Positions 1 to 64,000 of a stretch of 64,000 nucleotides of DNA are shown in pieces. The translations under genes were made by a program, and so were the position numbers. Each line of letters opens with the position of its first letter. Within the stretch, counting starts at the first letter, position 1. The notes under the pieces are model-generated. The model had not been told where the DNA came from. It searched no databases and was given only the letters and a program-made list of their open reading frames with translations. This DNA comes from Sphingopyxis sp. JAI108. Its GTDB lineage: Bacteria; Pseudomonadota; Alphaproteobacteria; Sphingomonadales; Sphingomonadaceae. The stretch spans positions 1,798,001 to 1,862,000 of the forward strand of contig NZ_JACCCJ010000001.1 in NCBI RefSeq assembly GCF_013410105.1. Reading direction: 5' to 3'.

Positions 1-2
1 GC

Positions 3-305
3 AACGTCATCGAACGCGTAATGATCCTTGCGCCGAGCGATCGGCTGGCGCGGATCGATGCCGACATGCTGCCCGCCGAACTGGTCCGCGGCGGAACCGA
101 TATCTTGCCCAATTCGGAATCGATCACCGCGATCCCGCTGAAGGAGGCGCGCGAAAATTTCGAGCGCGAGTATCTGCGCATCCAGATCAACCGCTTTTCG
201 GGCAATATTTCGCGCACCGCGACCTTCATCGGGATGGAGCGGTCGGCGCTGCACCGCAAACTGAAACTTTTGGGCCTTACCGAGAGTTCGGACGGCGAGG
301 GATAG
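3..305 (+). CDS. ntrX: Sigma-54-type response regulator NtrX, C-terminal end (partial)
   Basis: The reading frame is open from the window edge and ends at the TAG at 303. Only the end of the protein is visible: a stretch with [10 protein letters not shown] and [13 protein letters not shown], the Fis-type helix-turn-helix that closes NtrC-family regulators. NtrX is the response regulator partner of the NtrY sensor kinase, a nitrogen- and redox-linked two-component system. The assignment to NtrX rather than another NtrC-family member rests on the downstream hfq and hflX, the usual alphaproteobacterial order. The receiver and AAA+ domains lie outside the window. Confidence 0.85.
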
Positions 306-423
306 CGGCTTTGCGCTAGACCTTCCGCCTGCTTTGCCGCATATTGCTTTCAAGAAGAAGGTCTTGAAAGCCGGAAAACCGGCACCGTACCCGCGGTTGT
401 ACCGCCAAAAACAGGAGGCAAAT

Positions 424-927
424 GTGTCCGATAAAAACCAGAATCTCCAAGATATTTTCCTCAACGCCCTTCGCAAGAGCAAAACCCCGGTGACCATGTT
501 CCTGGTCAAGGGTGTCAAGCTGCAGGGCATCATCACCTGGTTCGACAATTTCTCATTGCTCCTCCGCCGCGACGGGCAGTCGCAGCTGGTGTATAAGCAT
601 GCGATCTCGACCGTGATGCCGTCGCATGATTTCGACTTGTCGCTGCTCGGCGACAATCTGCGCGACGCGCCGGCGAGCAAGGGCAAGGCGTTGCAGGACG
701 TTTTCCTGAACGCGGTTCGCCGGTCGGACGAATCGGTCACGATGTTCCTCGTCAACGGCGTGATGCTGCAGGGCGATATCGTCGCGTTCGACCTGTTCTG
801 CATGTTGCTCGAGCGCGAGCGGCAGGTGCAGCTTGTCTACAAGCACGCGATTTCGACCGTTCAGCCGAACGGGCCGATCAACCTGACCGACAATGGCGAG
901 GGTGACGGCGAAGCGGACGACACCTGA
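424..927 (+). CDS. hfq: Tandem-domain RNA chaperone Hfq
   Basis: Encodes 167 residues, about twice a normal Hfq. Two Sm-type domains follow each other: residues about 7–66 and 89–147. Each has the LQD-x-FLNA start with a basic rim (ALRKSK, AVRRSD), an Sm1 strand region (TMFLV…LQG) and an intact Sm2 motif [10 protein letters not shown] linker of about 22 residues separates them, and the acidic tail ([11 protein letters not shown]) resembles the disordered end of other Hfq proteins. The start is a GTG at 424 with AGGAGG at 413–418 five bases upstream; the ATG at 334 has no such site. Hfq pairs small RNAs with mRNAs and normally forms a hexameric ring. A protein with two domains per chain could form a six-fold ring from three chains; that is inference. 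hflX follows directly. Confidence 0.93.
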
Positions 928-986
928 TCGACCCGATAATCGACAATGAAGACGAGGTAACGCGCGGCGCACCCGCGCTTGTCATC

Positions 987-2288
987 GTGCCCGAATGGCA
1001 TAGCCAGCGGCTTGCGCGCGACCTTGACGCTCGCGCTGAGGAGGCGAAGGGACTCGCGCTTGCGATCGGGCTCGATGTCGTCGCCGTCCACACGTTGCGC
1101 CTGCGGCAGACGCGGGCGGCGACCCTTCTCGGCGTCGGCCAGATCGACGCGATCGCGCCCGACATCGCCGCGAAGGGCGTCCAGCTGGTCGTTGTCGATG
1201 CGGCGCTCACGCCGATCCAGCAGCGCAATCTCGAAACGGCGTTCGGTACGAAGGTGATCGACCGCACCGGGTTGATCCTCGAAATCTTCGGTGAGCGCGC
1301 TGCGACGGCTGAGGGGCGTTTGCAAGTCGAGCTCGCGCATCTCGATTATCAGGCAGGGCGCCTCGTTCGTAGCTGGACGCATCTCGAGCGTCAGCGCGGC
1401 GGCTTCGGATTCCTCGGCGGCCCCGGGGAAACGCAGATCGAAGCCGACCGGCGGATGATCCGCAATCGGATGGCGCGGATTCGGCGCAGCCTCGAGGATG
1501 CGCGCCGCACGCGCCAACTGCAACGGTCGAAGCGCCAGCGCGCGCCATGGCCCGTCATTGCGCTCGTCGGCTATACAAACGCCGGAAAATCGACTTTCTT
1601 CAACAGGTTGACGGGGAGTGACGTCATGGCGGAAGATATGCTTTTCGCCACGCTCGATCCGACGATGCGCGAAATCCGGTTGCCCGGCATCGACAAGGCG
1701 ATCCTGTCCGACACCGTGGGTTTCGTGTCCGATCTGCCGACCGAACTCGTCGCCGCCTTCCGTGCGACGCTGGAAGAGGTCACGACCGCCGATCTGATCG
1801 TCCATGTGCGCGATATCGTGCATCCCGACAGCGAGGCGCAATATGAGGATGTGCGCGCGATTCTGAATTCGCTCGGCGCCAACGGTCCGCAGGATGGCGC
1901 GGAGGGGGATGCTCCGGCGGCGATCCCCCAGATCGAAATATGGAACAAGATGGACACCGCGGACGTCGATCGCCGCGCGACGATCGAAGAAATGGCGGCG
2001 CGGCGTCCCGACGTCGCAATCATTTCGGCCGTGACGGGCGAAGGCGTCGAGACCGCGCGCATCCTCATGGCGTCGCAATTAACCGCGCGGCATCAGGTGC
2101 AGCGCATCTATCTTGACTATGAGCAGGGCGAGGCAATGGCTTGGCTGCACGCCCGCGGCGAGGTGCTCTCCGATGAGCCGGAGGGCGAGGGGCACGTCCT
2201 GACCGTACGGCTCGATCCCGCGGATCGCGCGCGGTTCGAACGGCTATGGCCGGCCCGGAAAGATCCTAACGACGCTCCGACGCCTTGA
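987..2288 (+). CDS. hflX: Ribosome-associated GTPase HflX
   Basis: HflX is a translational GTPase that binds the 50S subunit and rescues or splits stalled ribosomes. The P-loop GYTNAGKS, the switch sequence DTVGFV and the base-specificity motif NKMD are visible, after an N-terminal HflX domain with the GPGETQIEADRR helix region. The GTG at 987 is the first conventional start, but it is probably not the true one. The frame stays open back to 906 and reads [22 protein letters not shown], and the TRGAPALVIVP part looks like the usual HflX beginning. No ATG, GTG or TTG exists in frame between 906 and 987, so initiation may use CTG 924 (overlapping the hfq stop) or an ATC/ATA codon. The gene ends 23 bases inside the 3' end of convergent mazG. 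Confidence 0.93.
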   Translation: MPEWHSQRLARDLDARAEEAKGLALAIGLDVVAVHTLRLRQTRAATLLGVGQIDAIAPDIAAKGVQLVVVDAALTPIQQRNLETAFGTKVIDRTGLILEIFGERAATAEGRLQVELAHLDYQAGRLVRSWTHLERQRGGFGFLGGPGETQIEADRRMIRNRMARIRRSLEDARRTRQLQRSKRQRAPWPVIALVGYTNAGKSTFFNRLTGSDVMAEDMLFATLDPTMREIRLPGIDKAILSDTVGFVSDLPTELVAAFRATLEEVTTADLIVHVRDIVHPDSEAQYEDVRAILNSLGANGPQDGAEGDAPAAIPQIEIWNKMDTADVDRRATIEEMAARRPDVAIISAVTGEGVETARILMASQLTARHQVQRIYLDYEQGEAMAWLHARGEVLSDEPEGEGHVLTVRLDPADRARFERLWPARKDPNDAPTP

Positions 2289-3039
2289 CCGCCAGCCAGT
2301 GATCTTCTTGCGCATCAAGCGACAGGTCTGCGATGCTCCCGCCGGCCCGATCTTCCATCGCCGCAAAGCGTCGGGCGAATTTCAGATTGGCGTCGCGTAG
2401 CGCGCTTTCCGCATCGACGCCCAGCTTGCGTGCATAGTTTACGACCGCGAACAAAAGGTCGCCGACTTCCTCGTGGCGCTCGGCTTCGTTCGCTGCATTC
2501 GCCACCTCGGCCAATTCTTCGGCGATCTTGTCGCGTGGACCGTCGACGTCGGGCCAGTCGAAACCGACGCGCGCGGCGCGGCCTTGCAGCTTTTGGGCGC
2601 GGAGCAAGGCGGGTAGCGACAGCGCGACACCTGCCAACGCACCACTTGGCCCTTCGGCGGCGCGTTCATCGGCCTTGATTGCTTCCCATTGCTTGCGGAC
2701 ATCGTCGGTCTCGCCGTTGCCGAAGATGTGCGGATGGCGGCGTTCCATCTTGTCGCTGATCGCATCGGCGACGTCGTCGAAGCCGAAAAGGCCGTCGTCG
2801 GTCGCGATCTGGCTATGGAACACGACCTGGAGCAGAAGGTCGCCGAGTTCGTCGCGGATCGCGGCAGGATCGCCGCCGGCGATCGCGTCGGAAACCTCAT
2901 AGGCTTCCTCGATCGTATAAGGTGCAATCGTCGAGAAGTTTTGCGCGAGATCCCATTCGCAACCGCCGTCCGGATTGCGGAGCTGGCGCATGATTCCGAG
3001 CAGACGGTCGATGGGGGATTGGTTTGCCGTGTCAGGCAT
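2266..3039 (-). CDS. mazG: Nucleoside triphosphate pyrophosphohydrolase MazG
   Basis: Encodes 257 residues with the two tandem MazG domains of the full-length enzyme. The first has YTIEEAYEV and DELGDLLLQVVFH; the second has IAEELAEV and EEVGDLLFAVVN. The Glu/Asp residues in these helices bind magnesium. MazG hydrolyses NTPs and dNTPs to monophosphates, cleaning non-canonical nucleotides and possibly tuning ppGpp-related responses. It is transcribed against hflX and overlaps its 3' end. An AT-rich palindrome lies just upstream of its start. Confidence 0.93.
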   Translation of the reverse strand: MPDTANQSPIDRLLGIMRQLRNPDGGCEWDLAQNFSTIAPYTIEEAYEVSDAIAGGDPAAIRDELGDLLLQVVFHSQIATDDGLFGFDDVADAISDKMERRHPHIFGNGETDDVRKQWEAIKADERAAEGPSGALAGVALSLPALLRAQKLQGRAARVGFDWPDVDGPRDKIAEELAEVANAANEAERHEEVGDLLFAVVNYARKLGVDAESALRDANLKFARRFAAMEDRAGGSIADLSLDAQEDHWLAVKASERR

Positions 3040-3050
3040 ATGTTTATCCG

Positions 3051-3064
3051 ATAATATATATTAT
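3051..3064. promoter_or_regulatory. AT-only palindrome upstream of mazG
   Basis: ATAATATATATTAT is a perfect 14-base palindrome in a genome of roughly 64% GC. It ends 12 bases before the mazG start codon on the minus strand. It may contain the -10 region of the mazG promoter or be an operator; sequence alone cannot decide. Confidence 0.3.
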
Positions 3065-3212
3065 GTTAAATCATAGAATGGTCCCCGCGTTTGGCAGACC
3101 GACTTCCACTCACCAAATTGCAGAAACGTCATATTGCGCGTCTAAGATCGCTCTATGCGGCAGTAAAGCCCAGTGGACCTGTTTTGGCGAGTTCCAGTTC
3201 CCAAGACTCTCC

Positions 3213-3236
3213 GACAAATCCTATCGGGGATTTGTC
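3213..3236 (-). terminator. Hairpin at the end of the anti-sigma gene
   Basis: GACAAATCC and GGATTTGTC form a nine-base-pair stem with a six-base loop, spanning the anti-sigma stop codon at 3221. No T-run follows, so it is a weak intrinsic terminator or an mRNA 3'-end stabilising hairpin for the sigma/anti-sigma operon. Confidence 0.4.
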
Positions 3237-3934
3237 CATCCCGCGTCCCGCGCCGCTCGTTCGCTCTGAGCATCAAGTGGATCGCGTTTCATCATGGCCG
3301 CTGCCGCGCCAGCAAGTTCGCCCGATGAGGCTTGCCGGTAATCGCCGCGGGCTTGGCCCGGAAGCGTCCTTTCGATCTGCCATCGACCATCCTCGCGGCA
3401 ACCGATTCCATTGACCGGACGGCTTTCGAAGCTGCGGCAATAGCGACCGGTATTGTCCTCGAAACTGAGCACGATACGGATCGGGGCATCGTCACGCTGG
3501 CTCGACGCGAGCTGTGTATCGAGCGCTGCGGCGAGCGATCCCGCCGCGACCAGAGCGCCGTTGTCGATTGTCACATCGGCGGCCGGCGCCCAAGGGCGCA
3601 GTCCGATTGTCAGGCCGAGCACCAGCGAAGCCGCAATGGCGCTCCAATGAACGCCGCTGAAGTATGTGAAGCGCGCGCCTCTGACGCTGCGGCGATCGGC
3701 CAAGCTCGTATCGACCTTGTCATCAACCGCGAGCAGCGACCGGAGTCGTTCGGGAACGGCCTCTTCCGCAATGGGAGCATAATGCCCGGTCAGCCGCGCT
3801 TTGAGCGCGCGATGGCGTGCGATCTCCGCCGCGAGTGCTGCATCGTTGGCTGCCTCGCGCTCAATCCGGCGTGCGGTCAGATCGTCGAGTTCGCCGTCGA
3901 CAAAAGCAGCGACGGTGGCGGGATCAAAGCTCAT
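3221..3934 (-). CDS. Membrane-bound anti-sigma factor for the adjacent ECF sigma
   Basis: Encodes 237 residues. The N-terminal AAFVDGELDD region (residues 9–18) is the typical start of cytoplasmic anti-sigma domains. One membrane helix lies at about residues 96–115 (SAIAASLVLGLTIGL), leaving a periplasmic domain of about 120 residues. No HxxxCxxC zinc motif is present, so it is not a ZAS-type factor. Its ATG overlaps the sigma stop codon (ATGA at 3931–3934), so the two are translationally coupled. By position it should hold the sigma factor inactive until an envelope signal arrives; regulated proteolysis of the membrane domain would be the family norm but is not shown here. Confidence 0.85.
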   Translation of the reverse strand: MSFDPATVAAFVDGELDDLTARRIEREAANDAALAAEIARHRALKARLTGHYAPIAEEAVPERLRSLLAVDDKVDTSLADRRSVRGARFTYFSGVHWSAIAASLVLGLTIGLRPWAPAADVTIDNGALVAAGSLAAALDTQLASSQRDDAPIRIVLSFEDNTGRYCRSFESRPVNGIGCREDGRWQIERTLPGQARGDYRQASSGELAGAAAAMMKRDPLDAQSERAARDAGWTNPR

Positions 3935-4419
3935 GCCGCTTCTCCAAGATAGAACATCAGGGCTTCGCGCCCCCGCGCAAGGCGCGAGGTCACGGTACCG
4001 ACCGCCACATCGAGCATCTCCGCGGCTTCGCGATAGGCATAGCCTTCGACAAGCACGAGCATCACGACTTCGCGCTGTTCGTCGGGAAGCCGGGCCATTG
4101 CGCCGTCGACATCGCCACGGAGCGCCCCTGCCTCGACCTCGGAGGCGCCCTCGCCCGCGACCTGTGTGACTGCGTCGTCGATTGGCGCATGAACACCGCG
4201 CCGGCCCGCGGCGCGGCGTTCGTCGATCCAGAGATTGCGGGTGATGCGGTACATCCAGCTGTCCAGTCTCGTTCCTTGTTGCCATTGATCGCGCGATTTC
4301 AGCGCGCGTTCGATCGCGGCCTGGCACAAATCGTCGGCATCGCTCTGATGGCGCGCCAATCCGCGCGCGAACCGGCGCAGGCGCGGCAATAATTCGACCA
4401 GTTCCTCTTCGAAGCGCAT
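3931..4419 (-). CDS. ECF-type RNA polymerase sigma factor
   Basis: Encodes 162 residues. Region 2 is at about 8–70 (FARGL…DADDLCQAA…WMYRITRNLWID) and region 4 at about 108–155 (LPDEQREVV…EGYAYREAAEMLDVAVGTVTSRL). The start at 4419 is preferred over the ATG at 4476, because a GGAAG–N17–CGTT promoter motif on this strand begins inside the first codons of the longer version, so the transcript should begin downstream of 4476. The gene is divergent from the secreted protease at 4543 and shares a palindromic promoter with it, which suggests autoregulation. The anti-sigma gene follows with an ATGA overlap. Confidence 0.9.
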   Translation of the reverse strand: MRFEEELVELLPRLRRFARGLARHQSDADDLCQAAIERALKSRDQWQQGTRLDSWMYRITRNLWIDERRAAGRRGVHAPIDDAVTQVAGEGASEVEAGALRGDVDGAMARLPDEQREVVMLVLVEGYAYREAAEMLDVAVGTVTSRLARGREALMFYLGEAA

Positions 4420-4442
4420 ATTCGCCTTTTCGCTGTGTCTGA

Positions 4443-4474
4443 GGAAGAAACGACGCCACTCTATCGTTTCTTCC
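4443..4474. promoter_or_regulatory. Bidirectional palindromic ECF promoter
   Basis: On the plus strand GGAAG (4443–4447) is followed by 17 bases and CGTT (4465–4468). On the minus strand the same motif appears with the same spacing: GGAAG at 4474–4470 and CGTT at 4452–4449. The outer ten bases on each side (GGAAGAAACG / CGTTTCTTCC) are perfect inverted repeats. This matches the GGAAC–N16/17–CGTT layout of alphaproteobacterial ECF promoters except for the fifth base. It would fire both the sigma operon and the protease gene. Confidence 0.72.
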
Positions 4475-4542
4475 ATGGCATGCTAAATTTTTCGGGCGCG
4501 GCTGGTTCGCCGCCTTCGCCCCCGCCGATATGAGGAGTTTCA

Positions 4543-5811
4543 ATGCGCGCCTTGATCGCCCTGCCCATGATGCTCTCGCTTCTCTCCGCCGGGATCGCTG
4601 CGCATGCCGATGCCCAGATCGCATTGCCACCGGTCCAGCTTCCCGATGCCGCGCGCACCCTGCCCTCGCTGCCGGACATCAGCAGCGAGCCGCTCGTCGC
4701 TGTGCGCAATACGCTCGCGCAGTTGCGAATCGACCGGATCGCCGCGCTGCTCCGGGACAATCGCGACCGCATCGAACCCGACCGCGACGGCCAGCCCGCA
4801 GTGCGCGGCATAGTCGTGGCAACGGGTGTCGACGAAGCGATGATCGCGCGCGCGGCCAAGGAAGGGTTCCGGCTGATCGACCGCGAGCTTGTCGAAGGCA
4901 TCGACCTCGACATAGCTCGCTTTGCGGTTCCTGAAGGGAACAGCCTCGCTCGCGCGCAAAAGAAGCTTTCCAAGCTTCTGCCCGAGGCCGAAGTCGATGC
5001 CGATCATATCTATTTCACAAGCGGTCCCGGTGGGACTCTTTCGGCCACGGCATTGGCGATGGCGGCGACGCCCGGCCAAGCCCGGCTCGGATTGATCGAC
5101 GGCGGGGTTGCTGCGCATCCGTCGGTCGCCGGTCGCGTCGAGCAGCGCGGCTTCGCGGCTGGTGCGCCTTACGCCAGCCGCCACGGCACCGCCGTGGCAT
5201 CGCTGCTCATCGGCAGCGGATCGGTTCGGGGGGCGGCTTCCGGGCAGCGGCTCCTGGCGGCCGACGTCTATGGCACCGATCCGGCGGGTGGGAACGCAAG
5301 CGCCATTGCGCGCGCACTGGGCTGGTTGGTACAGCGCGGCGCCGCGGTGACGACGATCAGCCTTGTCGGGCCCGACAACAAGCTGCTGGCGAGCGCCGTA
5401 TCGCGCGCGCAGCAGCGCGGCATGTTGATCGTCGCCGCGGTCGGCAACGACGGCCCGGCCGCTCCGCCCGCCTATCCCGCTTCCTATAAGGGCGTGTTTG
5501 CGGTGACCGGCGTCGATGCAAGGAATCGCGTCTTGCCCGAGGCGGGCCGGACGCAACACATCGACTTCGCTGCGCCGGGCGATGCCGTGCTTGCCGCGAC
5601 CGACGTCGATACGACCGACCGCCTGCGTGGCACCTCATTCGCCGCGCCGCTCGTCGGCGGACGCCTTGCCCTTCGCTACCCGGCACCGGCGATCGACCGG
5701 ATCGGGCCGGCGGTATCCGCGCTGGTTTTCGAAGCCCGCGATCTCGGCAAGAAGGGCCGCGATAAGATTTACGGTCACGGGCTCATTTGCGGAGATTGCG
5801 GCCGTCGCTGA
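4543..5811 (+). CDS. Secreted S8 (subtilisin-like) serine protease
   Basis: Encodes 422 residues. A signal peptide covers about 1–24 (MRALIALPMMLSLLSAG…ADAQ). Residues about 50–160 look like a propeptide-type region. The S8 catalytic domain starts near 180: Asp186 in LIDGGV, His214 in RHGTAVAS, oxyanion-hole Asn302 in AVGNDGP, and Ser365 in GTSFAAP, so the triad is complete. The chain ends in a CGDCGRR tail. GAGGAG precedes the ATG. Lying divergent from an ECF sigma operon with a shared promoter, it is probably a target of that sigma. Its substrate is unknown; the secreted Gly-rich protein downstream or the anti-sigma periplasmic domain are candidates. Confidence 0.9.
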   Translation: MRALIALPMMLSLLSAGIAAHADAQIALPPVQLPDAARTLPSLPDISSEPLVAVRNTLAQLRIDRIAALLRDNRDRIEPDRDGQPAVRGIVVATGVDEAMIARAAKEGFRLIDRELVEGIDLDIARFAVPEGNSLARAQKKLSKLLPEAEVDADHIYFTSGPGGTLSATALAMAATPGQARLGLIDGGVAAHPSVAGRVEQRGFAAGAPYASRHGTAVASLLIGSGSVRGAASGQRLLAADVYGTDPAGGNASAIARALGWLVQRGAAVTTISLVGPDNKLLASAVSRAQQRGMLIVAAVGNDGPAAPPAYPASYKGVFAVTGVDARNRVLPEAGRTQHIDFAAPGDAVLAATDVDTTDRLRGTSFAAPLVGGRLALRYPAPAIDRIGPAVSALVFEARDLGKKGRDKIYGHGLICGDCGRR

Positions 5812-5829
5812 CCGGTTTCGAATAATTTC

Positions 5830-5855
5830 GGAAGAAATTCGAACCCGCCATCGTT
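5830..5855 (+). promoter_or_regulatory. ECF promoter of the Gly-rich secreted protein gene
   Basis: GGAAG (5830–5834), a 17-base spacer and CGTT (5852–5855), 48 bases before the ATG at 5904. The element shares GGAAGAAA, the spacing and CGTT with the two motifs in the sigma/protease divergent region. It also sits within an imperfect hairpin (5815–5843). Confidence 0.6.
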
Positions 5856-5903
5856 CTTCCTTCAGGCCCTCCCCTCCGGGCCGCAAGACGAAGGAGAAGG
5901 ATA

Positions 5904-6752
5904 ATGGCACATCGTATTTTCACGCCGGCTCTCGCGCTCGCCGTGTCGAGCATGGCATTTTCGGCCCCCGCTTCGGCGCAGTTGCTCGGCGGTAATGGCG
6001 GACTGAGTGGCGGCTTGGGCGGCACGCTCGGCGGCACGCTCGGCAATCCCACCGGGCCGATCGGCGGGACGCTTGGCACAGCGGGCGATATCACCGGATC
6101 GGGCCGCGGCGAAGCCGATGTCGATCGCCGCTCGGGTCGAGTTCAAGGCAAGGGTCGCGCCGATGCGAATGGCAAGGGTTCAGCCAATGGCGACGCGAAC
6201 CTGCTTGGTCGCACGGTCGGCGGCAACGCCAGCGGCGCGGGCTCCGCATCGGGTAGCGGCAGCCTCGACGCGCAGGCCGTCGGCACCGATTTCGTCGGCC
6301 AGACGGCCCGCGGCGTTGTCGGCACCGCCCGTGACACCGCTTCGACCGCAACCGGCACCGCGCGCGGTGCGGTCGGGACTGTCCGCGATCGGACCAATGG
6401 CGCGCTGTCGGACGTCTCAGGCAGCGCCGCCGCCGCCGGTTCGATCGCGGGCAGCTTCCAGGGTAGCCTGGGCCAGCTCGCAGCCGCGGGCAGCGGCGCC
6501 GCCACCGGCAACGGCATGTTCGCCATCGCGCCGGGCATGCCCGTCACCGATCCGCGCGGCAAGGTGATCGGTTATGTCCAGGAACTGCGCCAGACCGGCA
6601 GCGGGGTCGTCCAGGCCGTGACGGTCGAGGTCGGGGACCGGGTAGCGACCCTTCCCGCCGCCAGCTTCGCCGGCTCGGGCGACGTGCTCGTGACCGGGAT
6701 GACCAAGGGCCAGCTGAAGAAAGCGGCCGAGCAGCAGCAAACCGGCGAGTAA
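5904..6752 (+). CDS. Secreted Gly/Ala-rich protein with possible PRC-barrel-like C-terminus
   Basis: Encodes 282 residues. A signal peptide is at about 1–25 (ending FSAPASAQ). Residues about 27–200 are low-complexity, dominated by Gly, Ala, Ser and Thr, with repeats such as GGTLGGTLG and GTARDTASTATGTARGAVGT. Residues about 209–262 are more ordered (PGMPVTDPRGKVIGYV…VTVEVGDRVATLP) and resemble a PRC-barrel fold; this is a tentative visual match. A strong ribosome-binding site GGAGAAGG precedes the ATG. An upstream promoter motif like that of the ECF operon suggests coregulation. A surface or periplasmic structural role is inference; I do not recognise a named family. Confidence 0.72.
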   Translation: MAHRIFTPALALAVSSMAFSAPASAQLLGGNGGLSGGLGGTLGGTLGNPTGPIGGTLGTAGDITGSGRGEADVDRRSGRVQGKGRADANGKGSANGDANLLGRTVGGNASGAGSASGSGSLDAQAVGTDFVGQTARGVVGTARDTASTATGTARGAVGTVRDRTNGALSDVSGSAAAAGSIAGSFQGSLGQLAAAGSGAATGNGMFAIAPGMPVTDPRGKVIGYVQELRQTGSGVVQAVTVEVGDRVATLPAASFAGSGDVLVTGMTKGQLKKAAEQQQTGE

Positions 6753-6800
6753 GGCAAATGGGGCGATCGGCGATGACCCCAATGACGCCGATCGACGACT

Positions 6801-6825
6801 GGGCGGGCCGCCGTGCGGCCCGCCC
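6801..6825. terminator. Bidirectional hairpin between convergent genes
   Basis: An 11-bp perfect stem (GGGCGGGCCGC / GCGGCCCGCCC) with a three-base loop sits between the Gly-rich gene and the convergent YciI gene. The tail CTATTCT is only weakly T-rich. Confidence 0.6.
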
Positions 6826-6831
6826 CTATTC

Positions 6832-7170
6832 TCAGCTCGCGGGATCGTACATGAACTCGCGAAGCTCTTGCGAACACCGGCAAGCGACCGCGATTTTCCT
6901 CGCCCATTCGACAGCCTCCCTGCGGGTCGGCAATTCGAGCACCGCGAACCCGCCCTTGATGCGACTGCCCGGATAGATTTGCGTCGATACCAATCCTTCG
7001 CTGGAGACCAGCACCGGCTCGACCTGCTCGTCGATTCCGCCGCCGAACACATATACGCCGGCCGCCTTGGCTTCCTCGATCACCGCGTGGGCGGCGGCGG
7101 ACACTTCGGGCAGTTCTTCGTCGGTGACCATCATGGCCTCACTCGGGAAAGAAATCAGATATTTCGTCAT
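6832..7170 (-). CDS. YCII/DGPF-family protein
   Basis: Encodes 112 residues beginning MTKYLISF. The layout (short strand, EELPEVSAAAHAVIEEAKAAG helix, YVFGGGID, IKGGFAVLELPTRREAVEWA) is that of the YCII-like fold, a ferredoxin-like alpha/beta family of mostly unknown activity. The ATG overlaps the stop of the small membrane protein gene upstream (ATGA at 7167–7170). It is the last gene of a minus-strand run that starts with mltB. Confidence 0.75.
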   Translation of the reverse strand: MTKYLISFPSEAMMVTDEELPEVSAAAHAVIEEAKAAGVYVFGGGIDEQVEPVLVSSEGLVSTQIYPGSRIKGGFAVLELPTRREAVEWARKIAVACRCSQELREFMYDPAS

Positions 7171-7343
7171 GCCATCATCTGCCATGTCCGGATCACGAGA
7201 AATACAAGCCCGAAGATCGCGACCCATGCGAGCGCCATCTTGAGCCAGTCGGCCATGGGCAACCGCCGGGCGAGTAGCGAGCTTAGGACCAATGTGAACG
7301 CGCCCGCGAACCACAGCGTCTGAACGACGGTATCACCATTCAT
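7167..7343 (-). CDS. Small two-helix membrane protein (58 residues)
   Basis: A 58-codon frame beginning MNGDTVVQTLWF. Two hydrophobic segments at about residues 8–25 and 36–53 flank a short charged turn (ARRLPMADWLK), a helical hairpin. Both ends are locked into the operon: its ATG overlaps the stop of the PhnP-like gene (ATGA 7340–7343), and its TGA overlaps the start of the YciI gene (ATGA 7167–7170). That arrangement is strong evidence for a real gene despite its size. No function is recognisable. Confidence 0.78.
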   Translation of the reverse strand: MNGDTVVQTLWFAGAFTLVLSSLLARRLPMADWLKMALAWVAIFGLVFLVIRTWQMMA

Positions 7344-8104
7344 AGCTGAACCTCCAACCCGTCATAGCCCGGTTCTATCCCAGTGGGCAATTCGGCCGCA
7401 AGATCTTCATAATCCATGGTATTATCCATATGCGTGATGATCGCGCGCGGGTTGCCGACCTTCGCCAGCCCCTCCAGCGTCATCTGAAGGTGCGGATGTG
7501 TCGGGTGGGGATACCGGCGTAACGCATCAATCACGAACAGGTCGACGCCTTGAAAAAAATCGACCATCTCGTCCGTAAACTTCGAAAAATCAGTGGCATA
7601 TGCGATCTTGTGCGCACCGTCGCTGAAGATCAGGCCGCTCGCCTTGATCGGCCCGTGCGGCATTTCGATGGCCGACACCTCGATCGGGCCGATCGACTGG
7701 TGGTCCTGGAGATCGATCGGATCGACCGATGCCGGATATCCCGCATTGCCGGCAAAGGCGTAGGTGAAACGCCATTTCAATATGTCGAGCACGTGATCGC
7801 GCGCATAGACCGGCACCGCCGAGCGGCGCAGGTGCATGACCTGACGCAGATCGTCGAGACCGTGAGTGTGATCGGCATGCTCGTGCGTCCAGATGACGGC
7901 GTCGATCTCCCCGACACCCGCGTCGAGCAGCTGCAGGCGCATGTCGGGGCTCGTATCGACGAGAATGCGGAAGCCGCCCAGCGATATCATGATCGATGCA
8001 CGGCTGCGCAAGTTTCGCGGATTGTCGGGGTCGCACTGTCCCCAGTCGTTGCCGATCCGCGGCACGCCCGAAGAAGTCCCGCAGCCCAGGATCCTGAGCT
8101 TCAT
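7340..8104 (-). CDS. MBL-fold hydrolase, PhnP-like
   Basis: Encodes 254 residues. The start ILGCGTSSGVPRIG and the metal motif THEHADHTHG (HxHxDH) identify the metallo-beta-lactamase fold. Further metal ligands are likely in IEMPHGPI, ATDFSKF and ITHMDNT. The closest group is PhnP-type cyclic-phosphate phosphodiesterases, also annotated generically as MBL-fold hydrolases. The gene starts 14 bases after tatD and overlaps the next small gene by four bases. No phn genes are nearby, so a role in phosphonate use is not supported. Confidence 0.85.
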   Translation of the reverse strand: MKLRILGCGTSSGVPRIGNDWGQCDPDNPRNLRSRASIMISLGGFRILVDTSPDMRLQLLDAGVGEIDAVIWTHEHADHTHGLDDLRQVMHLRRSAVPVYARDHVLDILKWRFTYAFAGNAGYPASVDPIDLQDHQSIGPIEVSAIEMPHGPIKASGLIFSDGAHKIAYATDFSKFTDEMVDFFQGVDLFVIDALRRYPHPTHPHLQMTLEGLAKVGNPRAIITHMDNTMDYEDLAAELPTGIEPGYDGLEVQL

Positions 8105-8117
8105 GGGTGCTTTGACG

Positions 8118-8894
8118 TCATGGCGCCGCCTTGTTGAAAAGCGCGTAGAAATTGGCGCTCGTGGCTGCGGCGAGGGTGTCCGTGTCTTCGCGGCGGAGGT
8201 CGGCGAGGAATGCCAGCGTGTCGGCAACGAAGGCGGGTTCGCCGGTCTTGCCGCGATGCGGGACAGGCGCAAGGAAGGGCGAGTCGGTTTCGATCAGCAG
8301 CCGGTCCCGCGGCAGCCATTTGGCGGTCGCCTGAAGGTCCGCGGCATTCTTGAAGGTCACGATCCCCGAAATTGAGATAAAGAGGCCGAGGTCGAGCGCC
8401 TTGCGCGCGAAATCGTCGCTCGCGGTGAAGCAGTGGATCACGCCGGTGAAGGCCGCGCGCGCCATCTCCTCGCCGAGCAGCGCCAGCGTGTCGGCTTCGG
8501 CATCGCGCGTATGGACGATGATCGGCAGGCCGGTCTCCTGCGACGCGTGAATGTGACGGCCGAAACTGTCCTGCTGGCGCAGGCGGTCGCTCTTGTCGTA
8601 ATAATAGTCGAGCCCCGTCTCGCCGATCCCGATCACACGCGGATGCGCGGCGCGTTCGACCAGCTTCGCGGTATCGACATCGGGGTGATGGTCGGCGTCG
8701 TGGGGATGAATACCGACGCTCGCCCACACATCGTCGTTCGCCTCGGCGGCTGCGAGCACATCGTCCCATTCGCTTTCGCGCGTCGCGATGTTGAGCATCG
8801 CGGTAACGCCCCTTGTCCGCGCGCGCGCCAGCACCTCGTTCTGCTGTTCGGCGAGGCCCTTGTAATTGAGGTGGCAATGCGAATCGACGAGCAT
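8118..8894 (-). CDS. tatD: TatD-family metal-dependent deoxyribonuclease
   Basis: Encodes 258 residues. The amidohydrolase-like metal site is visible in VDSHCHLNY, GIGETGLDYYYD, PIIVHTRDAE, GVIHCFTAS and LIETDSPFLAP. TatD enzymes are cytoplasmic 3'–5' nucleases involved in DNA repair and turnover. The start codon shares one base with the metG stop (TAATG), so the two are coupled, and the metG–tatD order is common in proteobacteria. Confidence 0.93.
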   Translation of the reverse strand: MLVDSHCHLNYKGLAEQQNEVLARARTRGVTAMLNIATRESEWDDVLAAAEANDDVWASVGIHPHDADHHPDVDTAKLVERAAHPRVIGIGETGLDYYYDKSDRLRQQDSFGRHIHASQETGLPIIVHTRDAEADTLALLGEEMARAAFTGVIHCFTASDDFARKALDLGLFISISGIVTFKNAADLQATAKWLPRDRLLIETDSPFLAPVPHRGKTGEPAFVADTLAFLADLRREDTDTLAAATSANFYALFNKAAP

Positions 8895-10477
8895 TACGCC
8901 TCTCCTTCCCCTTCTCCCTCAGGCAATTCGAGACGGGGGAAGATCGGTACAGGTTGACCGACCGCGAAACCGCTCGCGACAAGCTTCGCGAACCAGCCGG
9001 TATCGGCCAACGCCGCGAAATCGCGCTCGTCCTCGGCGATGCCCATCTGGTCGAGCAGCTTGTCGGCCGCCGTGGGCACAACCGGGCGGATCGCGATCGC
9101 GAGCGTGCGCACGGCCTGGAAAAGCGTCATTAACACGGCGCGCATGCGGTCGGGATCTGTCTTGCGCAGCGCCCATGGCGCCTGTGTGTCGACATATTGG
9201 TTGCAGGCGAAAACGGCGCGGATCCAGTCTTCGATTCCAACCGAGAATGCGAGCTGGTCGAATTCGCGCGGGAGGCGGACCGCAGCCATGTCGGCGAGGT
9301 CGGTCAACAGGTCAATATCATCTTCGGAAGGCGCATAGTCGTCCGAAAGTTTGCCATCCAGATTCTTGAAAATCATGGATAGGCTGCGTTGTGCCAGGTT
9401 CCCGAAGCTGTTCGCGAGGTCGGCGTTGGCGGTGCGCACAATCGCTTCGGCCGAATAGCTGCCGTCCTGGCCGAAGCTGACTTCGCGGAGCAGATAATAG
9501 CGCAGCGCATCGACGCCGAACCGGTCAGCGAGCGCCATCGGATCGACGACGTTACCGAGCGACTTCGACATCTTCTCTCCGCGATTGAGCAGGAAACCGT
9601 GTCCGAACACCTGCTTTGGCAGCGGCAGGTTGGCGCTCATCAGGAAGGCCGGCCAGTAAACCGTATGAAAACGGACGATATCCTTGCCGATCATATGGAT
9701 ATTCGCGGGCCAGAACTTCCCGAAATCGCTGGTCGGATCGGGGTATCCCAGTCCCGAAAGATAGGTCGTCAGCGCGTCGACCCAGACATACATAACGTGC
9801 CCCGGCGAGCCCGGCACCGGCACGCCCCAATCGAAGCTGGTGCGCGAAACGCTGAGATCCTTGAGCCCGCCTTCGACGAAGCGCAGCACCTCGTTCCGCC
9901 GGCTTTCGGGGCGGATGAAATCGGGCTGCTCCTGGTAGAGCGCGAGCAGCCTGTCCTGATAATTCGACAGGCGAAAGAACCAGCTTTCCTCGACGGTCCA
10001 CTCGACCGGCGTCCCCTGCGGAGAAAGGCGGGTGCCCCCTTCCCCGTCGCTCAGTTCGCTTTCATCGTAAAAGGCCTCGTCGCGAACCGAGTACCAGCCT
10101 TCGTAGCGATCGAGATAAAGATCGCCGTTGGCCTCCATCGCTTTCCAGATCGCCTGCGACGCCGCGTGGTGCGCCGCGTCGGACGTGCGCATGAAATTGT
10201 CATAGCTGATATTCAGCTTGGCATACATCTCACGGAAATATCCCGACATTTCGTCGGCAAGGTCAATCGTTGCGCGGCCCTGGTCTCGCGCGGTCTGGAA
10301 CATTTTAAGCCCATGCTCGTCGGTGCCGGTAATCAGCCGAACATCGCGGCCCCGCGCGCGCTGGAAACGCGCCATGACATCGGTGGCGATCGCTTCATAG
10401 GCATGGCCGATATGCGGACGACCATTGGGGTAGCTGATCGCGGTGGTGATGTAGAAAGGTTCGTTATTTTCGGACAT
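8894..10477 (-). CDS. metG: Methionyl-tRNA synthetase
   Basis: Encodes 527 residues. The class I signatures are present: HIGH as PHIGHAYE near residue 20, and KMSKS as GEKMSKSLG. The CxxC zinc knuckles seen in E. coli MetG are absent around YEGWYSVRDEAFY, so this is the short, zinc-free type that also lacks the C-terminal dimerisation domain. It charges tRNA-Met. It is coupled to tatD downstream and lies 38 bases after holB. Confidence 0.95.
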   Translation of the reverse strand: MSENNEPFYITTAISYPNGRPHIGHAYEAIATDVMARFQRARGRDVRLITGTDEHGLKMFQTARDQGRATIDLADEMSGYFREMYAKLNISYDNFMRTSDAAHHAASQAIWKAMEANGDLYLDRYEGWYSVRDEAFYDESELSDGEGGTRLSPQGTPVEWTVEESWFFRLSNYQDRLLALYQEQPDFIRPESRRNEVLRFVEGGLKDLSVSRTSFDWGVPVPGSPGHVMYVWVDALTTYLSGLGYPDPTSDFGKFWPANIHMIGKDIVRFHTVYWPAFLMSANLPLPKQVFGHGFLLNRGEKMSKSLGNVVDPMALADRFGVDALRYYLLREVSFGQDGSYSAEAIVRTANADLANSFGNLAQRSLSMIFKNLDGKLSDDYAPSEDDIDLLTDLADMAAVRLPREFDQLAFSVGIEDWIRAVFACNQYVDTQAPWALRKTDPDRMRAVLMTLFQAVRTLAIAIRPVVPTAADKLLDQMGIAEDERDFAALADTGWFAKLVASGFAVGQPVPIFPRLELPEGEGEGEA

Positions 10478-10515
10478 GCGCGCGCCTTAGCGGCTGGCGC
10501 GCGCAAGGGAAAGCG

Positions 10516-11508
10516 TCAGCGTGTCGCCTTATCCTGTCGCGGCGCCAGTTCTGCGAGGCAGTTACCGATTTCGAAGCCAACCATCGCGCCGTCATAGGAT
10601 CCGCGGATTGCGTCGCGAACCGTGCGTTGGACGCGATCCCACTGCGCGAGAACCGACGCAATCTGGTCGACGGGGCGCTCGCGCGCGATGCGCGAGAGCA
10701 GGCCCGGCACGATATCGATCACCAGTTCGAGGCGGGCGCGATTGCTGGTGCCGCTGACCTCGCGAGCGAGGGCTTCGCGCAGCCTGTTCTCAGGATCGCC
10801 GCCCGCCGCGATCGCCAGCAATTTTTTCTCCATGACCGCCACGTCGCTGTCGATGAGTGCAAGCGCCTTGCCGGGAACCCCGCCCGACGCGGCAACGATC
10901 GCGCGCACCTCCTCCATCTCGATCATCGGACGCAGATCGTGCAGCCACGATGTCATGACGTCACGAGCAGCAGGTTGAAAACGCAAGGCTCTGCATCGCG
11001 AGCGGATCGTCGGTAACAGGCGTCCCGGTGAGTGGCTGACGAGCAGGAAGAGGGTCTTCGCAGGCGGCTCTTCAAGCGTCTTGAGCAGCGCATTCGCCCC
11101 ATCGGTTTCGAGGTCGTCGACCGCATCGACGATGATCACGCGCCACTCGCCGAGCGACAGCGACAGATGCAGGCGGCGGATCATTTGCCGGACCTGTTCG
11201 ATCGTGATGTTTCGCGCGAGCTCCTTTGCCTTGTCCTTTGGCTGGCGCGCGAGACGCAGGATTTCGGGGTGATTGCCGGCATCGACCAGGCGTGCGGCGG
11301 CATCGTCGCCACGATCATCGAGAAGAGGAGGCGCCTTGCCTTCGCCGCTGCGCCCGTGGGTGACGAGAAAGCGCGCAATCCGCTCGGCAAAAGCTCCCTT
11401 CCCCATGCCCTGCGGCCCCGCCAACAGCCACGCGTGATGGACGCGCCCGCCCTGCCACGCTTCGAGGAACGCCTTTTCGGCCTCCTGATGGCCGATCATG
11501 GTAGCCAT
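10516..11508 (-). CDS. holB: DNA polymerase III delta-prime subunit
   Basis: Encodes 330 residues. It opens with IGHQEAEKAFLEAWQGGRVHHAWLL and the P-loop-like GPQGMGKGAF, then VDAVDDLETDGANALLKTLEEPP and SRCRALRF, the core of the clamp-loader AAA+ domain. Delta-prime is the stator of the clamp loader that places the sliding clamp on DNA. The start overlaps the end of tmk by 13 bases, the standard tmk–holB coupling. Confidence 0.92.
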   Translation of the reverse strand: MATMIGHQEAEKAFLEAWQGGRVHHAWLLAGPQGMGKGAFAERIARFLVTHGRSGEGKAPPLLDDRGDDAAARLVDAGNHPEILRLARQPKDKAKELARNITIEQVRQMIRRLHLSLSLGEWRVIIVDAVDDLETDGANALLKTLEEPPAKTLFLLVSHSPGRLLPTIRSRCRALRFQPAARDVMTSWLHDLRPMIEMEEVRAIVAASGGVPGKALALIDSDVAVMEKKLLAIAAGGDPENRLREALAREVSGTSNRARLELVIDIVPGLLSRIARERPVDQIASVLAQWDRVQRTVRDAIRGSYDGAMVGFEIGNCLAELAPRQDKATR

Positions 11509-12119
11509 TCCGCGAGGTCCGCGAGGATTGCCGCGGTCACCTCTTCGGCGGCCCGGTCGGCGTCGATGATCCGCCAGCGATCAGTTTCAGCCTGGGCCAT
11601 TTCGACAAAGCGCGCGGTGAGGCGCGCCTGATAGTCGAGCGGTTTGTTACCCATGCGATCGTTACCCCCCCGCTCCGCAAGTCGCCGCGCCGCCTCATCG
11701 GGGCTGACGGTGAGCAGAAATGTGCGGTGGGGCATCAATCCTTCCGAACCAAAGCCGTGCAGCGCAAGAAGGTCGGCATCGGTTATCCCGCCCCCGCCGC
11801 CCTGATAGGCCCGGCTCGAATCGACGAAACGGTCGCTTAGCACCCAGGCGCCGCGCGACAACGCCGGCCGGATCGTGCGCGCGACATGATCGGCGCGCGC
11901 GGCGGCGAAAAGCAGGGCTTCGCTTCGTGCGTTCCAGCGGTCGTCGCTGCCTTCCATCAACAGCGACCGGATCGCCTCGGCGCCGGCGCTGCCGCCCGGC
12001 TCACGCGTTGCGACGGCCTCGATGCCGCATGCCTCCAGAGCCGCGGCGACCGAACGGATTTGCGTCGACTTGCCGACGCCCTCGCCGCCTTCCAGCGTAA
12101 TGAAGCGGCCGGGTGTCAC
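11496..12119 (-). CDS. tmk: Thymidylate kinase
   Basis: Encodes 207 residues. The P-loop is LEGGEGVGKST at residues 8–18; the DR-x motif is in VLSDRFVDSSRAYQGGGGG, and the lid region RRLAERGGNDRM follows. It phosphorylates dTMP to dTDP for DNA synthesis. The start is a GTG at 12119; the TGA of a 15-codon upstream frame (12116–12163) overlaps this GTG. It is coupled to holB by overlap. Confidence 0.95.
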   Translation of the reverse strand: MTPGRFITLEGGEGVGKSTQIRSVAAALEACGIEAVATREPGGSAGAEAIRSLLMEGSDDRWNARSEALLFAAARADHVARTIRPALSRGAWVLSDRFVDSSRAYQGGGGGITDADLLALHGFGSEGLMPHRTFLLTVSPDEAARRLAERGGNDRMGNKPLDYQARLTARFVEMAQAETDRWRIIDADRAAEEVTAAILADLAEWLP

Positions 12120-12194
12120 GTCGTTAGCCCGTGAAAGATGAACATGGAAAGCGCATCGTGCATGGACCGGCCGTAACCCGGCAGGTCGCCTTTG

Positions 12195-13169
12195 TCATCT
12201 CGCCGCGGTAGCGTCTGCCCGGCCTTTCGACGTACCGCTGCGCCGGTCTTGCGTCGCAATCGGCAGATCGAGGTGAGCAAAGCCCCAATTCATGAGCCGT
12301 TCCGCCTCTTCGCGGCGCGCCTTTTCGCTGGGCATGCCGGCTACGACCATGACCAGGCGGCGACCATCGCGCTTCGCCGAGCCAAGAAAGCAATAGCCGG
12401 CTTCCGACGTATGCCCCGTTTTGAGCCCGTCCGCGCCTGCAAAGCGGCCTAGAATGGGGTTGCGGTTCGGCTGGACGATCGGCTTGCCGTCGGGCGATAT
12501 CCCGTGCCGGAACTTCGGGATCGAAAAATAGCGGCCATAAGCGCCCGGATGATCGCGGATCAGCCGGTCGGCAAGGAGGACAAGATCGCCCGCGCTGACC
12601 TTGGTGACGCCGCCGTCGGGCCAGCCGCTTGCGGTACCGAATCGACTCGACTTCATGCCAATCTTGGCCGCCATGTCATTTATTCGCTTGACGAAAGCGG
12701 TCTCGCTGCCATCGATGCCAACGGCGAGAACCGATGCCGCATCATTCCCCGAAACGGTGATCAATCCCTTGAGGAGGTTGTCGACCGACACCTTTTCGCC
12801 CGCCCGCAGGAACATGGTGGAACTGCGGCTGCGCGCGCTCCACATCTTCCACGTCGCATCCTCGACGGTAAAGAGCTTGTCGCGCGATAATTCACCCTTT
12901 TCGATCAGGTCGAGTACGACATATGCGGTCATCACCTTGGCCATCGACGCCGGGGCGAAGCGCTTGTCGGCTCCACGCGAGAAGAGAATCCGGCCCGAAT
13001 CGAGATCCTTGAGCATCACGATGGGCGCTTCGGTCGTATAAGGTGCGTGCGCGGCCGGCGTGCTTTTCGCTTGCGCCTTGCCCGCCGATGTCGCCGGATT
13101 CGAAAGACCCAACGCCAAGCCCGACAAGAGAATCGCAGCGGTTCGGCGGAGCAGGATTGGATTGCTCAT
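12195..13169 (-). CDS. dacA: D-alanyl-D-alanine carboxypeptidase (PBP5/6 type)
   Basis: Encodes 324 residues with a signal peptide of about 34 residues. The penicillin-binding triad is complete: SMAK (Ser75, Lys78), SGN (Ser140, Asn142) and KTG (Lys250–Gly252). It removes the terminal D-Ala of peptidoglycan pentapeptides in the periplasm. It lacks the long C-terminal beta domain and amphipathic anchor of E. coli PBP5, ending soon after the catalytic domain. It lies between rlpA and tmk, six bases after rlpA. Confidence 0.92.
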   Translation of the reverse strand: MSNPILLRRTAAILLSGLALGLSNPATSAGKAQAKSTPAAHAPYTTEAPIVMLKDLDSGRILFSRGADKRFAPASMAKVMTAYVVLDLIEKGELSRDKLFTVEDATWKMWSARSRSSTMFLRAGEKVSVDNLLKGLITVSGNDAASVLAVGIDGSETAFVKRINDMAAKIGMKSSRFGTASGWPDGGVTKVSAGDLVLLADRLIRDHPGAYGRYFSIPKFRHGISPDGKPIVQPNRNPILGRFAGADGLKTGHTSEAGYCFLGSAKRDGRRLVMVVAGMPSEKARREEAERLMNWGFAHLDLPIATQDRRSGTSKGRADATAAR

Positions 13170-13175
13170 ATCCGG

Positions 13176-14174
13176 TCAGCGGCTACGTCGGACCATGGCA
13201 TCGCCGAAGCCCTTCGCTTTCGCCGTGCCAAGCGCGCCGCGGGCCTCGGCGTCGCTCGCGAACGGGCCCATCCGCACGCGCCACAGGTTGCCGGCTTTGG
13301 TGACATGCCCGCTGACCGATTTCGCAGCGGTATTGGCGCGGCTTTCGGTGCTGAAGGCGCCTACCTGTACGAAATAATTGCCGGTAGCGGTGACCGCAGG
13401 TTTTGCCGCCGCGGTCCCGGGCTTGGCGGTCTGCGCCGGTTTTGCGGGCTCGGCCTTGGGCGCGGGCATTTTCGTTCCGGGACCTTCGACGATGAAGCGG
13501 TCTTTGCCGGGCTTGCCGGTCGCCGATACGATCGCCGGACTGGCGGGCGCCGACGCCGTTTTCGGTACCGGCAATTCCTTCGCCTTGGCGCGAAGGATCG
13601 CCAACAGCGACTGGGGTGTGGCGATCCTTTCGCGGACGGGCTTGCCGGCACGAAGCTGCGCGCGCTCGGCCACTGGCGGGTTGGTGCGGCGTACGCGGAC
13701 AGCGGTGACGCCATCAACCACACCGAGCTGTTCCGCCGCGCCCCGCGACAGGTCGATCAGTCGGTCGGTGACCATCGGGCCACGGTCGTTGACGCGGACA
13801 AGGATCGTCCGTCCGGTATCGAGCGCCGTCACCTCGACATAGCTCGGCAGCGGCAGCGTCTTGTGCGCCGCGCTGATGCCGGCAGGATCGAAGGTCTCAC
13901 CGTTCGCGGTCGGCTTTCCGGCGAGATCATCGCCATACCAACCCGCATAACCGACCTCGTCATAGTCGGCGACGTCGGTCGGCGTATAGGTCGCGTCGGC
14001 AATCTTGTAGGGATCGCCGATCGTGACCGGCACATCGACCACCCCGGTTTCCGCCGTCGCAGGCACCGGCTTCGTCGTCGGCCCGCTGTCGCGCGCACCG
14101 CCTAAACTACCGCAACCGGACAGCATCAGCGCCGCCCCGGCCATCAGGCCCCCGCCCCTAACGATCGATTTCAT
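13176..14174 (-). CDS. rlpA: Septal-ring lytic transglycosylase RlpA (lipoprotein)
   Basis: Encodes 332 residues from the ATG at 14174. The lipobox LMLSGCGSL is near residue 23, so it is an outer-membrane lipoprotein. The double-psi barrel follows: GYAGWYGDDLAGKPTANGETFD, AAHKTLPLPSYVEVT and VNDRGPM, with the catalytic Asp in NDRGP. A Pro/Ala/Lys-rich linker leads to a C-terminal SPOR domain (NYFVQVGAFSTESRANTAAKSV…WRVRMGPFASDAEA) that binds denuded septal glycan. It overlaps the end of mltB by 17 bases; with mltB and dacA it forms a cell-wall remodelling group. Confidence 0.92.
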   Translation of the reverse strand: MKSIVRGGGLMAGAALMLSGCGSLGGARDSGPTTKPVPATAETGVVDVPVTIGDPYKIADATYTPTDVADYDEVGYAGWYGDDLAGKPTANGETFDPAGISAAHKTLPLPSYVEVTALDTGRTILVRVNDRGPMVTDRLIDLSRGAAEQLGVVDGVTAVRVRRTNPPVAERAQLRAGKPVRERIATPQSLLAILRAKAKELPVPKTASAPASPAIVSATGKPGKDRFIVEGPGTKMPAPKAEPAKPAQTAKPGTAAAKPAVTATGNYFVQVGAFSTESRANTAAKSVSGHVTKAGNLWRVRMGPFASDAEARGALGTAKAKGFGDAMVRRSR

Positions 14175-15219
14175 CCGCCAGCAACCCCACAGACAATGCG
14201 TAAAAATTGGAACAATTATAGTCCAGTATCGCACGATAGTTACCGGTCAGCAAATAGGCGGTCCGGCCAGGGCCGTCGGGTTCGAGCAAAGTCGCCTGCA
14301 CATTGCCGTCGGGCCAGCGTCCGCTGACCGGTTGAATCCCCGCCGCACGCCATTCGGCGATCGAACGCCAGCGGCTGTGACGGTCAAAGACGCGCGGGCA
14401 ACGCGTCGGTGTCAGCCGATTGGCGACCGCGCCACGGTTGAAACTCGCGGGGACGGTGACGGCGACCCCCCACGGCTGCCCCGCGCGCCAGCCGGCATTG
14501 CGGAGGTATGAGCCGATCGATTCGATCGCGTCGGCTTCGCTCGACCAGATACGGGCGACGCCGTCGCCGTCGCCGTCTTCGGCGACGCGCAAATAGACCG
14601 ACGGCAGGAATTGGGGATAGCCAAAGGCGCCGGCCCAGCTGCCTTTCAGCGCGCTGCGCGGCACGCCGCGCTCGACCATGACCATCGTCGCGATCAACTC
14701 GGGTTCGAAAAGGCTGCGCCGGCGCCCTTCATAGGCGAGCGTCGCGAGTGCTTCGGGCAGGTCGAAATTACCCGTTACCTGGCCATAGGCGGTCTCGTGA
14801 CCATAGATGGCGATCATGATGCTCGTCGGCACGCCGGTGCGCTGCTCGATACGAGATAATAGCGGAAGCAACCGGTCGTGGACGCGGCGCCCGCCGCCGA
14901 TGCGCGCCGCATCGACATGCTTTACCCTATAGGGCGCGAAGGCGGGGATCGGGGTGTTCGGGTTCGGCGGGCTGCCCAGATTGTCGCGGTCGAGCGCAAC
15001 GACGCGCGCATTGTAGAGCAGCCCCGCCGTGACGCGATCGAAAGTGGTGCGCGAGACGCCGCGCGCCTGCGCCTTGGGCCATAGCGACTGGACATAAGTA
15101 TCGAATCCGGCATCGCCGCTCTGCGCGTGAAGCGGCGCCGAAGCGGTGAGCATCCATGCCGACAGGAAGGCGGCGGCGATCCCGAAAAGGCGTCCGGTTC
15201 CGAAACGTATAGCTTGCAT
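14158..15219 (-). CDS. mltB: Lytic murein transglycosylase (MltB type)
   Basis: Encodes about 353 residues. A signal peptide ends at SAPLHAQ. The catalytic glutamate is in IYGHETAYGQVTGNFD, and GAFGYPQFLPSVYLR plus the LLTGNYRAILDYNCSNFYALSV ending are typical of the MltB family. The enzyme cleaves glycan strands to anhydromuropeptides. The DGDGDGVARIW segment resembles a calcium loop. Two in-frame ATG codons upstream (15222, 15234) are possible starts; 15219 has the better-placed GGGGA. It heads the long minus-strand run. Confidence 0.9.
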   Translation of the reverse strand: MQAIRFGTGRLFGIAAAFLSAWMLTASAPLHAQSGDAGFDTYVQSLWPKAQARGVSRTTFDRVTAGLLYNARVVALDRDNLGSPPNPNTPIPAFAPYRVKHVDAARIGGGRRVHDRLLPLLSRIEQRTGVPTSIMIAIYGHETAYGQVTGNFDLPEALATLAYEGRRRSLFEPELIATMVMVERGVPRSALKGSWAGAFGYPQFLPSVYLRVAEDGDGDGVARIWSSEADAIESIGSYLRNAGWRAGQPWGVAVTVPASFNRGAVANRLTPTRCPRVFDRHSRWRSIAEWRAAGIQPVSGRWPDGNVQATLLEPDGPGRTAYLLTGNYRAILDYNCSNFYALSVGLLADEIDR

Positions 15220-15366
15220 CATGTCCCCACCCATAGGGCGTGTGTCGCACAGATGCGAGCGGCTTGGCTAGGTCGCGGCGGGACGAGGCGAGTCATTCGC
15301 GCGATGGGTCGAGCGGGCAAGGTTTCGCTTGCCGCCGGGCGCCCGCGCGCTATGGCGGCGGCGCAA

Positions 15367-15456
15367 GGACAGGTGGCCGAGTGGTTTAAGGCAGCGGTCT
15401 TGAAAACCGCCGTGGGTGCAAGCTCACCGTGGGTTCGAATCCCACCCTGTCCGCCA
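15367..15456 (+). tRNA. tRNA-Ser (UGA anticodon)
   Basis: A 90-base cloverleaf with acceptor pairs GGACAGG/CCTGTCC, discriminator G and encoded CCA (15454–15456). The D-arm is GCCGAGTGGTTTAAGGC and the anticodon loop CTTGAAA carries TGA. A long variable arm (GTGGGTGCAAGCTCAC) and the T-arm GTGGGTTCGAATCCCAC follow. The long variable arm and anticodon give serine, reading UCA and related codons. The stop codon of the convergent gene begins at the next base. Confidence 0.97.
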
Positions 15457-16548
15457 TCATGCAAAATGCAGCCGGCGATATTTTCCGCGAAAATAGAGCA
15501 GCGGATCGCGGTGCGGCTCGAACTGCGCGCGGACGACGCGGCCTACAAGGATGAAATGATCGCCCGCCTCGTGCAGCGATTCGCGCTGGCACTCGAACGA
15601 CACGAGCGAGCCACCGAGTAATGGCACGCCCGTTTGCCCCGGCGCCCATGGCTGGTTGGCGAAGCGATCCTCGCCCTTGGCGGCGAAGCGGTTCGACGTC
15701 GGTTGCTGGCCGATCTGGAGCACGTTGACACCGAAATGCGCCGCGTCGCGGAGCGCCGGCGCGGTTCCGGCCGTGTTGGCAATACACACAAGCAATAGTG
15801 GCGGATCGAGCGAAACCGAGGTGAAGCTGTTCGCGGTCAGGCCGACGGGCGTCCCGGCGTCGTCGAGCGCGGTGACGATCGTGATGCCGGTCGCAAAGCA
15901 GCCCATCGCGTCGCGCAGTGTGCGCGGGTCCGATCCCGCCTTGAACTCCATCGCCTCGCGCGGCTGGCGCCGTTCGAGGAATTCGAGAAGCTGTCCGAGG
16001 AGTGCTTCGTTGCGGTCGGACGCGAGCTCCAGGTCGCATTCGTTTATGTCGGCGCTCTCGCCCATGATCAGCGCGGCGTTGAACGCATCGCTGACCGCGC
16101 TGCCCTGCGCGGGTGCAAAACCGCCGCGAACGACGAGTGCGGGGATGGCCAATCGAGCGGGCACGTCGTTCGCGATCGCTTCTTCGTCGACCGGCATGTC
16201 GACCAGCACCAACCCGGCGGCCAGAAGGGCGCCATCGAGCGCCAGCGCGCGCGTCGCTATCCATCCCCCGCGCCCGGCGGTCACGACAACGGGGCGCGAA
16301 CCCATTTGCGCGAGCACCGCGCGCATATCCTCGATATGCGGATCAAGTCCGTCTGCTTCGCTTGCTTCGCGTAGATCGAGATTGACGACGCGCCGCCCCG
16401 AAAGCACCAGCGCATCGGCGACGTCGCGCCACGCGGCACGGCCCTGCCCGACATCGGGTATGAGCAGCACGGCGGGATCATTTTCGTCGCCCAGCATATC
16501 GGCAAACAGGGGAACGCCGCCGAAACCCTTATATTCGATGAGGCTCAA
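15457..16548 (-). CDS. Fusion: catalytically dead alpha/beta-hydrolase domain plus flavin reductase domain
   Basis: Encodes 363 residues in one uninterrupted frame. Residues about 1–195 have the alpha/beta-hydrolase outline (GFGGVPLFADMLG, LLIPDVGQGRAAWRDVADAL, RRVVNLDLRE), but the nucleophile elbow reads TAGRGGW with Gly in place of Ser. No clear acid or histidine is seen at the usual places. Residues about 199–363 are a flavin-reductase-like (HpaC/RutF) domain: AMGCFATGITIVTAL, GLTANSFTSVSLDPPLLLVCI, HFGVNVL and HFILVGRVV. Such domains bind FMN/FAD and supply reduced flavin to monooxygenases. An internal Met at residue 199 could start a free reductase. No partner monooxygenase is adjacent. 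The frame ends directly at the tRNA-Ser 3' end. Confidence 0.8.
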   Translation of the reverse strand: MSLIEYKGFGGVPLFADMLGDENDPAVLLIPDVGQGRAAWRDVADALVLSGRRVVNLDLREASEADGLDPHIEDMRAVLAQMGSRPVVVTAGRGGWIATRALALDGALLAAGLVLVDMPVDEEAIANDVPARLAIPALVVRGGFAPAQGSAVSDAFNAALIMGESADINECDLELASDRNEALLGQLLEFLERRQPREAMEFKAGSDPRTLRDAMGCFATGITIVTALDDAGTPVGLTANSFTSVSLDPPLLLVCIANTAGTAPALRDAAHFGVNVLQIGQQPTSNRFAAKGEDRFANQPWAPGQTGVPLLGGSLVSFECQRESLHEAGDHFILVGRVVRAQFEPHRDPLLYFRGKYRRLHFA

Positions 16549-16662
16549 ATATCCCCCTTGCCGCGCCGGCGGGCATTGACGCCGGCGGGCTCCGATATGA
16601 TCAAGTTGCGAAGAATCGGATCATATCGAAAGCCTTCGCGACGCGCCAGCACGCCGGACGAA

Positions 16663-17643
16663 TTAGGCGCGCATCGATGCCAGCCGCTGATCGACGATCG
16701 CGTCGGCTTCGGCGATGATCCGGTCGATCAATTGCTGGCAAGTCGGGATATCGTGGATCAATCCCTGCACCATCCCGGCCCAGAACACCCCTTTGCTGAG
16801 GTCGCCGGTCTCTAGCAGTTCGCGCCCCGCCTTGCCGTTTACCAGCTCCGCGACATCGGCGAAGGTGGCGTCGGGCACCGCGAGGCGGCGCACCACCTCT
16901 TCGCTCACCGCGCTCTTGCCGACGCGCGCGGTGTTCTTGAGGCTGCGGAAGATCAGGAAGCTGCCGCGTTCGTCATTGTCGATATACGCCTGTTTCACAT
17001 TGTCGTGAATCGGCGCCTCGACCGTGGCGCAAAAGCGCGTGCCCATGTTGATGCCCTCGGCGCCGAGCGCCAGCGCCGCGACCAATCCGCGACCGTCGCC
17101 GAAGCCGCCCGAGGCGAGCATCGGGATCTTCACCTTGTCGGCAGCCGCGGGGATCAGGATCAGGCCCGGAATATCGTCCTCACCGGGGTGACCCGCGCAT
17201 TCAAAGCCGTCGATAGAAATGATGTCACAGCCCGCGCGTTCGGCCGACAAGGCGTGGCGCACCGCGGTGCATTTGTGGAGGATCGTGACGCCATGCGGCT
17301 TCAGCATCTCCCATATCTCGCGCACCGCCTGCGTGCCCGCGGTCTCGACGATCTTGACCCCGCCGTCGATGATCGCTTGGGCATAGGCTTTGTAATCGGG
17401 CGCGTTGATCGTCGGAAAGACCGTCATGTTCACGCCGAAAGGCTTGTCTGTCATCGCGCGGCAGCGTTCGATCTCGGCGCTGAGCGCCGCCGGCGTCGGC
17501 TGGGTCAGCGCGGTCAAAATGCCGAGACCGCCGGCGTTCGACACGGCGGCGGCGAGTTCGGCATAGCCGACGCTCTGCATCCCGCCCTGGACGATCGGAT
17601 GCTCGATACCCAGCATTTCGGTGATGCGTGTCTTGAAAGCCAT
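16663..17643 (-). CDS. Nitronate monooxygenase-family FMN protein
   Basis: Encodes 326 residues from an ATG with AGGAGGG upstream. The TIM-barrel FMN fold shows as GIEHPIVQGGMQSVGYAELAAAVSNAGGLGIL, IISIDGFECAGHPGED, PMLASGGFGDGRGLVAALALGAEGINMGTRF. The GFECAGHPGE segment is typical of 2-nitropropane-dioxygenase-like proteins. The gene is divergent from an acyl-CoA dehydrogenase across a shared operator-like motif. In acyl-CoA gene clusters such proteins can be FMN enoyl-CoA reductases (IpdC-like) instead of nitronate oxidases. That alternative is plausible here and unproven. Confidence 0.83.
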   Translation of the reverse strand: MAFKTRITEMLGIEHPIVQGGMQSVGYAELAAAVSNAGGLGILTALTQPTPAALSAEIERCRAMTDKPFGVNMTVFPTINAPDYKAYAQAIIDGGVKIVETAGTQAVREIWEMLKPHGVTILHKCTAVRHALSAERAGCDIISIDGFECAGHPGEDDIPGLILIPAAADKVKIPMLASGGFGDGRGLVAALALGAEGINMGTRFCATVEAPIHDNVKQAYIDNDERGSFLIFRSLKNTARVGKSAVSEEVVRRLAVPDATFADVAELVNGKAGRELLETGDLSKGVFWAGMVQGLIHDIPTCQQLIDRIIAEADAIVDQRLASMRA

Positions 17644-17703
17644 TCTCGATCCCTCCTTGACGGTGCTGCCCTTACGGCATCTTCGCGCCGATCCATGAAA
17701 TAA

Positions 17704-17722
17704 CTTGACGCTTACGTCAACG
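17704..17722. promoter_or_regulatory. Operator-like motif copy 1 (CTTGACGCTTACGTCAACG)
   Basis: A 19-base element between the divergent nitronate monooxygenase and acyl-CoA dehydrogenase genes, with TTGAC–N6–GTCAA dyad symmetry. It differs at only two positions from a second copy at 18990–19008. It resembles the TTGACGTnnACGT-type motif I recall for MerR/TetR-family regulators of branched-chain and fatty-acid catabolism (Liu/Fad regulators). Confidence 0.6.
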
Positions 17723-17765
17723 TCGGGTTGACTTGGGAAATAGTTAGGCAACGAAGGGAATCGGG

Positions 17766-18947
17766 ATGGCGGCGCGTGAAGGCATATCGGATCGGGCGCT
17801 GGCGATTGCCGCAAAGGTCGAAAGCTTCGTGCGCGAAATCGTCGTTCCCTACGAGCGCGACCCGCGCCGCGACCATCATGGGGCACCGACCGACGAACTG
17901 GTGATGGAAATGCGCGAACATGCGCGCGCAGCGGGCGTGCTGACCCCGCACATCCTCGGCGACGGCGATCATTTGAACCAGCGCGAGACGGCGGTGGTGC
18001 TGATCAAGAGCGGCCTGTCGCCGCTCGGCCCGCTCGCGTGCAACACGATGGCGCCCGACGAGGGCAATATGTACCTGCTCGGCAAGGAGGGCAGCCCGGA
18101 GCTCAAGGAACGCTTCCTGAAGCCGATGGTCGAGGGCCGCGTCCGCTCGGCCTTCTTCATGACCGAGCCCGCCGAGGACGGCGGAGCGGGGTCCGACCCG
18201 TCGATGATGAAAACCACCTGCCATCTCGACGGCAATCACTGGGTCGTCAACGGCCGCAAGACCTTCATCACCGGCGCGCAGGGCGCGCGCGTGGGCATCG
18301 TCATGGCTAAGGCTGAGCAAGGCGCGTGCATGTTCCTCGTCGACCTGCCCGATCCCGCGATCCGGATCGACGATGTACCGAACACGATCGACAGTTCGAT
18401 GCCGGGCGGCCATGCAACGCTGACGATCGACAATCTCCGCATCCCCGCCGACCAGATGCTGGGCGAAGCCGGCGAAGGCTTCCGCTATGCACAGGTGCGC
18501 CTCTCCCCCGCCCGCCTGTCGCACTGCATGCGCTGGCTCGGTGCGTGCATCCGGGCGCACGAGATCGCGACCGACTATGCCAACCGCCGCGAGGCTTTCG
18601 GCAAGCCGCTGATCGAGCATGAGGGCGTCGGTTTCATGCTCGCCGAAAATATGATCGACCTGAAACAGGCCGAGCTGATGATCGACTGGTGCGCGGGCAT
18701 CCTCGACACCGGATCGCTTGGTACAGTCGAAAGCTCGATGGCGAAGGTCGCGGTGTCCGAAGCGCTGATGCGCATCGCCGATCGCTGCGTCCAGGTAATG
18801 GGCGGCACCGGGGTCACCGATAAGACGATCGTCGAACAGGTGTTCCGCGAAGTCCGCGCCTTCCGCATCTACGACGGCCCGACCGAGGTCCATAAATGGA
18901 GCCTCGCCAAGAAGATCAAGCGCGACTGGAAGGCAGGGCTTGCCTGA
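17766..18947 (+). CDS. Acyl-CoA dehydrogenase (ACAD10/11-like)
   Basis: Encodes 393 residues. The flavin and substrate motifs are AFFMTEPAEDGGAGSDPSMM and WVVNGRKTFITGA; the C-terminal half has RREAFGKPLIEHEGVGFMLAENMID and VMGGTGVTDKTIVEQVFREVRAFRIYDGPTEVH. Where medium-chain enzymes have the catalytic Glu in YEG, this protein has Asp in YDG, as seen in the ACAD10/11-like group. It oxidises acyl-CoA to enoyl-CoA with FAD; its chain preference cannot be read from sequence. It starts 44 bases after an operator-like motif and heads a catabolic island that continues to the thiolase gene. Confidence 0.87.
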   Translation: MAAREGISDRALAIAAKVESFVREIVVPYERDPRRDHHGAPTDELVMEMREHARAAGVLTPHILGDGDHLNQRETAVVLIKSGLSPLGPLACNTMAPDEGNMYLLGKEGSPELKERFLKPMVEGRVRSAFFMTEPAEDGGAGSDPSMMKTTCHLDGNHWVVNGRKTFITGAQGARVGIVMAKAEQGACMFLVDLPDPAIRIDDVPNTIDSSMPGGHATLTIDNLRIPADQMLGEAGEGFRYAQVRLSPARLSHCMRWLGACIRAHEIATDYANRREAFGKPLIEHEGVGFMLAENMIDLKQAELMIDWCAGILDTGSLGTVESSMAKVAVSEALMRIADRCVQVMGGTGVTDKTIVEQVFREVRAFRIYDGPTEVHKWSLAKKIKRDWKAGLA

Positions 18948-18989
18948 CAGGGTCGCCCGTTGAGCCCATGGGCTCGCAGCGTCAAAACA

Positions 18990-19008
18990 CTTGACGTTTA
19001 CGTTAACG
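18990..19008. promoter_or_regulatory. Operator-like motif copy 2 (CTTGACGTTTACGTTAACG)
   Basis: The second copy of the 19-base element, 42 bases before the acyl-CoA dehydrogenase start at 19051. The two copies match at 17 of 19 positions although the flanks differ. This implies one regulator controls both transcription units. No candidate regulator gene lies in the island, so it must be encoded elsewhere. Confidence 0.6.
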
Positions 19009-19050
19009 TTCGGATGATGACCGAAACCATAAGGGTAGAGGAACGGGCCG

Positions 19051-20145
19051 ATGTCGATTTTGTACGACGAAGGGCAGCAGGCGATCGCGACCGAGTCGCG
19101 GCGCGCGCTTGAAGCGCGGGTCAGCAAGGACGATCTGCTGCCGCTACTCCAGACCAGCGGCAAATATCATGACGGTTTCTGGACGACGGCGAAGGAGCAG
19201 GGCTGGACCGCCCTCGCGCTTCCAGAGGTCTATGGCGGGCTTGCGCTCGGACTAGTCGAGCTTGGCCTGATCGCGCATCAGGCTGGGCGCTCGCTAAGTG
19301 GCGCGCCGTTCCTGACATCGAGCTTTGGCGCCGCCAAGGCAATCGAGCTTTATGGCAGCGACGCGCAGAAGGTGCGCTGGCTGCCTGGGCTCGCGAGCGG
19401 CGAGACGATCGGCGCGGTCGCCTTCGCGTCGGGTCCCGACCCCCTTCCCGCGCGCGCCGCTGTCACAGTGAGCGCCGGCAAGGCGAACGGCACCGCCGTC
19501 GGCGTTTCGGGCGGATTGTTTGCCGACGTTGCGGTCCTCTTCGCCGATGAAGGCGGCTTGCCTGCTCTCGCGATCGCCGACCTTGCCGGAATCGAAAGAA
19601 GGGCGGTCGAAAGCTTCGACAACAGTCGTTGCATTGCCGATCTGGTTCTGGCCAGCACGCCAGCCGAAACCCTCGTCGCCGGCGACGCGGCCCGCGCTGC
19701 GGCCCTCCACATCCTTGCATTGCAAGCCGTCGTGACTGCGCATGAACAGACGGGCGGCGCGGAGGCGCTGATGGAAATCGCACGCGACTATGCGCTGACG
19801 CGCAAGGCGTTCGGCCAGCCGATCGGGGCGTTCCAGTCGATCAAGCATCGCATCGCAGAACTCTACGGCCTGGTCGAACTCGCGCGCGCCAACGCCATCC
19901 ACGCCGCGGCGCGCGAGCAGCAGGACGATTTCATCATTGCTGCGGCCGCCGCGCGCCTATCGACGACCGAGGCCTATGACACGGCGGCGCGCGACTGCAT
20001 CCAGATTCACGGCGGTATCGGCGTGACGTGGGAGATCGGGCTGCACCTTCATATGCGCCGCTCGCGCACGCTCGCGCTCGAACAGGGGAGCAGCATCTTT
20101 TGGGAGGATTTGCTCGTCGACCGGCTGGCAGGAGCAGGCGCATGA
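19051..20145 (+). CDS. Acyl-CoA dehydrogenase, likely beta-type subunit of a heteromer
   Basis: Encodes 364 residues, shorter than the usual 380–400. It has a poor flavin-loop region (GAVAFASGPDPLPARAAV in place of TEP-type motifs). C-terminal signatures are present: ALTRKAFGQPIGAFQSIKHRIAELY and CIQIHGGIGVTWEIGLHLHMRRSRTLALEQGSS. No catalytic Glu is evident after the HGGIG motif. The stop overlaps the next dehydrogenase start (ATGA at 20142–20145). Adjacent unequal ACAD genes of this kind encode alpha2beta2 enzymes in actinobacterial sterol side-chain degradation (FadE26/27 type), and the same arrangement is inferred here. Confidence 0.85.
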   Translation: MSILYDEGQQAIATESRRALEARVSKDDLLPLLQTSGKYHDGFWTTAKEQGWTALALPEVYGGLALGLVELGLIAHQAGRSLSGAPFLTSSFGAAKAIELYGSDAQKVRWLPGLASGETIGAVAFASGPDPLPARAAVTVSAGKANGTAVGVSGGLFADVAVLFADEGGLPALAIADLAGIERRAVESFDNSRCIADLVLASTPAETLVAGDAARAAALHILALQAVVTAHEQTGGAEALMEIARDYALTRKAFGQPIGAFQSIKHRIAELYGLVELARANAIHAAAREQQDDFIIAAAAARLSTTEAYDTAARDCIQIHGGIGVTWEIGLHLHMRRSRTLALEQGSSIFWEDLLVDRLAGAGA

Positions 20146-21347
20146 CCGATCTCGAAACCTATCGCGTCAAGGCTGCGGAATGGTGCGAAACGATGGTGCC
20201 GGCGTTCGGCAAGGCGGCGCGCAAAGGCCTTGGCGTCGATGACGACCTCGCGCTCGGCCGCCGCTATCAGAAGGCGAAATTCGACGCGGGCTATGCCGGC
20301 ATCAACTGGCCGACCGACCTCGGGGGCCAGGGCCTCGGCCATATCGAGAAGATCACCTTCGAAGCCGAGGAGATGAAGCACGGCTTTCCGAACGTCTATT
20401 TCGGCATCTCGCTCGGTATGCCCGTCCCCGTTCTGATGCAGTTCGGCAGCGACCGGGAATTTGTGAAGGAGCGCGTCGTCAAGGCGCTGAAGGGCGAGGA
20501 AATCTGGTGCCAGCTCTTTTCCGAACCCTCGGGGGGCACCGACCTTGCGGGCCTGCGCACCCGCGCCGAAACCGATGGAAACGGCTGGAAGATCAACGGG
20601 CAAAAGGTCTGGACGAGCTGGGCGCAATATAGCGACTATGGTGTGATCGTCGTGCGGACCGATCCGACCGTCGCGAAGCACAAGGGGCTCACCTATTTTT
20701 GGGTCGATATGAAGGCGCCCGGCGTCACGGTGCGCCCGATCAAGCTCGCGGGCGGCGACAGCCATGTGAACGAGGTCTTCTTCGACGATGTGAAGGTCAG
20801 CGACGATCATCGCATGTCGCCCGTGGGCGGCGGCTTCGCGGTCGCGATGGCGACACTGATGATCGAACGCTATGTCGCTACCGACAGCGCCGGCTTCGGC
20901 CCGCATCTCGACCTGTTCGTCGACCTCGCGAAAGCCACCCGGATCAACGGCAAGCCAGCGATCGCCGACGGCCGTATCCGGCAGCAGATCGCGCGCAACT
21001 ACGCGATGCGGAACGGCCTGGATTCGATCAACCGCCGCGCGCGGCTGATGATGCAGGCGGGAATGACCCCGGGTCCCGAAGGGTCGCTGAACAAGCTTGT
21101 CGCCGTCCGTTCGCGCCAGAAGCTTTCCGAACTTGCGCTCGATCTGCAGGGCACCGGCGCTTTCCCGTTCGACGAACATGCCTCGCCCAAGGACGATTGG
21201 GCGTCGAGCTGGATCAATGCGCCGACGGGGCGCATCGCGGGCGGATCGGACGAAACTTTGCTCAATACGATTGCCGAGCGCATCCTCGGCCTTCCGCAGG
21301 ACCATCGGCCCGACAAGGGCATTCCCTTCAACCAGATCCCCGCCTGA
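20142..21347 (+). CDS. Acyl-CoA dehydrogenase, likely partner subunit
   Basis: Encodes 401 residues from the ATG at 20142. It contains CQLFSEPSGGTDLAGLRTRAE (flavin loop), GWKINGQKVWTSWAQYSDYGVIVVRTD, and DTLMIERYVATDS-like helix sequence, ending with GGSDETLLNTIAERILGLPQDHRPDKG. This is the FadE-type family used for bulky or branched acyl-CoA. Its start overlaps the preceding dehydrogenase stop. The pair lies upstream of an SDR and a thiolase, so it should perform the first oxidation of a beta-oxidation cycle. Confidence 0.88.
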   Translation: MTDLETYRVKAAEWCETMVPAFGKAARKGLGVDDDLALGRRYQKAKFDAGYAGINWPTDLGGQGLGHIEKITFEAEEMKHGFPNVYFGISLGMPVPVLMQFGSDREFVKERVVKALKGEEIWCQLFSEPSGGTDLAGLRTRAETDGNGWKINGQKVWTSWAQYSDYGVIVVRTDPTVAKHKGLTYFWVDMKAPGVTVRPIKLAGGDSHVNEVFFDDVKVSDDHRMSPVGGGFAVAMATLMIERYVATDSAGFGPHLDLFVDLAKATRINGKPAIADGRIRQQIARNYAMRNGLDSINRRARLMMQAGMTPGPEGSLNKLVAVRSRQKLSELALDLQGTGAFPFDEHASPKDDWASSWINAPTGRIAGGSDETLLNTIAERILGLPQDHRPDKGIPFNQIPA

Positions 21348-21359
21348 GGAGCCTCCCCC

Positions 21360-22142
21360 ATGAAAATCGATTCCAGCATATCGGCCGTCGTGACCGGCGG
21401 TGCATCGGGCCTCGGCCGCGCGACCGCGGAGGCGCTTGCTGCATCGGGCGTGAAGGTTGCCATCTTCGACATCAACGACGCGCTCGGCGAAGAGGTCGCG
21501 GCGTCGATCGGCGGATTGTTCGTCCATGTCGACATCACCGACGAGCAATCCGTGCTCGACGGCTATGCCAAGGCGCGCGCGGCGCACGGGCAGGAACGCG
21601 TCTGCGTCCATTGCGCGATGACCTCGCGCCGCGGCAAGACGCTCGCCTATGATAAGGAAAGCGGCAAGTTCCGCCGTACCCCGACCGAGGATTATGCCTA
21701 TGGCGTCGCCGGCATATTGACCGCCAGCTACCGCGTCGGCTCGATCGCCGCCGAAGGCATGGCGACGCTTCCCGAGATGGAAGACGGCGAACGCGGCGCG
21801 ATCATCTTCACCGCTTCGGTCGCGGCGCAGGACGCACAGATCGGGCAGGTGATTTACGGCTCGGCGAAGGCGGGCGTGAACGGCCTCGTCCTGCCGATGG
21901 CGCGCGATCTGATGGACCTCGGCATCCGCGTCAATTCGATCATGCCCGGCGTGTTCGGCACCCCGCTGCTCGGCAACATGAACCCGAAGGTGAAGGAGAG
22001 CCTCGAAGCCTCGGTTCCCTTCCCCAAGCGGCTCGGCAAGGCCGAGGAATATGCCAGCCTCGCGATGGAGATGGTGCGCAACAGCTATTTCAACGGCCAG
22101 GCGGTGCGCCTCGATGGCGCGATCCGCATGGCCCCCCGCTAA
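21360..22142 (+). CDS. Short-chain dehydrogenase, probable 3-hydroxyacyl-CoA dehydrogenase
   Basis: Encodes 260 residues. The NAD-binding motif is TGGASGLGR (12–20), with Asp38 in FDIND suggesting NAD rather than NADP. The catalytic set is Ser153 (FTASVAAQD), Tyr166 and Lys170 (YGSAK). The layout resembles 17-beta-HSD type 10/HADH2 proteins, which oxidise 3-hydroxyacyl-CoA and 2-methyl-3-hydroxyacyl-CoA. It sits 12 bases after the dehydrogenase and 24 before the thiolase, so the third step of beta-oxidation is the likely role. Confidence 0.87.
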   Translation: MKIDSSISAVVTGGASGLGRATAEALAASGVKVAIFDINDALGEEVAASIGGLFVHVDITDEQSVLDGYAKARAAHGQERVCVHCAMTSRRGKTLAYDKESGKFRRTPTEDYAYGVAGILTASYRVGSIAAEGMATLPEMEDGERGAIIFTASVAAQDAQIGQVIYGSAKAGVNGLVLPMARDLMDLGIRVNSIMPGVFGTPLLGNMNPKVKESLEASVPFPKRLGKAEEYASLAMEMVRNSYFNGQAVRLDGAIRMAPR

Positions 22143-22166
22143 CTCCCCGATCGAAAGGAATTTCCC

Positions 22167-23417
22167 ATGAGCGAAGCCTATATCATCGACGCCGTCCGCA
22201 CCCCGCGCGGTATCGGCAAGCCCGGCAAGGGCGCGCTGTCGCACCTTCACCCCCAGCATCTGGCCGCAACGGTGCTCGCCGCGATCCGCGACCGCAATAA
22301 TCTCGACACCGCGACCGTCGACGACATCGTCTGGTCGACGTCGAGCCAGAATGGCAAGCAGGGCGGCGACCTCGGCCGCATGGCCGCGCTCTCGGCGGGT
22401 TACGACACCAAAGCATCGGGCACGACGCTCGACCGCTTCTGCGGCGGCGGCATCAGCTCGGTGAATTTCGCCGCCGCCAGCGTGATGAGCGGCATGGAAG
22501 ATTGCGTCATCGCCGGCGGGACCGAGATGATGAGCTATACCACCGCCTTTGCCGCCGAACAGGCGAACGCCGGTTTGCCGCCGCGCCTGATGGGATCGGG
22601 GCACGAGGCGCTCGACGAACTGCACCCGCAATCGAACCAGGGCGTGTGCGGCGACGCGATCGCGACGATCGAGGGTATCAGCCGCGAGGCGCTCGACGCG
22701 CTCGCGCTGGTCAGCCAGCAGCGCGCCGACCGCGCGATCAAGGAAGGCCGCTTCGCCAAGTCGGTGGTGCCCGTACACAACCCCGACGGCAGCGTCGCGC
22801 TCGACCATGAGGAATTCCCGCGTCCGCAAACCACCGCAGAGGGGCTCGCGGCGCTCAAGCCCAGCTTCGCGGCACTCGCCGATTTCGACCTCGGCGGCGG
22901 CGTCACCTTCCGCAAGCAGGTCAACCGCCGCTATCCCGACGTCGAAATCCAGCATTTCCACCACGCCGGAAATTCGTCGGGGGTTGTCGACGGCGCCGCC
23001 GCGATCCTGCTGACCTCGAAGGAATATGCCGACAAGCACGGGCTGAAGCCACGCGCGCGCGTCGTCGCCTATGCCAATATCGGCGACGATCCGACCTTGA
23101 TGCTCAACGCGCCCGTCCCGGCGGCGAAGAAGGTTCTCGAAAAGGCCGGGCTGACCAAGGACGACATCGACGTCTGGGAAATCAACGAGGCCTTTTCCGT
23201 GGTCGCCGAGAAGTTCATCCGCGACCTCGATCTCGACCGCGAGAAGGTGAACATCAACGGCGGCGCGATGGCGCTTGGCCATCCGATCGGCGCGACGGGC
23301 TCGATCCTGATCGGCACGGCGCTCGACGAACTCGAACGGTCGGGCGGACGCTACGGCCTTGTCACCATGTGCGCCGCCGGCGGCATGGCGCCCGCGATCA
23401 TCATCGAACGGATTTAA
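22167..23417 (+). CDS. Acetyl-CoA C-acyltransferase (thiolase)
   Basis: Encodes 416 residues. The nucleophilic Cys92 is in [14 protein letters not shown]. The other signatures are [23 protein letters not shown] and the second cysteine in [11 protein letters not shown]. It cleaves 3-ketoacyl-CoA and closes the beta-oxidation cycle set up by the genes upstream. It ends just before a repeat palindrome. Degradative use is inferred from context; thiolases of this kind can also run in reverse. Confidence 0.92.
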
Positions 23418-23426
23418 TCCCACCTT

Positions 23427-23509
23427 CGTCATTGCGAACGGAGCGAAGCAATCCAGAGCGGCTTACGTCCATGCTGGATTGCCGCGTCGCTTCGCTCCTC
23501 GCAATGACG
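23427..23509. repeat. REP-like palindrome, family GTCATTGCGAGC, copy 1
   Basis: Arms begin CGTCATTGCGAACGGAGCG and end with CTCCTCGCAATGACG, separated by CCAGAGCGG…CTGGATTGC. A second copy of the same family lies at 46232–46307. It sits between the thiolase and racemase genes, leaving 26 bases for the racemase ribosome-binding site. Confidence 0.8.
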
Positions 23510-23535
23510 GGGTATATTTCTATGGAGTGCGCAAC

Positions 23536-24666
23536 ATGACCGGACCATTGCAAGGTATCAGGATCATCGAATTTGCCGGCATCGGTCCCGGTCCTTTCTG
23601 CGGCATGATGCTCGCCGACCATGGCGCCGAGGTGATCCGCATTGATCGCCCCGGCGGCGTCATGGACCCGCGCGATCCGTTAAGCCGCAACCGCACCTCG
23701 ATCGCGCTCGACATGAAGAACCCGCAAGCTGTCGAAATCGCGCGCGGGCTTTGCAAGAGCGCAGACGGGATCATCGAGGGCTATCGCCCGGGCGTGATGG
23801 AGCGGCTCGGCCTCGGCCCCGACGTGCTGCTCGCCGACAATCCGAAGCTTGTATATGGCCGCATGACCGGCTGGGGCCAGTTCGGCCCATATGCGCAGGC
23901 GGCGGGGCACGACATCAACTATATCTCGCTGTCGGGCGTGCTCCACGGCATCGGGCGTGCGGGCGAGAAGCCGGTCCCGCCGGTCAATTATGTCGGCGAC
24001 TTCGGCGGCGGCGGCATGATGCTCGCCTTCGGCATGTCGAGCGCGCTCGTTCACGCCGCGCGCACCGGCGAAGGGCAGGTGATCGACTGCGCGATGACCG
24101 ACGGCTCGGCGCTGCTGGCAGGCATGACCTGGGGTTTCCTCGCCGCGGGCCGGCTCAAGGATGAAGCCGGCGTCAACATGCTCGACGGCGCCGCGCATTT
24201 TTATGACAGCTATGCTTGCGCCGACGGTAAATATATCTCGATCGGATCGATCGAACCGCAATTCTATGCCTTGCTTCGCGAAAAGACCGGACTCACCGAC
24301 GATCCCGATTTCGACGCGCAACTCGACCCGTCGAAATGGGGCGCGCTCAAGGACAAGCTGACCGCGCTGTTCAGGACGAAGACGCGCGACGAATGGTGCG
24401 CAATCATGGAAATGACCGACGTCTGCTTCGCGCCGATCCTGTCGCTGAGCGAGGCACCGCAGCATCCGCACAACGTCGAGCGCGAGACCTTCCTGACGGT
24501 GGGCGGCGCGGTCCAGCCAGCCCCTGCCCCGCGCTATTCGGCGACGGTCAACGACACGCCGCGTCCGGCCCCCGCGGTTGGCGCCGATGGCGAAGCGGTG
24601 CTGGCAGGGCTTGGCTATGATGCGGACAAGATCGCAGCGCTGCGCGAAGGAGGCGCGGTGCGCTGA
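23536..24666 (+). CDS. Alpha-methylacyl-CoA racemase (CaiB/BaiF family)
   Basis: Encodes 376 residues. The start at 23536 has GGAG eight bases upstream, and the protein opens with the family sequence [29 protein letters not shown]. The racemase-type residues are visible in [13 protein letters not shown] (His and Asp) and YVGDFGGGG (Asp). It interconverts 2R- and 2S-methylacyl-CoA so that branched acyl chains can enter beta-oxidation. It is the strongest clue that this island handles methyl-branched substrates. Family III CoA transferases share the fold, but the GHDINYISL pattern favours the racemase branch. Confidence 0.88.
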
Positions 24667-24740
24667 GGCGCCGCGGTACTGCGGCCCTTTGCTTAGCGAC
24701 CCGCTGCCAATCATGCTATGCACCGGGATGGCCAGCCGCA

Positions 24741-25562
24741 ATGAAGGATATGAGGACAATGGGCGAATTTCTGCGTGTCGAACGGCGGGGCAAGATCGCG
24801 ATCCTGACGATGATCAAGCCGGAGAGCATGAATGCGATCGGCACCCACGAAGACTGCCAGGATATCATCGACACGCTGCGCGACCTCGGCGCCGACCGCG
24901 GCGTCAGCGCGATCATCCTGACCGGCAGCGGCAAGGCGTTCAGCGCCGGCGGGAACCTGAAAGGCATGCAGGACCGAACCGGAATCGGCGTGCTCGACCA
25001 GCCCGATTCCACCCGGTCGAACTATCGCAAGGGTGTGCAGGCGGTGATCCGCGCACTGATGGATTGCGAGGTGCCGATGATCGCGGCGGTCAACGGCCAT
25101 GCCATCGGTCTTGGCGCCGACCTCGCGTGCACCTGCGACATCCGCATCGCCGCCGAGAGCGCGAAATTTGCCTGCAGCTTCATCAAGGTCGGCATCGTCC
25201 CCGGCGATGGCGGGGCGTGGCTGCTCCAGAAGATACTCGGATACCCCCGCGCCGCCGAGCTGTTCCTGACCGGCGACCGCTTTGACGCGGCCCAGGCAAA
25301 GGAATATGGTCTGGTCACGGACGTCGTGCCCGATGCGGAACTGCTCGACCGTGCAATCGCCATTGCCGAGCGGATCGTCTGCAATCCGCCGCGCGCGCTG
25401 CGCCTGACCAAACGCCTGCTCCGCGAGGCGCAGCACAGCCGGATGAGCGATATTTTGGAATTGAGCGCAGCCTATCAGGCAATCGTCCACGAAACCGCGG
25501 ATAACCGCGAGGCGATCAACGCGTTCGTCGAAAAGCGTCCCCCCGTGTTCACAGGAGAATGA
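24741..25562 (+). CDS. Enoyl-CoA hydratase/isomerase-family protein lacking both hydratase glutamates
   Basis: Encodes 273 residues, with later in-frame ATGs at 24750 and 24759 also possible. The crotonase oxyanion loop is SAGGNLKG, followed by GHAIGLGADLACTCDIRIA and CSFIKVGIVPGDGGAWLL. At the first catalytic Glu position (usually GGGCEL) it has Asp (GLGADL). At the second (usually PEI/PEV) it has Phe. The GIVPGDGGAW segment resembles PaaG-type isomerases (PDSGGTW). So it may isomerise rather than hydrate enoyl-CoA. It is coupled to the phosphatase gene by an ATGA overlap at 25559–25562. Confidence 0.85.
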   Translation: MKDMRTMGEFLRVERRGKIAILTMIKPESMNAIGTHEDCQDIIDTLRDLGADRGVSAIILTGSGKAFSAGGNLKGMQDRTGIGVLDQPDSTRSNYRKGVQAVIRALMDCEVPMIAAVNGHAIGLGADLACTCDIRIAAESAKFACSFIKVGIVPGDGGAWLLQKILGYPRAAELFLTGDRFDAAQAKEYGLVTDVVPDAELLDRAIAIAERIVCNPPRALRLTKRLLREAQHSRMSDILELSAAYQAIVHETADNREAINAFVEKRPPVFTGE

Positions 25563-26344
25563 CCATGCTCGCCGAGCGTGTCCTGCCGCTGTCCGGCATT
25601 CACAATTTTCGCGACTATGGCGGTTATGCCGTCGAGGGCGGCGGGCGCCTGCGCGACGGGACGCTGTGGCGCTCGGCGCACCATGAAGGCGCGAGCGACG
25701 AGGATCTCGTCGCGCTCGACGCCTTGGGCCTCGAGACGGTGATCGATCTGCGTGGCGACGACGAGCGCGAGATGCACCCGTGCCGCCGCAGCGAGAATTT
25801 CTCGGCGCGCGTGCTGTTCGCGGGCGGGGTGACCGCGGGCCTCGCGCCGCACCTTCAGGCGGCGGGCGGGACGATCGATGTCGAGACGGCGCGCGCGCGG
25901 ATGATCGATACCTATGCCGGAATGCCCTATCGCTCGGCACTCGTCGCGACGCTGCGCCTCTATCTGGCGGCGCTCGCCGAATATGACGCGCCGAGCCTCG
26001 TCCACTGCGTCGCGGGCAAGGATCGGACCGGCTTTGCCGTCGCGATCGTCCACCGGCTGCTCGGGGTCCATGAAGACGATTTGATGCACGATTATCTGCT
26101 CACCAACACCGCTGGCAAGATCGAGGAACGCATAGCGCAGGGCGCGGCGCATATCCGTTCGCGTTACGGCGCCGAAATCCACGACGATGCGATCCGCGCG
26201 CTGATGTCCGTGAACCCCGCCTACCTCGACGCCGCGCTCGCCACGGTGCGGCGCGATCATGGCGATATCCCGACCTATGCCGAGGCCGTGCTGAATTTCA
26301 CCCCCGAGATGCGCGAGGCGCTGGTCGACCGGCTGGTGGTGTAG
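25559..26344 (+). CDS. Tyrosine/serine protein phosphatase-like protein
   Basis: Encodes 261 residues. The cysteine phosphatase loop is HCVAGKDRTG, near residue 148, and the opening LPLSGIHNFRDYGGYAV plus WRSAHHEGAS is characteristic of the atypical bacterial Tyr/Ser phosphatase family (PF13350 type). Substrates in this family include phosphotyrosine and phosphoinositides. Its ATG lies in the stop of the enoyl-CoA hydratase-fold gene, so the two are co-translated. What a phosphatase does in an acyl-CoA operon is unknown. Confidence 0.87.
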   Translation: MTMLAERVLPLSGIHNFRDYGGYAVEGGGRLRDGTLWRSAHHEGASDEDLVALDALGLETVIDLRGDDEREMHPCRRSENFSARVLFAGGVTAGLAPHLQAAGGTIDVETARARMIDTYAGMPYRSALVATLRLYLAALAEYDAPSLVHCVAGKDRTGFAVAIVHRLLGVHEDDLMHDYLLTNTAGKIEERIAQGAAHIRSRYGAEIHDDAIRALMSVNPAYLDAALATVRRDHGDIPTYAEAVLNFTPEMREALVDRLVV

Positions 26345-26348
26345 GACT

Positions 26349-27683
26349 TCATTCGCCCTTCACCAGCACCCCGCCCTTCACCACCGCATCGACGCTTTCG
26401 AGCTGGCCCACATCGGCCAGCGGGTCGCCGTCGACCGCGATAATGTCGGCGTAGCGGCCGACCGCGATTGCGCCCACGTCCCGTTCGCGGCCGAGCGCCT
26501 CGGCGGCGTTTTTCGTCGCGGCCTGGATCGCCTGCATCGGGGTCATTCCATATTCGACCATGACGCGAAACTGGCCGCCGACCTGTCCGTGCGGCATGAC
26601 ACCCGCGTCGGAGCCGAACACCATGCGCACGCCCGCCTTCACCGCTTTGCGAAAATTGTCGCGCTGGATCTGGGCGATCTCGCGGTCCTTGCGCAGATTA
26701 TCCTCGAGCACGCCATTCTTTGCGCCTTCGGCCTGCGTATATTCGGTGTTGTAGATGTCCATCGAGAACCACACCGGCTGCTTGCGCGCCACCGCCATGC
26801 GGATGCCCTCGTCGTCGACAAGGCTGGCATGCTCGATCGTGTCGATCCCCGCGGCGATCGCGGCGCGGATGCCGGTCGCACCATGCGCGTGCGCGGCGAC
26901 GCGCAAGCCCCATTGGTGCGCCTCGTCGGCGATGGCGGCGAGTTCCCTTTCGGAGACCTGGAGCTGGCCGGGCTCGGTGTTGCGCGAGAAGACCCCGCCG
27001 GTCGCGCAGACCTTGATCACTTCGGCGCCATATTTGCGCTGGCGGCGGACCTGGTAGCGCAGTTCCTCGGGCGTATCGCCGATCCCCTCTTCCTTGCCGT
27101 CCTTCTTCTCCATACTCGGCGGCAGGAAAGTGCTGTCGCAATGCCCGCCAGTCGCGCCGAGCGAATAGCCTGCCGGAACGATTCGCGGTCCCGTCGCATA
27201 GCCGGCGTCAATCGCCTGTTTCAGCCCGATATCGTTGCGATCGGCCGACCCGACGTTGCGCACGGTGGTGAAGCCCGCGCCGAGCATGTCGTTCGCATTC
27301 TTGACGGCGGTCATGCCCCAGAAGCTGTCGGTGAACTCCAGCCCGCGATAGCCGCCGATGTCGGCGGGGCCGTCGAGATGGACGTGCATGTCGATGAGTC
27401 CCGGCAACAGCGTCTTGCCGCCAAGATCGATATGCTTGACGTTCGATCCCCAGCGCACCGTGCGCGCATCGGCGATACCCGTGATGCGGCCATCGGCGCC
27501 GACGAAGATCGCGGGGAACTCGGCGGTCTTTCCGGTCAGGACGTCGATGTAGCGCGCGCCGGTGATGACGGTCTGCCCGCCCGCGTCTTGCGCCTGCGAC
27601 GGCGCCGCCCATACCGCGAAAAGCGCGGGAGTGCCAAAAACGATTCCCCGCAGAAAACTGCCGAACTTCATTCGCGATTTCAT
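26349..27683 (-). CDS. Secreted metal-dependent amidohydrolase
   Basis: Encodes 444 residues from the ATG at 27683, with a signal peptide ending near AAPSQAQD. The metal-binding HxH is in DMHVHLDGP; later ligands fit RVAAHAHGATG, DTIEHASLVDDEG and VFGSDAGVMPHG. The start TVITGARYIDVLTGK and end GRYADIIAVDGDPLADV are typical of the imidazolonepropionase/prolidase-like amidohydrolase branch, often annotated as Xaa-Pro dipeptidase. The substrate cannot be told from sequence. It converges on the phosphatase gene with four bases between stops. Confidence 0.87.
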   Translation of the reverse strand: MKSRMKFGSFLRGIVFGTPALFAVWAAPSQAQDAGGQTVITGARYIDVLTGKTAEFPAIFVGADGRITGIADARTVRWGSNVKHIDLGGKTLLPGLIDMHVHLDGPADIGGYRGLEFTDSFWGMTAVKNANDMLGAGFTTVRNVGSADRNDIGLKQAIDAGYATGPRIVPAGYSLGATGGHCDSTFLPPSMEKKDGKEEGIGDTPEELRYQVRRQRKYGAEVIKVCATGGVFSRNTEPGQLQVSERELAAIADEAHQWGLRVAAHAHGATGIRAAIAAGIDTIEHASLVDDEGIRMAVARKQPVWFSMDIYNTEYTQAEGAKNGVLEDNLRKDREIAQIQRDNFRKAVKAGVRMVFGSDAGVMPHGQVGGQFRVMVEYGMTPMQAIQAATKNAAEALGRERDVGAIAVGRYADIIAVDGDPLADVGQLESVDAVVKGGVLVKGE

Positions 27684-27756
27684 GTTCGCCCCACCCGTTG
27701 CCGATGCCCCCAAATGTGATGGCAAACCGGCGCGAAATAGGACAGCGGAAAATGCT

Positions 27757-28377
27757 TCAGGCTGAAATCTTCTGCCCGCTGACCCACCAGGCGCCGAGTA
27801 GCGCGAACGCGCTGCCGAGCATCGTGCCGCCGGCAATGTCGCTCGCCCAGTGTACGCCGAGCATGATGCGTGAAAAACCGGTGAGCAGCATCATCGTTGC
27901 AGCAAGCGCCCATGCTGACGGCCGCCAGCGCGGTGGCGCGAGCCAGGCGAGGAGCAGATAGACGACCGCCGCGCTCGTCGCATGGCCGCTCGGGTAGGAA
28001 AAGCTCGTCTGACGGTCGAGATGATCGATCAGGTCAGGCCGCGCGCGGCGGAAGCCGAGCTTCAGCAGGCTGGAGGCGAGGTTCGAGAGCAGCGACGCAC
28101 CGCCGAGCGCGACGGCGCAGCGCGGGCCGCACCAGTGCCAGACGAGCCCGCACAGCAGGATCACGATGGCCCATCGCGGCGTGCCGCCGCCGATCCAGCT
28201 TACCCATTGCATGAAGGATATGAAGCTCGCGCTGCTTTCATCGACGCGGATCGCAAGGCTGTGCGAGATTTGCCAGTCGGCGGCCTGTGTCCATCCTGCG
28301 CCCACCGCGAAACCGAGCAGGATAACGGCGATGAGGAGCGCCGCCGCGATGGGGGGAAAGCCTGAACGTCGAAGCAA
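27757..28377 (-). CDS. PAP2-family membrane phosphatase
   Basis: Encodes 206 residues from a TTG at 28377. The three PAP2 motifs are KLGFRRARP, PSGH (in SYPSGHATS) and SRIMLGVHWASD. Several hydrophobic segments give a membrane protein with about five or six helices. Likely substrates are phosphatidate, undecaprenyl pyrophosphate or similar lipid phosphates. The TTG is chosen because the longer frame runs through a repeat palindrome with no sensible start. GGGGAGG, six bases before the TTG, is the end of that palindrome. Confidence 0.82.
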   Translation of the reverse strand: MLRRSGFPPIAAALLIAVILLGFAVGAGWTQAADWQISHSLAIRVDESSASFISFMQWVSWIGGGTPRWAIVILLCGLVWHWCGPRCAVALGGASLLSNLASSLLKLGFRRARPDLIDHLDRQTSFSYPSGHATSAAVVYLLLAWLAPPRWRPSAWALAATMMLLTGFSRIMLGVHWASDIAGGTMLGSAFALLGAWWVSGQKISA

Positions 28378-28381
28378 GAAA

Positions 28382-28500
28382 ATCCTCCCCGTCGCGCAGC
28401 CATGGGGAGGTGGCGTCCCGCAGGGGCCGACAGAAGAGGGCCCCTCCCCCACTCGCCTGCGGCGAGCGCGCCCTCCCCATGGCTGCGCGACGGGGAGGAT
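28382..28500. repeat. REP-like palindrome (ATCCTCCCCGTCGCGCAG family)
   Basis: Arms ATCCTCCCCGTCGCGCAGCC…GGGGAGG and CCTCCCC…GGCTGCGCGACGGGGAGGAT are inverted repeats of about 29 bases around a 60-base centre (GTGGCGTCCCGCAGGG, GGGCCCCTCCCCC). It lies between lpdA and the PAP2 gene and supplies the latter's ribosome-binding site. Confidence 0.8.
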
Positions 28501-28507
28501 CGAATGG

Positions 28508-29905
28508 TCAAATATGCAGCGGCCGCCCGAACGCCGCGAGCACGCCTTCGTGCATCGTTTCGCTGAGCGTCGGATGCGGGAAGACGGTGCCGATGAAATC
28601 ATCCTCGACCAGCTCCGCGGTCTTGCCGATCGTATAGCCCTGGATCAGCTCGGTGACCTCGGCGCCGATCATGTGCGCGCCGAGCAGTTCGCCGGTCTTC
28701 GCGTCGAACACCGTCTTGGTGAAACCCTCGGATTCGCCGAGCGCAATCGCCTTGCCGTTGCCGATGAAGGGGAAGGTGCCGGCCTTCACCTCGTAGCCGA
28801 GTTCCTTGGCCTTCGCTTCGGTCAGGCCGACGCTGGCGATCTGTGGGCGGCAATAGGTACAGCCCGGGATGTTGCGCGGGTCCATCGCGTGCGGGTGGTT
28901 GCCCGCGATCGCCTCGACCGAAATCACCGATTCGTGCATCGCCTTGTGCGCGAGCCACGGCGGCGCGGTGACGTCGCCGATCGCCCAGATGCCGGGGACG
29001 TTGGTGCGGCACATCGCGTCGGTGTCGATATGGCCCTTGGTGGTCTTCACGCCCAGCGCCTCCAGCCCGATATTCTCGGTGTTCGGGACGATGCCGATGG
29101 CGACAATGGCATGGCTGAATTCGGCGCTTTCGACCTTGCCGTCCTTGGTCTTGATCTTCGCGGTGACGCCGGTCGCGGTCGCCTTTAGCTCTTCGACCCC
29201 GGCGCCGGTGAAGATCGTCATGCCCTGCTTCTTGAGCTGTTTCTCGAGGAAGGCCGACACGTCGGCATCCTCGACGGGGACGAGGCGGTCGAGCATTTCG
29301 ACGACAGTAACATCGACGCCCATGTCGCTGTAGAAGCTCGCAAATTCGATCCCGATCGCGCCCGATCCGATGACGAGCAGCTTCTTCGGCATTTCGGGCG
29401 GCACGAGCGCGTGGCGATAGGTCCAGATGCGCTTGCCGTCGGCGGGGGCGAACGGCAGGTCGCGGGCGCGCGCGCCGGTCGCGACGATGACATTCTTGGC
29501 GGTGAGGGTTTCGGTGCCCTTCTCGCCCTTCACTTCCAATTTGCCGGGCGCGGTCAGCTTGCCCTCGCCCATATGGACGGTGATCTTGTGCTTCTTCATC
29601 AGGAAGGCGACGCCCTGGCTCAGCTGTTTCGCGACGCCGCGGCTACGCTTCACCACCGCGTCAATATCGGCGCTGATCTGCGCCGCGACGAGGCCGTAAT
29701 CGCCCGCATGCTGCATATAATGATAGATCTCGGCCGAACGCAGAAGCGCCTTGGTCGGAATGCAGCCCCAGTTGAGGCAGATGCCGCCGAGATTCTCGCG
29801 CTCGACGATCGCGGTTTTCAGGCCCAATTGAGCCGCGCGGATCGCCGCAACATAGCCGCCGGGCCCTGAGCCGAGGACGATGAGGTCGTAGTTGGTGTCA
29901 GCCAT
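28508..29905 (-). CDS. lpdA: Dihydrolipoyl dehydrogenase (E3)
   Basis: Encodes 465 residues. FAD binding is GSGPGGYVAA (12–21), and the redox disulfide is Cys43/Cys48 in GGICLNWGC. The NAD-binding VIGSGAIGIEFASFY and the C-terminal HPTLSETMHE with the His/Glu active-site base are present. E3 reoxidises the lipoyl group of 2-oxoacid dehydrogenase complexes. One base separates it from pdhC, so it is the E3 of pyruvate dehydrogenase in the first instance, and may serve other complexes. Confidence 0.95.
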   Translation of the reverse strand: MADTNYDLIVLGSGPGGYVAAIRAAQLGLKTAIVERENLGGICLNWGCIPTKALLRSAEIYHYMQHAGDYGLVAAQISADIDAVVKRSRGVAKQLSQGVAFLMKKHKITVHMGEGKLTAPGKLEVKGEKGTETLTAKNVIVATGARARDLPFAPADGKRIWTYRHALVPPEMPKKLLVIGSGAIGIEFASFYSDMGVDVTVVEMLDRLVPVEDADVSAFLEKQLKKQGMTIFTGAGVEELKATATGVTAKIKTKDGKVESAEFSHAIVAIGIVPNTENIGLEALGVKTTKGHIDTDAMCRTNVPGIWAIGDVTAPPWLAHKAMHESVISVEAIAGNHPHAMDPRNIPGCTYCRPQIASVGLTEAKAKELGYEVKAGTFPFIGNGKAIALGESEGFTKTVFDAKTGELLGAHMIGAEVTELIQGYTIGKTAELVEDDFIGTVFPHPTLSETMHEGVLAAFGRPLHI

Positions 29906-29906
29906 G

Positions 29907-31190
29907 TTACGCCACCAGTCCCAGCGGGCTTTCAACAAGCTCCTTGAAGGTCTTCATCAGCAGCGCGCCGTCTGCGCCGTCGATCGCGCGGTGGTCGAAG
30001 CTGCCGGTCGCCGACATCACCGTCGCGATCGCGAGCGCGTCGTCGACGATGTAGGGCCGCTTCTCGCCCGCGCCGATCGCCATGATCATGGCCTGCGGCG
30101 GGTTGATGACGGCGGTGAACTGCTTGATCCCCATCATGCCCATGTTCGAGATCGAGGCGGTGCCGCCCTGATATTCGGCGGGCTGGAGCTTGCCTTCCTT
30201 GGCCTTGGCCGCGAGTTCGGACATTTCGGTCGAGATTTTCGACATCGACTTGCCGCCGGCATCGACGATGATCGGGGTGATGAGGCCGCCCGGAATGCTG
30301 ACCGCGACCGAGATGTCGGCGCGGCTGTATTTGCGCATCACATCGCCGCCGAAGCTGACGTTGCACGCGGGCACGCGTTCGAGCGCGACCGCGAGCGCCT
30401 TGATCAGCATGTCGTTGACGCTGAGCTTGACGCCGCGGCTTTCGAGGCTGGCGTTGAGTTCGCCGCGCAGCTTGAGCAGCGCGTCGAGGCGGATGTCGAC
30501 GGTCAGGTAGATGTGCGGCGATTGCTGCATCGACTCGGTCAGGCGGCGCGCGATCGTCTTGCGCATGCCCGACAGCTTTTCATCCTCGTGCGGGATGCCG
30601 AAATCGGGGATCGCGCCGGCGGTGGCCGGTGCGGGGGTTGCGGTCGGCGCGGCGGCGGTGGGAGCGGGCGCTGCGGTGCCAGCAGGCGCGCCTTCGAGGT
30701 CGGCCTTGACGACGCGGCCGCCGGGGCCGGTGCCGGTCAGGCTCTTGAGGTCGATGCCCTGTTCGGCGGCGAGGCGCTTGGCGAGCGGGCTGGCCTTGAT
30801 GCGGTCTCCCGAAGCGGCCGGTGCGGGTGCGGGTGCGGGCGCCGGAGCCGCGGCGGAGGGTGCAGCCGGCGCCGCCGGCGCGGCTTCGGTCTTGGGTTCG
30901 GCGGCAGGGGCCGGTGCGGGCGCGGCCTTGGCTTCGCTCGCATCCTCATCTTCGCCCGCGATCACCGCGATCACGGTGCCGACCTTCACGCCATCGGTGC
31001 CTTCGGCGACGAGAATCCGGGCGACCGTGCCCTCGTCGACCGCCTCGAATTCCATCGTCGCCTTGTCGGTTTCGATTTCGGCGAGCAGGTCGCCCGACTT
31101 GACCGTGTCGCCCTCCTTCACCAGCCATTTGGCAAGGGCGCCCTCCTCCATCGTCGGCGAGAGAGCGGGCATTTTCAGTTCGATTGGCAT
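29907..31190 (-). CDS. pdhC: Pyruvate dehydrogenase E2, dihydrolipoamide acetyltransferase
   Basis: Encodes 427 residues. A single lipoyl domain covers about 1–77, with Lys43 in ETDKATMEF. An Ala/Pro-rich linker follows (about 85–128), then the peripheral-subunit-binding domain ([16 protein letters not shown]…[14 protein letters not shown], about 132–166), a second linker, and the catalytic domain ending with the [10 protein letters not shown] motif. It transfers acetyl from lipoate to CoA. The E1 genes are not adjacent. It is directly upstream of lpdA. Confidence 0.95.
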
Positions 31191-31349
31191 GTTTAGGCGT
31201 GTCCCTGTCAGTCTTGCAGGCGGGGCCTGCCGCTACGGATTCTTCCTCGCCATAAGCCCTGCATCGGTCAAGGTCCAGCGGGCCAGCTTGCGTTTCATAC
31301 GAATGTGACGCACTCTTGGCGCCAAGCAAAAACACGAGGGGTCGGGGCG

Positions 31350-31805
31350 ATGCGGACATATCTGGTGGTGATCGACGACAGTCCGGAGGCGGCGCTGGCG
31401 CTGCGCTTTGCCGCGCGCCGCGCGGCGCGGACGGGCGGCGGTGTCATGGTGCTCGCGATCATCCCGCCGCAGGATTTCGTCGCCTTTGGCGGCGTGCAGG
31501 CGACGATCGAGGCCGAGGCGCGCGAACATGCCGAGGAACTGGTGGCCGCCGCCGCCGACGCGGTGGTGCAGGAAGCCGGCGTGACGCCGCAAGTCATGGT
31601 CAAATCGGGCAAGCCCGCCGAGGTGGTTTGCGAAATGATCCGCGCCAATGACGAGATTGCGGCGCTGGTGCTCGCGACGGCTGCGAGCGGCCCCCCGGGA
31701 CCGCTCGTCGCCTATTTCACCGGACAGGATGCGGGGTCGCTGCCCTGCCCGGTGATGCTGGTGCCGGGCGGCATCGATATCGCCCGGCTCGACGCGCTGA
31801 GTTAG
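31350..31805 (+). CDS. Universal stress protein (UspA family)
   Basis: Encodes 151 residues from the ATG at 31350, with GAGGGG eight bases before. It opens with YLVVIDDSPEAALALRFAARRAA, and the end region has ALVLATAASGPPGPLVAYFT and PCPVMLVPGGI. This single-Usp fold usually binds ATP through a G-2x-G-9x-G-S/T motif; here the motif is poorly conserved (ATAASGPPGP), so ATP binding is doubtful. It is divergent from pdhC, and its 3' end overlaps the convergent membrane protein gene by four bases. Confidence 0.83.
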   Translation: MRTYLVVIDDSPEAALALRFAARRAARTGGGVMVLAIIPPQDFVAFGGVQATIEAEAREHAEELVAAAADAVVQEAGVTPQVMVKSGKPAEVVCEMIRANDEIAALVLATAASGPPGPLVAYFTGQDAGSLPCPVMLVPGGIDIARLDALS

Positions 31806-32194
31806 ACGGTGGCGGGACGCGACAGCGCCGCAGCGCCTTTCGCTTCGTAAATTGCAAATACCAGGACGCCGATCGCCTGCACGATGACAATGGCAATGCC
31901 GAGCGCGGTCATCTGTCCGGCGAAAATCGCGAGAACGGCAAAACTGGCAGCGACCCACCCCAGATTGCCGATCGCAATCAGGTTCGCGAGTCCCTTGCTC
32001 GGCTCCTTCTGATTGGCAACGAACAGCATCAGCAGAGCCGAGGGAAGGCCGATCCAACCCGCGACGGTCACCACTTCGGAGGGGAGGCCGAGCAGCGCGG
32101 CGACCGTCGCGGTCGCAAACACACACAGGACGAACAACGCCGTGCAGGTGATGGCATCGATGATCAGCGTGTTCTTGAGATTGAAGATGGACAT
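31802..32194 (-). CDS. Four-helix membrane protein of unknown function
   Basis: Encodes 130 residues after a clear AGGAGA ribosome-binding site. Four hydrophobic segments lie at about 12–34, 41–60, 68–90 and 94–115, joined by short loops such as ANQKEPSKG. It is divergent from an XRE-family regulator gene with about 120 bases between. A palindrome in that gap suggests the regulator controls this gene. I do not recognise the family. Confidence 0.75.
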   Translation of the reverse strand: MSIFNLKNTLIIDAITCTALFVLCVFATATVAALLGLPSEVVTVAGWIGLPSALLMLFVANQKEPSKGLANLIAIGNLGWVAASFAVLAIFAGQMTALGIAIVIVQAIGVLVFAIYEAKGAAALSRPATV

Positions 32195-32248
32195 GATGTT
32201 CTCCTTTCGATTGCCCGTCCCATCTGGCCCAGCAAATGCAGTCAGTCG

Positions 32249-32265
32249 ATTACGCCCAAGGTAAT
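32249..32265. promoter_or_regulatory. Operator candidate between the membrane protein and XRE regulator genes
   Basis: ATTAC–N7–GTAAT is a perfect 5+5 dyad in the divergent intergenic region, about midway between the two starts (32194 and 32315). XRE-family regulators often bind such sites next to their own genes. Confidence 0.35.
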
Positions 32266-32314
32266 GGAAAAGGAGAAGGACGAGGTATAGCTCTGGCCGC
32301 AGAAGGAGACGATC

Positions 32315-33097
32315 ATGCAAGTCGCACCGCTGGGCGAACAACTCCGCGAATGGCGCACCCGCCGCCGGATGAGCCAGATGGACCTCGCGCTCGATACCGA
32401 GATTTCAACGCGCCACCTGAGCTTTATCGAGACGGGGCGGTCGAAGCCGAGCGCCCAAATGTTGCAGCGAATCGCCGACTGCCTCGACGTGCCGCACCGT
32501 GCGCGCAATGCGATGTTGCTGGCGGCGGGTTATGCTCCCGACTATCAGGAACGGCCGCTCGACAGCGACGAAATGGCGGGAATGCGCGCGATCGTCGAGC
32601 ATGTGCTGAAGGGGCACGAGCCCTACCCCGCGCTCGCGGTGGACCGGCACTGGAATATGGTCGCGGCGAACAGCGCGGTCGGAATTCTCGCAGGGCTTGC
32701 GGCACCGCATCTGTTCGAACCACCGGTCAACGTGCTGCGCATTGCGCTGCATCCCGAGGGGCTCGCGCCGCATATCGCTAATCACGGCGAATGGCGCGCG
32801 CATATTCTCGAACGGCTCGACCACCAGATCGACGCGAGCGCCGACGCCGGACTGGTCGCATTGCGCGAGGAATTGGCCGGCTATCCGGCCGCCGAAGACG
32901 AGCATCATCGCGGCTTGGCGAACGGCATCGCGGTCCCGCTGATCCTCGACACGCCGATGGGACAAATCCGCTTTGTCTCGACGGTGACGATCTTCGGAAC
33001 ACCCGTCGACATCACGCTGTCCGAACTCGCGATCGAGGCGTTTTTCCCAGCCGATGCGGAAAGTGCGGCGTTGTTGCAGAAGCTCGCTGGAAAATAG
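32315..33097 (+). CDS. XRE-family transcriptional regulator with MmyB-type ligand domain
   Basis: Encodes 260 residues after GAAGGAG. The helix-turn-helix is at about 7–65 (LREWRTRRRMSQMDLALDTEISTRHLSFIETGRSKPS). The remainder matches the MmyB-like ligand-binding domain layout (YPALAVDRHWNMVAANSAVGIL, PVNVLRIALHPEGLAP, VSTVTIFGTPVDITLSELAIEAFFPAD), which may bind a fatty acid or similar ligand. It is divergent from a small membrane protein gene that it probably regulates. Its end is 15 bases from the convergent rnr. Confidence 0.87.
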   Translation: MQVAPLGEQLREWRTRRRMSQMDLALDTEISTRHLSFIETGRSKPSAQMLQRIADCLDVPHRARNAMLLAAGYAPDYQERPLDSDEMAGMRAIVEHVLKGHEPYPALAVDRHWNMVAANSAVGILAGLAAPHLFEPPVNVLRIALHPEGLAPHIANHGEWRAHILERLDHQIDASADAGLVALREELAGYPAAEDEHHRGLANGIAVPLILDTPMGQIRFVSTVTIFGTPVDITLSELAIEAFFPADAESAALLQKLAGK

Positions 33098-33112
33098 TTA
33101 TTCGGCGAGGAG

Positions 33113-35431
33113 CTATCTGCGCCGGCCCTTGTGCTTGATATTCGCCGGACGACCGCGTTTGCCGACCATATGCTTGCCGCCCTTGTCCTTGCCGGTTTTC
33201 TTCACCCCATCTCGCCGCGGCGGGCGGTTCCGAAAGCCGCCCTCGGGGGCGTCGGGCAGTTCGAAGCGTAGTGCGCCGCTGATCGGATTGGCGTCCATCA
33301 GTCGAAGCTCGATCCGCTGGCCGACGGTAAAGCTCACCCGTCCATGCTCGCTGTCAAGGCTGCGTGCGGCCTCGTCGTAGAAGAAGCGCTCGCTGCCCAG
33401 CGTCGATACGGGCACCAGCCCGTCGCCGCCGAGCCCGTCGACGGTCGCGAAGAAACCGAAAGGCTGCACCCCGGTGATGCGCGCGACGACGATCTCGCCC
33501 GTCCTGGTCGCGAGATAGGCGGCGACATAGCGGTCGACCGTCTCGCGCTCGGCCTCCATCGCGCGGCGTTCGAGCGCGCTGATCGCTTCGCCGATGCGCG
33601 ACAGCCCCTTGGCGTCAGCCTCCCCAAGCCCCGTGCGCGCGGGCAGGCCCTTGGGCTTGCCGGGGACTTCGAGCTTGTAGGAATCGACGAGCGCGCGGTG
33701 GACGATCAGGTCGGCGTAGCGACGGATCGGCGAAGTGAAATGCGCGTAGCTGCCAAGCGCGAGGCCGAAGTGGCCCGCGTTGGCGGGGCCGTAGTAGGCC
33801 TGCGTCTGGCTGCGCAGGATCGCCTGCATGATTTCGGGCAGCCGGTCGTCTTCGGAAAAGCCGTCGATCAGCCGGTTGAACACCGCGGGGGTGATGACCT
33901 GCCCGAGCGCAAAGCTCTGTTCGAAGGTTTCGAGATAATCCTTGAGGCTGACGAGCTTTTCGCGGCTCGGCGGCTCGTGGATGCGGTACATGACGGGTGA
34001 CTTCTTAGCCTCCAGCGCCTTCGCCGCCGCGACATTCGCCGCGATCATATAATCCTCGATCAACCGCATCGAATCGAGCCGGTCGCGGACGCGGATTTCG
34101 GCGATTCCGCCTGCCTCGTCGAGGATGACCTGCCGTTCGGGCAGGTCGAGGTCGAGCGGCGCGCGGGCGGCGCGCGCCTTTGCCAGCAGCGTCCAGCACG
34201 CCCATAAATTCTTGAGCGTGGGGAGCACGTCGGCGTCCCAGTCATCGCGCGGCGCGTCGCTGTCGTAAGCCGCCTGCGCATGCTCATAGGCGATGTTCGC
34301 GCGCAGCCTGACCAGCGCGCGCGTGAACCGCCATGACGTCACCTTGCCATGCTTGTCGATGACGAGATGGCACGCCATTGCGGCGCGGTCCTGCCCGGCT
34401 TTCAGCGAGCAGACGCCGGCCGACAGCGTTTCGGGCAGCATCGGCACGACCTGGTCGGGGAAATAGACGCTGTTGCCGCGCCGCCGCGCCTCGCGATCGA
34501 GCGCCCCGTCGGGACGGACATAATAGCTGACGTCGGCGATCGCGACGATCGCGCGAAAGCCGCCCTTGTTGCCCGGCTCGTCGTCGGGGATCGCCCAGAC
34601 GGCATCGTCATGGTCGCGCGCATCTATGGGATCGATCGCGACGACCGGCAGGTCGCGAAGATCCTCGCGGCCGTCGGGGGTGAGCGGCAGCTTCGCCGCA
34701 TGCCCCGCCTCGGCGAGCGTTTCGGCGCCAAAGACATGCGGGATTTCATGCCGCGCAATCGCGATCATGCTGAGCGATTTGGGCGCGAAGGGATCGCCGA
34801 TGCGGTCGATGACCTTCGCCTTGATCGCTGCCCCTCGCCCCGTGAGTTCGGCGCGAACCAAGTCGCCGATATCCGCGTCGCCCTTGTCAGCGACAGCGAA
34901 GTCATAGCGCGCGCGCTTGTCGGCAGGCCGCAGCCAGACCATCGGCTTGCCGCCCGGCCCGATATCCTCGACGAGCACGCCGATCACCATCTCTGCGCTC
35001 GCCTGCAGCCGCTTCATCGGGTGTGCGACATGGCCGCTGCCGCGTTCCTCGGTGCGCGCGAGTATGCGGTCGCCGACGCCCAGCGCGCCTTTCCGCCCCT
35101 GCTCCATCACGCGCAGCCGCGGAGCCGGACCGGCGCCTTCCCAACGATCGGGCACCGCCCAGAGGTTGCTTCCCTCGATCGCCGCGACGCGTAGCACCGT
35201 GACGCGCGGCAACCCACCATGCTTGTGGAATGCCCGTCCGGGCGCCAGATCGACCAACCCCTCGTCGGTCATGTCCTTGAGCAACGCTTTCAGCGCGATC
35301 TTGTCGTTGCCGTGGAGCGCAAAATGCTTGGCGATCTCGCGCTTTCCCACCGGCTGGTCGGACGCCGTGATGAAGTCGAGAATCTGTTGGCTGCTGGGCA
35401 AGCCGGGCGAGTTGTTCGAGCGCTTTTTCAT
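33113..35431 (-). CDS. rnr: Exoribonuclease R
   Basis: Encodes 772 residues from the ATG at 35431. An N-terminal winged-helix region (QQILDFITASDQPVGKREIAKHF) comes first, then cold-shock domains and the RNB catalytic domain. The catalytic Asp cluster is in AIDPIDARDHDDAVWA, and FTSPIRRYADLIVHRAL is the RNB signature. A C-terminal S1 domain (ARITGVQPFGFFATVDGLGGDGLVPV) and a very basic tail (KKTGKDKGGKHMVGKRG) bind RNA. RNase R degrades structured RNA 3' to 5' and takes part in quality control and cold adaptation. Confidence 0.94.
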   Translation of the reverse strand: MKKRSNNSPGLPSSQQILDFITASDQPVGKREIAKHFALHGNDKIALKALLKDMTDEGLVDLAPGRAFHKHGGLPRVTVLRVAAIEGSNLWAVPDRWEGAGPAPRLRVMEQGRKGALGVGDRILARTEERGSGHVAHPMKRLQASAEMVIGVLVEDIGPGGKPMVWLRPADKRARYDFAVADKGDADIGDLVRAELTGRGAAIKAKVIDRIGDPFAPKSLSMIAIARHEIPHVFGAETLAEAGHAAKLPLTPDGREDLRDLPVVAIDPIDARDHDDAVWAIPDDEPGNKGGFRAIVAIADVSYYVRPDGALDREARRRGNSVYFPDQVVPMLPETLSAGVCSLKAGQDRAAMACHLVIDKHGKVTSWRFTRALVRLRANIAYEHAQAAYDSDAPRDDWDADVLPTLKNLWACWTLLAKARAARAPLDLDLPERQVILDEAGGIAEIRVRDRLDSMRLIEDYMIAANVAAAKALEAKKSPVMYRIHEPPSREKLVSLKDYLETFEQSFALGQVITPAVFNRLIDGFSEDDRLPEIMQAILRSQTQAYYGPANAGHFGLALGSYAHFTSPIRRYADLIVHRALVDSYKLEVPGKPKGLPARTGLGEADAKGLSRIGEAISALERRAMEAERETVDRYVAAYLATRTGEIVVARITGVQPFGFFATVDGLGGDGLVPVSTLGSERFFYDEAARSLDSEHGRVSFTVGQRIELRLMDANPISGALRFELPDAPEGGFRNRPPRRDGVKKTGKDKGGKHMVGKRGRPANIKHKGRRR

Positions 35432-35492
35432 TGGCGAAAGGCTATAAGCGCGCTGGCGGGCATTACCAAGCACTAGCGCGGCCTTGCCGCCG

Positions 35493-35978
35493 TCAGCTGT
35501 AGGCGATCCAGCGCCCCGACGCGCCCGCGGCGAGCCAGAGGAGCAGCGAAGCCGCCGCCATCGCCCGCGCTGCGGCGGGCGCCCTGCCGGACCAGCGCGC
35601 CATATCGGCGTCCCAGACCAGTCTGAAGGCGGTCGCATTGGCCAAGGCAATCGCGATGATGACCAGCTTTCGCTCGAATATGGTCGATCTCGCGAGTGCT
35701 GGGCCGTCGGCGGCGAACAAGATCACGCCGCTGATCGCCATCAGGATGAGCCCGGCGATAGCGACCGGCGTGAGCGCGCGCGAGATTTCCATTACCGGCA
35801 GGCTTCTCCACAGGCCCATGACCCTGAGGTCGACGACGCCAATCCCTCCGACCAACATGATCAAGCCCAGCAGGTGCAGCGTATTGGCGACGGGATAGAC
35901 GAGCGTCGACCCGCGCGACCACGGCCCGATGCCGGTCGTATCGAGCCACTCCGCAGCGGCAGTCAGGACAGGCTCCAC
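35493..35978 (-). CDS. Membrane protein, DUF6644-like
   Basis: Encodes 161 residues with four or five hydrophobic helices. A conserved-looking core is YPVANTLHLLGLIMLVGGIGVVDLRVMGLWRSLPV; the His in helix 2 is a possible heme or metal ligand. I recall such proteins as DUF6644/DUF2214-like. It lies ten bases downstream of a small periplasmic DUF6152-like gene, and the pair is probably one functional unit. Its role is unknown. Confidence 0.72.
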   Translation of the reverse strand: MEPVLTAAAEWLDTTGIGPWSRGSTLVYPVANTLHLLGLIMLVGGIGVVDLRVMGLWRSLPVMEISRALTPVAIAGLILMAISGVILFAADGPALARSTIFERKLVIIAIALANATAFRLVWDADMARWSGRAPAAARAMAAASLLLWLAAGASGRWIAYS

Positions 35979-35988
35979 GCCGCTTCGC

Positions 35989-36339
35989 TCAGCGCAACTC
36001 GACCGTCTTCTTGCCGACCATCACGCGTTCGACCCGCATTTCGGCGGCGCCGTCGCGCCGGACATAGCCGGTCAGGCGAAAGCGCTTGCCGGGTTCGATC
36101 TCGGCGCGCGTCAGCCCGCGCGCTTCCATGCGGCCGACCGGCGCCAATATGACGTCCCAGACCTTGCCCTTCCAGCGCATCTTGGCGCTACCGTGCGGGT
36201 TGCCCCACGACAATTCGGTGAAAGACGCGGTCAAGGTTACCGGCTTGGTCTCGTCATAGGACGACCAGCCATGGTGGGCCGCGGCGGGAAGCGCAGCTAG
36301 CGCCAGCGTCGCGGCAGCGACCAGCAAGGGATATCGCAT
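35989..36339 (-). CDS. Periplasmic DUF6152-like protein
   Basis: Encodes 116 residues with a signal peptide cleaved near ALPAAAHHG. The mature start HHGWSSYDETKPVTLTASFTEL and the following SWGNPHGSAKMRWKGKVWDVILAP are what I recall of the DUF6152 family. His-rich sequence directly at the mature N-terminus suggests metal binding, for example copper. The membrane protein gene follows. Function is unknown. Confidence 0.75.
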   Translation of the reverse strand: MRYPLLVAAATLALAALPAAAHHGWSSYDETKPVTLTASFTELSWGNPHGSAKMRWKGKVWDVILAPVGRMEARGLTRAEIEPGKRFRLTGYVRRDGAAEMRVERVMVGKKTVELR

Positions 36340-36410
36340 CGACAGTCTCCTTCGAGCCCCTCGGCGCGAAGGCTAGAACGCCATGCCTCCCGGCGCAAGG
36401 GCGCTAAAGC

Positions 36411-37937
36411 TCAGTAGGTCCGCCCGATCAGTACTCGCTCGACGGCCGGTTCGCCGGTGAAGACGCAGGGACCATCGGCCGGCGCGGCATCGAGCGGCGT
36501 GTTGCGCATCGTGAGCTTGAGAGATTTTAGCTGCTCGACGATCTTGTCCAGCGTAGCGCCGGTCGGGCGCGACCATTGGACTTCGACCCAGCCGACGAAC
36601 TTGTCGTCACCGGCGAAATGCGCCGCGAGGTCGGTCACGTCGCGGCGGATACTGGCGTGAAGCCGCTCGCTTGCCTCGGCATGGAGGCTCGACTGGATAT
36701 CATCGAGCGTCGCGGCCGCGTCGGCGATGAAATCGCTCTTTGCGATGAACGCCGAATTGAGCTTGCCGCTTTCCTGATAGAGCCGGTCCCGGCGGATCAC
36801 CGCGACATTGCCGCCCGCGACGTCGCGCGGACCGACTTCGACGATGATTGGCGCGCCCTTCTTGACCCAGCCCCACCGCTTGGTCTGCGCCTTCGCGCCG
36901 CTGGTATCGAGCAGCACGCGCACGGGTTCGCGGAAGGCATCGAGCGCCTTGAGGCTGGCTTCGAGGTCGCGGCAATAATCGAGGATCGCGGCATCTTCCT
37001 CATTGTCGCGCAGCATCGGCACGATGACGATCTGGTGCGGCGCGATGCGCGGAGGACAGCGCAGGCCGTCATCGTCGCCGTGCGTCATGATGACGCCGCC
37101 GATCATGCGCGTCGAAGTACCCCAACTCGTCGTGTGGCAGAGGCTGTGGCCGCCGTCCTTGTCCTGGTAACGGATGTTCGCCGCCTCGGCGAAGCCGGTG
37201 CCGAGATAATGCGAAGTGCCGGCCTGCAGCGCCTTGCCATCCTGCATCATCGCTTCGATCGAATAGGTCGCGACGGCGCCCGGGAAGCGCTCATTCTCGG
37301 GCTTTTCGCCCGCGATCACGGGCATCGCGAGGACATCCTCGGCGAAGGCGCGGTACATTTCGAGCGCGCGCAGCGTTTCGGCCATCGCATCATCCCGGTC
37401 GGCGTGCGCCGTATGGCCTTCCTGCCAGAGGAATTCGCTGGTGCGCAGGAACATCCGCGTGCGCATTTCCCAACGCACGACGTTCGCCCACTGGTTGACC
37501 TTCAGCGGCAGGTCGCGCCAGCTCTGCACCCAGCGGCTCATCGCCGAGCCGATGACGGTTTCCGACGTCGGGCGGACGATCAGCGGCTCCTCGAGCTTCG
37601 CCTCGGGATCGGGGACGAGCTTGCCCTTCCCGTCCGCGATCAGGCGGTGATGGGTGACGACGGCCATTTCCTTCGCAAAACCATCGACATGGTCGGCTTC
37701 CTTCTCAAAGAAGCTCAAAGGAATGAAGAGCGGGAAATAGGCGTTTTGAACCCCCGCGTCCTTGATTGCGGCGTCCATCACCTTCTGGATGCGTTCCCAG
37801 ATGCCATAGCCCCACGGTTTGATCACCATGCAGCCGCGCACCCCCGATTCCTCGGCGAGGTCGGCCTCGGCAATGACATCTTGGTACCAGGCCGCGAAGT
37901 CGGCCTGACGGGTTACGCTGAGCGCATGCTTGATCAT
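36411..37937 (-). CDS. proS: Prolyl-tRNA synthetase, archaeal/eukaryotic (type 3) form
   Basis: Encodes 508 residues. Class II motifs include GCMVIKPWGYGIWERIQ, IVRPTSETVIGSAMSRWVQSW with RWEMRTRMFLRTSEFLWQEGHTAH, and the C-terminal part of the catalytic domain GTSHYLGTGFAEA. There is no YbaK-like editing insertion. The protein continues past the anticodon-binding domain and ends in GRTY, the carboxy-terminal tyrosine of the archaeal/eukaryotic-type enzyme. It charges tRNA-Pro. Most other alphaproteobacteria have a bacterial-type ProRS, so an ancient transfer is likely. Confidence 0.93.
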   Translation of the reverse strand: MIKHALSVTRQADFAAWYQDVIAEADLAEESGVRGCMVIKPWGYGIWERIQKVMDAAIKDAGVQNAYFPLFIPLSFFEKEADHVDGFAKEMAVVTHHRLIADGKGKLVPDPEAKLEEPLIVRPTSETVIGSAMSRWVQSWRDLPLKVNQWANVVRWEMRTRMFLRTSEFLWQEGHTAHADRDDAMAETLRALEMYRAFAEDVLAMPVIAGEKPENERFPGAVATYSIEAMMQDGKALQAGTSHYLGTGFAEAANIRYQDKDGGHSLCHTTSWGTSTRMIGGVIMTHGDDDGLRCPPRIAPHQIVIVPMLRDNEEDAAILDYCRDLEASLKALDAFREPVRVLLDTSGAKAQTKRWGWVKKGAPIIVEVGPRDVAGGNVAVIRRDRLYQESGKLNSAFIAKSDFIADAAATLDDIQSSLHAEASERLHASIRRDVTDLAAHFAGDDKFVGWVEVQWSRPTGATLDKIVEQLKSLKLTMRNTPLDAAPADGPCVFTGEPAVERVLIGRTY

Positions 37938-37979
37938 TTGTCCTGTTTCTGTGCTTTGGTACCGCGCTGCGGTTCCGGA

Positions 37980-38516
37980 TTATTTTTTGGCGAGCTCGGC
38001 CCTGAGTTGGGCGATTTCGGCTTTCAGCTCTGCGATTTCGGCATCTTTCGCCTTGTTCGCGCCGGCGCCTGGTATGAATGCGCCCGCGGCTTGCTGAAAC
38101 ATTTCCATGTTGCGGCGGGTGAGTTCGGCGAGCGGGTTCGAGCCGAGCGCCCCTTCGAACGCCGAACGGACATCCTGCTGGTTCTTGCGGAACGCCGTCA
38201 TCGACGCTTCGAGATATTGCGGCACCATCGACTGCATCTTGTCGCCATACATGCCGATCAGGTGGCGCAGGAAATTGACCGGCAACAGGGTTTCGCCGCG
38301 CGTTTCCTCGTCCATGATGATTTGCGTGAGGACATTATGCGTGATGTCTTCGCCGCTTTTCGCATCGACGACGCGGAAATCGCGGCCGTCGCGGACCATC
38401 GTGCCGAGATCGTCGAGCGTAATATAGCAACTGCGTTCGGTATCGTAGAGCCGCCGGTTGGCGTATTTCTTGATCGTGACGACGTCACCTTCCGTCGTCC
38501 CCTTGGACTTCGCCAT
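37980..38516 (-). CDS. phaR: Polyhydroxyalkanoate synthesis regulator PhaR
   Basis: Encodes 178 residues. The N-terminal DNA/PHB-binding domain begins VTIKKYANRRLYDTERSCYITLDDL, the hallmark of PhaR, followed by the PHB-accumulation regulatory domain (LPVNFLRHLIGMYGDKMQSMVPQYLEASM). The C-terminal part (AKDAEIAELKAEIAQLRAEL) is a predicted coiled coil. PhaR represses phasin genes and is released when polyhydroxyalkanoate granules form. No pha synthesis gene is adjacent here. Confidence 0.92.
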   Translation of the reverse strand: MAKSKGTTEGDVVTIKKYANRRLYDTERSCYITLDDLGTMVRDGRDFRVVDAKSGEDITHNVLTQIIMDEETRGETLLPVNFLRHLIGMYGDKMQSMVPQYLEASMTAFRKNQQDVRSAFEGALGSNPLAELTRRNMEMFQQAAGAFIPGAGANKAKDAEIAELKAEIAQLRAELAKK

Positions 38517-39058
38517 TTTTCACCCGCGCTCCCTGAATCCCGGAACTATGGCGACCGCGCCGCACCGGATAGGCCATGGCATTAGCATCAAATTATGATG
38601 CGTCGCAACATGCTGCGACCATGGCGTCCCGACCCGTTCTATGGGGCGATTCGGAATCATGCGGGATCGCGCGGAAAGAAGATCGTGCCGAGCCCGCAAC
38701 GGCGCGTCCGTTCATCGCTCAAAGCCGGTCGGTTGGCCGCAGATGTTTGCATTGCGATACAGCGCAGCAAAATGGGCAAGAAATAATTTAGTTACAAATG
38801 CAACATAAATTCTGAAATTATCATCGCGCAGATACGGAACTAGCGGAAATTCATGTCGCTGGAACATAAGCATATTATCCGGACGATTTTCGGTCGTTTG
38901 CCGCCTACTGTTGCAGAAATGGCACATCCCGAGTGTCATAAACGAGCGGTGACATAAAAATGCCATGTGAGGCTTGTGCTCCCGCTTTTTTCCGCCTTTC
39001 TAGGGGGCAATCCGTTCATTCTCCAATCTTCGAACGGGCCAACCGGGGAGTTACATTG
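38517..39058. other. Non-coding region between phaR and the TonB receptor gene
   Basis: This 542-base gap must carry the divergent promoters of phaR and the receptor gene. I see no convincing gene. It has an inverted repeat GTCGCA–N6–TGCGAC near 38593–38610 and a TGTCA–N11–TGACA dyad at 38934–38954, about 105 bases before the receptor start. The part around 38770–38880 is AT-richer than its surroundings. No riboswitch-like structure was recognised. Confidence 0.5.
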
Positions 39059-42049
39059 ATGAATAAGTCGCACCTGCTTTTGGGTGCTACCGCTTTTGCG
39101 GTAGCGATATCCGTGAGCCAGCCTGCGTTCGCCCAAGATGCCGCAACTGCGGAAGCCGCTCCGGCGGATGAGGCCACCAGCAGCGCTGAAACCCAAGCCA
39201 TCGTCGTCACCGGCTCGCGCATTCGCCGCGACGAATTTTCGGTCGCCGAACCGATCACCGTGATCACCGCCGAAGAAATCACCCAGGCGGGCTTTAACAG
39301 CGCCGCCGACGCGCTGCAGAGCAACGCCGTCACCCAGGGTTCGGGCCAGATCAACAACTTCTATGGCGGCTTCGTTACCGACGGCGGCACCGGCGCCAAC
39401 ACGCTCGGTCTGCGCAACCTGGGCCCCAGCCGCACGCTGGTCCTGCTCAACGGCCGCCGCCTGGCGCCGGGCGGGACGCGCGGTTCGGTCCTCGCGGCCG
39501 ACCTTAACGTCCTGCCGACCGCGATCGTCAGCAGCATCGAAGTGCTGAAGGCCGGCGCGTCGTCGATTTACGGCTCGGACGCCGTTGCCGGCGTTGTCAA
39601 CATCATCACCGACAACAAGCTTCGCGGCCTGCACATCGAAGGCCAGATCAACGTGCCCGAAGTCGGCGCCGGCATCGACAAGCGCGTCGCAGCCTCGTTC
39701 GGCTTCGAAAGCGATCGCCTGAACATCATCGGCTCGGTCGAGTATCGCAAGCGCAACAAGCTCGCTCGCAACGATGTATCGTGGCTCGACTGCCCCATCG
39801 GCGGCTTCCTGACCGGTGAAGGTTCGGAGTTCGGCTCGGGCGACGGCGTCGGTTTCGACGGGACCTCCTGCTTCACGCTCGACAATGGCGGCGTGACGAT
39901 CAACACGCTCGGCCTTCCGACTCGTGCCGCGATCGGCCGCACCAGCGGCACGGTGGGCAATTTCAACCGCTTCATCCCCGCCCCCGGCCAGACGACGGGC
40001 CCGTTCCCCGGCTATCTGGGCGTCGGTTTCTATGATCGCGACACCTTCGATCCCGTCCAGGAAGAAGAGCCGCTGATCACCGAGGCGGAAATCTACACCG
40101 GCTATCTTTCGGGCACCTACAGCACCGACATCCTCGGCAACGCCGAAATCTATGGTGAGGCGCTCGTTACCCGCCGCAAGTCGGCTTCGCCGCTGTATCG
40201 CCAGCTCTCGCTCGATTATGTTCAGGGCAGCCCGTTGCTTCCCGCCGAACTTCGCGATGGCGCATTCCTCAACCCGAACGAAACTTCGGGCGGCCGACTC
40301 GTCGCCGCGCGCGGCTTCATCGGTTTCGGTCTTACCGATTCGAGGCAGCAGGTTGATTACGCCCGCGTGTCGGGCGGCGTTCGCGGCGATTTCTTCCTGC
40401 CGCAGTGGCGCTATGACGCCTATGTCGGCAAATCGTGGAACGACGGCACCTATGAGATCGAATCCTTCCTGATCGATCGTATGGCTCAGTCGCTCGACGT
40501 GGTCGACAACGGTGACGGCACCTTCAGCTGCGCCAGCCTCGCGACAAACCCGAACTGCGTCGCTGCGCCTGCGCTTTCAGCTGACGTAATCGGCGGTCGT
40601 TTGCCGCAGGATTGGAAAGACTGGATCCTCGTAAACACGATCGGCAAGACGAAGTTCCGCGAAACGACCTTCGCGTTCAACGTCGACGGTCCGCTGTTCG
40701 CCATGCCCGGTGGCGACGTCCAACTCGCGTTGGGCGCCGAATATCGCAAGCAGAGCATCGACGACCAGCCCGATGTAAACTCGCTCAACGGCAACCTGCT
40801 AGGCCTCACCGCCGCAACGCCGACGGTGGGCAAGGACAGCGTCAAGGAAATCTATGGCGAAATCTTCGTCCCGATCCTCGCCGACACTCCAGGCTTCTAT
40901 CGCCTCAACCTGACGGCCTCGGCCCGCTATACGGACTATAAGTCCTATGGCTCGGATACGACGTTCAAGGTCGCGGCCGAATGGGAACCGATCCGCGGTT
41001 TCGGGCTGCGTGCAAGCTATGGCACCTCCTATCGTGCCCCGGCTCTCGCCGAGCAGTTCCTCGGTGCAACCAGCGGCTTCCTCGGCAGCACGCTCGATCC
41101 GTGCGACGACTTGCCGCCGGCCTCCGAGCAGAACCCGAACCAGCAGATCATCGCGGCGAACTGCGCCTCGATCGGCTTGCCCGCTGACTTCCAGCAGAAC
41201 AGCGGCATCACGACCTTCCGGGTCGGCGGCGCCGAAGCGGGGCTGGAAGCCGAAACGTCGAAAAACTGGTCGGTGGGCGTCGTTGTTCGCCCGGTCCTGC
41301 CCGAATCGGTCGGGCAGCTCTCGCTGTCGCTCGACTATTTCGATATCAAGGTGAGCAACGGTGTTGCCGACCTCGATGCCGGGACGATCTTGAACCGTTG
41401 CTATGGCGATTCGAACTTCAATCCGAACGAAGGCTTCTGCCGCTTCGTCGAGCGTGATGTAAACAATGCGCTGACCGTGACGAGCAGCTTCGTCAACCTG
41501 TCGGAAGATATCCGCAAGGGCTTTGAGTTCAACGGCCGCTATGCGCGCGATTTGTTCGGCGGTCGTTTCACGCTGAACGCGCAAGTCACGAAGTTCACCG
41601 AGCAGTCGAGCCGCCTCTTCCCCGAAGAGTTCCTGACCGACTCGAATGGTACGGTTGTGAACCCCGATTGGGTCGGCAGCTTCGACGCGACCTATCGGTT
41701 CAACAACGTGACGCTGCGTTACGGCCTCGACTGGATCGATGGGGATCGCAACAAGACGTACGAATTCTTTGCCTACGACGAACTGACCGGCGTATCGGAT
41801 CCGGAACTGGTTCAGCTTTATCGCGATAATTATTATCTCGAAGCGGCGAACTACTTCCTCCACTCGGCTTCGGTGCAGTTCAACATTGCAGAAAAGTACG
41901 AGCTGACGGTTGGCGTCCAGAACCTGTTCGACACTGCACCGCCGCGTATTTCGGCAGTCGGCTACACGACCATCGGCAATGCGCCGCTGTATTCGGGTTA
42001 CGACTATCGCGGCCGCACGTTCTTCGCGAACGCGTCGTTCCAGTTCTGA
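39059..42049 (+). CDS. TonB-dependent outer-membrane receptor
   Basis: Encodes 996 residues from the ATG at 39059 (GGGGAG upstream). A signal peptide of about 26 residues ends at QPAFAQD. The TonB-box-like TQAIVVTGSRI is followed by the plug domain (EPITVITAEEITQAGFNSAADALQ, GLRNLGPSRTLVLLNGRRLAPGG, IEVLKAGASSIYGSDAVAGVVNIIT). A long beta-barrel ends in the aromatic FQF. It imports an unknown large or scarce substrate using TonB energy. Sphingomonads have many such receptors, and no substrate-specific neighbour identifies the ligand. Confidence 0.93.
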   Translation: MNKSHLLLGATAFAVAISVSQPAFAQDAATAEAAPADEATSSAETQAIVVTGSRIRRDEFSVAEPITVITAEEITQAGFNSAADALQSNAVTQGSGQINNFYGGFVTDGGTGANTLGLRNLGPSRTLVLLNGRRLAPGGTRGSVLAADLNVLPTAIVSSIEVLKAGASSIYGSDAVAGVVNIITDNKLRGLHIEGQINVPEVGAGIDKRVAASFGFESDRLNIIGSVEYRKRNKLARNDVSWLDCPIGGFLTGEGSEFGSGDGVGFDGTSCFTLDNGGVTINTLGLPTRAAIGRTSGTVGNFNRFIPAPGQTTGPFPGYLGVGFYDRDTFDPVQEEEPLITEAEIYTGYLSGTYSTDILGNAEIYGEALVTRRKSASPLYRQLSLDYVQGSPLLPAELRDGAFLNPNETSGGRLVAARGFIGFGLTDSRQQVDYARVSGGVRGDFFLPQWRYDAYVGKSWNDGTYEIESFLIDRMAQSLDVVDNGDGTFSCASLATNPNCVAAPALSADVIGGRLPQDWKDWILVNTIGKTKFRETTFAFNVDGPLFAMPGGDVQLALGAEYRKQSIDDQPDVNSLNGNLLGLTAATPTVGKDSVKEIYGEIFVPILADTPGFYRLNLTASARYTDYKSYGSDTTFKVAAEWEPIRGFGLRASYGTSYRAPALAEQFLGATSGFLGSTLDPCDDLPPASEQNPNQQIIAANCASIGLPADFQQNSGITTFRVGGAEAGLEAETSKNWSVGVVVRPVLPESVGQLSLSLDYFDIKVSNGVADLDAGTILNRCYGDSNFNPNEGFCRFVERDVNNALTVTSSFVNLSEDIRKGFEFNGRYARDLFGGRFTLNAQVTKFTEQSSRLFPEEFLTDSNGTVVNPDWVGSFDATYRFNNVTLRYGLDWIDGDRNKTYEFFAYDELTGVSDPELVQLYRDNYYLEAANYFLHSASVQFNIAEKYELTVGVQNLFDTAPPRISAVGYTTIGNAPLYSGYDYRGRTFFANASFQF

Positions 42050-42074
42050 TCTTCACCGATCGAACAAAGGATTT

Positions 42075-42108
42075 GGGGCCCCGAACGCGAGTTCGGGGTC
42101 CTTTTTTT
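42075..42108 (+). terminator. Intrinsic terminator of the TonB receptor gene
   Basis: An 11-bp stem (GGGCCCCGAAC-type arm with GTTCGGGGTCC) closed by a GCGA tetraloop (42087–42090) and followed by seven T residues (42102–42108). A canonical rho-independent terminator 26 bases after the receptor stop. Confidence 0.92.
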
Positions 42109-42138
42109 ATCCCGCAGGGAAAAGCGACAGGGTAAGCC

Positions 42139-43185
42139 TCAGCCCCAACCGCGCTCGAACCGCGGCCCCAACCCCGTCAGCAGCTCATATTGCGACAATC
42201 CGCTGCGTGCCGACGCCGTCGGCAGGTCATAATCGATCGCGAGCCAGTCGCCTTCCTCGATTCCATCGGCGTCGCTCGCGTCGAAAGCGGTCAGATCCAT
42301 CGATACGCGGCCGATCAGCGGCAGCGAGCACGCGTTCCACGTCGCCGAACCCGATCCGGCGTGGCAGCGTAAATAGCCGTCGGCGTAGCCCATGTTCGCG
42401 ATCGCGATCCGGCTGTCGCGTGGCGCGGTCCAGGTCGCGCCGTAGCCGACGGCCTCGCCTTGGCGCACCCGACGCACCTGCAGCACGCGCGCTTCGGGGA
42501 AGGCGACCTGCCGGATGTGGCCCGTGGCTTCGCCGCGCGGCGTCCCGCCATAGAGCGCGATGCCCGGGCGGGTCAGATCGAACGCATAATCGGCGCCGAG
42601 ACAGATACCGGCGCTGTTCGCCAGGCTGTAGCGCCGCGCGGGGATCGCCTGCCGAACCGCGCGAAACGCCGCGAGTTGTCCGCTGTTCTGCGCGCTGTCC
42701 TCGTCGGCCGATGCGAGGTGGCTGAGCAGGGTTTCAATATTCAGGCCGTCGAGCACCCCGGCCGCCGTTTCTTCGACGCGAAGGCCAAGCCGGTTCATCC
42801 CGGTATCGATCATCACGTCACACGGCCGCCCCTCGCACGCCTCGCGCCACAGCGCGATCTGTTCGAGGCTGCCGAGCACGGGCCGCGCGGGAAGGGTAAG
42901 CGCCGCGATCACGTCGCTCGAGCCGACGCCGTGGAGCACCGAGAGCGATACGCCCCGCGGCAAAGGCATCAGCGCGGCGGCCTCGGCCCAGGTCGCGACG
43001 AAAAAATCGCGGCATCCCGCGGCGGCGAGATGTCGCACCACCTCGCGCGCGCCAAGGCCATAAGCGTCGGCCTTGATCGCCGCGCCGCATGCCGCCGAGC
43101 CGCTCTGCTTGGCGAGCCAGCGCCAGTTGGCGACGAGGGCTTCGGATGAAAGGCGAAGGCGGAGCGGCGGCGGAATGGCGATCAT
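42139..43185 (-). CDS. alr: Alanine racemase
   Basis: Encodes 348 residues from the ATG at 43185. The PLP lysine is Lys38 in AAIKADAYGLG, and the second catalytic residue is Tyr248 in AVGYGATW. It interconverts L- and D-alanine, supplying D-Ala for peptidoglycan. It lies 45 bases downstream of the MHS transporter gene on the same strand. Whether it is the biosynthetic or catabolic isozyme cannot be told; no dadA is adjacent. Confidence 0.92.
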   Translation of the reverse strand: MIAIPPPLRLRLSSEALVANWRWLAKQSGSAACGAAIKADAYGLGAREVVRHLAAAGCRDFFVATWAEAAALMPLPRGVSLSVLHGVGSSDVIAALTLPARPVLGSLEQIALWREACEGRPCDVMIDTGMNRLGLRVEETAAGVLDGLNIETLLSHLASADEDSAQNSGQLAAFRAVRQAIPARRYSLANSAGICLGADYAFDLTRPGIALYGGTPRGEATGHIRQVAFPEARVLQVRRVRQGEAVGYGATWTAPRDSRIAIANMGYADGYLRCHAGSGSATWNACSLPLIGRVSMDLTAFDASDADGIEEGDWLAIDYDLPTASARSGLSQYELLTGLGPRFERGWG

Positions 43186-43230
43186 TCCCCTGCCCCTATA
43201 CGGCTTGGCTGCCTGCGCCAATGGGGGCGA

Positions 43231-44856
43231 TCAGGCGGCGGGCTTGTCCCACTGTCCCTCGACCGGATCCTTCAGCATGAACGCGGTGACGAGGAAGGCG
43301 ACGAGGACGACCACCCAGGTATACCAGAGCCCGGCATAGGCATTGCCGGTCTTCGCGATGATGAAGCTCGCGATCAGGGGGAGGAAACCGCCAAAATAGC
43401 CCGTCCCCAGATGATAGGGGATCGAGAGCGAAGAATAGCGGACGTGCGGCGGAAACATTTCGGACAGCAATGCCGCGACCGGACCATAGGTGAAGCCCGA
43501 CAGCGCGCTCAGCCCGAGCAGCGCGAGGAATATGACGGCGATACCGCCGATTTGCGGGACCTGCTTCGCGAAGTCATAACCCATCGCTTCCAAAGCGGGC
43601 TGGAGCAGTGCCGGATCCTCGCTCGCGACCTCGCGGTTTCCGATACGGATTTTGACCCTGTCAAAGCCGCTGTCCGTCTGGACGACCGTGTAGGGCACAC
43701 CGAGTTTGGTCAGTTCGCCGAGCGTGCGCCCGCACACGGTCGCCTGTTTCTGCGCGAACGGGTCGAAGCTGCATTGCGAACCGGTGACGGTCACGGGCGC
43801 GCGCTCGGCAGCAGCCGACAGTGCCGGGTTGCCGACGCTGCCCATCCACCAGAAGAGCGGGAAGAGCAGGACCAGCGTCGCGGCATAGCCCCAGACGATC
43901 GGTTTCTTGCGCCCGACGCGATCGGAGAGCTTTCCGGCCCAGATGAAGAAGCCCATGCCGAACGCGGCGGCAAAACCGACAATGATCTCGGCAGCCGTGT
44001 CCTCGACCTTCATCGGCCCTTTCAGGAACGACAGCCCGGAGAACATCGCCGTGTACCAGATGACCGTCAGGCCGGCGGCGATGCCGAATAGCGCGATGAA
44101 GATACGGCGAGGATTGCCGGGGTAGGTGAAGCTTTCCTTGAGCGGGTTCTTGGCGAGTTCGCCCTCCGCCTTCATCGCCTGGAACACCGGGCTTTCGGAA
44201 AGTTTGAGGCGCATCCACAGCGAAATGGCGAGGAGGATGAGCGAAAGCAGGAAGGGCACGCGCCAGCCCCAGCTTTCCCACACCGCGTCGGGCATCAGCG
44301 CCTTGCAGCCGAGCACGACGATCAGGCTGAGCACGAAGCCGCCGACGACGCTCGCCTGGATGAAGCTGGTGTAGAAACCGCGCTTTCCCGGCGGCGAATG
44401 TTCGGCGACATAGACCGCCGCGCCGCCATATTCGCCGCCGAGCGCCAGCCCCTGCAGCACGCGGAGCAGGATGACGATGATCGGCGCCGCGATGCCGATG
44501 GTCGCAGCCGACGGGATCATGCCGACGCCGGCTGTCGCGATGCCCATCAAGGTGACGGTGACGAGGAAGGTATATTTGCGTCCCAGCCGGTCGCCGAGGA
44601 AGCCGAAGAGTACCGCGCCCAAGGGCCGGAAACCGAATCCGACCGCGAAGCCCGCCCACACGAGCAGGATTTCCAGCGTTGCATTGTCGCTGGGGAAAAA
44701 GGCCTTGCCGATGATCGCCGCGAGCGTGCCGTAGATGAAGAAATCATACCATTCGAACACCGTACCCGCCGACGATGCGGCGATGACCATGCGAATGTCT
44801 TTGGCGCTCGGCTGATAGACCGCGCCATGGTCGGCTACGGCGGCTGCGTCGGTCAT
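43231..44856 (-). CDS. MHS-family major facilitator transporter with a periplasmic insert
   Basis: Encodes 541 residues. The MHS signatures include SSAGTVFEWYDFFIYGTLA, RPLGAVLFGFLGDRLGRKYT, RVLQGLALGGEYGGAAVYVAEHSPPGKRG and the second-half motif GKLSDRVGRKKPI. These transporters import metabolites such as alpha-ketoglutarate, proline, betaine or shikimate with protons. Between predicted helices 9 and 10, residues about 340–435 form an extra, mostly soluble segment containing Cys362 and Cys375. By topology it should face the periplasm. The family is usually about 430–450 residues, so the length difference is this insert. Confidence 0.9.
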   Translation of the reverse strand: MTDAAAVADHGAVYQPSAKDIRMVIAASSAGTVFEWYDFFIYGTLAAIIGKAFFPSDNATLEILLVWAGFAVGFGFRPLGAVLFGFLGDRLGRKYTFLVTVTLMGIATAGVGMIPSAATIGIAAPIIVILLRVLQGLALGGEYGGAAVYVAEHSPPGKRGFYTSFIQASVVGGFVLSLIVVLGCKALMPDAVWESWGWRVPFLLSLILLAISLWMRLKLSESPVFQAMKAEGELAKNPLKESFTYPGNPRRIFIALFGIAAGLTVIWYTAMFSGLSFLKGPMKVEDTAAEIIVGFAAAFGMGFFIWAGKLSDRVGRKKPIVWGYAATLVLLFPLFWWMGSVGNPALSAAAERAPVTVTGSQCSFDPFAQKQATVCGRTLGELTKLGVPYTVVQTDSGFDRVKIRIGNREVASEDPALLQPALEAMGYDFAKQVPQIGGIAVIFLALLGLSALSGFTYGPVAALLSEMFPPHVRYSSLSIPYHLGTGYFGGFLPLIASFIIAKTGNAYAGLWYTWVVVLVAFLVTAFMLKDPVEGQWDKPAA

Positions 44857-44960
44857 AAACTCTCCCCTGCCCCTTTCAGGCTTACCGCCATCTCTAGCGG
44901 GCGGCGAACGGCGCGCAAGCCTTCTTGGCGTGGCGTCTTTCCGGTGGCAGACTGTGCGTC

Positions 44961-45725
44961 ATGCAGTTCATCGACCTTTCGATCCCGATCACCAACGACG
45001 TCATCTCCGATCCGCCGGTGATGCGCCCGAACATTACCTATATGACCCATGAGAATACGTGGGAGCAGATCGCGATGTTCTTCCCCGGGCTCACGAGGGA
45101 CGATCTGCCCGACGGCGAAGGCTGGGCGGTCGAGATGCTGTCGCTCAGTACGCACAATGGCACGCATATGGACGCGCCGTGGCATTATCATTCGACCACC
45201 GACAGCGGCGCAACTCGTGCGCCGTCGATCGACGAAGCCCCGCTCGACCTGTTTTTTCGTCCGGGCGTGAAGCTCGACTTTTCGGATCGTCCGGACGGCC
45301 ATGTCGTGAGCGGCGCCGAAGTGGAGGCCGAACTGGCGCGCATCGGGCATGAACTCCAGCCCTTCGACATCGTGCTTGTCCAGTCGGGCGCGGTCTATGG
45401 CACCGACAATTTCACCGACCAGGGCTGCGGCATGGGGGCCGAGGCGACGCTGTACCTCACCGAGCGCGGTGTGCAGGTCGTCGGCACCGACGCGTGGAGC
45501 TGGGACGCGCCGTTCAGTCACACCGCGCGGCGCTGGGCGGACACGCGCGATCCCTCGATCATCTGGGAAGGTCACAAGGCGGGACGCATCCGGCCCTATT
45601 ACCAGATCGAGAAGCTCACCAACCTCGCCGCGATCCCCGCGACGGGCTTCACCTTCAGCTGCTTCCCGGTGAAGATCGAGCGCGCCAGCGCGGGCTGGAT
45701 CCGTGCGGTGGCGTTGATCGATTAG
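44961..45725 (+). CDS. Cyclase-family (kynurenine formamidase-like) metal hydrolase
   Basis: Encodes 254 residues from the ATG at 44961. The metal-binding signature HNGTHMDAPWHY is the HxGTHxDxPxH motif of the cyclase/formamidase family (PF04199). Further family sequence includes GAVYGTDNF and GVQVVGTDAWSWDAPF. Known members hydrolyse N-formylkynurenine, isatin or similar cyclic amides; the substrate here is unknown. No kynurenine genes are nearby. It is divergent from the MHS transporter gene by about 100 bases, which could indicate a shared substrate. Confidence 0.88.
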   Translation: MQFIDLSIPITNDVISDPPVMRPNITYMTHENTWEQIAMFFPGLTRDDLPDGEGWAVEMLSLSTHNGTHMDAPWHYHSTTDSGATRAPSIDEAPLDLFFRPGVKLDFSDRPDGHVVSGAEVEAELARIGHELQPFDIVLVQSGAVYGTDNFTDQGCGMGAEATLYLTERGVQVVGTDAWSWDAPFSHTARRWADTRDPSIIWEGHKAGRIRPYYQIEKLTNLAAIPATGFTFSCFPVKIERASAGWIRAVALID

Positions 45726-45739
45726 CTTTGTTCGCCAAT

Positions 45740-45784
45740 GCCCGACTTGATCCGGCCTGCCTGGTTTGCGGATTAAGTCCGGGC
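45740..45784. repeat. Inverted repeat between convergent genes
   Basis: GCCCGACTTGATCCG and CGGATTAAGTCCGGGC form an imperfect stem of about 15 bp with a 14-base loop. It lies between the cyclase gene and the convergent MAPEG gene, so it could end transcription from both sides. Its sequence resembles dispersed REP-type elements rather than a T-tailed terminator. Confidence 0.65.
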
Positions 45785-45794
45785 TGATGACGAT

Positions 45795-46202
45795 TTAGAG
45801 ATTCATTGTTGCCAGCATCCCCAGCGCCCAGCCGCCGAGCGCCAGCAGGGTCGCAAAGGTCGCGACGACGCCGATCTGGCGCGGCACCGGCGCTTTGCCG
45901 GGGGTGATCTTCGCATAAAGCCCAAAGATATGCGCCACGCGGCCGATCAGGAACACCGCGCCGATGACCATCAGCGCCATATGGTTGGCGCGTGCGCTTT
46001 CGAGCAAACCGAGCAGAATGATCGTGATCGGCGCATATTCGGCGAGATTGCCGTGGCTGCGGCTCGCGCTGATGAGCTTGGCGTCGCCATGGTCGCCGAA
46101 CGCGGCCTGCACACGCAGCCGCTGGCGCACGGTATCGATCGCGGTGATGAGCAGAAGCAGCGCGCAAACCGCAGCCACGAATGCGGTTACCGGTAAAGTC
46201 AT
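45795..46202 (-). CDS. MAPEG-family membrane protein
   Basis: Encodes 135 residues with four hydrophobic helices. The loop RVQAAFGDHGDAKLISASRSHGNLAEYAPITIILLGLLE contains the family-typical R-x-HGN-x-x-EY sequence, and RVAHIFGLY follows. MAPEG proteins include glutathione transferases and peroxidases of membranes. A detoxification role is likely but unproven. The longer upstream frame runs through a repeat and is not used. Confidence 0.85.
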   Translation of the reverse strand: MTLPVTAFVAAVCALLLLITAIDTVRQRLRVQAAFGDHGDAKLISASRSHGNLAEYAPITIILLGLLESARANHMALMVIGAVFLIGRVAHIFGLYAKITPGKAPVPRQIGVVATFATLLALGGWALGMLATMNL

Positions 46203-46231
46203 GAACCCTCTCCCCCAGCTTCTCCGTTCGC

Positions 46232-46307
46232 CGTCATTGCGAGCGTAGCGAAGCAATCCAGAGCGGTTTACGCTACTCTGGATTGCTTCGCTACGCTCGC
46301 AATGACG
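46232..46307. repeat. REP-like palindrome, family GTCATTGCGAGC, copy 2
   Basis: Near-perfect inverted repeat with arms CGTCATTGCGAGCGTAGCG and CGCTACGCTCGCAATGACG around AAGCAATCCAGAGCGG…CTCTGGATTGCTT. The same family as the element at 23427–23509. It lies between csaA and the MAPEG gene. Confidence 0.85.
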
Positions 46308-46312
46308 CTGAA

Positions 46313-46684
46313 TTAAAAGAGGCGTGAGCCGTTCGGCACCGCCCTATCGGGTGCGAAGAGGATCACCGCGCCCGTCTCGTCGGCGAAACCGAGCGTCAGC
46401 ACCTCCGACATGAACTTGCCGATCTGCCGGGATGGGAAGTTGACGACAGCCGCGACCTGCCGTCCTGGCAATTCTTTGAGCGCGTAACGATCGACGATCT
46501 GCGCGCTGCTTTTCTTCACCCCGATTGCGGGGCCGAAATCGATTTTCAGCTTGAAGGCCGGCTTGCGCGCCTCGGGGAAAGGCTTTGCTTCGACGATCGT
46601 GCCGATGCGGATATCGACGCGGAGGAAATCGTCGAAGGTGATCGGTTCCGCTGCGGGGGCGTGCTGGTCGTGATTGACGTGCAT
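46313..46684 (-). CDS. csaA: tRNA-binding protein CsaA
   Basis: Encodes 123 residues. The tRNA-binding (EMAP-II-like) OB fold shows as DFLRVDIRIGTIVEAKPFPEARKPAFKLKIDFG, then VVNFPSRQIGKFMSEVLTLGF and the end DRAVPNGSRLF. CsaA is a small homodimeric chaperone-like protein that binds tRNA and is linked to secretion. It lies downstream of pccA, with a REP-like palindrome between. Confidence 0.9.
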   Translation of the reverse strand: MHVNHDQHAPAAEPITFDDFLRVDIRIGTIVEAKPFPEARKPAFKLKIDFGPAIGVKKSSAQIVDRYALKELPGRQVAAVVNFPSRQIGKFMSEVLTLGFADETGAVILFAPDRAVPNGSRLF

Positions 46685-46707
46685 TTTCCAAAAACTCCGC
46701 TCGCCCT

Positions 46708-46769
46708 GAGCTTGTCGAAGGGCCGCTCTTCTCTGCCGGTAGAAGAAAGAGCGGTGCTTCGACAAGCTC
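46708..46769. repeat. Inverted repeat (CTTGTCGAAGGGC family)
   Basis: Arms GAGCTTGTCGAAGGGCCGC and GCGGTGCTTCGACAAGCTC, with a 16-base centre extended by CTCTT/AAGAG. It lies between pccA and csaA, 15 bases or more from each coding end. This is a type of dispersed palindrome common in proteobacterial intergenic regions. Confidence 0.78.
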
Positions 46770-46790
46770 GGCACGAACGGGCTGAGAGGA

Positions 46791-48797
46791 TTATTCCATC
46801 TCCAAAATCACCGCGTCGACCGCCAGGCTGTCGCCCTGCGCAGCGTTCACGGTCTTCACAACGCCAGCCTTTTCCGCACGGAGTATATTTTCCATCTTCA
46901 TTGCCTCGACCGTCGCGAGCGGCTGCCCCGCCTCGACCTTGTCGCCTTCGCCGACGTGCAGCGTGACGAGCAGGCCCGGCATCGGGCAGATGAGGAATTT
47001 GGATAGGTCGGGCGGGATCTTCTCGATCATATGCGCGGTCAGCGGCGCGATATGCCAAGGCAGCACGCGCACGTCGTGGATATGCCCGCGCGTCGTCATC
47101 TTCCAGCCGCTGCGCGTCTTCGCGACCTTCACCGCGAGTTCGGTCTCGTCGACCTCGGCGACGACGAGCCGGTCGCCCGGCGTATATTCGAGCGCTATGT
47201 CAATCCGGTCGCCCTCGACCTTGATATGCTTCTCCCCCACCTTGACCTTGTGCGGCGTGCCGTCGATCGTGACCCGCCATTTGGCGGGCGGTTCGAGCCG
47301 GTCGCCGAGCTGGCCGTCGGTGCGGCGCGCGCGATCGGCCTCGGCAGACGCCATGAAGCCCGCGATGGCCGCGAGCGCCCGCGCGATCTTCGCATCGGTC
47401 GGCGCGCCATGGAAGCCCTCGGGATATTCCTCGGCGATGAAGCCCGTCGTGAGTTCACCCGAGCGGAAGCGCGGATGCTGCATGATTGCCGAGACGAAAT
47501 CGATATTGTGCCCCAGCCCTTCGATCTCGAAACGGTCGAGCGCCGCGATCTGCAAGTCGGCGGCCTCGTCGCGCGTTTCGCCCCAGGTGACGAGCTTGGC
47601 GATCATCGGGTCGTAGAAGATCGACACCTCGCCGCCCTCCTCGACCCCGGCATCGACGCGCACGCCATCCTCGCCGCGCGCGTTGCCCGCCCAGGCCGGA
47701 ACGGGGGTGCGGTAACGCACGAGGCGCCCGGTCGAGGGCAGGAAGCCGCGATAGGGATCTTCGGCATAGACGCGGTTCTCGATCGCCCAGCCGTCGATCC
47801 CGATGTCGTCCTGCGTCATTGCGAGCTTCTCGCCCGCGGCGACGCGGATCATCTGCTCCACGAGGTCGATGCCCGTGATCGCCTCGGTCACCGGATGCTC
47901 GACCTGCAGCCGCGTGTTCATTTCGAGAAAGTAGAAGCTCTCGCCGGTCGGGTCGGCGCCCGACACGATCAGCTCAACCGTCCCTGCGCTATAGTAACCC
48001 ACGGCTTTCGACAGCGCGACGCACTGCTCGCCCATCGCCTTGCGCATCTTATCGGTCACGAACGGCGAAGGTGCTTCCTCGACCACCTTCTGATGGCGCC
48101 GCTGGATGCTGCACTCGCGCTCGTTGAGATAGAGCGTATTGCCGTGCTGGTCACCGAGAATCTGGATCTCGATATGGCGCGGGTTGAGGATGAACTTCTC
48201 GATGAATACGCGGTCGTCGCCGAAGCTGTTGAGCCCCTCGCGCTTTGTCGCCTCAAAGCCCTCGCGGACGTCCTTTTCATCATAGGCGAGGCGCATGCCC
48301 TTGCCGCCGCCGCCGGCGGACGCCTTCATCATCACCGGATAGCCGATCTCGTTCGAAATCTCGACCGCATGCTCGGTGTCGCGGATTTCGCCGACGAAGC
48401 CGGGGACGACGTTGACGCCCGCTTCCTTGGCGAGTTTCTTCGACTCGATCTTGTCGCCCATCGCGGCGATCGCGTTCACCGGCGGGCCGATGAAGGCGAT
48501 ATTTTCCTTGGCCAGCGCCTCGGCAAAGCTGGTGCGTTCCGACAGGAAGCCATAGCCGGGATGCACCGCCTCGGCGCCGGTAGCCTTGCACGCGGCGATG
48601 ATCTTGTCGGCGATCAGATAGGATTCGGACGCAGGCGACGGCCCGATATGCACCGCCTCGTCGGCCATCTGCACGAAAGGCGCGCGCGCGTCGGCATCCG
48701 AATAGACGGCGACGGTCGCGATGCCCATGCGGCGCGCGGTCTTGATGACGCGGCAGGCGATTTCGCCGCGATTGGCGATCAGGATTTTCTTGAACAT
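46791..48797 (-). CDS. pccA: Propionyl-CoA carboxylase biotin-carrying alpha subunit
   Basis: Encodes 668 residues. The biotin carboxylase part has FKKILIANRGEIACRVIKTARRMGI, the ATP-grasp loop KASAGGGGKGMRLAY and the active-site region EMNTRLQVEHPVTE. A BT-type linker follows, then the biotinyl domain with biotinyl Lys634 in EAMKMEN. With PccB it carboxylates propionyl-CoA to methylmalonyl-CoA. Pathway neighbours (mutase, epimerase, pccB) support propionyl-CoA over methylcrotonyl-CoA. Its ATG shares a base with the stop of the preceding small gene (TAATG). Confidence 0.93.
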   Translation of the reverse strand: MFKKILIANRGEIACRVIKTARRMGIATVAVYSDADARAPFVQMADEAVHIGPSPASESYLIADKIIAACKATGAEAVHPGYGFLSERTSFAEALAKENIAFIGPPVNAIAAMGDKIESKKLAKEAGVNVVPGFVGEIRDTEHAVEISNEIGYPVMMKASAGGGGKGMRLAYDEKDVREGFEATKREGLNSFGDDRVFIEKFILNPRHIEIQILGDQHGNTLYLNERECSIQRRHQKVVEEAPSPFVTDKMRKAMGEQCVALSKAVGYYSAGTVELIVSGADPTGESFYFLEMNTRLQVEHPVTEAITGIDLVEQMIRVAAGEKLAMTQDDIGIDGWAIENRVYAEDPYRGFLPSTGRLVRYRTPVPAWAGNARGEDGVRVDAGVEEGGEVSIFYDPMIAKLVTWGETRDEAADLQIAALDRFEIEGLGHNIDFVSAIMQHPRFRSGELTTGFIAEEYPEGFHGAPTDAKIARALAAIAGFMASAEADRARRTDGQLGDRLEPPAKWRVTIDGTPHKVKVGEKHIKVEGDRIDIALEYTPGDRLVVAEVDETELAVKVAKTRSGWKMTTRGHIHDVRVLPWHIAPLTAHMIEKIPPDLSKFLICPMPGLLVTLHVGEGDKVEAGQPLATVEAMKMENILRAEKAGVVKTVNAAQGDSLAVDAVILEME

Positions 48798-49024
48798 TAG
48801 GTGCCCTTAAAGTTCGTCACTTCCGTCCGGCGACGCAGCCGAAAGCCGATTATGAAAAACAGCGCGCTGAATGGGCCCGTCATAAGCAGGATTACAAACA
48901 CACCAAGCGGATCGAGAGGAAAGCCGAATCCCCAGACGCCCAAATACCACTTGCCCAAGATCGCAAAGGCAATCGGTAACGCGACACCAATCGCATAGAG
49001 AAGAAGTCCGACTTTCCGACGCAT
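48797..49024 (-). CDS. Small two-helix membrane protein between bioB and pccA
   Basis: Encodes 75 residues beginning [20 protein letters not shown]. Two membrane segments (about 5–22 and 38–62) are flanked by basic ends (RRK; FRLRRRTEV). It shares one base with the bioB stop (TAATG at 49022–49026) and one with the pccA start (TAATG at 48795–48799). This head-to-tail coupling is strong evidence that it is translated. Function is unknown. Confidence 0.8.
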   Translation of the reverse strand: MRRKVGLLLYAIGVALPIAFAILGKWYLGVWGFGFPLDPLGVFVILLMTGPFSALFFIIGFRLRRRTEVTNFKGT

Positions 49025-50064
49025 TACTCTGCCGCCGCCTCCATCTGGGCGCTCTGGCGCATCGGCTCTTCGCTCTCCATCGGGCGCAGCCCCAGCTTCG
49101 CGAACAACGCCGCGTCGGCATTGTCGCCCGCATTGGCCGTCGTCAGCAGCTTGTCGCCGGTAAAGATGCTGTTCGCGCCCGCCATGAAGCAAAGCGCCTG
49201 CGTCGCCTCCGACATGCTCTCGCGGCCCGCCGACAGGCGGACCATCGACTTCGGCATCGTGATGCGCGCGACCGCGACGGTGCGGACGAATTCGATATCG
49301 TCGATCTTCGCGAGCGGGGTGTCTGCCAGCATGTCGCCGAGCACGGTGCCCTTCACCGGCACCAGCGCGTTGATCGGCACGCTGCCCGGATGTTCGGGCA
49401 GGGTCGCGAGCGTGTGGATGAAGCCGACGCGATCGCTGCGGGTTTCGCCCATGCCGACGATGCCGCCCGAGCAGACGTTGATTCCCGCGCTGCGGACCTC
49501 TTCAAGCGTGTCGAGCCGATCCTGGAAGGTGCGGGTCGTGATGACATTGCCGTAATTTTCCGGCGAGGTGTCGATGTTGTGGTTATAATAGTCGAGCCCC
49601 GCAGCGCCCAGCAGTTGCGCCTGCTCCTTACTGAGCATCCCCAGCGTCATGCAGGTTTCCATGCCCATCGCGCGCACCCCTTCGACCATCTCGACGATCG
49701 CCGGCATGTCGCGGTCCCTGGGGTTGCGCCAGGCGGCGCCCATGCAGAAGCGCTGCGAGCCCGCATCCTTCGCCTGCGCCGCCGCCTGCAGCACCGCGCG
49801 CACGTCCATCAGCTTGGTCGCTTTCAGGCCGCTGTCGGCGCTCTTCGATTGCGAGCAATAGCCGCAATCCTCGACGCAGCCGCCGGTCTTGATGCTCAGC
49901 AAGGTGCAAAGCTGCACCTCGCCGCGCGCGTGATGGCGGCGGTGGACGCCCTGCGCCTCCCACATCAGTTCGTCGAACGGCAGATCGAACAGGTCGGCGA
50001 TTTCCTCGCGCGTCCAGTCGGTGCGCGTCCGGTGGTCCTGATCGGCAGTTTGAGAGAGGTTCAT
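49024..50064 (-). CDS. bioB: Biotin synthase
   Basis: Encodes 346 residues from the ATG at 50064. The radical-SAM cysteines are Cys63, Cys67 and Cys70 in [10 protein letters not shown]. Other BioB landmarks are [27 protein letters not shown] and [14 protein letters not shown]. It inserts sulfur into dethiobiotin. Its place two genes upstream of pccA ties cofactor supply to a biotin enzyme. No other bio genes are in the window. Confidence 0.95.
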
Positions 50065-50083
50065 ATAGTCGACCCTTTTGATG

Positions 50084-50530
50084 TTATTTGCAGAAGCGTT
50101 CGCGCGCCGCGCCGTAGAATTCGATCGGCGGCGTTTCGCCGAACATCGGCTGATAATTGCCGTCCGCCCAGGCCTTGCGGTCGCCATAGGGTATGTCGAC
50201 CTGCCGCATGTCATCGGTTGCTTTGCCATATTCGCCGACGCCATAGAGCGTGAAAGCGATATCCGCTTCGGGGTCGGCGCAGTCGAAGCGGATCCGGCCC
50301 TTGTTCACATATTTGTCGCTCGTCTCGAAATAGACGTCGCGCCACGATCCTTCGGACGCTTCGACGCGGCCGAACCATTCGGTGAAATAGACGCCGTCGA
50401 GATCCTGTTTGTAGATCGATTCGACGGACAGGCCGGGACGATATTCGCTTGGCCGACTTGTCGATTCCGCGGCAGCAGCTCCGCCGGAAACGACAAGACC
50501 GGCGGCGATAACAAACGCTATTATCTTCAT
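50084..50530 (-). CDS. Secreted protein of unknown function in the propionyl-CoA operon
   Basis: Encodes 148 residues with a signal peptide of about 20 ([23 protein letters not shown]). Two cysteines in the mature part (FDCADPE and the terminal RFCK) could form a disulfide. Its ATG overlaps the mutase stop (ATGA 50527–50530), and bioB follows after 19 bases, so it is embedded in the operon. I recognise no family. A periplasmic protein between a cytoplasmic mutase and biotin synthase is unexpected. Confidence 0.75.
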
Positions 50531-52674
50531 GCGGCATCCTCCAGCGGGGGCATGTTGTGGCCAAGCAGGCGCAGCACGTCGGCGGCACATTCGACCACGT
50601 TCGAGCCGGGGCCATAGATGCCCTGCACGCCGGCGTCGCGCAGATACTGATAATCCTGGGGCGGAATGACGCCGCCCGCGATTACCTTGATATCCCCGCG
50701 CCCGGCTTCCTTCAGTTTGCCGATCAGTTCGGGGATCAGCGTCTTGTGTCCCGCGGCGAGGCTGGATGCACCGACGACGTCGACGCCGCTGTCGAGCGCA
50801 AGGACGACGGTCTCGTCGGGTGTCTGGAACAGCGGTCCCGAGACGACGTCGAAGCCCATGTCGCCGAACGCCGAGGCGATGACGTTGGCGCCGCGATCGT
50901 GACCGTCCTGCCCCATCTTGGCGACGAGCAATTTGGGTTTGCGGCCCATGCGCCGTTCGACCGCCGCGACGCCGTCAAGCACCTGCTGCCAGCGACTGTC
51001 GCCTTCATAGGGGGCGGCATAGACGCCCTTCACCGGCGTCGGCTGCGTGCCGTAGCGTTCAAAGCTCTCTTCCATCGCCGACGAAATTTCGCCGAGAGTC
51101 GCGCGGGCGCGCGCCGCTTCGACGGCGAGCGCGAGGAGATTGTTTTCGATGCTCGACGGCTTTGCCGCACCATCGCGCAGCGCCGTGAGCGCCGCCTGGC
51201 ACGCCGCCTCGTCGCGGTTCGCCTTGGTCTTGTTGATGCGCGCGATCTGCCCCTCGCGCACCTTTGCGTTATCGACCTCGAGCGTTTCGAGCAGATCCTC
51301 GTCCTTCAGACGATATTTGTTCACGCCGACGATCACATCGTCGCCGCGGTCGACGCGCGCTTGCCGCGCAGCGGCGGCGGTCTCGATCATCGCCTTGGGC
51401 CAGCCCGCCGCGACGGCCTTCGCCATGCCGCCTTCCTTTTCGACGCGCTCGATAATCTCCCACGCCTTGTCGACCAGCTCCTGCGTCAGCGCCTCGACAT
51501 AATAGGAACCGCCGAGCGGATCGACGACCTTGGTCATCCCCGTCTCTTCCTGGATGACGATCTGGGTGTTGCGCGCGATGCGGGCGGAGAAATCGGTCGG
51601 CAGCGCGATCGCTTCGTCGAGCGCGTTGGTGTGCAGGCTCTGCGTTCCGCCGAGCATCGCCGCCATCGCCTCGATCGTCGTGCGCATGACATTGTTGTAA
51701 GGGTCCTGCTCGGTGAGAGAGACGCCCGACGTCTGGCAATGGGTGCGCAGCATCTTCGACCGCTCGTCCTTGGCGCCGAGGCCCGTCATCACGCGGTGCC
51801 ACAGCACGCGCGCGGCGCGCAATTTGGCGATCTCCATGAAGAAGTTCATGCCGATCGCGAAGAAGAAGCTAAGGCGCCCGGCGAACTTGTCGATGTCGAG
51901 CCCCGATGCGACACCATAGCGCACATATTCGGCGCCGTCGGCGATGGTGAAGGCCAGCTCCTGCACCTGCGTCGCGCCGGCTTCCTGCATATGGTAGCCG
52001 CTGATCGAGATGCTGTTGAACTTGGGCATTTCGCGCGACGTATAGCCGAAAATGTCGCTGATGATCCGCATCGAGGGTTCGGGCGGGTAGATATAGGTGT
52101 TGCGGACCATGAACTCCTTGAGGATGTCGTTCTGGATTGTCCCGTCGAGCAATTTGCGGTCGACCCCCTGCTCCTCACCCGCGACGATGAAGAAGGCGAG
52201 GATGGGTATCACCGCGCCGTTCATCGTCATGCTGACCGACATCTGATCGAGCGGGATGCCGTCGAAGAGGATTTTCATATCCTCGACGCTGTCGATCGCG
52301 ACCCCCGCCTTGCCGACGTCGCCGACGACGCGCGGATGGTCGCTGTCATAACCGCGGTGGGTGGCGAGGTCGAAAGCGACCGACAGGCCCTTCTGCCCCG
52401 CGGCTAGGTTACGGCGATAGAAGGCGTTCGATTCCTCGGCGGTCGAGAAGCCCGCATATTGCCGGATTGTCCATGGCCGCCCGGCATACATCGACGCGCG
52501 CACGCCGCGCGTGAAGGGCGCGAAGCCGGGGAGGCCGGGGTCGACCGTCACATCTTCGGCCGTGTAGAGCGGCTTGACGTCGATCCCCTCCGGCGTGTGC
52601 CAGGTCAGGTCCTTGCCTTTGACTTCCTTGTCGGCGGCGGCGGCCCATTGGTCGAGGGTCGGTTTGTCGGTCAT
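50527..52674 (-). CDS. scpA: Methylmalonyl-CoA mutase, single-chain
   Basis: Encodes 715 residues. The substrate barrel has [18 protein letters not shown] and [21 protein letters not shown]; the C-terminal cobalamin domain has the DxHxxG motif with His592 in GQDGHDRG, plus [14 protein letters not shown]. It rearranges methylmalonyl-CoA to succinyl-CoA with adenosylcobalamin. The single-chain form is expected to be a homodimer. No G-protein chaperone (MeaB) gene is adjacent. It lies downstream of the epimerase gene across a repeat region. Confidence 0.95.
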
Positions 52675-52695
52675 ATGCAGTCTCGTTCCAAACTT

Positions 52696-52850
52696 CCTCT
52701 CCCACCGGGAGAGGATACGAAGCCTTGGCCGCAGGCCTAGGCGGAGTTGGTGAGGGTTGGCACGTCCTCAAACGTCGCTACCCTCACCCAGCTTCGCATA
52801 GGCAGCAAGCTGCCAAGGCTATGCAACCCTCTCCCGACGGGTGAGGCGGG
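52696..52850. repeat. Compound palindromic repeat between scpA and the epimerase gene
   Basis: The region starts CCTCTCCCACCGGGAGAGG and ends CCCTCTCCCGACGGGTGAGG. Inside are a GGTGAGGGTTGG / CCTCACC pair and a nested hairpin GCATAGGCAG…CTGCC…CTATGC. It looks like two or more REP-type units. It interrupts an otherwise tight operon, so it may modulate readthrough or mRNA stability. Confidence 0.7.
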
Positions 52851-52858
52851 TAAGCGGC

Positions 52859-53296
52859 TCAATGCCCCTTCGGCGTCTCCATAATCTCGGTCAGCACCCC
52901 GCCCATGTCCTTGGGGTGGAGGAAGAAGATCAGCGTCCCATGCGCCCCGATCCGCGGCTCGCCGAGCACGCGTTTTCCCAGCGCCTCGAACTCGGCCCTC
53001 GCGGCATGAATGTCGGGGACTTCGTAACACATATGATGCTGGCCGCCCGCCGGGTTCTTCGCGAGGAAACCCGCGATTGAGCTATTGCCGGGCAGCGGCT
53101 CGACTAGCTCAATCTGCGTCCCATTCAGCGCGCCATCGGCACCCGGCGTATCGACAAAACACACCTTCACCCCCTGCTCGGGCAGGTCGAACGGCTCATG
53201 GATCTTTGTCGCGCCCATCACGTCGCGGTAAAAGACAATGCTGCCGGCGATCGACGGCGTCGCAACGCCGATATGGTTGAGGCGGCCTAGTTTCAT
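52859..53296 (-). CDS. mce: Methylmalonyl-CoA epimerase
   Basis: Encodes 145 residues of the vicinal-oxygen-chelate fold. Visible ligands include His in LNHIGVATPS, the Glu in IELVEPLP, His in GGQHHMCYEV and Glu in LTEIMETP. It converts the S-isomer of methylmalonyl-CoA to the R-isomer used by the mutase. A secreted hypothetical gene lies 10 bases upstream. Its position among carboxylase and mutase genes supports the assignment. Confidence 0.92.
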   Translation of the reverse strand: MKLGRLNHIGVATPSIAGSIVFYRDVMGATKIHEPFDLPEQGVKVCFVDTPGADGALNGTQIELVEPLPGNSSIAGFLAKNPAGGQHHMCYEVPDIHAARAEFEALGKRVLGEPRIGAHGTLIFFLHPKDMGGVLTEIMETPKGH

Positions 53297-53306
53297 GTCA
53301 TTCTCC

Positions 53307-54062
53307 TCAGCACCCCGGAATCTGGTCCTTGCCGACCAGTTCGTATTTGCCGTTCTTCAACAGATATTGCTGCTTGATGGCGCGCGTGCCGGTGTAGGTC
53401 ACGGTGAAGCTCTTGTCCGGAACGGCCGCGGTGATCTGTCCGTCGAAGCCCTGCTCCTTCTGGTTCAGACCGGCGCCCGAGCTCATGCTGTCCATGAAGC
53501 TTGCGCGATCGACGGGGCCGTCCGGCGCCAGCTCGGTCAGCGTCGCGCTGCTGATCGCGCAGCCCTGCCACACGCCGCCGCCTGACGTGACGAGATAGGG
53601 GTTCTTGCCCAACGCATCGCTGAAGCCCCATGCGGTTGCGGCATTGCCGACCGACCCGACCGATCCGAGGTTCAACCATTCGCCCGTGCGCTGCCAGCCC
53701 GACGGGCCACCCTGCAGATAATGGATCGCATTGATTCCGCCTTCGCTGTGCCCCGCTTCTTCGAGGCTGCCGAGGCTCAGCAGCACGCCGACATTGTTCG
53801 GGAGCAGATGGATGGCAGCGGGGCGGAACTGGTAGCTGCGCCCGTCGATCTCGCGCGTCGCCGTCGGTTTAGCGTCCTTGCCAAGGCCGAAGGCGGTCTG
53901 GAACGCGAGGCCGATCGTCGTGTTCTCTTCGCTGTCCAGCGTCACCGGGAAAGCGGGTTTCGGCTCGCCCACGGGCGTGTCGGGGTCGAACGCAAACGCC
54001 GCCGGCGAAGCCAGCAGGGCGGGAACCATCAGAGCAGCTGGAAGGAATTTACGCATCTTCAA
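53307..54062 (-). CDS. Secreted protein of unknown function between epimerase and pccB
   Basis: Encodes 251 residues (a second ATG at 54056 is possible). A signal peptide ends near SPAAFAFD. The mature part is soluble and Gly-rich in places (VTSGGGVWQGCAISSATLTEL). Two cysteines are visible (QGCAIS, terminal PGC), which could pair. I do not recognise a family. It lies ten bases before mce on the same strand and is probably cotranscribed, so it is the second exported protein in this pathway cluster. Confidence 0.72.
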   Translation of the reverse strand: MKMRKFLPAALMVPALLASPAAFAFDPDTPVGEPKPAFPVTLDSEENTTIGLAFQTAFGLGKDAKPTATREIDGRSYQFRPAAIHLLPNNVGVLLSLGSLEEAGHSEGGINAIHYLQGGPSGWQRTGEWLNLGSVGSVGNAATAWGFSDALGKNPYLVTSGGGVWQGCAISSATLTELAPDGPVDRASFMDSMSSGAGLNQKEQGFDGQITAAVPDKSFTVTYTGTRAIKQQYLLKNGKYELVGKDQIPGC

Positions 54063-54183
54063 ACCTCTTTCGGAATCAAGGACATGGCGGCCATGTTTTA
54101 ACCGCCTCCCGCCCTTGCCTCCAGCCCGGTGATTCTCATGTGCCGGACGTCACACACACGGACAATATCCGTGCGCCTCGCGA

Positions 54184-55716
54184 TCAGAGCGGAATATTGT
54201 CGTGCTTCTTCCACGGGTTTTCGAGTTGCTTGTTCCTGAGCTTCCGCAGCCCCAGCGCAATCCGCTTGCGCGTATTATGCGGATGAATAACCTCGTCGAT
54301 ATACCCCCGCGATGCCGCCACAAACGGGTTGGCAAAGCGGTCTTCATATTCCTTCGTGCGCTGCGCGATCTTTTCGGGGTCGCCGATGTCGCTGCGGAAG
54401 ATGATCTCGACCGCGCCCTTCGCACCCATCACCGCGATCTCGGCGGTCGGCCAGGCATAGTTCAGGTCGCCGCGCAGATGCTTTGACGCCATCACGTCAT
54501 AGGCGCCGCCATAAGCCTTGCGCGTGATCACCGTGATCTTCGGCACCGTCGCCTCGGCATAGGCGAACAGCAGCTTCGCGCCATGCTTGATGATGCCGTT
54601 ATATTCCTGCGCGGTGCCCGGCAGGAAGCCGGGGACGTCGACGAAGGTGATGATCGGGATTTCGAAGGCATCACAGAAACGCACGAAGCGCGCCGCCTTT
54701 TTCGACGAGTTGATGTCGAGCACCCCCGCGAGCACCAAAGGCTGGTTCGCGACGATGCCGATCGTGCGACCTTCAATACGTCCGAAGCCGCAGATGATGT
54801 TCGCGGCATGCGCCGGCTGCACTTCGAAGAAATCGCCCTCGTCGACCGTTTTGCGGATCAGCTCGTGCATGTCGTAGGGCTGGTTCGCATTGGGCGGGAT
54901 CAACGTGTCGAGGCTCATCTCGGCGCGGTCGAACGGGTCGCTCGTCGGGCGCGTGGGAACCCCGGCGCGGTTGTTTTCGGGCAGATAATCGAAGAAATCG
55001 CGCGCCGCGAGCAGCGCCTCGATATCATTTTCGAACGCGAGGTCGGCGACCGAGCTTTTGGTCGTGTGGGTGATCGCGCCGCCCAGTTCTTCCTGCGTCA
55101 CCACCTCGTTGGTTACCGTCTTCACCACGTCGGGACCGGTAACGAACATGTACGACGACTCCTTCACCATGAAGATGAAGTCGGTCATCGCCGGGCTGTA
55201 AACCGCGCCGCCCGCGCAGGGGCCCATGATCAGGCTGATTTGCGGCACGACGCCCGATGCCAGCACATTCTTCTGGAACACGTCGGCATAACCGCCGAGG
55301 CTTGCGACGCCCTCCTGGATGCGCGCGCCGCCGCTGTCGTTGAGACCGATGACCGGCGCGCCGACGAGCATCGCCTTGTCCATCACCTTGCAGATCTTCT
55401 CGGCATGGCGTTTCGACAGCGATCCACCGAACACCGTGAAATCCTGGCTGAAAACATAGACGAGACGGCCATTGATCGTCCCCGACCCGGTGACGACGCC
55501 GTCGCCGGGGACCTTCTGATCCTGCATCCCGAAATCGACGCAGTCATGCTCGACATAGGTGTCGAGCTCCTCGAACGAGTCTTCGTCGAGCAGGACGTCG
55601 AGCCGTTCGCGCGCGGTCAGCTTGCCCTTGGCGTGCTGCGCGTCGATGCGCTTCTGCCCGCCGCCCAAAGCAGCGGCGGCGCGGCGGCGTTCCATTTCGG
55701 CGATATTGGCGGACAT
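54184..55716 (-). CDS. pccB: Propionyl-CoA carboxylase beta subunit
   Basis: Encodes 510 residues from the ATG at 55716. Carboxyltransferase landmarks are [69 protein letters not shown], and late in the chain [26 protein letters not shown] with [11 protein letters not shown]. It transfers the carboxyl group from biotin on PccA to propionyl-CoA. It is divergent from the ScfR regulator, with TTTGCAAA boxes in the promoter gap. Confidence 0.94.
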
Positions 55717-55780
55717 GCGGCTCTCCGGAGAAATGTGATAGGCTCCCCTGCCCGTTTGGCGGCAGCGAGGCAAATGTGAA

Positions 55781-55811
55781 TTTGCAAAATTGCAAAGTGA
55801 TAGTTTGCAAA
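55781..55811. promoter_or_regulatory. Three TTTGCAAA-type operator boxes
   Basis: Boxes are TTTGCAAA at 55781–55788, ATTGCAAA at 55789–55796 and TTTGCAAA at 55804–55811, in the divergent promoter region of pccB and the regulator gene. TTTGCAAA is the core recalled for RamB/PrpQ/ScfR-type regulators. Sites this close to the regulator gene fit autoregulation and control of pccB. Confidence 0.75.
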
Positions 55812-55853
55812 GTAGGGGTTTCTATCGGCACGAACGGAGGAAGGAGGAGTTCC

Positions 55854-57263
55854 ATGGTTCGACAACGCATCTTCGCCGGGGCTCGCCTGCGCCAACTCCG
55901 CAATGATCGCGGCATCAAGCAGGCGGATTTCGCCGAAACGCTTGACATCTCCACCTCCTACCTCAGCCAGATCGAGCATGACGACCGTCCGCTGACCCCC
56001 GCGCTGCTCGAACGGCTGCAACGCCTCTTCCCCCTCGAATGGGAAGAGGTGGCGCACGACGCCGGCGACCGCCGCGCCGGCGCGCTGCGCGAAGCCGCGG
56101 CCGACCCGCTGTTCGCCGCCGCGCCCCTGCCTCCCGAACAACTCGAACGCGCCGCGCTCCAGCAGCCGCAGCTCGCCGACCAGTTCGTCGCATTGCACGC
56201 GGCCTATCGTCGCGCGGGGCAGCGGCTCCAGATGATCGACGAGGCCCTGACCGGCGGAACCGCCGAGGGTAGCCGCCTGCCGTGGGAAGAGGTGCGCGAT
56301 TGGTTCCACGATGCGGGCAATTATGTCGATCGCCTCGACCGCGCCGCCGAAGCGCTGGCGGCACAACTGCGCGGCAAAGACCCGTCGCCCGCGATCGAGA
56401 CGATCGAGCGGCGCCTGCGCGACGCGCTCGGCATCTCGATCGTCTACCAGCAGACGCAGGCCTTGCGCGATTTCGACGCGACGATGAGACATCTGGTGAT
56501 CGACCCGTCGCAGCCCCCCGAAAGCCGCCGCTTCCAGCTCGCGCACCAGCTCGCCGCGCTCGCGCTGGCGAACGAGATCGCGGCGGTCGTCGAGGCCAGT
56601 CCGCTGCGGACCGCCGCTGCACGCCAGCTCCTCCACGTGGGCCTCGCCAATTATGCGGCGGGCGCGGTGCTGATGCCCTATGCCCCCTTCCGCGCGAGCG
56701 CGCGCGCAGTGCGGCACGACATCGACCGGCTCCGGCTCGAATATGGCGTCAGCTTCGAACAGGCGTGCCACCGCCTCTCGACGCTCCAGCGTCCCGGCGC
56801 GCGCGGTATCCCGATGTTCTTCTGCCGCGTCGACATGGCGGGAAACATCACCAAGCGGCATAGCGCAACGCGGCTGCAGTTCGCGCGCTTCGGCGGCGCC
56901 TGCCCGCTGTGGATCGTCCATGAAGCCGCGGCGATCCCCGACCGCATCCTGTTCCAGCTCGCCGAGACGCCCGACGGCCTGCGCTACGTGTCGATGGCGA
57001 AGGGACTGGTGAAGCCGTCCGGCAGCTACGCCCGCTCACCGCGCCGCTACGCCGTCGCGCTGGGGTGCGAGGCGCAATATGCGGGCGATTTCGTCTATGC
57101 CGACGGGGTCGATGTCGCCGCGCCGCAAGCCGCGACACGGATCGGTCTGTCGTGCCGCATCTGCCCGCGCGACGATTGCGACCAGCGCGCCTTTCCGCCT
57201 AGTGACCGCCCGATCCTCGTCGATCCCGACCGGCGCGACGTCGTTCCCTACCGGATCGGTTAG
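55854..57263 (+). CDS. ScfR/PrpQ-type short-chain fatty acyl regulator
   Basis: Encodes 469 residues from the ATG at 55854 with GGAGGAAGGAGG upstream. An XRE helix-turn-helix is at about 7–62 (GARLRQLRNDRGIKQADFAETLDISTSYLSQIEHD). A middle IrrE-like (M78) domain follows, in which the usual HExxH reads HQLAAL, so no zinc protease activity is expected. The C-terminal domain carries the cysteines CRICPRDDCDQRAF typical of the family. Such regulators respond to short-chain acyl-CoA status and control propionate or acetate genes. It is divergent from pccB, and its end overlaps the convergent SDR by four bases. Confidence 0.9.
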   Translation: MVRQRIFAGARLRQLRNDRGIKQADFAETLDISTSYLSQIEHDDRPLTPALLERLQRLFPLEWEEVAHDAGDRRAGALREAAADPLFAAAPLPPEQLERAALQQPQLADQFVALHAAYRRAGQRLQMIDEALTGGTAEGSRLPWEEVRDWFHDAGNYVDRLDRAAEALAAQLRGKDPSPAIETIERRLRDALGISIVYQQTQALRDFDATMRHLVIDPSQPPESRRFQLAHQLAALALANEIAAVVEASPLRTAAARQLLHVGLANYAAGAVLMPYAPFRASARAVRHDIDRLRLEYGVSFEQACHRLSTLQRPGARGIPMFFCRVDMAGNITKRHSATRLQFARFGGACPLWIVHEAAAIPDRILFQLAETPDGLRYVSMAKGLVKPSGSYARSPRRYAVALGCEAQYAGDFVYADGVDVAAPQAATRIGLSCRICPRDDCDQRAFPPSDRPILVDPDRRDVVPYRIG

Positions 57264-58276
57264 ACCTTCACGATCCCCCGCTCGATCAGGCTGTGCGCGG
57301 TCGCGAGGATCGCTTCGTCGGGCGGACGCATCGTCCAGCCGAGCGTGGTCATCGCATGGCTACTGTCGCCACCACGGACATTGCCGAGTTCGGCAACGAG
57401 TTGCTTGAGTTCGGGCCGCACCAGCGCGAACAGCTTGAGTAGCCAGTCGGGCATCCTGCGCGCCGGCACCTTCTTCGCCTTGTCGCGGAGGTTCGCCTTC
57501 AGGACGTTCGCGACGTCGATCATCTTCAGGAACGGCCCCGAGCAGACAAAGCGTTCGTCCTTGATGTCCGGCGCGGTCAGCGCGCGGTAATGCAGGTCGG
57601 CGACATCGCGCACGTCGATGATCCCGAAACCGATGTCGGGACACATCGGCACCTTGCCCTCGAGAAGCTGCTTCACGAGCTCGATCGAGGTCGAAAGATC
57701 GTCGGAGAGCAACGGCCCGAACACCGCGGCAGGATTGACCGAGGCGAATTCCATATCGTCACCCTCGGCCTTCACCCAGTCGCGCGCCGCACGCTCGGCG
57801 ACGGTCTTCGAGCGCGGATAAGGCATGACTTCGGGATTATCGAGATTGGTCCAGTCCGCCTCGCTATAGAGTTCGCGGCTTTTACCATGGCCATAGGCAA
57901 CCGCCGCCATCGACGATGTCAGGACGAAACGCCTGATCCCCGCCGCCCGCGCAAAGCGCAGCGCGCGCAAGGCACCCTCCCGCGCCGGGACGACGATCTC
58001 GTCGGCATGTTTGGGAACGCCCAACGGAAAGGGCGACGCGACATGCGCGACATGAGTGCATCCGGCGATGCTCTCGGCCCAGCCCGCGTCATGCTCCAGG
58101 TCGGCGGCAAAGAATTTCAGCCGGTCGTTGTCGACGCTCAGCCAGCCGCGCACCTCGGCCTCGCGCTTCAGGCTGCGCACCGTCGTGTGGACGCTCCAGC
58201 CATTGTCGAGCAGCTGCCGGATGAGGAAGCCCGCGATATAGCCGCTGCCGCCGGTAACCAATGCCGTGCCCGTCAT
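57260..58276 (-). CDS. Extended SDR, dihydroflavonol-4-reductase-like
   Basis: Encodes 338 residues. The NAD(P) motif is TGGSGYIAG (residues 8–16), and the catalytic set is Ser (TSSMAAV) plus YPRSK (Tyr-x3-Lys). An Arg at position 34 (VRSLKR) favours NADPH. The family reduces aldehydes and ketones of many kinds, so the substrate is unknown. It is convergent with the regulator gene and precedes gor on the opposite flank, 39 bases away. Confidence 0.87.
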   Translation of the reverse strand: MTGTALVTGGSGYIAGFLIRQLLDNGWSVHTTVRSLKREAEVRGWLSVDNDRLKFFAADLEHDAGWAESIAGCTHVAHVASPFPLGVPKHADEIVVPAREGALRALRFARAAGIRRFVLTSSMAAVAYGHGKSRELYSEADWTNLDNPEVMPYPRSKTVAERAARDWVKAEGDDMEFASVNPAAVFGPLLSDDLSTSIELVKQLLEGKVPMCPDIGFGIIDVRDVADLHYRALTAPDIKDERFVCSGPFLKMIDVANVLKANLRDKAKKVPARRMPDWLLKLFALVRPELKQLVAELGNVRGGDSSHAMTTLGWTMRPPDEAILATAHSLIERGIVKV

Positions 58277-58315
58277 GCGACCCTCCTCGCGATTTGAGCG
58301 CGGAAGGTAGCAGGA

Positions 58316-59662
58316 TTATTTGAGCAGCACGAGTTCCTCCGCCATGCTCGGATGCAGCGCGACGGTGTTGTCGAAATCGGCCTTGGTCAGACCCGCCTTC
58401 ACCGCGATCGCCGCCGCCTGCAGGATTTCCGGCGCGTCAGGGCCGATCATATGCAGGCCCACGACCTGATCGGTGGCGGCGTTGACGATCATCTTGTAGA
58501 GCGCGCGTTCGTTGCGACCTGCGAGGACATTTTTCATCGCGCGGAAATCGCTCGTGTAGACGCGGATCGAGCCTAGCTTGTTGCGCGCCTCGGCCTCGGT
58601 CATGCCGACGGCGCCGATCGGCGGGTGGCTGAACACCGCGCTCGGGACATTGGCATAGTCGACCACCGTCGGCTTGCCGCCGAACATGCTGTCGGCAAAG
58701 GCCTGGCCTTCGCGGATCGCGACGGGGGTGAGCTGGATGCGGTTGGTGACGTCGCCAACGGCATAGATGCTCGGCACCGACGACTGGTTTGTTTCGTCGA
58801 CCTTGATCGCGCCATGGTCGTCGAGTTCGACGCCGACGTCATCGAGTCCGATGCCCTTCGTGTTGGGCGTACGGCCGGCGGCGACGAGCACCGCATCGGC
58901 CGGGATCGGGTCGCAGCCTTCGAGGTGGGCAATCAGCGATCCGTCGTCCTTCTTCTCGATCGACTGGAACGGCGCGTTGAACTTGAATTCGATGCCCTTG
59001 GTCATCGAGATCTGGAGCAGCCGGTCGCGGATCTGCTCGTCATAACCGCGCAGGATCGTGTCGCCGCGGTTGACGATCGTCACCTTGCTGCCGAATTCGT
59101 TAAAGATACCCGCAAATTCATTTGCGATATAGCCGCCGCCGGCGATCACGACGCGCTTCGGCAAGGTTTCGAGGTGGAAAACCTCATTGGAAGTGATCGC
59201 ATGTTCGCTGCCCGGAAATTCCGGAATGTGCGGCCAGCCGCCGGTTGCGATCAGGATGCGTTCGGCGGAGAGTTCGGTCCCGTCCGCCAGCCGCACCTTC
59301 TGCGGGCCGATAACGGTCGCGCGGGTCTTGAAGACGGTGACTTTATGGTTGTCGAGCGTCTGACCATAGAGACCCTCGAGCCGGTCGACCTCGGCAAGCA
59401 CATTGTCGCGCAGCACGTTCCAATCGAACTTGCAGTCGGGAACGTCCCAGCCGAACTTGCGCGCGTCCTTTAGGTCCTCTGCAAAATGCGCGCCGTAAAC
59501 GAGCAATTTCTTGGGCACGCAGCCGCGGATGACACAGGTGCCGCCGACCCGATACTCCTCCGCAACCGCGACGCGCGCGCCGTGCGACGCCGCGATGCGC
59601 GAAGCGCGGACGCCGCCCGAACCGGCGCCGATGACGAAAAGATCATAGTCGAAATCGCTCAT
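58316..59662 (-). CDS. gor: Glutathione-disulfide reductase
   Basis: Encodes 448 residues. FAD binding is GAGSGGVRA (12–20), and the redox pair is Cys43/Cys48 in GGTCVIRGC. The NADP-binding site (VIAGGGYIANEFAGIFNEFG…VNRGDTILRG) and the C-terminal VALHPSMAEELV with the catalytic His/Glu follow. It keeps glutathione reduced with NADPH. A mid-domain CDPIPADAVLVAAGRTPNT is typical. It lies 107 bases downstream of the pgi stop–start gap region, transcribed in the same direction as pgi. Confidence 0.93.
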   Translation of the reverse strand: MSDFDYDLFVIGAGSGGVRASRIAASHGARVAVAEEYRVGGTCVIRGCVPKKLLVYGAHFAEDLKDARKFGWDVPDCKFDWNVLRDNVLAEVDRLEGLYGQTLDNHKVTVFKTRATVIGPQKVRLADGTELSAERILIATGGWPHIPEFPGSEHAITSNEVFHLETLPKRVVIAGGGYIANEFAGIFNEFGSKVTIVNRGDTILRGYDEQIRDRLLQISMTKGIEFKFNAPFQSIEKKDDGSLIAHLEGCDPIPADAVLVAAGRTPNTKGIGLDDVGVELDDHGAIKVDETNQSSVPSIYAVGDVTNRIQLTPVAIREGQAFADSMFGGKPTVVDYANVPSAVFSHPPIGAVGMTEAEARNKLGSIRVYTSDFRAMKNVLAGRNERALYKMIVNAATDQVVGLHMIGPDAPEILQAAAIAVKAGLTKADFDNTVALHPSMAEELVLLK

Positions 59663-59769
59663 GGATTACCCCTGAATTGGACAGGCAGGCATTCGCGTCC
59701 GGCGCCTATGTGGTTACACGGGCGCGGCTTGCCAATCGAAATTTGCGCTCAGTGTCAGCGGTGAACGGC

Positions 59770-61275
59770 TCAATCGCCGAGCGCGGCCTGCATCAGCGCC
59801 TGTGTCGCAGCGTCGAACTCGACGGTACCTTCGGCAAGGCCCTTTGCCATCTCCTTGCCCAACTCTACGCCGAACTGGTCGAACGGGTTGATACCGAGCA
59901 GCACGGCATTGGCGAACACGCGATGTTCGTAGAATGCGATCAGCGCGCCGAGGCTGCGCGGTGTCACCTGGTCAAGCAGGATCGTCGTTGAGGGACGGTC
60001 GCCCGGATAGTTGCGCGCGCCATCCTCGCTCGCGCGGCCCGTCATCAGCGCCGCGCCCTGCGCGATGCAATTGGCGACGAGCGTTTCGTGATGCGCATCG
60101 TCGAGCAGATGGTCGGGCTCGCGCGCGACGACGAACTCGACCGGCGTCAGGTGCGTGCCCTGATGGAGCAGCTGGAACACCGCATGCTGCGCATCGGTGC
60201 CGACGCCGCCCCAGGTGATCGGCGCCGTCTGCTGATCGACCGGCTCGCCTTCAAAGCTTACCGACTTGCCGTTCGATTCCATTTCGAGTTGTTGCAGATA
60301 GCTTGGAAGCAAGCGCAGCCGCTCGTCATAGGCAAAGACTGCGCGCGTCTGGCAGCCGAGACGGTTGGCATAGACCTGGTCGGCAAAGGCGGCGAGCAGG
60401 CAGATATTGTCGGCGCCGTCGGCCAAGCGGAAATGGCGGTCCATCTCGGCCGCGCCTTCGAGCAAATCGGCGAAGGCGTCCCAGCCGAGCGCGAGGGCCG
60501 CCGGGAAGCCGATCGACGACCAGAGCGAATAGCGGCCGCCGACGGTCTCGTTGAATGGCAGGATGCGCGTTTCGTCGATGCCCCATTCCATCGCGCGCTC
60601 GGGCTTCGCGGTCAGCGCGATGAAGCGGCCGACGGGATCCTCGACCCCGGCCTCGTCGAGCCATTGCAGCGCAGAATTGGCGTTGAGCAGCGTCTCGGTC
60701 GTGGTGAAGGTCTTCGACGCCACGGCGACGAGCGTATGTTCGGGGCTGAATTTGGCGAAGGCTTCGTCGAGCGCGGCGCCATCGACGTTCGACACGACCG
60801 CGACGTCATAGCGGTTGCTGTGCCGGCCGAGCGCGTCGATGAGCAGGTCGGGGCCGAGCGCCGATCCGCCGATTCCGATGTGCAGCAAATGGCGGATCTC
60901 GCCGAACGCGCCGGCCTCGATCGCGTCGATCATCATCCGCATCCGCTGGTGCAGCGCCTGCGCGGCATGCACCGATTCCGGTGCGCCGTCGCCGCGCTCG
61001 GCGCTATGCTCGGCCGCCCGGCCTTCGGTCGGATTGGCGATGCCGCCGGAAAAGAGCGTCTTGCGGCGACCCGCGAAATCCTGGGCTTCGGCGAGGGCGG
61101 ACAGGGTCGCAATCGCGGCGCTGTCGAGGTGTGTCTTGGCGAAATCGAAACGGATATCGGCGACGTTTCGTACCAGCGCCTGCAGCCGCCCCTGCGGATC
61201 GGCAGCGATCAGGTCGGTCAGCTTCTGCGGCTGCCAGTCGGAAAGAGCCTGCCAGGCGTCGGATGCGGTCGTCAT
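59770..61275 (-). CDS. pgi: Glucose-6-phosphate isomerase
   Basis: Encodes 501 residues from the ATG at 61275. Family signatures include HIGIGGSALGPDLL, VASKTFTTTETLLNA, GGRYSLWSSIGFPAALALGWDAF and the end region FEHR-like YEHRVFANAVLLGINPFDQFGVELGK. It interconverts glucose-6-phosphate and fructose-6-phosphate; in sphingomonads it mainly feeds gluconeogenesis and sugar supply to the Entner–Doudoroff route, which is general knowledge. It is a single transcription unit upstream of gor. Confidence 0.94.
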   Translation of the reverse strand: MTTASDAWQALSDWQPQKLTDLIAADPQGRLQALVRNVADIRFDFAKTHLDSAAIATLSALAEAQDFAGRRKTLFSGGIANPTEGRAAEHSAERGDGAPESVHAAQALHQRMRMMIDAIEAGAFGEIRHLLHIGIGGSALGPDLLIDALGRHSNRYDVAVVSNVDGAALDEAFAKFSPEHTLVAVASKTFTTTETLLNANSALQWLDEAGVEDPVGRFIALTAKPERAMEWGIDETRILPFNETVGGRYSLWSSIGFPAALALGWDAFADLLEGAAEMDRHFRLADGADNICLLAAFADQVYANRLGCQTRAVFAYDERLRLLPSYLQQLEMESNGKSVSFEGEPVDQQTAPITWGGVGTDAQHAVFQLLHQGTHLTPVEFVVAREPDHLLDDAHHETLVANCIAQGAALMTGRASEDGARNYPGDRPSTTILLDQVTPRSLGALIAFYEHRVFANAVLLGINPFDQFGVELGKEMAKGLAEGTVEFDAATQALMQAALGD

Positions 61276-61293
61276 GGAATCTTCCTTGGTTTT

Positions 61294-61374
61294 CCGTTCG
61301 TGTCGAGCGAAGTCGAGACACCCCGAGCGTGACGCCACGCCGATGGGCATCTCGGCTTCGCTCGATGCGAACGG
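61294..61374. repeat. Inverted repeat upstream of pgi
   Basis: Arms CCGTTCGTGTCGAGCGAAGTC and GGCTTCGCTCGATGCGAACGG pair around a GAGACACCCC…GGGCATCTC centre. Another dispersed palindrome family (TTCGTGTCGAGCGAAGTCGAG). It lies directly before the pgi start on the minus strand. Confidence 0.75.
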
Positions 61375-61478
61375 TGGTGAGATGTCGGCCCTTCTCTAGG
61401 CCCGCTACCCGCATGGCGCCAGTGGCGTCCGCCGATAATCGCTTGACGTGGCAACCTATTCATCGCCAATGCCGCAGC

Positions 61479-62372
61479 ATGACCAACGCCAGCTTTACCG
61501 CCGATATGACGCCCCCGACCGGGTCCACGCCGCCAGCCCCGACTCCCGCGCCGGTGTCCGCCAAGGAAGAGGCGGTCGATACCGTCCGCTTCCTCGCGCT
61601 ACTCGCGATCGCGGTGCTGATTTTCCGCAGCTTTTTCCTGTCGCCCTTCAATATCCCGTCGGAATCGATGCAGCCGCGCCTCCTGATCGGCGATTATCTG
61701 CTCGTGAACAAGATGGCCTATGGCTATTCGAAATACAGCCTGCCATTCAGCGCGCCGCTGATCCCCGGGCGGATATTTCCCCGCACGCCCGAGCGCGGCG
61801 ATGTCGTCGTGTTCAAGGCGCCGCCGGTCAACGACAACGACTATATCAAGCGCGTGATCGGCCTGCCGGGCGACAGCGTGCAAGTGAGGGGCGGCATCGT
61901 GTGGCTGAACGGCAAGCCGCTTCAGCGCGAGGCGATGTCCGATTTCGTCATCCCGGTGACCCCCAACATGATCGAGGCCTCGCGCGCGACGGGCACCCTG
62001 CCCTGTTACGCGCCCGAGTTCGAAGAGCTTGCCGCCGACGGCCAACGCCAGTGCCGCTACAAGCAGTTCAAGGAAACGCTGCCCAGCGGCAAGAGCTACG
62101 CGATCCTCGACATCACGACGATCCCGGAAGACGATACCCCGCTCGTCGTCGTGCCCGAGGGGCATCTGTTCCTGATGGGCGACAACCGCGATCGCAGCGC
62201 CGACAGCCGTTTCCCCGCGATGGAAAATCAGGGCATCGGCCTCGTCCCCGAGGAAAATCTGGTCGGCCACGCGCTGGTCGGGATGTTCTCGACCGACGGG
62301 TCGGCAAGCTGGATCAACCCGATCAGCTGGTTCACCGCCGCGCGCTGGGGACGAATCGGGGAAGGTTTTTGA
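61479..62372 (+). CDS. lepB: Signal peptidase I
   Basis: Encodes 297 residues from the ATG at 61479. One N-terminal membrane helix (about 36–54) is followed by the catalytic Ser63 in IPSESMQP and the general-base Lys124 in [12 protein letters not shown]; the [11 protein letters not shown] box is also present. An insertion of about 60 residues between the two conserved boxes carries two Cys ([15 protein letters not shown]). The enzyme removes signal peptides at the outer face of the inner membrane. Its stop overlaps the rnc start (TTGA). Confidence 0.93.
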
Positions 62373-63049
62373 GCGACCCACTCGATACCGGGGCGCTCGC
62401 CGGGATCATCGGCTGCAGCCCGGACGACCCGGCGCTTTACGACCTGGCTCTGACGCACGGCAGCACCGGGCGCGCCGATTATCAGCGGCTCGAATTTCTT
62501 GGCGACCGGGTGCTCGGGCTCGTCATCGCGTCCGAACTCTACACGCGCTTTCCCTCCGCCAGCGAAGGCGAGATGTCGTCGCGCCTGCATGTGCTCGCCT
62601 CGGGTGCGACCTGCGCCGCTATCGCGCACAAGCTCGACCTGACGGCGCTGATCCGTTTCGGCGCGCAGGCGCGCAACGACGGTGGGCGCTACAGCGACAA
62701 TATTGCCGCCGACGCGATCGAGGCGCTGATCGGTGCGCTCTATCTCGATCAGGGGATGGAGGGCGCTCGCGCGTTCATCCTGGCGCATTGGAACGAGATG
62801 ATCGCCGGGCAGCAGGCGGCGCCCAAACACCCCAAAGCGGCGCTGCAGGAATGGGCGCTCGCGCGAAAACGCCGCCCGCCCGAATATGAAATCGTCGCGC
62901 GCGAAGGCCCCGACCATGCCCCGCGCTTTCGCGTCGCGGTCAGCGTCGGAAAACTGGCCCGGGCAGAGGCCGAGGGCGCATCGAAACAGGCGGCCGAAAA
63001 GGCTGCGGCGGCAGCTCTGCTCGCCGAACTCGAAGGAATGAAAATATGA
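62369..63049 (+). CDS. rnc: Ribonuclease III
   Basis: Encodes 226 residues from a TTG at 62369 that overlaps the lepB stop; no other start lies close by and the protein then begins [11 protein letters not shown]. The catalytic signature is [16 protein letters not shown] with the second metal residues in [16 protein letters not shown] double-stranded RNA-binding domain fills about 148–222 ([19 protein letters not shown]…[16 protein letters not shown]). It processes rRNA precursors and sRNA–mRNA duplexes. The lepB–rnc–era order is widely conserved. Confidence 0.93.
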
Positions 63050-63939
63050 CCCATCGTTGCGGATTTGTCGCCGTCGTCGGCGCGCCCAACGCGGGCAAAT
63101 CGACGATCGTCAACGCGCTCGTCGGGCAGAAAGTGGCGATCGTCAGTCCCAAGGCGCAGACGACGCGCACCCGGCTGATGGGCGTTGCGATGGACGGCGA
63201 GACGCAGATCATCCTGATCGACACGCCGGGCATTTTCGCCCCCACCCGCAGACTCGACCGCGCAATGGTTGCCGCCGCGTGGAACAGCCTCGACCAGGCC
63301 GAGGCGATCCTCGTGATGATCGATGCAGCAGCGAAGCTCGGGGAACGTGCCGAGCGCGTATTGCAGGGCATCGAGGGGCGGCCCGAGAAGAAGTTTCTCG
63401 TCCTCAACAAGGTCGATCTGACCAAGAAGGACAAGCTGCTGACGATCGCGACGCAGCTCAACGAGCGCGTCGCCTTCGACGAAACCTTCTTCATCTCGGC
63501 GAGCACCGGCGACGGCGTTCCCGAACTCAAGGCGCACCTCGCGAAACTGATGCCCGAGGGGCACTGGCACTTCCCCGAGGACGAGGTCAGCGACGCACCC
63601 GAACGCATGCTCGCCGCAGAGATCACGCGCGAGCAGCTTTATCGCCAGCTCCACGAGGAACTGCCGTATCAATCAACCGTCGAGACCGAAAAATTCACGA
63701 CGCGCCCCGACGGCAGCGCCGAAATCCACCAGCAGATCCTCGTCGCGCGCGACAACCAGCGCGCGATCATCCTTGGCCACAAGGGCGAGCGGATCAAGGA
63801 AATCGGCAGCAAGGCGCGCGCCGAACTGGCCGAACTGCTTGGTCGCAAGGTCCACCTGTTCCTGCATGTCAAGGTCAAGGCGAACTGGGATGAAGACCGC
63901 AGCGTTTATCGCGACATGGGGCTTGATTGGGTCGACTAA
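63046..63939 (+). CDS. era: Ribosome-assembly GTPase Era
   Basis: Encodes 297 residues. The GTPase motifs are GAPNAGKST (P-loop), DTPGIF and NKVD. A C-terminal KH domain (about 200–297) includes [35 protein letters not shown] with the GHKGERIK loop that binds 16S rRNA. Era matures the 30S subunit. It overlaps the rnc stop (ATGA at 63046–63049), so RNase III and Era are produced together. Confidence 0.95.
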
Positions 63940-63951
63940 ATCCGCCGGCAA

Positions 63952-64000
63952 TCATTCGGCGGCGGGTTGCCGTCGAAGCGCGAGGTGATCCAGCCGATCG
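63952..64000 (-). CDS. Possible 3' end of a convergent gene (partial)
   Basis: On the minus strand a frame enters from the window edge, reads DRLDHLALRRQPAAE and stops at 63952. The composition and the AAE ending look coding for this genome. Another frame (IGWITSRFDG…) also stays open to 63936, so the choice of frame is uncertain. No product can be named. Confidence 0.3.
   Translation of the reverse strand, partial: DRLDHLALRRQPAAE

Follow-up and report, generated by a model that had tools for sequence, protein, structure and literature searches.

The four adjacent genes at positions 3221-6752 of the window, the 64-kb (64,000-nucleotide) stretch of the 4.05-Mb genome of Sphingopyxis sp. JAI108 that was analysed, probably form, with a fifth gene elsewhere in the genome, a small, apparently closed ECF sigma factor regulon, wired by one promoter code and containing a palindrome predicted to act as a promoter in both directions (probability about 0.85). 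Control of the module by its sigma factor is well supported by the sequence comparisons described below. All four of the genes claimed in the original prediction, encoding an ECF sigma factor, an anti-sigma factor, a secreted subtilase and a Gly-rich protein, are present, and the features of the region are as follows.

3221..3934, minus strand: anti-sigma gene, 237 aa; anti-sigma domain and periplasmic domain with two invariant Cys.
3931..4419, minus strand: ECF sigma factor gene, 162 aa; start at ATG 4419, not at the upstream ATG 4476.
4443..4474, both directions: putative palindromic bidirectional ECF promoter; -35 GGAAGAAA and -10 CGTT in both directions, interlocked.
4481..4492, no strand assigned: TGCTAAATTTTT, A/T-rich and conserved; directly upstream of the sigma -35 and within the protease leader.
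4543..5811, plus strand: S8 protease gene, 422 aa; secreted pro-subtilisin, signal peptide by inspection.
5830..5855, plus strand: putative one-directional promoter of the Gly-rich gene, GGAAGAAA-N13-TCGTT.
5865..5882, plus strand: short leader hairpin GGCCC/GGGCC in the Gly-rich mRNA, a minor and weakly supported candidate.
5904..6752, plus strand: Gly-rich secreted protein gene, 282 aa; candidate C-terminal PRC-barrel-like domain, signal peptide by inspection.

The sigma protein matches the Pfam families Sigma70_r2 (PF04542) at 3.8e-15 and r4_2 (PF08281) at 8.2e-15, and the presence of sigma2 and sigma4 in a small protein identifies it as an ECF sigma factor. We prefer ATG 4419 as its start because an open reading frame from ATG 4476 would include the promoter of the gene itself; all 25 aligned Sphingopyxis loci retain ATG 4419, and GCCTTT (AAAGGC on the coding strand) lies upstream of it in most of them. 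The model of the anti-sigma protein (pLDDT 87) has an anti-sigma-like N-terminus resembling RslA and MucA, a helix at residues 97-111 that is likely the membrane segment, and a periplasmic domain that contains the invariant residues C166 and C179. Foldseek returned no match for this periplasmic domain at E 0.001, and a second look gave only weak, mixed rows.

The protease matches Peptidase_S8 (Pfam, 1.8e-23), and its model (pLDDT 86) consists of a helix, a prodomain with the order beta-alpha-beta-beta-alpha-beta and a subtilisin domain; the link at residues 162-177 has low confidence. The I9-like prodomain spans about residues 77-156, as judged from the order of strands and helices, and the catalytic domain about residues 178-420. 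Its best Foldseek match is unprocessed pro-subtilisin E (E 1.3e-18, TM 0.60 by query, 378 columns aligned). Residues D186, H214 and S365 are invariant across 47 aligned sequences and C416 and C419 are nearly so; with the catalytic D, H and S and the prodomain fold, the protein is an S8 protease with an I9-like prodomain. It shares with known pro-subtilisins the prodomain and catalytic domain, the triad and the fold, and it differs from them in its C-terminal CxxC, the divergent ECF sigma gene and the downstream Gly-rich partner. Among 37 aligned Gly-rich members, 15 match PRC (PF05239) at E 0.01, the window protein itself reaching only 0.038, and one relative (L188) has a C-terminal OmpA domain (2.5e-21), a hint that the Gly-rich protein is plausibly a cell-envelope or surface protein. 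Signal peptides were judged by eye. The five pairs of the hairpin in the Gly-rich leader are kept in 16 of 16 sequences (selected from 25) with one compensatory change; the hairpin does not stand out from chance, with 70 of 500 shuffles doing equally well.

The motif GGAAG-N17-CGTT, proposed to recur three times, has exactly three copies in the 64-kb window, all at the module and at the places foreseen, compared to 0.50 expected, and a count of three was reached in one of 100 shuffles. The copy in front of the Gly-rich gene is a separate site, whereas the two divergent copies, which had been counted individually, are the two strands of one palindrome. In particular, positions 4443-4474 form a perfect 11-bp inverted repeat, GGAAGAAACGA-N10-TCGTTTCTTCC (32 bp), in which the two CGTT boxes are separate and 12 bp apart and each promoter has its -35 overlapping the opposite -10. 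All 25 Sphingopyxis loci have the palindrome core, some of them in altered form (L029, L032, L038, L045, L049 and L050 among others), and the Gly-rich promoter shows small changes only across the 25 aligned loci. The TGCTAAATTTTT stretch is a possible UP-like element; TGCTA within it is present in all 25 aligned Sphingopyxis loci and TGATA in two more (L155 and L156). Beyond what had been predicted, the analysis added the unity of the palindrome, a fifth gene (encoding a 112-aa protein) elsewhere in the genome and related modules in a few non-sphingomonad records.

A genome-wide search with the motif, which had also been suggested, failed with the short form and succeeded with an extended one. 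GGAAG-N17-CGTT was rejected as a probe, giving 25 matches in the genome compared to 43 for the reversed control, while GGAANAAA-N13-TCGTT gave four matches and none for the control. Summed over the 60 genus genomes searched, the extended motif had 156 matches and its control 11.

A protease orthologue of at least 69% identity was found in 25 of 36 genus genomes, our own included, and matches to the sigma, anti-sigma and Gly-rich proteins lie beside it in the same order in all 25. In one of these loci (L046) a contig end cuts the Gly-rich match. In 20 genomes chosen as lacking the protease or the majority of motif sites, of which six were less than 90% complete or more than 5% contaminated, no sigma match exceeded 46% identity. 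We then used named genomes, ranked by protease match and restricted to the best 80 of at least 365 protease relatives; the 80 loci describe the closest relatives of the protease rather than S8 proteases at large. The expected conservation of gene order and motif in other sphingomonads was borne out, the sigma and anti-sigma genes being divergent from the protease in 80 of these 80 loci (the best of at least 365), as in 25 of 25 from Sphingopyxis. The same 80 (best of at least 365) include Sphingobium, Sphingomonas, Novosphingobium, Erythrobacter, Qipengyuania and Croceicoccus, together with one Caulobacter MAG and four gammaproteobacterial records. A Gly-rich match or open reading frame lies 3' of the protease in 79 of the best 80 (of at least 365) and none in L224; this count combines 61 loci from tblastn (E 0.01, low-complexity filtering disabled), which is a weak criterion for a Gly-rich protein and matches L172 and L218 over the C-terminal part only, with 18 of the other 19 from reading the next open reading frame.

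Within the best 80 (of at least 365) named loci, we counted a strict motif, GGA[AT][GT]AA-N15-CGTT, at three places. It faces sigma in 76, the protease in 70 and both in 70 of the 80 (best of at least 365), and it follows the protease in 65, leaving 15 without a strict downstream site in a span of 300 bases (from -60 to +240 relative to the end of the protease match). Counts of 76, 70 and 65 of 80 (best of at least 365) agree with the proposal of a common promoter code for the sigma operon, the protease and the Gly-rich gene. When gaps of 10 to 19 were tried, a gap of 15 accounted for 211 of 215 matches at the three places. The flanks of the 80 loci contain eight strict matches at this gap in 1,297,238 bases, both strands included, and some of the eight may be real promoters of the 112-aa gene. 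The four gammaproteobacterial loci have a looser form, GGA[AT]NNA-N15-CG[TA]N, counted without a background figure; it faces sigma in all four, lies downstream in three and faces the protease in two (one of them weak), and these looser boxes, of CGTA or CGTC type, occupy separate, non-overlapping places.

Dimeric regulators bind near-perfect dyads of fixed spacing whose centre is free, and the palindrome could be an operator for a dimeric transcription factor controlling the divergent pair, its resemblance to an ECF promoter being secondary; the Gly-rich site of the window is also partly symmetric (GGAAGAA/TTCTTCC). We consider this very unlikely. The partial symmetry of the Gly-rich site is seen in four of 25 Sphingopyxis loci (L026-L029), each palindrome arm splits into a -35 and a reverse-complemented -10, and among the neighbours surveyed, which were not all of them, no other regulator gene was seen conserved with the module. 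Moreover, by the strict motif none of the 65 downstream sites carries the motif on the opposite strand. Because genes read one way have one-way sites (0 of 65 bidirectional), the palindrome is better read as two superposed promoters than as an operator.

Two superposed ECF promoters also fit scans that started from the palindrome itself. Of 298 family genomes, 75 contain the strict palindrome pattern, 74 of them a single time and one (G325) twice, and the control matches nowhere; by itself, the pattern is present in 37 of 96 sphingomonad genera sampled. The pattern misses variants, as in one genome (G002) that has the module with altered arms and scores none. In a sample of the phylum, 10 of 398 genomes contain the palindrome, eight within the family and two outside. 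Sigma and protease lie on opposite sides of it in nine of nine loci from the phylum scan, one of which (L301) is from a genome already studied, and in five of five loci picked from the family scan. Throughout our set, alphaproteobacterial loci with the module retain the palindrome with almost no base changes, normally as one copy per genome. We also tried the GGAT form of the motif as a probe and rejected it: 34 of 60 order genomes match, for many of which no module was sought and some of which also have control matches, and outside module-bearing genomes the form is not specific.

The fourth base of the -35 divides the named loci. In 17 loci, of which 16 are titled Sphingopyxis and one is a Sphingomonadales MAG, it is A at all 52 strict sites; in the other loci it is T at all 167 strict sites, all loci being among the best 80 of at least 365. 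Twelve sigma positions separate the GGAA and GGAT groups and two of them, placed by eye, are in the region-4 recognition helix. Residue 143 is V or I in the Sphingopyxis group and mostly L elsewhere; residue 148, which we take from work on E. coli sigmaE to face the -35, is A in 18 of 18 of the Sphingopyxis group and V in 50 of 59 others. By sigma identity L165 is the closest outsider, and it has L143, V148 and GGATG. All four gammaproteobacterial sigmas carry A148. There are exceptions: in Sphingomonas YR710 (L221) A148 occurs alongside GGAT sites, and GGAA palindromes are present in two further loci of other genera, one with A148 and the other (L303) with L148 in its sigma. Residue 148 is not a complete promoter code, as judged from these sequences.

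In the Sphingopyxis genome the extended motif has three sites at the module and one at contig position C1:711831, where CGTT ends 38 bases before the start of a gene for a 112-aa secreted protein. This protein matches no Pfam or NCBIfam family at E 0.05. In four module-bearing genomes of other genera the GGAT form has three of three, three of three, three of four and three of four matches at the module, and the 112-aa gene itself lies near the cassette in 12 of the best 80 (of at least 365) named loci. We next compared Sphingopyxis genomes with and without sigma, searching by the 112-aa protein and not by the motif. Among 24 sigma-bearing genomes searched, one had no 112-aa gene and one only a fragment, and the promoter is intact in 21 of the other 22. 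Of 20 sigma-less genomes searched, 8 had no gene, and 6 of the remaining 12 have an intact promoter. The difference gives a Fisher p of 0.004 that is uncorrected for descent, such that the six losses may be fewer events. In all six lost promoters the first G of the -35 is changed. Since 6 of 12 sigma-less genomes keep the promoter and one sigma-bearing genome (L289) is without an intact copy, another sigma may also read it, and the six intact promoters are a real problem for exclusive control by the local sigma.

Retention of the 112-aa promoter in these six genomes is in line with a role for the general stress sigma EcfG, which might read the module promoters and leave the local sigma a minor player. 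EcfG is likewise an alphaproteobacterial ECF sigma with a CGTT -10 (available parts of PMC7083833 and PMC8103513), and its motif, GGAAC-N16-CGTT, is similar (PMC7083833, same portion). Kinship with the EcfG/NepR/PhyR system is possible because the local sigma also scores the PhyR sigma2 model (1.6e-13) and 9 of 47 anti-sigmas match NepR at E 0.01; among seven locus proteins there is no PhyR-like Pfam match besides sigma itself. However, the AAC of the -35 is nearly invariant in S. granuli TFA, with 3 of 79 mismatched, in the accessible text of PMC7083833, while the module has G or T at base 5 of the -35 and a gap of 17; GGA[A/T][G/T]-N17 is not the EcfG (ECF15) promoter as given there. The motif is linked to the local sigma, the two shifting together. 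The adjacent anti-sigma, unlike that of EcfG, is a 237-aa protein with a predicted membrane helix. We consider reading of the module by EcfG most unlikely.

In our preferred reading, the membrane anti-sigma, judging from its family, would hold sigma until an envelope signal frees it, and its periplasmic domain may be the sensor, as originally proposed. The sigma holoenzyme would then read a -35 of GGA[A/T][G/T]AAA and a -10 of CGTT, with 17 bases between GGA[A/T][G/T] and CGTT as suggested by their conservation, at four predicted targets: the sigma/anti-sigma operon and the genes for the pro-subtilisin, the Gly-rich protein and the 112-aa secreted protein. From the geometry of the palindrome, a holoenzyme bound there would start in one direction or the other and never in both at once; one orientation would yield sigma and anti-sigma and the other the protease, and the Gly-rich and 112-aa promoters would also be fired. 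With starts exclusive, sigma self-amplification would therefore be coupled to protease output. Because one site would serve both, the palindrome may be a regulatory device in which competition between orientations fixes the sigma/protease ratio and brakes runaway autoactivation, for which we see slightly less than even chances.

Bidirectional promoters of E. coli (Warman et al., PMC12825309) offer a close parallel, with symmetric DNA and two exclusive orientations of RNA polymerase, which are predicted here. According to the available part of that paper, they share a symmetric -10, starts are most often 18 and also 10 or 23 bp apart, and the two directions do not compete at basal activity, one being repressed when the other is strongly activated. 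In the module, by contrast, no symmetric -10 is shared: each -10 overlaps the opposite -35, and outward starts, if placed 7 bases outside each box, would be separated by about 33 bp. The module also differs in its use of an ECF sigma and in a near-perfect symmetry that is conserved across genera.

The role of the products is less clear from the sequences. The relation of the Gly-rich protein to the protease is guilt by association. Our favoured but tentative reading, which we give well below even odds, is that the module products assemble, trim or police an envelope layer rich in Gly, in which the protease would do the processing. Alternatively, and compatible with our best explanation, the protease could be the site-1 protease for its own anti-sigma, in a positive feedback. 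The neighbourhood, found via the protease, is conserved in 80 of 80 named loci (best 80 of at least 365), and the secreted pro-enzyme and the periplasmic anti-sigma domain could meet. We regard this as clearly unlikely: the site-1 protease described elsewhere, DegS, is an inner-membrane protein (available part of PMC8103513), the module protease has only a signal peptide by inspection, and the Gly-rich protein would be an equally consistent substrate.

Like RpoE/RseA, AlgU/MucA and SigL/RslA, the module pairs a sigma2-sigma4 protein with an adjacent anti-sigma that has an RslA/MucA-like N-terminal domain, and a putative promoter of the GGAA-CGT type faces sigma. It differs from these systems in having apparently only four promoters in the genome and in the sharing of one palindromic promoter by the sigma operon and a secreted subtilase. 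ECF54 likewise combines an ECF sigma with subtilase proteins in a conserved neighbourhood; in the available part of PMC8999054 it is described without an anti-sigma, while the module has an anti-sigma match in 80 of 80 loci (best of at least 365). We found no description of the module, or of a near-palindromic ECF promoter for a sigma and its target, in the titles and abstracts searched; the ECF group catalogue lies outside this set, and it may already assign the sigma to a numbered group and record its subtilase context. All components belong to known kinds, and the novelty is the conserved, interlocked and putatively bidirectional ECF promoter.

The protease, Gly-rich and 112-aa proteins form a candidate functional set, with no assigned role found in the searched literature. 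Owing to the symmetry of the palindrome, competition between orientations can be tested directly for an alternative sigma factor, and the joint shift of a promoter base and a recognition-helix residue is a natural experiment on ECF promoter specificity. Moreover, a nearly complete, very small ECF regulon appears to be predictable from sequence in many sphingomonad genera.

Genome G325 contains two modules (loci L304 and L305), each with a separate palindrome. At locus L061 a second sigma/anti-sigma copy, apparently frameshifted, is accompanied by a palindrome at 3512–3543 (genome C1:2271511-2271542) in which the 7-base outer arms are intact and one CGTT box reads CGGT. The ORF opposite this copy was judged by eye to be PAS/histidine kinase-like.

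L061, 3223–3753: ORF of the second sigma/anti-sigma copy
L061, 2347–3159: ORF of the second sigma/anti-sigma copy
Window 334–924, plus strand: RNA chaperone Hfq (NCBIfam PRK14091)

The Hfq gene encodes a single protein with two Hfq domains in tandem. A second cassette in the related genome G033 (L128) harbors a 451-aa ORF of the Gly-rich type, whose promoter motif is intact; protease matches in this cassette are fragmentary, consisting of pieces only.

The stretch TGCTAAATTTTT (window 4481–4492), which separates the palindrome from the start of the protease gene, is strongly conserved across Sphingopyxis, and by eye some other genera carry a TG-TTAA-like equivalent. In the anti-sigma alignment (A2, 47 members), the NepR model matched nine members (best 7.6e-08) and RseA_N matched four, which may reflect either common short helices or distant kinship.

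The candidate leader hairpin of the Gly-rich mRNA (window 5865–5882) can pair in all 16 selected sequences, and across this set the pairing does not exceed that of shuffles. The Gly-rich protein encoded at L188 (7153–8108, plus strand) carries an OmpA domain at its C-terminus, which hints that the Gly-rich family is located in the envelope.
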